From a virus: DNA of 28,030 nt. The stretch's first letter is position 1; each line of letters opens with the position of its first letter. The notes under the pieces are model-generated. The model did no database searches, was not told the DNA's origin, and saw only the letters and a program-made list of their open reading frames with translations. The stretch spans positions 1 to 28,030 of IMG/VR virus record IMGVR_UViG_3300029922_000257, one strand, 5' to 3'. Positions 1-28,030 of this stretch are shown here, piece after piece. The translations under genes and the position numbers were made by a program.

Positions 1-56
1 ATCTAGTTATCTTCCTTATCATCGCCTGTGCAATGGAGATAACCGATGACCTATGA
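1..56 (+). CDS. C-terminal end of a small membrane protein (partial)
   Basis: Frame 3 is open from the left edge to a TGA at 54-56. The visible end is a run of hydrophobic residues (LVIFLIIACAM) followed by an acidic tail (EITDDL), which looks like the last transmembrane helix and tail of a small membrane protein. It overlaps the start of the next ORF by 11 bases, the tight packing seen in the rest of this block. Only 17 residues are visible, so function and even coding status are uncertain. Confidence 0.4.
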   Translation, partial: LVIFLIIACAMEITDDL

Positions 57-135
57 TGAAAAACTATCGTTCGCCTGCATTATGATCGGTTTCGTTAGCG
101 GGGTTGTCCTAACCCTCGGCCTGCAATATCTCTGA
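46..135 (+). CDS. 29-residue single-pass membrane peptide
   Basis: ATG at 46 is preceded by a good Shine-Dalgarno GGAG at 35-38, seven bases away. The peptide starts MTYDEKLSFACIM and continues as a hydrophobic, Gly/Val/Leu-rich helix (FVSGVVLTLGLQYL), so it should span the membrane once. Its start overlaps the end of the upstream partial ORF. No family is recognised. Coding status rests on the ribosome binding site, the overlap and the membrane-like composition. Confidence 0.45.
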   Translation: MTYDEKLSFACIMIGFVSGVVLTLGLQYL

Positions 136-211
136 TCCCTCGCCCAGCCGGCTTAGTGGCGTGTAACCCCGAGCAGCCGAGGCTTATTCCCTCCGTATAA
201 GTGACCCGGCC

Positions 212-244
212 GGGGCGGGCGAAGGTCTATAGTCCGCCCGCCCC
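212..244 (+). promoter_or_regulatory. GC-rich hairpin in the 136-272 intergenic region
   Basis: This is the longest gene-free stretch in the window (136-272). It holds a perfect 10-bp inverted repeat, GGGGCGGGCG (212-221) with CGCCCGCCCC (235-244), around a 13-base loop. An adjoining palindrome CCCGGCCGGG lies at 205-214 and would compete with it. No clean T-run follows (the next bases are AATCTTCTCTC), so a standard intrinsic terminator is not certain. It separates the two membrane peptides from the helicase operon, so a terminator, attenuator or 5' mRNA stabiliser is plausible. A TATAAG at 196-201 resembles a -10 box but has no convincing -35 box. Confidence 0.6.
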
Positions 245-272
245 AATCTTCTCTCAATTAGGAGTTTATCAA

Positions 273-635
273 ATGACCAACATCCCACACCCAAAATCCA
301 ATAATATCGAGCCTGTTTGCAAAAAGGCCACGTTAAAGCAAATCATGCACATTCGCGATATAATTTCTGACAATATAGTTGCCAATGGCGATGATACATG
401 GACCTACATCAATGGATATACCGATAATAAAGTCGCGGAACGAATTGATGGTGTAACAGATAATCATGTAGGTAGAATTCGCAGAGAACTTTTTGGTCAA
501 CTACGACAAACTTCTAAAGCTTCTACAGATGAAATTCCACAAATAAAAGAACGATTGCGTGACGCACTTCGTCAAATTGAATTTCTTGAGGCTCGAATTG
601 AAAGACTCGAAAAAGCATGGGAACCACTTACATGA
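273..635 (+). CDS. Small protein with possible HTH and C-terminal coiled coil
   Basis: The chosen start is ATG at 273, with GGAG at 261-264. An upstream in-frame GTG at 201 would put the strong hairpin inside the gene, so it is rejected. The 120-residue product has a middle part (roughly residues 40-75, containing VAERIDGVTDNHVGRIRRELFG) that reads like a helix-turn-helix or winged-helix recognition unit. The last 30 residues are heptad-like (IEFLEARIERLEKAW) and may be a dimerising coiled coil. It overlaps the helicase gene by ATGA. A DNA-binding regulator or replication accessory role is inference. The gene is clearly AT-richer than the helicase that follows. Confidence 0.7.
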   Translation: MTNIPHPKSNNIEPVCKKATLKQIMHIRDIISDNIVANGDDTWTYINGYTDNKVAERIDGVTDNHVGRIRRELFGQLRQTSKASTDEIPQIKERLRDALRQIEFLEARIERLEKAWEPLT

Positions 636-2023
636 CCCCCACAACCGAACAATCTACAATCCTTGATCGAGTCAAATCCTCCCGATCCAACCTAATGATC
701 CGCGCCCGCGCTGGATGCGGTAAAACCTCAACCCTTGAAATGATCGACCACGCTTCCACCGGAACCTGCCTTTTAGTTTGCTTCAACAAATCCATCGCCG
801 AAGAAGCCTCCAAGCGAATGCGGTCATCCACAACTGTCAAAACCTTCAATTCCATCGGCCATAAAATCTGGGCCGATTATTGCAAGAAAAAGCTTTCCCT
901 TAACACGAAGAAAATCCTAGAGATCTATCGTGGAATATGTGAAGAAGCCGGTCGGGCAGAAGCCAAGCATATTTGGACCTTATATGATTCCGTCACCACC
1001 ACAGTCAACATGGCGCGTTCCGTTGGTTACATCCCAGATTCCCATGCAAAAGCGGCGAAACGTCTTGTGGACTTTGACGGCCTTGAACGTCTTCTTGACG
1101 AGACTTTGTTACCAGAAGTTCGTGGCCTCACGGATCGCATTCTTATCGAATCCATCCGACAAGCCTACGATGGTTCTATAGACTTCAACGATCAAGTCTA
1201 CATGTCCGCACTCTTTGGTGGAACCTATCCAACCTTTCCGCTTGTCATGATCGACGAATACCAAGATCTATCCCCGGTAAACCGTGCGATGGTCGCCAAG
1301 CTCTGTCGCCATTCTCGCCAAATTGGAGTCGGTGATGAAGCTCAAGCAATCTACGAGTTCCGCGGCGCTGATGCACAAGCAATGCCTACTGCGATTGAAC
1401 AATTTTCAATGGAAGTCCTACCGCTTTCCACCAGCTTCCGCTGTCCCGACGCCATCACTTCCAATGTCCATTGGCACGTCCCCGACATTCGAAGCGCAAA
1501 TCGCGGAGGTATTGTTGAAGCGGTTGACGACCTTGATATTCGACCAGAATCCGCAGTTATCTGCCGCTATAACGCGCCCTTGCTCAAGCTTGCTATGGCT
1601 TTACTTCAAACAGGACAGCGAGTTGACGTTGCGGGTATCGATATTGGAACCCGAGTTATTAAACTCTTAACCAAACTCGGCCCAGAAACTCTATCCCAAG
1701 GTGCCGTCCTATCCGCCATTGCCGATTGGCAAGCCGAACGCGAATCCTTAGACTCCAAATCCGCCAAAGACACTGCCGATTGCATGAGAGTTTTCGCCCG
1801 CCATGGATCATCCCTTTCCCTTGCGATCGCCTATGCGAAGCATATCTTCGAATCTTCCGGTGGCGAGATTAAATTCATGTCGGGGCATAAATCGAAGGGT
1901 CTGGAATTCGATCACGTTTATCATCTTAATCGTGATGAAATTAAAACTGGCGGGCAAGAACAGAATATTCACTATGTGATCGACACCCGAGCGAAATTCC
2001 GTCTAACCTACATCGAGGACTAA
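632..2023 (+). CDS. UvrD/PcrA-like superfamily 1 DNA helicase
   Basis: This 463-residue protein carries the SF1 helicase signature. Motif I (Walker A) is ARAGCGKT at residues 25-32, motif II is DEYQD at 208-212 inside VMIDEYQDLSP, motif III/IV-like segments are GDEAQAIYEFRGA and STSFRCP, motif V is GHKSKGLEFDHV from about 418, and motif VI at the C-terminus is YVIDTRAKFRLTY. It should use ATP to move along single-stranded DNA and unwind duplex at the phage fork or during recombination. It is shorter than bacterial UvrD (about 720 residues), as phage versions usually are. The start is ATG 632, overlapping the upstream stop as ATGA; an in-frame ATG at 617 lies deep inside the previous gene. The Cas4-like nuclease and Sak4-like ATPase in the same operon fit a recombination-replication module. 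Confidence 0.9.
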   Translation: MTPTTEQSTILDRVKSSRSNLMIRARAGCGKTSTLEMIDHASTGTCLLVCFNKSIAEEASKRMRSSTTVKTFNSIGHKIWADYCKKKLSLNTKKILEIYRGICEEAGRAEAKHIWTLYDSVTTTVNMARSVGYIPDSHAKAAKRLVDFDGLERLLDETLLPEVRGLTDRILIESIRQAYDGSIDFNDQVYMSALFGGTYPTFPLVMIDEYQDLSPVNRAMVAKLCRHSRQIGVGDEAQAIYEFRGADAQAMPTAIEQFSMEVLPLSTSFRCPDAITSNVHWHVPDIRSANRGGIVEAVDDLDIRPESAVICRYNAPLLKLAMALLQTGQRVDVAGIDIGTRVIKLLTKLGPETLSQGAVLSAIADWQAERESLDSKSAKDTADCMRVFARHGSSLSLAIAYAKHIFESSGGEIKFMSGHKSKGLEFDHVYHLNRDEIKTGGQEQNIHYVIDTRAKFRLTYIED

Positions 2024-2025
2024 CC

Positions 2026-2220
2026 ATGGATAAATACATCGAAGCTTTTCTAACCGCTTGGTATCCAGGCGAATGGCCGGATGACCTTGCCGCTGGCGAA
2101 ATCAATGGTGAAAATTTCGCCGATAGAACTCGCAGAGAATGTCGTGAAGCCTTTATCGCAGCAGGGATCAATAAGCTAATTCCGCCCGAAGTTGAGGAGG
2201 CCTCTGATGGCACTTTCTGA
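2026..2220 (+). CDS. Hypothetical 64-residue protein
   Basis: ATG 2026 follows the helicase stop by two bases and has GAGG at 2015-2018. The product is acidic and mostly helical in appearance, with an aromatic patch (FLTAWYPGEWPDDL) and a REAFIAAGINKL segment. I recognise no family. Its end overlaps the next gene by 14 bases, which supports translational coupling. It is probably an early accessory protein. Confidence 0.65.
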   Translation: MDKYIEAFLTAWYPGEWPDDLAAGEINGENFADRTRRECREAFIAAGINKLIPPEVEEASDGTF

Positions 2221-2539
2221 GGCCACTGCGGCGTATTCAGACTGCTACGATCTATTCGAAAAGGCCCAAAATGATGGCAAGGGCGTTCGAATTCACTTAC
2301 CCAATCGCCCAGAAGCCCATATGCTTCGGATGCGACTCAATCAAGCTCGCGTCCTTGAGCGTCGTGAATCCATGCGGATCTACGATAGAATCGACCCTCG
2401 ATATGGCAAATCCGAAAACGATCGGTTTCGCGTGACCATTCGTGAAGCCGTTGAAGGCGATTCTTGGTGGGTCTACATCGAACAATGGGCCGATGGAGCT
2501 TTAGAAGTGGAGGGGTTGAGTGATGAACACCATGGATAA
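2207..2539 (+). CDS. Hypothetical 110-residue protein
   Basis: The start is ATG 2207, placed six bases after a strong GAGGAGG (2194-2200); an in-frame TTG at 2192 lies upstream of that site and is rejected. The N-terminal half is helical and basic (HMLRMRLNQARVLERRESMRIYDRI). The C-terminal part has a beta-like pattern (DRFRVTIREAVEGDSWWVYIEQW). No family is recognised. It overlaps both neighbours (14 bases upstream, 17 downstream), so it belongs to the coupled small-gene cluster between helicase and nuclease. Confidence 0.7.
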   Translation: MALSEATAAYSDCYDLFEKAQNDGKGVRIHLPNRPEAHMLRMRLNQARVLERRESMRIYDRIDPRYGKSENDRFRVTIREAVEGDSWWVYIEQWADGALEVEGLSDEHHG

Positions 2540-2855
2540 GTGGCAACCAATTGAAACAGCGCCTCACGGTGAAACCATAATTGTTTGGCATGACCATGAT
2601 AGTGACTCATATCATAAAGGAGAAGGTAAATTAACGATATACGGCGCTTGGTGTGAGGGAAATGGTTACGAAACCAGATCAGGAATATACCTTGCAAAAT
2701 TTGGTGGCGGATATAGCGAAGACGCTTCTGGCGACGGTTATGGACCATTCTATAATATGCCTGATTGGTGGTTTAAACATGACGATCAAGACTGTGAACA
2801 TCCACTAGCACCAACACATTGGATGCCATTACCTTGTAGGGACAAACCTCAATGA
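2523..2855 (+). CDS. DUF551-like small phage protein
   Basis: This 110-residue protein opens with WQPIETAPHGETIIVW, has an internal YGAWCEGNGYE, and closes with PTHWMPLPCRD. That arrangement, a W-x-P-I-x-x-A-P start and a THWMPLP end, is the pattern of the DUF551 family, which is common in phages and of unknown function. The start is ATG 2523, seven bases after GGAGGGG (2509-2515); the GTG at 2520 is too close to that site. It ends with an ATGA overlap onto the next gene. Codon use is AT-richer than in the helicase. Confidence 0.7.
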   Translation: MNTMDKWQPIETAPHGETIIVWHDHDSDSYHKGEGKLTIYGAWCEGNGYETRSGIYLAKFGGGYSEDASGDGYGPFYNMPDWWFKHDDQDCEHPLAPTHWMPLPCRDKPQ

Positions 2856-3085
2856 AACAGGAACTACTCTACGACCTCCTCAACCGAGCCCTAACCGAGG
2901 AACTCGGTCTTGTCGTGACTACCAACAATCCTAAGGCGTTGACTTGTAACCTACATGAACTTACGAAAGGTATTCAGAAATATGCGCCGCTTATTCTAAC
3001 CATTCCATCAACCTTGGAAACGGTTATGATCGTAAAGCGAACAGTGGAGCTAGATGAAACAGGAGAGGATCACAATGTTACCTGA
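2852..3085 (+). CDS. Hypothetical 77-residue protein
   Basis: ATG 2852 overlaps the upstream stop as ATGA. The protein begins with an amphipathic helix (LLYDLLNRALTEELGLVV) followed by TTNNPKALTCNLHELTKG, and has a hydrophobic middle (YAPLILTIPST). No family is recognised. Its 3' end overlaps the next ORF by 11 bases. Confidence 0.65.
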   Translation: MKQELLYDLLNRALTEELGLVVTTNNPKALTCNLHELTKGIQKYAPLILTIPSTLETVMIVKRTVELDETGEDHNVT

Positions 3086-3275
3086 ATCTTTAGCAACTAT
3101 ACCGAATATCCCTTGGCAAAGCCAGACTATCGAACAATTAAAAGCTGAGCGTGATTATTGGAATTCGAAAATTAAATCTGCTGATGAATGGTGGGAAAGT
3201 GTTGGTGAAGCTATAAAGTTTCGTGACGCTTGCACTCGTGAAATTCAACGAAGGGAGCTAGATGAAGATGTCTGA
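3075..3275 (+). CDS. Hypothetical 66-residue protein
   Basis: The start is ATG 3075, six bases after the strong site AGGAGAGG (3061-3068); the upstream in-frame ATG 3054 precedes that site and is rejected. The product is helical, with an aromatic patch (YWNSKIKSADEWWESVGEAIKF) and a basic end (CTREIQRRELDEDV). The function is unknown. It overlaps both neighbours and is AT-rich. Confidence 0.6.
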   Translation: MLPESLATIPNIPWQSQTIEQLKAERDYWNSKIKSADEWWESVGEAIKFRDACTREIQRRELDEDV

Positions 3276-3468
3276 TATAACAATCACTCAAAAAGAGTAT
3301 AATGATCTCAAGCGCGCAAAGTTGTTTCTTGAAGCTCTTGAAGATAGTGGTGTAGATAATTGGGAATGGTATAGTGATGCGTATTGTGAGTTTTTAAAGA
3401 CCGCCAAAGTAGACGGTCTGCTCTCTAAAGAAGAACTTAAAGACATGGAAGACTACAATGGCCAATGA
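3262..3468 (+). CDS. Hypothetical acidic 68-residue protein
   Basis: Possible starts are ATG 3262 and ATG 3268, both behind GGGAG at 3253-3257 (spacings 4 and 10); the choice is open. The protein is acidic and helical (KEYNDLKRAKLFLEALEDSG, then VDNWEWYSDAYCEF). The GC content is low, about 23-26 G/C per 60 bases by hand count. The function is unknown. Its stop overlaps the next gene by 11 bases. Confidence 0.6.
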   Translation: MKMSDITITQKEYNDLKRAKLFLEALEDSGVDNWEWYSDAYCEFLKTAKVDGLLSKEELKDMEDYNGQ

Positions 3469-3676
3469 CCTTGACGAACTAATGTCTCGCGATCCAATGT
3501 CCCTATCCGCCCAAGACATCGACGCAATTATCGCCTATCATCGGAATCAACGCGCACGGAAAGCCTCAGGCGAAAAACCCGTTCGGACTTCCTCTGCGAA
3601 CGTAGACATATCTGCAATCACGAAAAAGATTGTTAAAGAATCCAAGCCAGCGGTTGTTTGTGATAGGAGAGGGTGA
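3458..3676 (+). CDS. Hypothetical 72-residue protein upstream of the nuclease
   Basis: ATG 3458 begins inside the previous gene. The N-terminus is acidic (MANDLDELMSRDPMSLSAQDID), followed by a helix with a basic patch (IIAYHRNQRARKASGEK) and a C-terminal segment rich in Lys and Ser. The stop overlaps the nuclease start as TGATG, so the two are probably translated together. A small partner of the nuclease is possible, but that is inferred from position only. Confidence 0.6.
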   Translation: MANDLDELMSRDPMSLSAQDIDAIIAYHRNQRARKASGEKPVRTSSANVDISAITKKIVKESKPAVVCDRRG

Positions 3677-4665
3677 TGGTTGACGAATCCTTACTCATGA
3701 TCGGAACCATCTCCCCATTCCTTCCCGGAACCCAAATCCAGTTCGCCTGGGACAGCACATCAATCGGCTATCTAAAGACCTGCCCCAGACTCTACCAATA
3801 TACCATGCTTGAAGGCTGGTCGCCAAAGTCCGAATCCATCCATCTCGCCTTTGGCACTGCTTATCATTCCGCCCTTGAATCCTACGCTCGATCCCGTGCC
3901 AATGGAGTCTCCCATGAAGATTCGATTCACGATGTCATCGCAGAAATTCTGCGGACAACGGCTGATTGGGTTATGGATCTATCTACCAAAGCTGGGAAAT
4001 ACAAAAATCGTGCGACTCTCATTAGCCTTGTATTGGACTATCTTGACTATTTCGTTGACGACCCAACCGAAACCTATATAATGTCCGACGGTCGACCGGC
4101 GGTGGAATTGAGTTTTCGGTTTGAGCTTGATTGGGGGCCGGAAGGTTATCAGGTAATTGAACCATATGGTATGGGCCAACCCTACATCCTCTGTGGCCAT
4201 CTTGATCGAGTCGTAACCTTCAACGATCAACTCTTCGTCATGGATCATAAAACCACCACTTCCGCCCCCGGAGATTATTACTTCAACCAATATGAACCTA
4301 ATAATCAAATGACTCTTTATACCCTCGCCGGGCAAGTAGTCCTCAATGCCCCAATCCGCGGAGTTATAATCTCGGCCGCACAGATCCTTCTCGAAAAAGA
4401 ACATCGGTTCGTTCGAGGTTTCACCTATCGGACTCAAGACCAACTCGATGAATGGCTACTAGACCTTCATCTGCATTTGAATTCCGCCGAAGCCTTCGCC
4501 GAAGCTGGATATTGGCCGATGAACGACACCGCTTGTGATAAATTCGGCGGATGTAAATTCCGTGGGGTATGTTCGAAGTCCCCGGAAGTCCGTGAGATGT
4601 TTCTGAAAGCGGATTTTGTTAAACTTGAACTCGATCAGCGTTGGAACCCTTTAGCTAGCCGATGA
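3676..4665 (+). CDS. Cas4/AddB-like PD-(D/E)XK exonuclease with Fe-S cysteines
   Basis: This 329-residue protein has the order of motifs expected for the RecB/Cas4 nuclease branch. They are a Cys in LKTCPRLY (C36), the His of FGTAYHSALESY (H64), the Asp of CGHLDRVV (D177), the D-x-K of VMDHKTTT (D190, K192), a QMTLY motif, and three C-terminal cysteines spaced C-x5-C-x5-C (C287, C293, C299). Together with C36 these can hold a 4Fe-4S cluster that staples the fold. It should resect DNA ends, making single strands for recombination. The start is ATG 3676 after AGGAGAGGG; a GTG at 3673 lies inside that ribosome binding site. Partners are probably the helicase upstream and the Sak4-like ATPase downstream. 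This gene is GC-richer than the small genes before it. Confidence 0.85.
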   Translation: MVDESLLMIGTISPFLPGTQIQFAWDSTSIGYLKTCPRLYQYTMLEGWSPKSESIHLAFGTAYHSALESYARSRANGVSHEDSIHDVIAEILRTTADWVMDLSTKAGKYKNRATLISLVLDYLDYFVDDPTETYIMSDGRPAVELSFRFELDWGPEGYQVIEPYGMGQPYILCGHLDRVVTFNDQLFVMDHKTTTSAPGDYYFNQYEPNNQMTLYTLAGQVVLNAPIRGVIISAAQILLEKEHRFVRGFTYRTQDQLDEWLLDLHLHLNSAEAFAEAGYWPMNDTACDKFGGCKFRGVCSKSPEVREMFLKADFVKLELDQRWNPLASR

Positions 4666-4862
4666 CTGAACCCCTCCCCTCCTGGCAACGTTGGCCGCCA
4701 AACTGCTGTGAAACCTGCATCCACTGGCAACGCCGAACCGAATACATCGGAGAATGTTCAACATTAGACTCTCTCAACGCTATGACCGAAACTGACTCTC
4801 GGTTTCGTTGCCAAGACTTTGAAAGAAAACCAGATGCCAAGCTTAACCAACCATCAATCTAA
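4662..4862 (+). CDS. Small cysteine-knuckle (zinc-binding-like) protein
   Basis: ATG 4662 overlaps the nuclease stop as ATGA. The 66-residue product has cysteines at C15/C16, C19, C32 and C50 in the contexts NCCETCIHW, GECS and RFRCQDF, a pattern compatible with a small zinc ribbon. No catalytic motif is present. Its gene is sandwiched between a nuclease and a recombinase-like ATPase and overlaps the latter by 29 bases, so a nucleic-acid or protein-binding adaptor role is a reasonable guess, not shown. Confidence 0.65.
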   Translation: MTEPLPSWQRWPPNCCETCIHWQRRTEYIGECSTLDSLNAMTETDSRFRCQDFERKPDAKLNQPSI

Positions 4863-5685
4863 CTCCTATACGAAGTTGCTGTTACTTGGTGATAGCAAAT
4901 CAGGTAAAACCGGCTCGCTAGTCTCCCTAGTCAAGGCCGGTTACAAACTCCGAATCCTCGATCTCGACAATCTTCTCGACATTCTAAAATACAAATGCCT
5001 CGAAGAATGTCCTGAATCCCTCGATAACGTTGAATTTCGCACTATCCGCGATGAATACAAAGCCGGTCCAGCAGGTTCCATCATCGATGGCAAACCCAAG
5101 GCTTGGATTTCCATCATCAAAATGCTCGACAACTGGAAATACGACGGTGTAGATTTTGGTAAGCCTGCCTTATGGGGGCCTGATACCATATTGGTGGTCG
5201 ATAGCCTATCTCGACTCTGCGATGCGGCTTACGATTTTCATAAGTCCATTATCCCTACGGGAAAGAGTGGAGACTACGATGGAAGAGCTGTATATGGGAA
5301 CGCTCAAAATGACGTGGAGAAGGTCTTGGCCATGCTTACCGGCTCTTCTTTTGGCGTGAATCTAATCGTCATTGCTCATGGAACTTACATCGATCTTCCT
5401 GATGGAACCACGAAAATCTTTCCGCAAGGCGTGGGCCAAAAACTTTCCCCGAAGATCCCTCAATACTTTCCGAATTATGTTCGTTACAAAAACAGTGCTG
5501 GCAAACGCGTTATCGAACTCAACTCTTCCTCAATGATTGACCTAGCCAATACCCGACCCGACGCTTTCAAGGAAAAAATCCTTCCGATTGAAACTGGGTT
5601 GGCAGAATTCTTCGCGGCGTTAAGAGGGGACGCGCCGATGAAGATCGTTGAACGTCCCAAGACTCTAACTTTGAAAAGGGTGTAA
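4834..5685 (+). CDS. Sak4-like RecA-fold ATPase (phage recombinase/NTP-binding protein)
   Basis: The 283-residue product has Walker A GDSKSGKTGS at residues 19-28 and Walker B ILVVDSLS ending in D123, with a short core typical of phage Sak4-type single-domain RecA-like ATPases. These proteins promote single-strand annealing or recombination, usually beside a single-strand binding protein; here a DUF669/SSB-like gene lies three genes downstream. The chosen start is ATG 4834, which gives MPSLTNHQS; the TTG at 4819 is the alternative. The ribosome binding site is weak (GAAAG), so coupling from the overlapping upstream gene is likely. A general AAA ATPase annotation is the safe fallback. Confidence 0.8.
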   Translation: MPSLTNHQSNSYTKLLLLGDSKSGKTGSLVSLVKAGYKLRILDLDNLLDILKYKCLEECPESLDNVEFRTIRDEYKAGPAGSIIDGKPKAWISIIKMLDNWKYDGVDFGKPALWGPDTILVVDSLSRLCDAAYDFHKSIIPTGKSGDYDGRAVYGNAQNDVEKVLAMLTGSSFGVNLIVIAHGTYIDLPDGTTKIFPQGVGQKLSPKIPQYFPNYVRYKNSAGKRVIELNSSSMIDLANTRPDAFKEKILPIETGLAEFFAALRGDAPMKIVERPKTLTLKRV

Positions 5686-5687
5686 TC

Positions 5688-5933
5688 ATGGAAGATCGTG
5701 TGCCTACGTATGGTGAGAAGGCTGTTGGCAAATCATTCAATCCATCAGCAAATGGTGATGTAGATAAGCTAAAGGAAGCTTATGCTGCTATCATTGACAT
5801 CATGAACGATTTTCGCCAAGGGTATATAACTCGTGGTGGTAATCCTGAAATGGTTCGCCTCTGTTCTATCGCCATAACCGAAGCTCAAACCGCTCAAATG
5901 TGGGCGGTTAAGGCAGTTACTTGGAGAAACTAA
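5688..5933 (+). CDS. acb2: Acb2/Tad1-like protein (anti-CBASS cyclic nucleotide sponge)
   Basis: This 81-residue helical protein has the two blocks I associate with the Acb2/Tad1 hairpin-domain family. An N-terminal YGEKAVGKSFNPSANGDVD leads into a long helix, and a C-terminal IAITEAQTAQMWAVKAVTW follows. Characterised Acb2 proteins form hexamers that bind and sequester cyclic di- and trinucleotide messengers, blocking CBASS defence (and type III CRISPR signals). It has AAAGGG in front of ATG 5688 and sits three bases after the ATPase gene, so it is made early with the replication proteins, when it would be needed. The family call is from remembered motifs; binding activity is inferred. Confidence 0.75.
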   Translation: MEDRVPTYGEKAVGKSFNPSANGDVDKLKEAYAAIIDIMNDFRQGYITRGGNPEMVRLCSIAITEAQTAQMWAVKAVTWRN

Positions 5934-6119
5934 ATGAACGACTACAAATCATTTCCACCAACTAACCAAATCTCCATAGACAGCATCGTTCAATACCGAT
6001 GCGCCTTCGGATCAATCCCACACCCAACCAAAACTCTGAACGAAACCATCGCCGTTCTCGACAACATCATCTTGAACTTCGCCAAAGGCCTGAACTTCCA
6101 ACAAGGACCCAAATCATGA
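5934..6119 (+). CDS. Hypothetical 61-residue protein
   Basis: ATG 5934 directly follows the stop of the Acb2-like gene, with GGAG about ten bases upstream. The protein has a Pro/Ser-rich start (SFPPTNQISIDSIVQY) and a C-terminal helix (LNETIAVLDNIILNFAKGL). No family is recognised. Its stop overlaps the SSB-like gene as ATGA. Confidence 0.6.
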   Translation: MNDYKSFPPTNQISIDSIVQYRCAFGSIPHPTKTLNETIAVLDNIILNFAKGLNFQQGPKS

Positions 6120-6559
6120 CCAACCCCAACTTTAGCTCAATCCTCGATGAAGCCCCTACCGAAGTCGATCGCCCGAAGCCCCTTCCGGTTGGAACCTATA
6201 CTTGCGTCGTTGGCGGTCAGCCAACTTATGACAAGTCCTCAAAAAAGGGCACGCCATTCGTTATGTTTACCCTCCGACCCATTGCCGCAGAAGCTGATGT
6301 AGACGAAGAAGAACTCGCCGAAATGGGTGGATTTGATAACAAAACCATTTGGGCTACGTTCTATCTAACCGAGGATGCAGCCTACCGTCTCGACGAGTTC
6401 CACGTGCATTGTGGTCTTGATCTTGCCGATGAATCCTCCCGTCGCCAACGAAACGATGAGGTCGTCAATGCTCAGGTTCGTGCCGTGGTAAAGCATCGGT
6501 CATCAGATGACGGCGCCCAGATCTATGCCGACCTGGCCAGAACCCTCCCGGCGGATTAA
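6116..6559 (+). CDS. DUF669/SSB-like single-stranded DNA-binding protein
   Basis: This 147-residue protein shows the layout of phage DUF669-type and other OB-fold single-strand binders. It has LPVGTYTCVVGGQPTYDKSSK followed by KGTPFVMFTLRPI (a G-T-P-x-V-x-F strand), then an acidic linker (ADVDEEELAEM) and a C-terminal beta part (VVNAQVRAVVKHRSSDDG). It should coat single strands during replication and recombination, which fits the Sak4-like ATPase and polymerase nearby. The start is ATG 6116, overlapping the previous stop; an in-frame upstream ATG at 5999 lies inside the previous gene and adds a low-complexity Arg/His-rich lead. The family assignment is moderate. Confidence 0.6.
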   Translation: MTNPNFSSILDEAPTEVDRPKPLPVGTYTCVVGGQPTYDKSSKKGTPFVMFTLRPIAAEADVDEEELAEMGGFDNKTIWATFYLTEDAAYRLDEFHVHCGLDLADESSRRQRNDEVVNAQVRAVVKHRSSDDGAQIYADLARTLPAD

Positions 6560-6564
6560 AACTC

Positions 6565-6587
6565 AGGGGAGGGTGCGATCCTCCCCT
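6565..6587 (+). promoter_or_regulatory. Hairpin immediately before a ribosome binding site
   Basis: A perfect 8-bp inverted repeat, AGGGGAGG (6565-6572) and CCTCCCCT (6580-6587), closes a 7-base loop. It lies just after the SSB-like stop and three bases before the AGGAGAG that serves ATG 6601. No U-tract follows, so it is not a textbook terminator; an RNA processing site, attenuator or mRNA stabiliser is more likely. The same layout recurs at 11173-11201 on the other strand. Confidence 0.6.
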
Positions 6588-6600
6588 ATAGGAGAGTGAC

Positions 6601-6774
6601 ATGCCTGATTCAGTTCAATTCTTCGTCTCTCGTATAGATCAAAATACTTATCGTGTTGTTGTTCAAAATGGAATAACAATTATTCGCACAGCTGATGTTA
6701 GTGTAGCAGATATTATGGATAAACTTGGTTATGAATTAGAACAACTACAAAGTTTAGGTGATTTTAATGCCTAA
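6601..6774 (+). CDS. Hypothetical AT-rich 57-residue protein
   Basis: ATG 6601 has AGGAGAG eight bases upstream. The product starts MPDSVQFFVSRIDQNTYRVV, a probable beta hairpin, and ends with a helix (VADIMDKLGYELEQLQSLGD). The GC content is about 34% by hand count, against about 55% in the start of the SSB-like gene before it, so it looks like a separately acquired gene. Its stop lies eight bases beyond the start of the polymerase-unit gene, in a different frame. The function is unknown. Confidence 0.65.
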   Translation: MPDSVQFFVSRIDQNTYRVVVQNGITIIRTADVSVADIMDKLGYELEQLQSLGDFNA

Positions 6775-7867
6775 ACCAATTTTTTTAGTTGGCGAAGCCC
6801 CAGGAGAAGCCGAGGAACGCCTCGGCTCTCATTTCGTTGGACCCTCAGGCGCCGAACTAATTCGTATGCTTGGCGAATCTGGGATCTTAACCTTAACTAA
6901 ATTCGATCGCGACTACATCCACCGATACTATTCCCAATCTGACCCAACCTGTATCGACGCAATCTGGCAACTTCACCCAGAAATCTACCGAACCAATGTC
7001 TTTTCCATCCACCCTCCCCGAAATGACATCGAATTCTTCTGCGGACCAAAAGCCTCTGCAATTCCAGGCTACCCGCCGCTTTTGAAATCTAAATACGTTC
7101 GCCAAGAATTCGAACCCGAATTGGAGCGCCTTGCCAATGACATACTTACTCGCGATCCTAATTTGGTGGTTTGCCTTGGCAATACCCCTCTATGGGCTTT
7201 GGCTGGACAAACAGGTATTTCTAAAATCCGTGGCACCACTCTTATATCCACTCATACCGTTGCTGATTATAAGCTCTTACCTACTTACCATCCCGCAGCC
7301 GTAATTCGTGATTGGAGCTTGCGCCCAACCACAATCGCCGACTTTATGAAAGCCAAAAGGGAATCTGCCTATGCCGACATTCGACGCCCCTACAGAGAAA
7401 TTTGGATCGAACCCTCAATCGCCGATATTCACACCTTCTTCGAACTCTGCCGAAGCTGCGACATACTTTCTGTCGATATTGAAACAAGCGGATCTCGTGT
7501 TACATGCATTGGTTTCGCGCCAAGCACTCGACTCGCAATTGTTATTCCATTCGATGACGGACGAACAAAAACTGGATGCTATTGGCCTACTCGGGAGGAT
7601 GAACGTCGAGTCTGGAATCTTATCCGCTCGATTCTTGAGGATGGAACTATTCGAAAACTGTTCCAGAACGGAGCCTATGACATCGCCTTCCTCTGGCGAG
7701 CCTACGGGATTCGGACAATGGGCGCGGCCGAAGATACAATGCTGCTATCCCATGCCCTTCAACCAGAGAGTCTCAAAGGCCTCGGATATTTAGGTTCGAT
7801 CTATTCCGATGAAAAATCCTGGAAACATATGAGGCGAAAAGATGAAACGATCAAACGTGATGCTTGA
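6767..7867 (+). CDS. Uracil-DNA glycosylase domain fused to 3'-5' exonuclease motifs I-II
   Basis: The 366-residue product has two parts. Residues 1 to about 200 match family 4-type uracil-DNA glycosylases: motif A VGEAPGEAEE (G9-P12), a following FVGPSGAEL, a VVCLGN strand, and HPAAVIRD (H175). The second part starts a DnaQ-like exonuclease: LSVDIETSG is Exo I (D237, E239) and NGAYDIAFLW is Exo II (N301, D305). The frame stops after KHMRRKDETIKRDA, before an Exo III motif; that motif (Y-N-G-L-D) is in the polymerase gene downstream in the same frame. It would cut uracil and proofread with the polymerase. The start is ATG 6767; the GTG at 6758 is an alternative. The N-terminal Cys pair usual in family 4 enzymes is absent. 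Confidence 0.85.
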   Translation: MPKPIFLVGEAPGEAEERLGSHFVGPSGAELIRMLGESGILTLTKFDRDYIHRYYSQSDPTCIDAIWQLHPEIYRTNVFSIHPPRNDIEFFCGPKASAIPGYPPLLKSKYVRQEFEPELERLANDILTRDPNLVVCLGNTPLWALAGQTGISKIRGTTLISTHTVADYKLLPTYHPAAVIRDWSLRPTTIADFMKAKRESAYADIRRPYREIWIEPSIADIHTFFELCRSCDILSVDIETSGSRVTCIGFAPSTRLAIVIPFDDGRTKTGCYWPTREDERRVWNLIRSILEDGTIRKLFQNGAYDIAFLWRAYGIRTMGAAEDTMLLSHALQPESLKGLGYLGSIYSDEKSWKHMRRKDETIKRDA

Positions 7868-8066
7868 AGAAATCAAAGACAAAGTTCACTCCCGCCATAT
7901 GGCGATGACTACGGTTCTCTTAATGCGGCCGGAATCCCTCGATATTGAAAAATATGGGCCGCATTTGTCTTACGTTTGTGGCCAACATCGAGTCTGGGGC
8001 TTTACGTTTAAGGAAGGCCAAGAGCGATTTATAAAGGACTATTCCGCAACGGAGATTGGGAAATGA
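7842..8066 (+). CDS. Small ORF lying between the two parts of the polymerase
   Basis: ATG 7842 has GAGG at 7831-7834 (spacing 7); ATG 7860 is an alternative. The 74-residue product contains a short basic helix and the segments VLLMRPESLDIEKYGPHL and HRVWGFTFKEGQERFI; I recognise no family. The gene overlaps the glycosylase-exonuclease gene by 26 bases and the polymerase gene by ATGA. It sits exactly where the exonuclease chain would run from motif II to motif III. It may be an inserted gene that split the polymerase, or a linker subunit that joins the two halves. Confidence 0.65.
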   Translation: MKRSNVMLEEIKDKVHSRHMAMTTVLLMRPESLDIEKYGPHLSYVCGQHRVWGFTFKEGQERFIKDYSATEIGK

Positions 8067-9562
8067 GGATAATCAAAACTCATGAAGAGGATTTAGATGC
8101 GTTACCAGAATGGGACAAAGACCAAACTTACAACGGCCTAGACTGCCTCGTAACCCGAGACTGTCTCGATGCAATGCTACCTCAACTTGATGAACACACA
8201 GGAGCTACATATGAACTTTCCAAGTCCCTTCAAGCACCGACTTTGGAAATGCGTTGTAGAGGGATCTTGGTTGATCATGAGCAAAAGGCAAATTGCATCG
8301 ACGAATACTTCGAAATCATCGACCGGCTTGAAGGACAGCTTAATCGCATTGTATTCGAAGGGGTCGGCCTCGCAAGCTTTAATTGGCGATCCCATGCCGA
8401 CTTACGCAGACTCTTTTATGAAACTCTCGGAATACCTCCGATCCGCAAATCCGGTCGGCCAACAACCGATCGGGCCGCAAGAGAAAAGCTTGAAGTCTAC
8501 CCTATCGCCCAACAAATCGTCAAACACATCAACACTCTTACAGAGCTTGGTGATAAAATATCCGTTCTTAAAACAGCAATTGATGACGATGGAAGAATTC
8601 GAACGTCTTATAATATTGCTGGAACGTCAACCGGCCGGTTTTCGTCTTCCCTATCAGAATTCGGAACTGGCGGTAATCTTCAGAACGTTGAAGAGTCTCT
8701 GCGAAGCATATTCATCTCTGACCCAGGTTTTAAATTCGCCAAATGCGATGCTAAATCCGGAGAGTCCTTCGCCGTTGGAGCTATCGAATGGAACCTCTTC
8801 CATGACGGAAAGTTCTTGGAAGCCTGCGAGTCTGGAGATCCTCATACGGCCGTGGCTAGAATTATGTGGCCAACTCTCCCCTGGACCGGAAACCTTAAAC
8901 TTGATAAAACAATTGCAGAGTCTCCCTATTACCGACATTATACTTACCGCTTCATGTGTAAAAAACTCGGACATGGGTCTAACTATGGAGGTAAACCTGC
9001 GACCCTCGCCGAACAAGCCAAAGTAGAAATCGACCTTGTTCGGCAGTTCCAACCAAAATACTTCGCAGCCTTTCCTTCCCATCTACTCTGGCAAGCTTGG
9101 GTAGATGAAACCCTCCGCAAGCAAGGTTTTCTGATCTCTCTCATGGGCCGAAAGCGTTGGTTCTTTGGCCGACGAAATGATCCAAAAACCCTTCGCGAAG
9201 CAATCGCCTATGATCCACAATCGACTCTTCGTGATATTGTCTCCACTGCGATGATGCGTATTTGGCGAAAGAACTATGTCATCATCGCAATGGATGACCA
9301 CGATGCAATCACTTTCATGTATCGCGAAGCGGACGAAGATCAAATCATCCCGATGTTAATGAAGGACCTAATCGTTGATGTGCCATTGGCGCACAACCGA
9401 GTTCTTCGGATTCCATATGATTGTGAAGTAGGGTGGAATAAAGGTCACTTTGATGCTAACAAAAACCCCAATGGACTCAAAAGCTACAATGGGCACGACG
9501 AACGAAAGCGGCAAAAGACGGCTGGAGTCTTGGATCGAATCATTCATAGACCAAACCGCTAG
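8063..9562 (+). CDS. polA: Family A DNA polymerase with the Exo III motif at its N-terminus
   Basis: This 499-residue protein opens with a short lead to YNGLD (Y23, D27), which is the Exo III motif of a DnaQ-like proofreading domain, so the domain is completed only with the upstream protein. The polymerase motifs follow. Motif A is KFAKCDAKSGES (D229), motif B is RFMCKKLGHGSNYGG (R296, K300, Y308) and motif C is AMDDHDAI (H413, D414). It should be the replicative polymerase. The position equivalent to Phe762 of E. coli Pol I is a His (H304), and motif C ends D-A instead of D-E. GGAG at 8052-8055 serves ATG 8063. It overlaps the next gene by 110 bases. Confidence 0.9.
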   Translation: MRIIKTHEEDLDALPEWDKDQTYNGLDCLVTRDCLDAMLPQLDEHTGATYELSKSLQAPTLEMRCRGILVDHEQKANCIDEYFEIIDRLEGQLNRIVFEGVGLASFNWRSHADLRRLFYETLGIPPIRKSGRPTTDRAAREKLEVYPIAQQIVKHINTLTELGDKISVLKTAIDDDGRIRTSYNIAGTSTGRFSSSLSEFGTGGNLQNVEESLRSIFISDPGFKFAKCDAKSGESFAVGAIEWNLFHDGKFLEACESGDPHTAVARIMWPTLPWTGNLKLDKTIAESPYYRHYTYRFMCKKLGHGSNYGGKPATLAEQAKVEIDLVRQFQPKYFAAFPSHLLWQAWVDETLRKQGFLISLMGRKRWFFGRRNDPKTLREAIAYDPQSTLRDIVSTAMMRIWRKNYVIIAMDDHDAITFMYREADEDQIIPMLMKDLIVDVPLAHNRVLRIPYDCEVGWNKGHFDANKNPNGLKSYNGHDERKRQKTAGVLDRIIHRPNR

Positions 9563-10682
9563 CTTAAACTCGCCTGAAATATTCCGCCGATGGACCGCGA
9601 TCGCCACAATCGCCGCAACACTAGAACAAAAGGTGTGGATCAAAACCACTCGGCCACTTTACCCGAATATGTATATAATGCTAACCGCCCATCCGGGAGT
9701 CGGGAAAACTCGAACCATAAACGAGGGCCGACATTATGTTCAAGCCCTTCCAGAGTTTCATCTCGCGCCGATCTCAATGACCTTTGCTTCTATGGTGGAC
9801 TCGCTGGTAAAAGCCAAGCGGGTTTTAATTCGTCCGCAAGAAGATCCATTAGAATACAACTCTATGTTCATCTGCGTCGACGAACTTGGAGCCTTCATTC
9901 ATAAATACGATAACGAAATGATCGACGGGCTTTCACATTTCTACGATCCCGGACCGTATCAACAAGTTCGTCGAACCTCTGACATCCATATCAAAATCAA
10001 ATCCCCTCAAATCAATATTCTTTGCGGGTCAACTCCGCAGAATCTAACTGAACTTATGCCGGATAAAGCCTGGGGCCAAGGATTTACCTCTCGGCTGGTA
10101 ATGATCTTCTCCGATGAAAGGATCCTTGGCGATGACTTTGCAGATCAAGACGAAATCTATTCGCCTGAACTCGCGGCAGACCTTGCTATTATCAACGGCC
10201 TTGTCGGGCAGTTTGAGGTTACCGAAGCTTATCGGCAATGCGTCAATAACTGGAGAGCTTTGGGAGAGCCTCCTATACCCAATCACCCTAAACTTATTCA
10301 CTATGTTACGCGAAGGCGAACGCACCTTTACAAGCTTTCCATCATCTCTGCAATCGATCGATCCAACGCCCTAATCCTTACCCGCGATGATTTCAACCGA
10401 GCAATGTCTTGGCTACTCGAAGCTGAATCTACGATGATCGAGATCTTCAAGGCCGGTGCGACTAACGCCGATGCTCAGGCCATGGATGAAATCCTACACT
10501 ATATTCAAATCAACGATCGAGGCCAAGGAATCTCCGAACAGAAAATTACCAAGTTCGCATCAGACCGAATCCCGCTACATTCTATCCTCAGAGTGATTGA
10601 GATAATGGAACGCAGCGGACAGATCTATCTTCGTGGGATTGATCGAGGAACGAAGCTTCGATACTTCTCGATTGTCACTTAA
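9453..10682 (+). CDS. DUF3987/AAA+ helicase-like replication protein
   Basis: This 409-residue protein has an N-terminal helical lead (SPEIFRRWTAIATIAATLEQ), then MLTAHPGVGKTRT with Walker A at residues 79-86, a Walker B-like FICVDELGAF, a sensor-like NILCGSTPQN and an Arg-finger-like GFTSRLVMIF. The C-terminal 60 residues look like a winged helix (ISEQKITKFAS, IEIMERSGQIYLRG). This matches phage DUF3987-type ATPases, which probably act as helicase or helicase-primase. ATG 9453 has AAAGG eight bases upstream; ATG 9471 and ATG 9489 are alternatives. It is the last rightward gene, and its stop overlaps the last leftward gene by 8 bases. No separate primase motif is visible. Confidence 0.75.
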   Translation: MLTKTPMDSKATMGTTNESGKRRLESWIESFIDQTASLNSPEIFRRWTAIATIAATLEQKVWIKTTRPLYPNMYIMLTAHPGVGKTRTINEGRHYVQALPEFHLAPISMTFASMVDSLVKAKRVLIRPQEDPLEYNSMFICVDELGAFIHKYDNEMIDGLSHFYDPGPYQQVRRTSDIHIKIKSPQINILCGSTPQNLTELMPDKAWGQGFTSRLVMIFSDERILGDDFADQDEIYSPELAADLAIINGLVGQFEVTEAYRQCVNNWRALGEPPIPNHPKLIHYVTRRRTHLYKLSIISAIDRSNALILTRDDFNRAMSWLLEAESTMIEIFKAGATNADAQAMDEILHYIQINDRGQGISEQKITKFASDRIPLHSILRVIEIMERSGQIYLRGIDRGTKLRYFSIVT

Positions 10683-11079
10683 GCAATACCCTAATCCACC
10701 CAGTCTGGGAAGCCCCAAGACTAATCAACGCTATGATTCCAACCGCAAGCACCAACATGATAGTTCGTGACAGATGAAACGCGCCAACATTGACCGCCTT
10801 CGCCAACGCCCTAAGCGCATCTTGCTCGGAGATCCCCTTGTCACTTTCCGCATAAGCCCGACGATTTCTTAACCACTCCATATCCTTACGCGTATCCTCA
10901 CGGGATTCTGCATCCATGCAGTTAATCCCGAAAGTCTTTTCTAGCTTCTCTGAGATCGACGTGGGAAATTCTCTATAAAATACAGCGGTCGCCCGAGCAT
11001 CAATCAACTCAGTTAAGCCGCCCTCACGAAGACCTTGCATGACAGCGTCTGTGATTTCTTGCTTAGTAAGCTCAGCCAT
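10675..11079 (-). CDS. C-terminally anchored membrane protein of the lysis region
   Basis: The 134-residue product is soluble-looking and charged for about 100 residues (KDMEWLRNRRAYAESDKG) and ends with one hydrophobic helix at about residues 106-124 (TIMLVLAVGIIALISLG), then GASQTGWIRVLLK. It is the last gene of the leftward block, behind a holin-like gene and an endolysin, so a lysis accessory or membrane anchor role is possible but unproven. AAGGA precedes ATG 11079 by seven bases; a GTG at 11082 is an alternative. It starts inside the stop of a tiny upstream ORF (TGATG). Confidence 0.7.
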   Translation of the reverse strand: MAELTKQEITDAVMQGLREGGLTELIDARATAVFYREFPTSISEKLEKTFGINCMDAESREDTRKDMEWLRNRRAYAESDKGISEQDALRALAKAVNVGAFHLSRTIMLVLAVGIIALISLGASQTGWIRVLLK

Positions 11080-11160
11080 CACTGGTTCCTTGATTTAGAT
11101 TCTATCCCCAGGCGAACTTGTAGTTTCGTAACTTCATCCAATATATTTCTTATCTTCCAT
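11079..11160 (-). pseudogene. Tiny coiled-coil ORF with an out-of-frame start
   Basis: A strong AGGAGAG lies four bases before ATG 11160, but that frame stops after MEDKKYIG. A second frame, open until a TGATG junction with the next gene, encodes RNILDEVTKLQVRLGIESKS, an amphipathic helix that looks like real protein. Skipping one base near AAGAAA would join the start to it, giving a peptide of about 27 residues. It may be a frameshifted remnant, a real frameshift, or a sequencing error. A TTG start at about 11141 is another option. Confidence 0.35.
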
Positions 11161-11172
11161 AGTTCTCTCCTG

Positions 11173-11201
11173 TTGGGGAGTGCCCCCAAGACACTCCCCA
11201 A
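11173..11201 (-). promoter_or_regulatory. Hairpin in the lysis region before a ribosome binding site
   Basis: A perfect 10-bp inverted repeat, TTGGGGAGTG (11173-11182) and CACTCCCCAA (11192-11201), encloses a 9-base loop. A shorter competing hairpin can form between TTGGGG and CCCCCAA inside it. On the leftward transcript it lies three bases before AGGAGAG, as in the 6565-6587 element. There is no adjacent U-run on the minus strand; on the plus strand a TTTT follows seven bases later, so it might stop rightward read-through. Confidence 0.6.
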
Positions 11202-11207
11202 GTGATT

Positions 11208-11273
11208 TTATCCGTGCAATGCAGCGCCGAAGTCATGCCAGCCAAGCAAGCCGAACAAAAGTCCAATAGGCAT
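11208..11273 (-). CDS. 21-residue hydrophobic peptide
   Basis: ATG 11273 starts one base after the stop of the holin-like gene and has AAGGAG eight bases upstream inside that gene. The peptide begins MPIGLLFGLLGWHDF and ends AALHG, small and hydrophobic enough to lie in or on the membrane. It lies just before the 11173-11201 hairpin. No family is recognised. The strong ribosome binding site and tight coupling support expression; a holin-modifying role is only a guess. Confidence 0.5.
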   Translation of the reverse strand: MPIGLLFGLLGWHDFGAALHG

Positions 11274-11274
11274 G

Positions 11275-11535
11275 TTACTTCTCCTTTGAGATTTCAGTGG
11301 CCTTTTCAACCTGGGCCACCGTGCTATGCACCACACCATCCTTGGCAAGGAGCAAACCAAAACCGCCAGAGATCAAAGTCCATGGATCGGTTGAGATTGT
11401 AATGCCCGCTACATGAATTCCTAATAGCGAACATACACCGGCTATGACCATCAACAAACCGACTGTTGATGTTCTCCAGTTAGTTATTGGTGGCCAAGTG
11501 ATGATAGCAGGTAGAAGTTTAAGCAAAGCTTCCAT
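11275..11535 (-). CDS. Holin-like small membrane protein
   Basis: The 86-residue product has a short hydrophobic N-terminus (LLKLLPAIITW), NWRTSTVG leading into a clear transmembrane helix (LLMVIAGVCSLLGI), a second weaker hydrophobic stretch (ISGGFGLLLAKDG) and a charged C-terminus (VEKATEISKEK). This resembles small phage membrane proteins of the N-W-R-T type, often annotated as holins. It would make the membrane lesion that releases the endolysin encoded three genes upstream. AGGAGGG three bases before ATG 11535 is strong but close. Holin function is inferred from size, topology and position. Confidence 0.6.
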   Translation of the reverse strand: MEALLKLLPAIITWPPITNWRTSTVGLLMVIAGVCSLLGIHVAGITISTDPWTLISGGFGLLLAKDGVVHSTVAQVEKATEISKEK

Positions 11536-11543
11536 GATCCCTC

Positions 11544-11840
11544 CTAGGAAATATGGGCGCCTTGAGCCAGCAACATCTGCTGAGTCGCCGGGGGCAAGGA
11601 CGCAAATGCAGCCGCAGAGATAGTCGGAGTCGGGGCCACAGTAGTAGCTCCAGCCGCCGTAGTTGTGGTAACATTCGGCTTGAAGATCAAATGCAACGGA
11701 TCAAGTGCGTTCTGTCCGCTCGAAGATTGAAGACCAGAAAGGATGACGGTTCCGATAGCACCGGTCGCAACACTCGAAGCGACTGCCGAAGCAGACGGCA
11801 TAGCCGCCAGAATTCCATTCATCATCGTAACAGGATTCAT
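11544..11840 (-). CDS. Ala/Thr-rich small protein with hydrophobic segment
   Basis: The chosen start is ATG 11840 after AGGGA; ATG 11855, which overlaps the upstream stop as ATGA, is the alternative. The 98-residue product has a small-residue hydrophobic stretch (AVASSVATGAIGTVILSGL) that could insert in a membrane, then a Thr/Ala/Pro-rich low-complexity part (TTTTAAGATTVAPTPT) and a C-terminal helix (LPPATQQMLLAQGAHI). No family is recognised. Its place between the secreted protein and holin-like gene suggests a role at the envelope. Confidence 0.6.
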   Translation of the reverse strand: MNPVTMMNGILAAMPSASAVASSVATGAIGTVILSGLQSSSGQNALDPLHLIFKPNVTTTTAAGATTVAPTPTISAAAFASLPPATQQMLLAQGAHIS

Positions 11841-11851
11841 TTTAGTCCCTT

Positions 11852-12115
11852 TCATTCCGGGAAACCGCCCGGTGCGGATTCTTTAAGTGTCTCATGTAGA
11901 CACACAGCGGCAACATACTGCCGCTTCTCAAGCATGTAGATCGGGGCACCAGCGGGAATCCCCACCATCCCCGCGATGGTGTCATATTCCGCCATCGCAT
12001 CGCGTTGAGTCGCGGAACTGCATTCGGATTCGTGGGCGTGCGCGAGTCCGACCAGCGCGCCCATGATTAAACAAAAGACTACCCAAATAATCATGACCCA
12101 TTCGATCTTACGCAT
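11852..12115 (-). CDS. Secreted or membrane-anchored small protein of the lysis cassette
   Basis: The 87-residue product starts MRKIEWVMIIWVVFCLIMG, a typical signal peptide or N-terminal anchor with a possible cleavage after A-H-A (about residue 28). The mature part is about 60 residues with two cysteines (in ESECSS and AAVCLHE). There is no lipobox and no long coiled coil, so a spanin is not supported. Tandem ATGs lie at 12118 and 12115; GGAG fits 12115 better. It overlaps the endolysin gene by 8 bases. It could be a periplasmic lysis helper. Confidence 0.6.
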   Translation of the reverse strand: MRKIEWVMIIWVVFCLIMGALVGLAHAHESECSSATQRDAMAEYDTIAGMVGIPAGAPIYMLEKRQYVAAVCLHETLKESAPGGFPE

Positions 12116-12539
12116 CATACTTCTCCAAGCCGTATTTCTTCATCGCGGCGACTAGGATATCACCATAATGCGGCGCCGTGGCATAAACCCCAGTCAACCG
12201 TTCCGCAAAAGATTCTGCGTCCGCCGAATTCATCGCGTAATGATACGCCGGATGTGTGGCGAGTAATTTCGCATGGGCATCAAACGCGTCGATCACCGAC
12301 CCAAACTTGGCGAACCTCGCTTGAATAGTGATATATCGCCCATGGGCGAATTCGTGTGTGATCGCGGTTACATAAGGTTGATCCACGCCAGCTTTGATCC
12401 CAAATGGATTATTCGATCCGGCCGGTTCATGCGCTCCCCAACCAGACTCAATAATCCACTGCGCGATACTCACACTCGCTGGGACTTTCCATTTCTTATT
12501 CGCCGCCTGCGCAGCGGCAATTACTTCATTTGGTATCAT
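12108..12539 (-). CDS. Endolysin, GH73/FlgJ-like glucosaminidase
   Basis: This 143-residue protein has the FlgJ/GH73-type core. VSIAQWIIESGWG carries the probable catalytic Glu (E31), followed by NNPFGIKAG, then ITHEFAHGRYITIQARFAKFGS (T-x-E motif and the F-x-x-F/Y-x-S element) and YATAPHYGDILVAAMKKYGL at the end. It should cleave glycan strands of peptidoglycan for host lysis. There is no signal peptide or transmembrane helix, so it needs a holin-type exit. The start is ATG 12539, overlapping the stop of the giant gene as ATGA. Confidence 0.85.
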   Translation of the reverse strand: MIPNEVIAAAQAANKKWKVPASVSIAQWIIESGWGAHEPAGSNNPFGIKAGVDQPYVTAITHEFAHGRYITIQARFAKFGSVIDAFDAHAKLLATHPAYHYAMNSADAESFAERLTGVYATAPHYGDILVAAMKKYGLEKYDA

Positions 12540-15500
12540 CTGTTTGCTCCTTTAATATAGTTCTCCACAGATGTTGAATGGCCTTTATTGGTCCCGAACC
12601 GAAGTCCAGTTAACCAAGCCCATACAGTCTTTGGATGTTCAACTCCAGAACCAACTCCATGAATAAACCTAGCCGCCTTTCCAATCTGTGCCGGAACCAT
12701 TCCTGTAATGGCCCCAACAAAACTCGTCGCATCTTGAATCAATCGCCCAGCATGTTCCTTGGCGAAGGGATGATCTTTAGTAAAATCTCTTGCTACGTTT
12801 GAAACCTCTTGCAACGCAGTTCCGGTCAAACCATATTGCGGATCCTTTCCATGGATCATCGCGGTGACAATATCTCTAACCCCAGGCCAACTAGATGCGG
12901 CCGTAAATAATATTTGCTTTCCGACCTTCTTCGCCCAAGAGTCTTTTTCATTATCATCACTTGGCGAAACCATATGTTCAACCAATGCAGGCCAAACTGC
13001 ATATGCAAACAAGCTCGCAGTTAATGCCGGAACCGTAGCCAATGCTGCCTTTTTATCGCCCTTGGCAAGATCCAACGCAGCCCCAGCTTTCCAAATAGTC
13101 TCCATCTGTCGATTCATAATATCAGAGAAGTAATTATAAACCGATGTGAGCCAAGGGTTCCAATCACGTTGAATCGCCGTTCGAGAAGTAATCGCAGTTG
13201 ATCCATGTGCCCGACGAACTGCTCGATCTGCCGCATAGACCGCATCGCCATGAACTCCAGACTGACCCATTTCCTTTTCATACGCCGCCATCCAAGTTGG
13301 AACCGCCGATAGCATATCCGAAATCGCCACGGGTTTGCTTGACCATTCCATAATCCGCTGGCGCCATTCGGGGAATTTATCGCCTGGATTCAACCCTCCT
13401 GCAGCGCCATATAATGTCTCTTGCCAATTTCGATCTCTTCGTTGTAGCTCCAATGAATTCTGAATTGCGAATTGCCAATTAGATTCGCCGGTGGATTCAT
13501 TAATCCGAAACAATCCCGACACCGCTTTAGCAAATTCTTTGCCTCCGACTTCGCGAATAGATGTAACCAATGCCGATGGGCCATGCTTCAATACAGTTCC
13601 AGGGTTCAACCCAACTAATGTCGTGATCATATTCTGGCGAATGAATTCACTTGCTTGAGTGAACGCAGCTTGAGATCGATTATCCCGGTTCGCGGAATTC
13701 GCCACAGATTGCAAATATGGAATCATTTCCTGTTTATATTCATCGCCGTAATACTTTCGCACCGCCGAACGAACATCTTTGTCGTAGAAAACCTTCGACG
13801 CATTCAACACCGCCGGGCGCAATCCGATGTCATGTAACATCTGACTAATCCGCCCAGGCATTTGATCAAGGTCCAAAGCCAATGGCGCGATATATCCGGT
13901 TCGGGATTTAGTATATCCAGCAGGGGTTGTGGCTCGGATGAAGTTCTCTTGTTCAAGCGGGTCCCGGCCCATGAGTTTCTTCGACTTACCTTCCATTTCA
14001 GAATGAAAGATAATCGGATAATACCCACCCGGAACCGTTCCGAATTTAGTCTGCACCGGAGTCACCGCCACATCCTCAGCAGGAACTCCACCAGTTAACG
14101 ACCGATACATGGTATCCGATTTGATTTTAATATCTTTAAAAATATCCCAGATACCTTGGACGAATCTCCAATCTTCAGCCGTTGCATGTTCATGAATCCA
14201 ATTCATAACTTCGCCTGGATCTCGGCCATAACCCTTGGCAAGTTTTACAAGATTTGATTTCGTCCCGGTGTTGAGCATCACCGAAATTAAATTTTTTCGA
14301 GTAAATGCGATCGGTGTTTCTGTATCCATGTCCTTGAACAACGGATTATCCAAGGTTTTATTCAACCCTTCTGGAACGCCAAGGTCTTTAATTTTTGCGG
14401 CGTATTCCTTTTTCCATGCGTCAACTTGATTAGCCCCATCAATCAAATCTCGCATGACGTATTGATTCCATAAACCTTTAGCATCAAATGCATCCCAGCG
14501 GTTAAAAATGTTTTCCATCTGTAGATTCTTGATAAGATAACCACGAAGCAACCCAGGTTTCTTTGGCAGCCGAATTTCTTTACCAACCGAATCGGCGATG
14601 TTATTAATCAGACCTTTTTTAACCTCAGCATAATCTGCAGCTTCGCCTTGTTTATATATCTTCAATTCATCTCGACCATTATGCACAAGGGTCTTGATTG
14701 AATTATGAACATTTCGGAATTCCTCGGTGGTTAAAGCATCTACATTTTTTCGCCAAGATTGATCAAAGAGTTGATCCCAGACCGGAACCTCTCGAAGAGC
14801 CATCTGTTTATTGGAAACAAACTCCTCAAGAGATTTGCTTTCCCCACTTTCAATATGCTTTTGTAGGTCTTGAATTGATCGGCGAACTGGCTTGCCGACT
14901 TGCATAAGGATCCCGTGGATGAATCCAGTGTATTCTGGATCGACACTTGGAACCTCACGCTTAGCAAATTGCTTAGCAGTTCGATCAAACGTAGACTTTT
15001 CTTTTTCGAGTTTCTTAGCTTCCGCGGCAAGCAACCCGACTTCGTATCTCCGTTGCAGAATCGGCAACGCTTTCGCCGTATCACCAGCCGCTAACGCCGC
15101 AACTGCATCGCGGTAATGCTTGGCCATCTGCGTCATCAGTCGCCCGGAATCAACCGTGCCGACTTCCATTTTAGAGAATATCTCCAATGCATGGGCCTTG
15201 GCGAAGTCTTTATCAATAACCTTCACCCCGGCTTGCATCGCGGCCCCTTGCCATTCCTCTGCAAGTAGATTCAAATTGTTCTCACTCAACGCTTGGTCTT
15301 GCGCATCAAGCATAATATTCTTTTGTAAATCACCGAACTTCGCTTCCATTTGGCGATTGGTTTCATCGGCGATTACCTTTTTAAGGTGTTCCTGGGAAGT
15401 CATATCCCCACGATCGCGATTGTATTCGATCAGTTTTTCAACCATCGCATCGCCAGAAGTAAACCCAACCATCTTAGCGACGCCATCAACCGGAAGACCA

Positions 15501-18500
15501 TCGGCCGAGTGGTATCGCCGAGGAAGGGCAGACTTTTGCTCGGCGGTAAGGTCGTCGCTTCGTAGCGGAATAACCTGCCGAATTTTCTTTCCGCCGATTT
15601 CCCCAGAGCCAACAAATAAATCCGCCATTACATCCGGTCGTTGACGAATGGTAGATTCGACTTCCTTAGCGATTTCTTTGGAGTTCTCTTTCCATTCTTT
15701 GGTTTGGGTTTTCGCTTGGTCGCGTTCGGCGCGTTTAAGTGAAGCGGCGATGTCTTCTTGAAAGCGGGTTTGAATTGACTTCTGCATTCGTTCGAAGGTC
15801 TTGGAATCGAGTCCGGCGGCAGAAGCACGGAGATTGTTTAGTCGCGCTTGATCATCACCAAGGGCAAACTTTGGTGCCTCGCCAGCGGGAGGAAGATCAG
15901 GAGAAAATGCTTCCCCCTTCAAGTTGGCGTCTAAGGCCTGATTGAAAAGCTCTCTAATCTTGGGATGATTGAAGTCCGCGCGAACGGCCGTCTCGTATTC
16001 TGGCGAGAAATTCCCAGACCTTATGTCGTCAGCCACCTTCAACGCATCACTCTGAAGATAATCAACAACCTTTTGCGGCCGCCTTGATAGCCAAAGGTCC
16101 CAAGCCTCCTTGCTTGTGTTCCCGGCCGGCTCAATGTTGCCGCCATGCCTATCATCAAAAGCGTCATAAAGAGCCGATGCCACGCCCTTGCGCCGCCAAT
16201 CTGGTGCTGTCTCAACCATCGCTGTGTGGGCCGTCCCTTGTCCCGGCTCAAACGCATCCAATAGAGAGCCTACCATTTTGCCATCGGGCGTCCGCGCCTC
16301 AAACCGACCTTCGTCGGCATTCCATTTGACAGTGAACTTTGGTGCCTCGCCAACAGATACAATTTTATTTCCCGGATGCATTTTACTATACGCGTCCAAA
16401 CCATGAATCTGCTCTTTATTCCATACTTCAATTGGAACCATACCAACTTTTGGCTCATTTGAATATGGAACATTTCTAGATTCTGATGCTATTCCCCATG
16501 GACGAGTATTATCAAATCTTGACGCAAGTGAAGCTGTTCCATCACCATGATCTATAATTCGCCATTTCCCTGAACCAGGTGCCATTCGTTGAGCATCATA
16601 TGCATCAAAATACATAGTCTTATCTGATTTTGGTTTAATTCCAAAATCACCTTCATGTCCTATATCAGATCGCGCAGCTTTATCCCGTGTAGTTGTTCCA
16701 TCAGGATGAATTTTATAAGTTGAGCCTTTAGCTGTTGTAAATCCTTTTATTTCGTCTTTGGCAAACGCTGGACCTCCAGCCTTAACCCCGCCCTCACGAC
16801 CAGCAACCTCCCCAGACTCTACTCTCTTAAAGATTTCATCCGGCGAAAGTTCCCGCCCAAAGATTTCCTTCAACCGAGTTTGGATCCCCTCCCAAAGCTG
16901 GCGAAGCTTTTCGAAAGCCTGCGTTACTAACGTCTGCGGCTGTTCGATTTCATCGCGGCGGCTGGCCCAATCTCGATAAGCCTCGGCGATGGATTCCTCA
17001 TATTGCCCACGGAGATCTAAATCGGAATAACGGTCTTTAATCCCATAGCGATCCAGCCAACCTTCAGATCTCGCGGCGTTGATCAGTCCAGTCCATTCCT
17101 CAGGTTTGAAGAACCCCTGTCGATATAGATGATGAATCGCTTCATGGCGACCATAGCCGATTGGATCGTTGGAAAACAGATCCACGATAATCCGACCGGT
17201 ATCCGGGAAGTAAACTCCAAGAGGATAGCCACCTTCAGCAGTGTAAATACGACCTACAATCTCTGGAGTCGCTCCAGAGATTCGCTGAACTTCTTCCTTA
17301 ACCGCCTGGGCTACTTCTTGCTGCCGAGGCTTTAAAATGTCTGATGGTTCGGCAAAGACTCCACCACCATGATTTTCAAGAAATTTATCGTTAAGTAAAT
17401 CCTGAAGATTATTAAATCCTTGTTGAGTTTCGGACTCGGCAAGCTTCACCACTGGATGGGCAACATCACTTTCCCAAGTTCCAGCAGTTTCCCTCGCCCC
17501 AGAAACTCGATGCCCAGTGACTGTTTCATAGTCAGGATAGATTTCTTTCAGTTGGCGCTTAAGATCCCGAACCAAACTCGGCCCGAATGAATTAGAATAC
17601 AACCCAGCGAGGCCATTGATGTTTGAAATGTAAAGTTCCTTTTTTGCTTCGTCGGGGATGATGGTTAGCTCCCCCGCAGGCTTACCGTCTTGATCGAGGA
17701 ACTGATATTCATGTGCATATTCAAATCCAGGTATTGACGGCTGTTGCTTTAGCTCCAGCTTTCGATCCCCAATCGCAAACATCGGTTCGGTCCCAGAAGC
17801 CGCCCGAGCCTGTGCGATTGGGGCCTCGACAACTGGCTTCGCCTCCCAAGGCTCCGCAGCCTCTCGCGCCGTAATTCCACCGGGCCAAACTCTAAGATCA
17901 TCATGAAGGTCTTTGGCGACTTTTGGGTCAACCTTTGTCATCCAATCCGCAAGAGGAACGTGAACGTCTTCTCCGAGTTTGGCCTCTTCAAGCTTGGCCT
18001 CTATCCCCGGAACCCACCCAAGAAGTCCATCATCTGGACTAGGTAACCGATCGCCATAAAGTTCAGCAACCCGATCGCCAGCAATACCAATCGTAGAATC
18101 GCCATAGTGCTGCTCCGCGAATTTCTGAAAATATTCTGGATCACGATCTCGGGTAAGGGAAGTTTGTGCATCGGCGAGATTAGCGTCGAATTGGTCGATG
18201 TAATGAGAATTTAGATCTGCTTTAGCTTTGTCAATTTCAGGATGAAGCCCCCGAGGCGGTTCAAGTCCGGCATCGATCCAGGGTTTAGCCGCAGCAATCG
18301 CAGCCTCACGAGACTTCTTTGCGGCTTGGCGTTCACCAATCTCCGCGACTTCATGTAGATTTTCGCCAGTCCGCATAAATTCGGATTGAAGCAAACTAGA
18401 CATTTCGCGTTCGGCACGGTCTGGATCTTGGCCGAGTTCCTTAGCGAGTTGCCCTGCGGCTTTGGCTGGACCTTCGGTTATAGGCCCCATCGCGAACTTA

Positions 18501-19033
18501 CCAAGAAGAGTCGCGGCGTCAAGAAGATTGGATTGGATTTGGAGTCCGGCGGCAGTTCCAGGCGAGGTCTGACGAAGTTGGCGAAGCGCTTGTTCATCAG
18601 TTGTTTCTGGCTTTTCAAGATACTCTGCGGCGGTTTGACGAATACTTTCGGCTGCGCCAACGACTCCAGCGACCACAGGTTTGGTGATGTATTTCTCCAT
18701 CCAACCCGGATGGAGTATAGACGTGTTCGGAACGGATCGCGAAAAGTTATCCAAGTTTCCGTAATCGTCATTTGAAACTACATCCGCTAGGGGATTCCCA
18801 CGAATATAACTCGCAATCGCTGGATTGTTACGGACGATATGGGAAACCAATGCGGCTTTGTGACCTTGATCAAATCCATCAAGATCGTTATAAACAACCT
18901 GCGGAGACGCCCCGGTAGCTTTAGCAAGTTTCAGCGCCCGTGCACCAGCATCAGGATCGTCGTCAAGTGATGTTACCGCAAGACTTGGCGCAACAGAGTC
19001 AATACTTTGAACGTAAGGATCATATTCGTTCAT
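12536..19033 (-). CDS. Giant polyvalent internal/ejection virion protein (peptidase-like and GNAT modules)
   Basis: This 2165-residue protein occupies the place of the large T7 gp16-type ejection protein. Residues 1-400 are mostly helical. A possible beta-alpha GNAT-like module follows at about 423-540 (ending GHRVSGAR). An HExxH site, RHEAIHHLYR (H630, E631, H634), with EESIAEAY (E684 a possible third ligand), suggests a zinc peptidase. An unknown module covers 759-895. A GNAT module has motif A WRRKGVASALYDAF at 946-959. From about 1056 it is helical, with a coiled coil, and a hydrophobic segment at about 1993-2018 (LTASLFAYAVWPAL). P-x-F linkers lie at P417, P755, P898 and P1054. It probably enters the host with the DNA, carrying enzymes; this is inferred from the family layout. 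ATG 19033 has GAGG seven bases upstream and overlaps the previous stop. Confidence 0.8.
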   Translation of the reverse strand: MNEYDPYVQSIDSVAPSLAVTSLDDDPDAGARALKLAKATGASPQVVYNDLDGFDQGHKAALVSHIVRNNPAIASYIRGNPLADVVSNDDYGNLDNFSRSVPNTSILHPGWMEKYITKPVVAGVVGAAESIRQTAAEYLEKPETTDEQALRQLRQTSPGTAAGLQIQSNLLDAATLLGKFAMGPITEGPAKAAGQLAKELGQDPDRAEREMSSLLQSEFMRTGENLHEVAEIGERQAAKKSREAAIAAAKPWIDAGLEPPRGLHPEIDKAKADLNSHYIDQFDANLADAQTSLTRDRDPEYFQKFAEQHYGDSTIGIAGDRVAELYGDRLPSPDDGLLGWVPGIEAKLEEAKLGEDVHVPLADWMTKVDPKVAKDLHDDLRVWPGGITAREAAEPWEAKPVVEAPIAQARAASGTEPMFAIGDRKLELKQQPSIPGFEYAHEYQFLDQDGKPAGELTIIPDEAKKELYISNINGLAGLYSNSFGPSLVRDLKRQLKEIYPDYETVTGHRVSGARETAGTWESDVAHPVVKLAESETQQGFNNLQDLLNDKFLENHGGGVFAEPSDILKPRQQEVAQAVKEEVQRISGATPEIVGRIYTAEGGYPLGVYFPDTGRIIVDLFSNDPIGYGRHEAIHHLYRQGFFKPEEWTGLINAARSEGWLDRYGIKDRYSDLDLRGQYEESIAEAYRDWASRRDEIEQPQTLVTQAFEKLRQLWEGIQTRLKEIFGRELSPDEIFKRVESGEVAGREGGVKAGGPAFAKDEIKGFTTAKGSTYKIHPDGTTTRDKAARSDIGHEGDFGIKPKSDKTMYFDAYDAQRMAPGSGKWRIIDHGDGTASLASRFDNTRPWGIASESRNVPYSNEPKVGMVPIEVWNKEQIHGLDAYSKMHPGNKIVSVGEAPKFTVKWNADEGRFEARTPDGKMVGSLLDAFEPGQGTAHTAMVETAPDWRRKGVASALYDAFDDRHGGNIEPAGNTSKEAWDLWLSRRPQKVVDYLQSDALKVADDIRSGNFSPEYETAVRADFNHPKIRELFNQALDANLKGEAFSPDLPPAGEAPKFALGDDQARLNNLRASAAGLDSKTFERMQKSIQTRFQEDIAASLKRAERDQAKTQTKEWKENSKEIAKEVESTIRQRPDVMADLFVGSGEIGGKKIRQVIPLRSDDLTAEQKSALPRRYHSADGLPVDGVAKMVGFTSGDAMVEKLIEYNRDRGDMTSQEHLKKVIADETNRQMEAKFGDLQKNIMLDAQDQALSENNLNLLAEEWQGAAMQAGVKVIDKDFAKAHALEIFSKMEVGTVDSGRLMTQMAKHYRDAVAALAAGDTAKALPILQRRYEVGLLAAEAKKLEKEKSTFDRTAKQFAKREVPSVDPEYTGFIHGILMQVGKPVRRSIQDLQKHIESGESKSLEEFVSNKQMALREVPVWDQLFDQSWRKNVDALTTEEFRNVHNSIKTLVHNGRDELKIYKQGEAADYAEVKKGLINNIADSVGKEIRLPKKPGLLRGYLIKNLQMENIFNRWDAFDAKGLWNQYVMRDLIDGANQVDAWKKEYAAKIKDLGVPEGLNKTLDNPLFKDMDTETPIAFTRKNLISVMLNTGTKSNLVKLAKGYGRDPGEVMNWIHEHATAEDWRFVQGIWDIFKDIKIKSDTMYRSLTGGVPAEDVAVTPVQTKFGTVPGGYYPIIFHSEMEGKSKKLMGRDPLEQENFIRATTPAGYTKSRTGYIAPLALDLDQMPGRISQMLHDIGLRPAVLNASKVFYDKDVRSAVRKYYGDEYKQEMIPYLQSVANSANRDNRSQAAFTQASEFIRQNMITTLVGLNPGTVLKHGPSALVTSIREVGGKEFAKAVSGLFRINESTGESNWQFAIQNSLELQRRDRNWQETLYGAAGGLNPGDKFPEWRQRIMEWSSKPVAISDMLSAVPTWMAAYEKEMGQSGVHGDAVYAADRAVRRAHGSTAITSRTAIQRDWNPWLTSVYNYFSDIMNRQMETIWKAGAALDLAKGDKKAALATVPALTASLFAYAVWPALVEHMVSPSDDNEKDSWAKKVGKQILFTAASSWPGVRDIVTAMIHGKDPQYGLTGTALQEVSNVARDFTKDHPFAKEHAGRLIQDATSFVGAITGMVPAQIGKAARFIHGVGSGVEHPKTVWAWLTGLRFGTNKGHSTSVENYIKGANR
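15867..15884. repeat. 18-bp direct repeat, copy 1 (P-x-F linker)
   Basis: The plus-strand sequence AACTTTGGTGCCTCGCCA is identical to the copy at 16335-16352. It encodes the linker G-E-A-P-K-F before the C-terminal helical half of the giant protein. The two copies bracket the GNAT module. Confidence 0.85.
16335..16352. repeat. 18-bp direct repeat, copy 2 (P-x-F linker)
   Basis: Exact second copy of the 18-base sequence at 15867-15884, in the same reading frame and encoding the same G-E-A-P-K-F linker. It marks the boundary between the AT-rich module and the GNAT module of the giant protein. Confidence 0.85.
16353..16765. other. AT-rich module inside the giant gene
   Basis: Hand counts give about 38% G+C over 16381-16740, against about 56% over 16021-16320 and about 53% over 16801-16980. 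The drop coincides with one protein module (about residues 759-895, containing STYKIHPDGTTTRDKAARSD and KMHPGNKIVSVG) that lies between two P-x-F linkers. The edges match linker positions closely, so this looks like a domain acquired as a unit. Confidence 0.7.
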
Positions 19034-21165
19034 TGCACAGCCTCTTTTTTCTTACCATACATTTCGTTGTAATGATGCGCCGCATAGATTTGTTGAATGG
19101 TCTTTTCGTCAGGTTCCGGATTACCGGCGTCTGTGTGGGCCTGAATGATCTTGGTCTTTTCAGCCTCGGGCACATCGGCTTTAAACGCAGGTCCTTTGGT
19201 ATCCCAAAGCCAACCCGGTTGAAGAACCTGCTCCCGAAGAAGCTTTGCGCCAATCTGGTTAATTTCATCAAGCTTATAAGGCTTACCAGTCTGTTGAATT
19301 TGCTCGTTCATAAGATTGAACAGCGTCCCGCGGAATAGATAAAAATCATCCGGATTCTTTTTTCGATCAATCCCAGCGGAATCTAGCATACCGCCAAGTT
19401 GGCGCATCGCTGCATCTACCGCAGGATTCTTTTGGGTATTGTTATAAAGCTTGGATCGAAGATCAATCAAATGCTGTTTCTGCTCCGCTGGCATTGCCAT
19501 TCCGGTGAAGTCTGCATCGAATAAAGCCTTGTTACGTTCCTCTTGCGGAAGCATTGGATCGGTTAACCGACCAACCCATTGAGAATATTGTTTTTGATTT
19601 TCCTCGGTTGGCTCGTATTGATGTTTGGCGTTATAAGCGATTGTTTTTTCAAGTTTAGTCCGATCCGGGCCAGATAGGCGATTGATTGCATCATGCACCG
19701 CAGGATCTTGGATCTGATCAATTGACGAAATCAGCTTCCCGTCTTTATCTGGTAGGATCGCTTTGTCGATCATATCCTTACGGTCAAATTCTTCCGCCTT
19801 TATAAGTTGCGTTGCATGGGCATGATCGGCTTGAACATGATATTGAAAATGAAGTTGAAACTCCGAATCGTTTGGAAGAAGTTCTCCAGCACGTTTTTGG
19901 GCAATGGTATCGAGATCAGAGGCCGATGCGGTTCGAGCAAGGTTGGAATTTAGCCGCTGAAGGTATTGCCCTGCTGTAGAGCCACCATCCGATCGTGATA
20001 GATCTGCATTGGGATTGCCGGTGAACCATTTAAGCGCGGCTTTATTCGCTGATCCGGTTTCTTCTTGATACTGACCAAGTTTGAACCCAGCAAGTTTATC
20101 CTGAGCCGCATGGTCATTAATGAACTCTTGCTCTGACATCGTCGGCATCCCGGCTTCCTTAAGCCAAGACTGAAGATTTCCCTGCATGACTCCATATTTA
20201 CCAAGCGCATGTTGGCCGGCATATTGACCACTTTTTACAGTTGGATGTGGAGGGTCGTAGTTTCCAGAACCTTCAACCATACCAACTGCTTGGATCAATC
20301 GATCAGGCGAAACTTTTTCTTCACCAAAATGCCCGCCTTCGCCTGATAGAAGTGCGGAGGATTGAACCCGGGAAGTGACATTTATGTTATGATTGCGAAT
20401 GAATTCCGCTGCCCGTCCAGCATCTTCACCAGTTATGTTCCCGGCTTGAACTGCTTCATCAAGGGCTTTTTTTGCTAGAACTGGATCGGTTCGAGCGAGA
20501 GCTTGAGCTCGATCAAAAACCAATCCGGACTTAGCTTTGGTAGCGTAATCATCACGTTGTTCTTTAGACCAACCATGTAAGGCTTGAAGTTGATCGGCGG
20601 CAGATTCAGTCCCGGCGAGCTTCTGTTGATAAAGCCCATCGTCTTCTGGATTTGATGCAACTGCCTTTCGATCAGAATCTAATACAGCTTGTTGCGTGCC
20701 GATTTGATAACGCTTAAACTGTTCCCCTGCGTGAATACCGGCGCCGATCACCGCACGAGACTGGATGTTCCGAGATTCCTGGAGGTAAATTCGTTGAGCA
20801 TATGGACTATCGAGATCGTTACCGATGCTTTCTCGGGTTTGATTTAATTGATCTTTATATCCTGGATAACCATCAACTGCGGTTTTACCTTCAAGCGAAC
20901 GATATTTTACATCAAGATCGCCTACGCTATCGGTGAATTTCGCAACAGCATTTGCGGCCTTGGCCTGTTGGTCAAGTTCTTGCATCGCCAAGGCGCGAGA
21001 ATAGAGTTCATTCCCGACTTGCTCAGAAGATTTGCCTAGTCGTTCGGTTGCTTCCGCAGTGGCACCGCCAAATGCAGCAAGTGGCGCGTTAACCGAAACC
21101 GAAGGCGTCGGAGAGAGGTTCGGCGATTGAGTCGGAACGCCTGTGTAGGGAACTTGCGATGCCAT
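19030..21165 (-). CDS. Internal virion protein with a lysozyme/transglycosylase-like domain
   Basis: The 711-residue product is mainly helical and Gln/Ala-rich, with a Pro/Ser-rich N-terminus (GVPTQSPNLSPTPSVSV). A compact domain around residues 290-400 has AVGMVEGSGNYD (candidate catalytic E298), HALGKYGVMQGNLQSWLKEAG, and AALKWFTGNPNAD. That matches the Glu, G-x-x-Q-x and W-x-G-N pattern of lysozyme-like or SLT-type transglycosylases used to open the cell wall at DNA entry. In T7 this activity is on gp16; here it is on a separate protein beside the giant one. ATG 21165 overlaps the upstream stop as TAATG. It ends with MYGKKKEAVQ, overlapping the giant gene as ATGA. Confidence 0.75.
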   Translation of the reverse strand: MASQVPYTGVPTQSPNLSPTPSVSVNAPLAAFGGATAEATERLGKSSEQVGNELYSRALAMQELDQQAKAANAVAKFTDSVGDLDVKYRSLEGKTAVDGYPGYKDQLNQTRESIGNDLDSPYAQRIYLQESRNIQSRAVIGAGIHAGEQFKRYQIGTQQAVLDSDRKAVASNPEDDGLYQQKLAGTESAADQLQALHGWSKEQRDDYATKAKSGLVFDRAQALARTDPVLAKKALDEAVQAGNITGEDAGRAAEFIRNHNINVTSRVQSSALLSGEGGHFGEEKVSPDRLIQAVGMVEGSGNYDPPHPTVKSGQYAGQHALGKYGVMQGNLQSWLKEAGMPTMSEQEFINDHAAQDKLAGFKLGQYQEETGSANKAALKWFTGNPNADLSRSDGGSTAGQYLQRLNSNLARTASASDLDTIAQKRAGELLPNDSEFQLHFQYHVQADHAHATQLIKAEEFDRKDMIDKAILPDKDGKLISSIDQIQDPAVHDAINRLSGPDRTKLEKTIAYNAKHQYEPTEENQKQYSQWVGRLTDPMLPQEERNKALFDADFTGMAMPAEQKQHLIDLRSKLYNNTQKNPAVDAAMRQLGGMLDSAGIDRKKNPDDFYLFRGTLFNLMNEQIQQTGKPYKLDEINQIGAKLLREQVLQPGWLWDTKGPAFKADVPEAEKTKIIQAHTDAGNPEPDEKTIQQIYAAHHYNEMYGKKKEAVQ

Positions 21166-21758
21166 TAGTATAATCCACTTGCAACAGAAGCAGCACCACC
21201 TAAGGTTTGACCGCCACTACCACCAAACAATCCCATTTGGCTACCAGATAGCCATTTACTCGCAACTGATCCAGCGCCACCGACAAGGCTTGAGGTTATA
21301 TTTAATGGAGTCGCCTTGGTTACATTCTGTCCCGCGGCCAGATATGCACCAGCTTGAGATTTACTCGTCGCCGCCGAGGTTTCATAGTCATATGCGGTTT
21401 TGGTCGCGTTCATGCGGATAGTGTTGAGATCCATTGTCGAGACAGTATGTTGAGATTCCTGAACCGATTTCGCCGATCCAGAGTTCACATCCACACCGGA
21501 AGCACCTTGGCTAGCAACGATCTGACCTGCAGTAACTCGGTCTTTAAGCCCAACTTTTTCAGCGGTGAGTTCGCCTTGCTGTGAAGCATAGTTTGCATTC
21601 TGTGTAGCAATCTGTGAATTAAGCGCCGCGATTCCCGCTTGGTAGTTATATTGCTGTGTCTGGACTTGGCCAGCTTCTTTCTGTCCAGCCGCGCCAAGAA
21701 GGGTTCCGAAGATACTCGCCCCAATTCCAGCCGCACCGAGCGCTCCAGGCACAGACAT
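21165..21758 (-). CDS. T7 gp14-like internal virion protein
   Basis: This 197-residue protein starts with a small-residue hydrophobic helix (GAAGIGASIFGTLLGAAGQ), followed by a Gln/Asn-rich helical region (YQAGIAALNSQIATQNANYA), then RVTAGQIVASQGASGVDVNS, a long helix with MDLNTIRMNATKTAYDYE, and a Gly/Ser-rich end. Such proteins in T7-like phages form part of the internal core and the channel across the outer membrane. Its position between the gp13-like and transglycosylase-like genes matches that order. AGGAG six bases before ATG 21758 is strong; the ATG overlaps the upstream stop. Confidence 0.7.
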   Translation of the reverse strand: MSVPGALGAAGIGASIFGTLLGAAGQKEAGQVQTQQYNYQAGIAALNSQIATQNANYASQQGELTAEKVGLKDRVTAGQIVASQGASGVDVNSGSAKSVQESQHTVSTMDLNTIRMNATKTAYDYETSAATSKSQAGAYLAAGQNVTKATPLNITSSLVGGAGSVASKWLSGSQMGLFGGSGGQTLGGAASVASGLY

Positions 21759-22138
21759 TATATTCTCCTAAATTCAAACTGTGTCAGAGACGTAAACTTG
21801 GCACCAAGATGGCGTAACCAATTCCGAGATTTCTCATCGAAACAATCGCCAAAGATGAAGGAATATTTAAGCATGACTATCTCAACGAAGCTTTTTGCAT
21901 ATCTGGCGATTAGGATTGAATGGCGTTTACCTTCATCGGTGGTTATCATCCAGATATAAGCGGAGTCAGAAACCAACGATCTCGGGGCGATACCGATGAA
22001 ACATAGTGGTTGATTGTTAAACATCCCTACAATAATATCAGTAGATAGCACAACCGCTTCGGTAAGGTTTTTATCCACTGGCTGATTCACCATGGCGATA
22101 AATTGTTCCTTGGAGATCTGATAGATTTCTCCATTCAT
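21758..22138 (-). CDS. gp13/DUF2833-like GNAT-fold virion protein
   Basis: The chosen start is ATG 22138, eight bases after GGAGG, and it overlaps the nozzle stop as ATGA. An in-frame ATG 25 codons upstream lies inside the nozzle gene. The 126-residue product resembles the T7 gp13/DUF2833 group. It has SAYIWMITTDEGKRHSILIARYA, then EIVMLKYSFIFGDCFDEKSRNWLRHLG, where a W-L-x-x-L-G-x-x-F ending is typical. The fold of that group is acetyltransferase-like, but I see no clear acetyl-CoA loop, so a structural or assembly role is more likely. Confidence 0.65.
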   Translation of the reverse strand: MNGEIYQISKEQFIAMVNQPVDKNLTEAVVLSTDIIVGMFNNQPLCFIGIAPRSLVSDSAYIWMITTDEGKRHSILIARYAKSFVEIVMLKYSFIFGDCFDEKSRNWLRHLGAKFTSLTQFEFRRI

Positions 22139-24987
22139 CGCCGATCCTCCGTAACAAACTCCGGAAACACACCTAGGATCGTGGCAGGATATGGCTGTGA
22201 TTGTTGAATGCAATATTGCCCAGGGACGGTATAGGTCGGGTCGAGAAATGTCCTCGCATCGCCAGAGACTAAACCGGTTACGATTTGATTTGACTGACCA
22301 GTAAGTGCCGAGGAAACATTGCCAACGATTAGATCTTTCATAGGGACAAGAGTTGAGAAACTGCTACCGATCCAAAGCCCGAGAGTATCTTTAACACGAA
22401 TATCGACAGATCGGATCTTTTTGACTTTGCCTTGGATGGATGGCTCGCCAATGTCGAGTGGAAGAGTTTGAAGCTGACAAGTAAAACCAAGACCGATTGT
22501 AACTGTCGTGTAGCCTGGAGCAACTGGTGGCGCAGGAAGGGTGAATATCCCGGTGACCGGCATGGCGAATGGAGCGATCACAGTGACGTTTCCAAGGGAA
22601 TCGGTGGCGAGTCCAGTTACGGTTAGCCCAGCAAGTTGTTCTGCGCCGGTGAATGTAAGTTGAGCCGAACCAATGTATTGAAGTGCTGCATCCACACACC
22701 AAGCACTAGAGGTTCCATTCGAGAAAGATCGTTCCGCAAAACGTTCGATGTATTGGACCGTAGCGGAATTAACGGTTCGCTGGACAACGGTGTAAACCGC
22801 ATCGACACCATTACCAGCGGGGAGGATCTCGGTCACGGAACAAATTGAGTTAAAGGTTCCTTGGGTGATGTAGTGGGACCAACCGATGAAGTCTTGTTCT
22901 TTTAAGAATGTAAGAGAAAGGATAACCCCATCACTACGAATCGCCTGGACAAGATAATATGGCGCTTCGGCATAGGCCCATTCATCAATGGTATAACCAA
23001 AGAATAAATGTGAGGCGATTACAGAAATGTCGGTTCCGGTAAAGACGTTGAAATAAATGTTGTATGCTGCGTCCCGAACCGCCGAGCCTTTTGCTTGAAC
23101 ATAGAGGATGTCATAGTTCGCCACAATCGGTGGAACATCACTGGCTCCGATATATGATTGTGGATTGGCTACCAAAGACGATGGAGTTATCGCCGATCCA
23201 GAGGTCCCTCCATTGGCGACCCATAGAGCCTTATCAGTGAAGATCACCATACCGGCAGCAGAGCCAACAACGGACTTGATCGAGTTCAAGGTTCCAGAGA
23301 CTAAGGTTCCGGTTACTGCGTCCGAGGCTATGGTTGGATCAGAAATATTGAAGTTAAAATATTGCCCGGGTTGGGACATATAAAATGTCGCTGGTGCACC
23401 GACCTGGGCAGCCATAACCATACGCTCTTGAACAAATCCCGGAACGGTTGGATTTCCGTTTTCAGCAGATAACGTTGCAGTAGCAGTGGCAGCTCCAGAT
23501 GAAAAAACTACTCCGGGCGCAGATAGCATACCACCGCCGGGAAGGGTGACGATCACCGCGCCAACACCCCAAGTGACATCTAAAAAAGCCCCATTACCGG
23601 GCGGGTGAACCGCTGTTAATACCGCCGGAAGAGCTCCGGATGTAATAGAACCTGGATTTAAAATAGAATATGTTTGTGGGCGACCGTTACCATCAACAGT
23701 TAAAACTTCCGCAGTTACTCCATATCCAAAACTAAGTATATTGCCTGGGACATAACCACCTATCACTATGCCAGTATTATCAGCTACGGCGGTAATAACT
23801 TGCATTTCAGGAATGGCTATTGGAGCGATTGTAAATGATCCGGTAAATGAAATAGTAGGAATAACAGTATACACCCCGGGCGCAGTTACAGCAACACTAG
23901 CTACACCAGCACCTATGAATGGACTCTGGGGAATCGGCGGGGTTTGTGTAAAATCTGGGCCGATATTAGAGTCGATGAATGTGGTGCCTTTGCAAGTGCC
24001 AATGAAACCGAATTCAACCCCGGTCGGAACTGCACCAAATGCCGAAATGGTTGCTTCATAGATGTTATAGGCGACTGCACCTGGAGCCGCAGACCAAGCG
24101 ATTTGATTTGAACCCGAAACTAACCGAAGACTCTGTGCGGTGAGTGTCCCAGGAGTCGACATCGTCGATTCTTGACCACTGGCGTCGATGGAGGTAACAC
24201 CATAGGCATAGTTCCAACCCGAACCGGTAATGGTTGTGGTTATAGCAACATTAGTTGGTGCAGAGACGGTCGCACCAATTACAACCGGGACCAACGTCCA
24301 GTTGTTCGCGGAGACTAAAGTTAGCACTTGAGCCGGATGGTTCGGATGACAAAGAATCATCTGTCCAACAGACTGTGCGAATTTAATCAAATCTAAATTA
24401 TCATTTGTTGTATATGGCGCTGGGATGGTATAGATCCGTGCGGCAGTTCCACCAGAGACATATGCGCCGAATGCTGTGGAATCGAGATTGGCCCCAGAGA
24501 GATAACCAATGGTGACTAAGTTTCCAGAGACGCCAAGAACCTCGAAATAACGATCGTTGAGTTGAGTCATACCAACAATAGAATTAACAAAGATCCAATC
24601 GCCAATAGTATAGTTATGCCCGGGGATGGTTAGCACCGCCGGATTTGCGTTGGTCGCCCCAGTGATTGCGAAGCTAGTTTCGGTGATTGGCAATCCGTCA
24701 TAAATAAATCGCATGTATCCGCTGGAAGATCCATACGAACCGATTTCAATAACATAACCAGCGGATAGACTCGCTTGAAATGAAATAATCCGAACCGGAT
24801 TCTGAGACTGATAGGCTTGGATTATGTATTTGGTTCCGGTGCGGGTGCTAGCGCCACCACGATAATCGACAAAGAAGTTCTGGAGCAAAGCCGCACCCGA
24901 GCGATACTTCTGCATATCGACGCGCGAGTAAAGGTTCGGCGACCATTCACCGGAATTAAATGAAGCTTGGACTGCTACTTCACTCAT
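22135..24987 (-). CDS. Tail nozzle protein (T7 gp12 / tail tubular protein B-like)
   Basis: The 950-residue product starts with the strongly conserved nozzle segment FNSGEWSPNLYSRVDMQKY, then GAALLQNFFVDYRGGASTRTGT, and continues as a beta-rich protein. T7 gp12 is 794 residues; the extra length is largely in residues about 355-500, where AVTAPGVYTVIPTISFTG, VGGYVPGN-type and GMLSAPGVVFSSGAATATATL segments look like inserted beta modules. It should form the tip of the short tail. Its place just after the adaptor gene fits. ATG 24987 is three bases past the adaptor stop. Cysteines are few. Confidence 0.8.
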   Translation of the reverse strand: MSEVAVQASFNSGEWSPNLYSRVDMQKYRSGAALLQNFFVDYRGGASTRTGTKYIIQAYQSQNPVRIISFQASLSAGYVIEIGSYGSSSGYMRFIYDGLPITETSFAITGATNANPAVLTIPGHNYTIGDWIFVNSIVGMTQLNDRYFEVLGVSGNLVTIGYLSGANLDSTAFGAYVSGGTAARIYTIPAPYTTNDNLDLIKFAQSVGQMILCHPNHPAQVLTLVSANNWTLVPVVIGATVSAPTNVAITTTITGSGWNYAYGVTSIDASGQESTMSTPGTLTAQSLRLVSGSNQIAWSAAPGAVAYNIYEATISAFGAVPTGVEFGFIGTCKGTTFIDSNIGPDFTQTPPIPQSPFIGAGVASVAVTAPGVYTVIPTISFTGSFTIAPIAIPEMQVITAVADNTGIVIGGYVPGNILSFGYGVTAEVLTVDGNGRPQTYSILNPGSITSGALPAVLTAVHPPGNGAFLDVTWGVGAVIVTLPGGGMLSAPGVVFSSGAATATATLSAENGNPTVPGFVQERMVMAAQVGAPATFYMSQPGQYFNFNISDPTIASDAVTGTLVSGTLNSIKSVVGSAAGMVIFTDKALWVANGGTSGSAITPSSLVANPQSYIGASDVPPIVANYDILYVQAKGSAVRDAAYNIYFNVFTGTDISVIASHLFFGYTIDEWAYAEAPYYLVQAIRSDGVILSLTFLKEQDFIGWSHYITQGTFNSICSVTEILPAGNGVDAVYTVVQRTVNSATVQYIERFAERSFSNGTSSAWCVDAALQYIGSAQLTFTGAEQLAGLTVTGLATDSLGNVTVIAPFAMPVTGIFTLPAPPVAPGYTTVTIGLGFTCQLQTLPLDIGEPSIQGKVKKIRSVDIRVKDTLGLWIGSSFSTLVPMKDLIVGNVSSALTGQSNQIVTGLVSGDARTFLDPTYTVPGQYCIQQSQPYPATILGVFPEFVTEDRR

Positions 24988-24990
24988 GGC

Positions 24991-26079
24991 TTATCCAAAA
25001 TACGGCCACATACCGCCCCATTGAAGATCGGAATACGGACCAGAAGCTTGCATTGGGAAATCAATTCCACGAGTTCGAATCCAATCCGGTGTGACATCAT
25101 TGATGGTTAAGCCTTCATTTCCATCAACTGCACGGGCTTCAGAGATCATAGCGTTGGCGGATTCAATCGCCATATTGGCGAGCTTTTTATCGCCGGTGAG
25201 TGGGATGGTAAGGGTTGCGCCAAGGATCTTAACAAATGCATCTTGGAATAGATCATCCATGATATTGGGGTCAGTAATATCTTGGCAATAAACCAACGTG
25301 GCGAATTCTTGATTGCAGAGGATCACACGTTGAGGGGTGGCAACAGCCGCTTGAGTTAGATTGAAGGTTGCACCTGAACCAGAGCCAGTGGTTGAACCTT
25401 GGGCAATAGGATTGGATTGAACTGAAAAGTAACTTCCGCCAATGACTTCATCACCGCCGGGAATGATAGGGATGACAGAGACAGCAGAGATGACCCCACC
25501 AGGAGCCGTGGTTACTAGAAGTTGAACTGGGGCTCCGATCGGTGGAGAAGTATTTGGGCCGATTGGAAGGGTAATGATGTCGCCAACGGCATAGCCAGTC
25601 CCGCCCGAAGCAACAGCCGCAGAGTTAACCGCATAAAACGCATCGTTTTGAACTTTGAACTTAACCGGTGGACCTTGCCAAAAACTTGGGGCGCCTCCAG
25701 TTACTGCGGTGGTGATTGGGACTCCGCTAGCATATCCAGTTTGGGTCGCGGGAATTACCCAACAAGCACGAAGGCAATCGAAGGGATATTGATATTCGTA
25801 TGCCCAAGGCGGGGAGGGAAGCCCCGGTTGCCAAAGAGATGTCGCGGCTGAAACGTTTTCGGGAGTGCCGAAGGTGGAAGTGATATAGATAAGGTTCGCG
25901 GTTTTTAATGCCGAATCCCACGGAGCCATCCGAAGAAGTTTACGCCGAATGTTATCGTAGACGAGGTTGGCTTGGATCGCTTCATTGGAGGAATTTGCAG
26001 CAAGTTCGCCGGTCGACACAGTTGTGCGCGTTCCGGGGACTTGAAGAGCGCGATTGACTATGTCGACCTTCTGGGTCAT
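24991..26079 (-). CDS. Tail adaptor (T7 gp11 / tail tubular protein A-like)
   Basis: The 362-residue product starts MTQKVDIVNRALQVPGTRT, has DNIRRKLLRMAPWDSALKTANL and YEYQYPFDCLRACWV early on, and closes with a helical part (PLTGDKKLANMAIESANAMISEARAVDG). This is the pattern of gp11-type adaptors that join portal and nozzle. Between about residues 150 and 250 there is an inserted beta module (GGTGYAVGDIITLPIG, GGVISAVSVI, TTGSGSGATFNL). The start is ATG 26079, with AGGGA, overlapping the upstream stop; a TTG at 26103 is rejected. Its product should act at the head-tail joint. Confidence 0.8.
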   Translation of the reverse strand: MTQKVDIVNRALQVPGTRTTVSTGELAANSSNEAIQANLVYDNIRRKLLRMAPWDSALKTANLIYITSTFGTPENVSAATSLWQPGLPSPPWAYEYQYPFDCLRACWVIPATQTGYASGVPITTAVTGGAPSFWQGPPVKFKVQNDAFYAVNSAAVASGGTGYAVGDIITLPIGPNTSPPIGAPVQLLVTTAPGGVISAVSVIPIIPGGDEVIGGSYFSVQSNPIAQGSTTGSGSGATFNLTQAAVATPQRVILCNQEFATLVYCQDITDPNIMDDLFQDAFVKILGATLTIPLTGDKKLANMAIESANAMISEARAVDGNEGLTINDVTPDWIRTRGIDFPMQASGPYSDLQWGGMWPYFG

Positions 26080-26264
26080 TAACGTTTTCCCTGAGTTCCG
26101 CAATTACCAAGATTGGTCCCGCCAAGGCCCGGGCCTTTGGTTTGATTCTTCGGTCCAACCGGTGGCGAATATGGAAGCGGCTTGGGTTCGATTTTCCCAC
26201 CATTGGTAGCGCGGGAACCCGAAGACTTTTCGGGGCCGAATTGCCCGAGGATGTCTTTGGTCAT
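26079..26264 (-). CDS. Hypothetical Pro/Gly-rich 61-residue protein
   Basis: ATG 26264 overlaps the upstream stop as ATGA, and the stop overlaps the adaptor start as TAATG. The protein is Gly, Pro and Lys rich (KIEPKPLPYSPPVGPKNQTK and GPGLGGTNLGNCGTQGKR) with little secondary structure expected. No family is recognised. It is probably a small virion or assembly protein, judged only by position between head and tail genes. Confidence 0.6.
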   Translation of the reverse strand: MTKDILGQFGPEKSSGSRATNGGKIEPKPLPYSPPVGPKNQTKGPGLGGTNLGNCGTQGKR

Positions 26265-26533
26265 AGGCGTCGTCCTTCATCAGAGGGGAAAGCACGCTCG
26301 AAAGACTCAGGCTCCTTCATCTCGCGTTCATCTTTAGATGAAACTTCGGCCTTATGCTTGGTCTCAAGTTCCTTGGCCTCACGTTCGCGCTTGATCTTAA
26401 GATTCTTCTCCCCTGCGATTTTGTTAAGTTCCACAAGTTCGGCCAAGGCCGCAGCACGAAGCTGATTGGCTTCAGGGACGCCCTGCGAAGCGTGAACTAC
26501 AGCAAGAAGCGGAGCTATATTTTGCCATTCCAT
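26261..26533 (-). CDS. Small coiled-coil protein
   Basis: AGGAGAG lies four bases before ATG 26533. The 90-residue product has a hydrophobic N-terminal helix (WQNIAPLLAVVHASQ) and a long charged heptad-like part (LAELVELNKIAGEKNLKIKR, then EREAKELETKHKAE), so it is probably a coiled coil. Its function is unknown; an assembly or scaffold-like role is possible but unsupported. Confidence 0.65.
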   Translation of the reverse strand: MEWQNIAPLLAVVHASQGVPEANQLRAAALAELVELNKIAGEKNLKIKREREAKELETKHKAEVSSKDEREMKEPESFERAFPSDEGRRL

Positions 26534-26542
26534 AACACTCTC

Positions 26543-26752
26543 CTAATGTTTACCTTGCGAACCGCCCTTATGGGAAGTGCACGAAACCGGAGCCGGGGCG
26601 GTGAATCCTCGGCCGTTGACTAGGTCTTTAGTCGGGGGATGGGTGCGAACGATTTGCAGGCCGAGATTGGCGACTTTATCAACGGAGATTGAATGAGATC
26701 GCGGTTCGATCTTAGTCGATCTCATTCGTGAATTTCCACTTTCTTGTTTCAT
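26543..26752 (-). CDS. Hypothetical basic 69-residue protein
   Basis: ATG 26752 overlaps the upstream stop as ATGA and has AAGGAAA upstream. The product is basic, with RMRSTKIEPRSHSISVDKV and a Pro/Gly-rich C-terminus (GRGFTAPAPVSCTSHKGG). No family is recognised. It is placed in the virion block between two other small genes. Confidence 0.55.
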   Translation of the reverse strand: MKQESGNSRMRSTKIEPRSHSISVDKVANLGLQIVRTHPPTKDLVNGRGFTAPAPVSCTSHKGGSQGKH

Positions 26753-27120
26753 ATTGGTTTCCTTTCAAGCTGTCGAGTATGGTCCCAACGGTTTTCGGGA
26801 TCCTTCGCCATCTCACGCCGGACCTTTTCAAACGTTCCGCCATCGGAATGTTGTTCACTTAGCATCTGGCGAAGTCGGTCGTCACAGCGTTCAACTTCAC
26901 GCATAACATAAGACGGGACCTCGAGTCCAAGTTCTTGATACATGTTTTTAACGTCGTGCATGTCATGCATATACATAACAAACCGACGCATCTTTTCGGG
27001 AACTTCGGACTCGGCATCGGCCATGTAAGTTAGGGCCTTACCAAGTTGCTCCCGAATGATTTTCATATCGGAAGCGATTCGTTCGAGATAGACTTCGGCG
27101 GGGAATTTTGGATCGCCCAT
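26749..27120 (-). CDS. Hypothetical helical 123-residue protein of the structural block
   Basis: ATG 27120 has AAAGG about eleven bases upstream. The protein is highly helical and Met-rich (FPAEVYLERIASDMKIIREQ, MRRFVMYMHDMHDVKNMYQE) with a charged end (FEKVRREMAKDPENRWD). No family is recognised. It follows a 22-base gap after the fibre-like gene, with no terminator or promoter that I can see in it. Confidence 0.65.
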   Translation of the reverse strand: MGDPKFPAEVYLERIASDMKIIREQLGKALTYMADAESEVPEKMRRFVMYMHDMHDVKNMYQELGLEVPSYVMREVERCDDRLRQMLSEQHSDGGTFEKVRREMAKDPENRWDHTRQLERKPI

Positions 27121-27142
27121 TAGTTCTATGCCTTTATAGTTG

Positions 27143-28030
27143 TCACTTTCTTCCGTAAATCGTCACGGTCGCAGAGAAAGTCGAGCCTGTTGAAGGAATG
27201 ATTTGAAATCCGGTGATTGCAGTCGTTCCGCCGGTCCAAGTGCCATTGCCAATGACATTGTAAGCCGCGCCAGATTTAATATCCCAACCCTGCCCCCAAA
27301 ACCCATGTTCAGCAGCGCCGGACGGATTCCTAACCTTTATGCTCCTGTATGTATAAGGCGCTATAACGGTCGATCCTGAGGCGTTCCCACAATCGATATA
27401 TGTGGTCGGGATCACACCTGTAGGACTTCCACTTAGGAAATAATTAACTAGGCCAAGATAACTCGATGTTTGATACGAGGAGTTTGAATATACCTGCAAT
27501 TCGCATATCGCAGTCACCGTCGAGCCGATGAAACCTTCGACGACGATCTCATATTCCGCTAGGTTGCCGGCGAAGTCGGTCGTGTCTTGGAATGATGCCT
27601 GAGACGAAACCGTTGTGGAACTGATCTTGCACCAAGTTCCCGCCGGCATGTCGGCGCAGACATCGGCGCGGAAGGTCGGGGCTGCGGCTGAACCCGAAGC
27701 TGGTCCACGAAACCCATAATTTGCTGTCTCAGTTGCCAGCCCAAGCGCGCACGTCCCGGATGTCGTTATAACACAGCCCGTAGCTGTGAGGAACAAAGGA
27801 ACTGTAATCGTGACGCTAGTAACGCCAGTAGTAGCGACAGGATAAGTTGCAAAGCCTCCGGTGGTATTGGCGGTTATCGCAAGGGCCGTGGCGACGCCGG
27901 TTCCGAGGCCACCAAGATTGGCGACTGGGTAGCCAGAAGTGATTACAGTGTAGGGAATGGTGGTGGCTGCAGAACAGGCAACACCACCACCATTGCAATA
28001 GACATATCCAGTTAGGCCAAATGATGGGAC
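27143..28030 (-). CDS. Fibre or decoration-like virion protein (partial, N-terminus off the window)
   Basis: The frame stays open from the stop at 27143 to the right edge, giving at least 295 residues; the apparent start near 27796 is only an internal TTG. The visible N-terminal side has YCNGGGVACSAATT and LGGLGTGVATALAITANTTG, a Gly/Thr-rich element I associate with phage tail-fibre and other virion proteins. The rest is beta-like, with VCADMPAGTWCKISSTT, a middle with YSNSSYQTSSYLGLVNYFL, and TFSATVTIYGRK at the end. It may be a head fibre, decoration or tail fibre; position alone does not decide. Confidence 0.6.
   Translation of the reverse strand, partial: VPSFGLTGYVYCNGGGVACSAATTIPYTVITSGYPVANLGGLGTGVATALAITANTTGGFATYPVATTGVTSVTITVPLFLTATGCVITTSGTCALGLATETANYGFRGPASGSAAAPTFRADVCADMPAGTWCKISSTTVSSQASFQDTTDFAGNLAEYEIVVEGFIGSTVTAICELQVYSNSSYQTSSYLGLVNYFLSGSPTGVIPTTYIDCGNASGSTVIAPYTYRSIKVRNPSGAAEHGFWGQGWDIKSGAAYNVIGNGTWTGGTTAITGFQIIPSTGSTFSATVTIYGRK

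Follow-up and report, generated by a model that had tools for sequence, protein, structure and literature searches.

The window, the whole 28,030-nt stretch of viral DNA analysed here (a 28-kb fragment), encodes a family A DNA polymerase in two polypeptides, with its proofreading exonuclease broken after motif Exo II and before motif Exo III. We consider it very probable that the two proteins are obligate subunits of one polymerase, whose DEDD exonuclease would be assembled in trans, and that the junction between their genes has been reused as an insertion site.

The locus comprises three genes on the plus strand, in the layout given by the first-pass annotation of the window. The first (6767-7867, +) encodes a UDG-exo subunit of 366 aa with Pfam matches to UDG (E=1e-16) and DNA_pol_A_exo1 (E=1e-6) and a match to phrog_17. 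A type-4-like uracil-DNA glycosylase (UDG) domain occupies residues 4-188, the first part of the exonuclease comes next, and the protein ends in a tail, ...WKHMRRKDETIKRDA, that is kept in relatives. The third gene (8063-9562, +) encodes the polymerase subunit of 499 aa (Pfam DNA_pol_A, E=5e-27; phrog_17; PDB matches to family A enzymes), in which an Exo III segment precedes family A thumb, fingers and palm domains. These two large ORFs are 195 nt apart and in the same frame. Inserted between them is a small ORF of 74 aa (7842-8066, +), which overlaps the end of the exo ORF by 26 nt and the start of the polymerase ORF by 4 nt (ATGA). Downstream, the 5' end of a DUF3987/phage primase-like gene (9450-10682, +; phrog_14296, E=1e-45) overlaps the polymerase gene. 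The window also contains a 2165-codon ORF on the opposite strand (12536-19033, -).

Inspection of the motifs placed Exo I (D237 and E239; 7475-7483, +) and Exo II (N301 and D305; 7667-7681, +) on the UDG-exo protein and Exo III (Y23-N-G-L-D27; 8129-8143, +) on the polymerase subunit, at the same residues as in the first-pass annotation. The phrog_17 profile, which represents one intact polA, runs on across the gap: residues 110-357 of the UDG-exo protein correspond to profile positions 546-800, and residues 16-462 of the polymerase protein to positions 802-1235. In a comparison of the polymerase profile with the PDB, residue 21 onward was aligned to residue 172 onward of the Klenow chain, in agreement with this placement of Exo III, and we take Y23 and D27 to be Klenow Y497 and D501. 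The earlier proposal that the exonuclease is divided over two polypeptides is borne out; if the exonuclease works, it must be assembled in trans.

All six exonuclease residues are essentially invariant in about 150 relatives, and the DEDD set is complete, but over two polypeptides. D237 and E239 of Exo I are conserved in every relative with this region (70/70 close, 73/73 further). Exo II is near-invariant, N301 and D305 being present in 73/73 and 74/74 close relatives, and in 74/75 and 75/75 further ones; the only substitution at any exonuclease residue is a G at the equivalent of N301 in L265, a member of the further set. Y23 and D27 of Exo III do not vary in 82 close and 80 further relatives. 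By comparison, invariant columns, counted among the close relatives only, make up 13% of the exo protein and 19% of the polymerase protein. The polymerase domain retains motifs A, B and C with both catalytic aspartates, D229, K300, Y308, H413 and D414 being conserved; the motif A aspartate D229 (8747-8749, +) is invariant in 84/84 close and 80/80 further relatives. The His-Asp pair of motif C (H413 and D414; 9299-9304, +) does not vary either. This pair is followed by Ala in the window, not the usual Glu; close relatives have A or S at this position, and further ones A, S or C. Clade-wide, motif C (D414-A415, 9302-9307) reads HDA or HDS, rarely HDC, and not HDE. The equivalent of Klenow F762 is a histidine (H304 of the polymerase protein, 8972-8974) in all relatives examined. 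H304 and D414-A415 both lie within polymerase active-site motifs. Over ten pairs, dN/dS was 0.08-0.25 for the exo protein and 0.04-0.14 for the polymerase protein, indicating purifying selection on both halves.

These data bear on two explanations in which no exonuclease is shared between the proteins. The UDG-exo protein and the polymerase could be independent enzymes, the former working alone with its Exo III residues replaced from elsewhere and the latter without proofreading. Exo I and Exo II are indeed complete on the UDG-exo protein, and many family A polymerases lack proofreading. However, more than 160 sequences of the polymerase protein all keep the Exo III tyrosine and aspartate, which is unexpected if there is no exonuclease for them to complete, and we regard this explanation as improbable. 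Alternatively, proofreading could have been lost, with an exo remnant that now has a purely structural role, as happens in certain thermophilic polymerases; gene breakage often comes before decay. Since the metal ligands are all conserved clade-wide, with the single substitution in L265, such a loss seems very improbable. Conservation of the exo residues would also be compatible with some other role.

The halves are also conserved beside the break, where the new termini flanking it follow common patterns (WKxxRKxxTIKRD at the end of the exo protein, MRIIxT at the start of the polymerase protein). In two split members aligned across the junction, the junction is approximately 20 residues longer than in fused proteins. 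We infer that these conserved extensions form part of the subunit interface. A recombination boundary at the junction was considered, as the halves first looked discordant (42/81 shared nearest neighbours), but it was rejected because in controls the segments flanking the junction agreed better than segments within one protein. Residues 184-366 of the exo protein and 1-180 of the polymerase protein have 36/81 nearest relatives in common, compared with 22-33/81 for other segment pairs. The larger number of shared nearest relatives beside the break fits co-inheritance of the halves.

In the relative L040, the exo gene, a single TAG and the polymerase gene are in frame (exo-TAG-ATG-pol), and the read-through of this natural one-stop locus was thus folded as one chain. 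The AlphaFold model has a mean pLDDT of 85.7, with low confidence at residues 333-365 (the junction), in a loop at 551-572 and at the C-terminus, and values of around 82-90 for the Exo III helix. Its best match in the PDB is Klenow (1kfs), over both domains (667 alignment columns, TM 0.70 by target). The model shows that a single predicted exonuclease fold can accommodate both halves, with a loop at the break; it says nothing on assembly in trans, since the proximity of the halves is forced in a single read-through chain of a relative.

We compared relatives that span the junction. The split is present at the same point in 101/101 distinct close relatives among the matches listed, with none fused, and a further sample of 74 more distant relatives is also split at that point in every case. 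Thus, among the matches listed, all 175 clade relatives spanning the site are split and none carries it in one polypeptide; as the IMG/VR sets were the best 80 of 121 matches (polymerase query) and the best 80 of 588 (exo query), fused members, if rare, could have escaped detection. Fusion was seen in the group of Microcystis phage Mel-JY34 and in MW202489. On the polymerase tree, the split/fused character requires one change: the split clade has an SH-aLRT support of 100, the fused lineages lie outside it, and no split sequence falls among the fused ones. The exact sister group of the split clade is unsure because the outgroup branches are long, as flagged by a warning from the tree tool. Neither a fused member nested in the split clade nor an intermediate was found among the matches listed. 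Judged from the sequences, the split is one ancient, fixed event. With this single split and the purifying selection on both products, one ancestral gene has given rise to two halves that are retained and conserved. An assembly error at the stop codon (7865-7867), raised earlier as a possible source of the break, is ruled out because separate IMG/VR contigs, from other metagenomes, carry the same arrangement: L002, L003 and L085 (100% identical over the compared parts) and L004 (97-98%).

The spacing of the halves argues against a joined protein still being made, whether through a programmed frameshift, readthrough of a stop, a self-splicing intron or inteins. The halves overlap or are at most 10 nt apart in 34 of the 101 close relatives, mostly as ATGA or TAATG, with no gene between; two further loci have 35 and 60 nt, and 65 loci have 106-1702 nt. 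In favor of a joined product, the halves of L040 and L117 are in frame with a single stop, and group I introns are frequent in phage polymerase genes (PMC10580990). Yet the frame permits readthrough past a single stop in just these two of the 101. In 23 of the 36 relatives without a sizeable insert, the open polymerase frame extends upstream from the exo stop by 3 nt at most, and no slippery heptamer was seen; programmed frameshifting was rejected on both grounds, the polymerase frame being closed in most insert-free members. Rfam gave no match for the junction, for the window as a whole or for 14 other loci, and many relatives have no spacer at all, which speaks against a group I intron; abutting halves leave no space for an intron or intein. 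A split intein was likewise rejected, as the exo tails are short and conserved and the polymerase starts 22 residues before Exo III, leaving no space for intein halves. A joined product is unlikely by these sequence features, frameshifting, readthrough and splicing being unable to explain most members, and we give this explanation hardly any chance.

The insert-free relatives also decide against the origin of the split that the first-pass annotation had proposed, namely that the 74-residue gene inserted into a fused UDG-exo-pol gene and so split it, with the product of the small gene joining the halves. The small gene is indeed a coding gene located precisely at the break, and L001-L005, L085 and L086 retain it. 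A homolog with 55% identity occupies the same site in L005 and L086, with pN of 0.30 against pS of 0.64. However, the 34 close relatives with no gene between the halves are split all the same, and the split clade is far older than the small gene, which was found only in the nearest relatives of the window (L001-L005, L085 and L086, among the matches listed). A role for its product as a general joint is excluded, as other members have unrelated proteins or none at the site, and the 74-aa protein itself has no Pfam, PHROG or PDB fold match. Its structural model, based on three sequences of which two are distinct, is of low confidence (pLDDT 69). The shared frame of the two large ORFs, from which a former fusion had been argued, is a coincidence because relatives occur in all phases, and that inference fails. 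We judge the proposal extremely improbable. The 74-residue gene is, by its distribution, evidently a later-arriving passenger and not the cause of the split. Its first codons (7842-7867) overlap, in another frame, conserved codons of the exo tail (ETIKRDA), and because of this overlap the exo gene may be the source of the small protein's N-terminus. Translation of the small ORF could in fact begin at an internal ATG at 7860.

The 65 insert-bearing loci hold 75 insert ORFs, a few loci carrying more than one, and blastp grouped these into 55 clusters, 54 of them other than that of the window. The inserts are thus mostly unrelated to one another. An HNH, endonuclease VII, LAGLIDADG-like or GIY-YIG gene is present in 13/65 of these loci according to Pfam and PHROGs, where some matches lie below the Pfam cut-off and related members were assigned by clustering; no homing endonuclease gene occupies the break in the window itself. 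On the tree, inserts were gained or lost at least 27 times, no less often than with shuffled labels. Many inserts begin in an ATGA with the exo stop and finish in an ATGA with the polymerase start, indicating that translational coupling is kept. The idea that the exo-pol junction is uniquely variable was rejected, since the junction upstream of the exo gene is likewise variable, and the pol-primase junction is not. Endonuclease-like genes make up 11/67 ORFs at the exo-pol junction and 3/68 at the upstream junction by Pfam, a modest difference. The polymerase and primase genes overlap in 85/88 relatives by mapped homology, typically by about 90 nt (9450-9562 in the window), and theirs is the only compared junction that inserts seldom enter.

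In the two-subunit reading, an ancestral UDG-exo-pol gene would have undergone a single, ancient break separating Exo II from Exo III, perhaps made by a homing endonuclease. The enzyme would since have been a heterodimer, the UDG-exo subunit giving Exo I and Exo II and the N-terminal segment of the polymerase giving Exo III. The exonuclease domain would hold the subunits together, giving a single proofreading polymerase with a UDG domain, and co-translation from overlapping or adjacent cistrons probably favors their pairing. The junction would tolerate insertions because the gene is already divided, and homing-endonuclease-like or small cargo genes would have entered and left it repeatedly, the 74-aa gene being one such passenger. 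More speculatively, a whole lineage may have a two-part family A polymerase with a shared proofreading site that can run as a proofreading-free polymerase when UDG-exo is absent or displaced; we hold this to be rather unlikely. If it is true, synthesis could be separated from proofreading and uracil surveillance, and intercistronic genes could alter the subunit ratio.

In this clade nature provides many proofreading polymerases whose exonuclease active site is cut in two, and a fused sister group with which to compare them. This makes it possible to test how a broken essential enzyme is maintained, and whether proofreading can be uncoupled from synthesis via subunit supply. As "empty" and "filled" junctions occur in near-related phages, the traffic of homing genes at a fixed site can be observed directly. 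Annotators should also be aware that in this clade the first half of the enzyme may be labelled hypothetical, as in the Caulobacter phage Kuura (OQ067476), where it is annotated as a hypothetical protein.

Kuura is the nearest cultured phage found (36% identity for exo, 34% for pol). It is split at the same point, with two genes between the halves, and the main text of its description does not mention the split (PMC9959647). Microcystis phage Mel-JY34 and its relatives (L083, L162-L177) have the same UDG-exo-pol family as a continuous polypeptide across the site, and Mel-JY34 shares with the window the synteny of a downstream DUF3987 gene. Other breaks occur among the relatives. An HNH endonuclease gene separates UDG from exo-pol in relatives of the fused type (L179:1343-1684, L185:5626-5967). 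A break before motif A, between thumb and palm, divides the polymerase in L181 (5248-5520), L182 (6686-6958) and L187 (6676-7573), where the gap holds a 90-aa ORF, or two genes including a methyltransferase-like one. In L273 (MW202554), polA is split after Exo III, between exo and thumb (2986-3138), giving a complete UDG-exo and a separate polymerase.

Split phage enzymes as such are already known, but a split that bisects the exonuclease site of a family A polymerase appears undescribed: no description of a break between Exo II and Exo III was found in the open-access literature searched. In the marine OM43 phages MEP401 and MEP402, two ORFs flanking a small unknown ORF encode a family A polymerase (PMC10580990); their break is within the polymerase domain, leaving the exonuclease on one ORF, and the authors suspected an intron (PMC10580990). 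The polymerase of Methanothermobacter is also split in two polypeptides (Kelman 1999, cited in PMC7776575 and PMC3984812), but it is an archaeal enzyme of family B, and the parts of these two papers that deal with it do not mention inserted genes. The closest parallels are in T4-type phages. The DNA polymerase is split into gp43A and gp43B in Aeromonas phages 25 and 44RR, and according to a review these co-purify and are active; in phage Aeh1, NrdA is split by mobE and is fully functional (PMC2988022). As in the window's clade, an essential replication enzyme is encoded in two cistrons, in the T4-type phages at sites linked to homing endonucleases. However, the T4-type systems concern a family B polymerase or a ribonucleotide reductase in few phages. 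The enzyme described here belongs to family A, its break, fixed across a large clade, lies inside the exonuclease active site, and the junction hosts a changing set of many unrelated genes.
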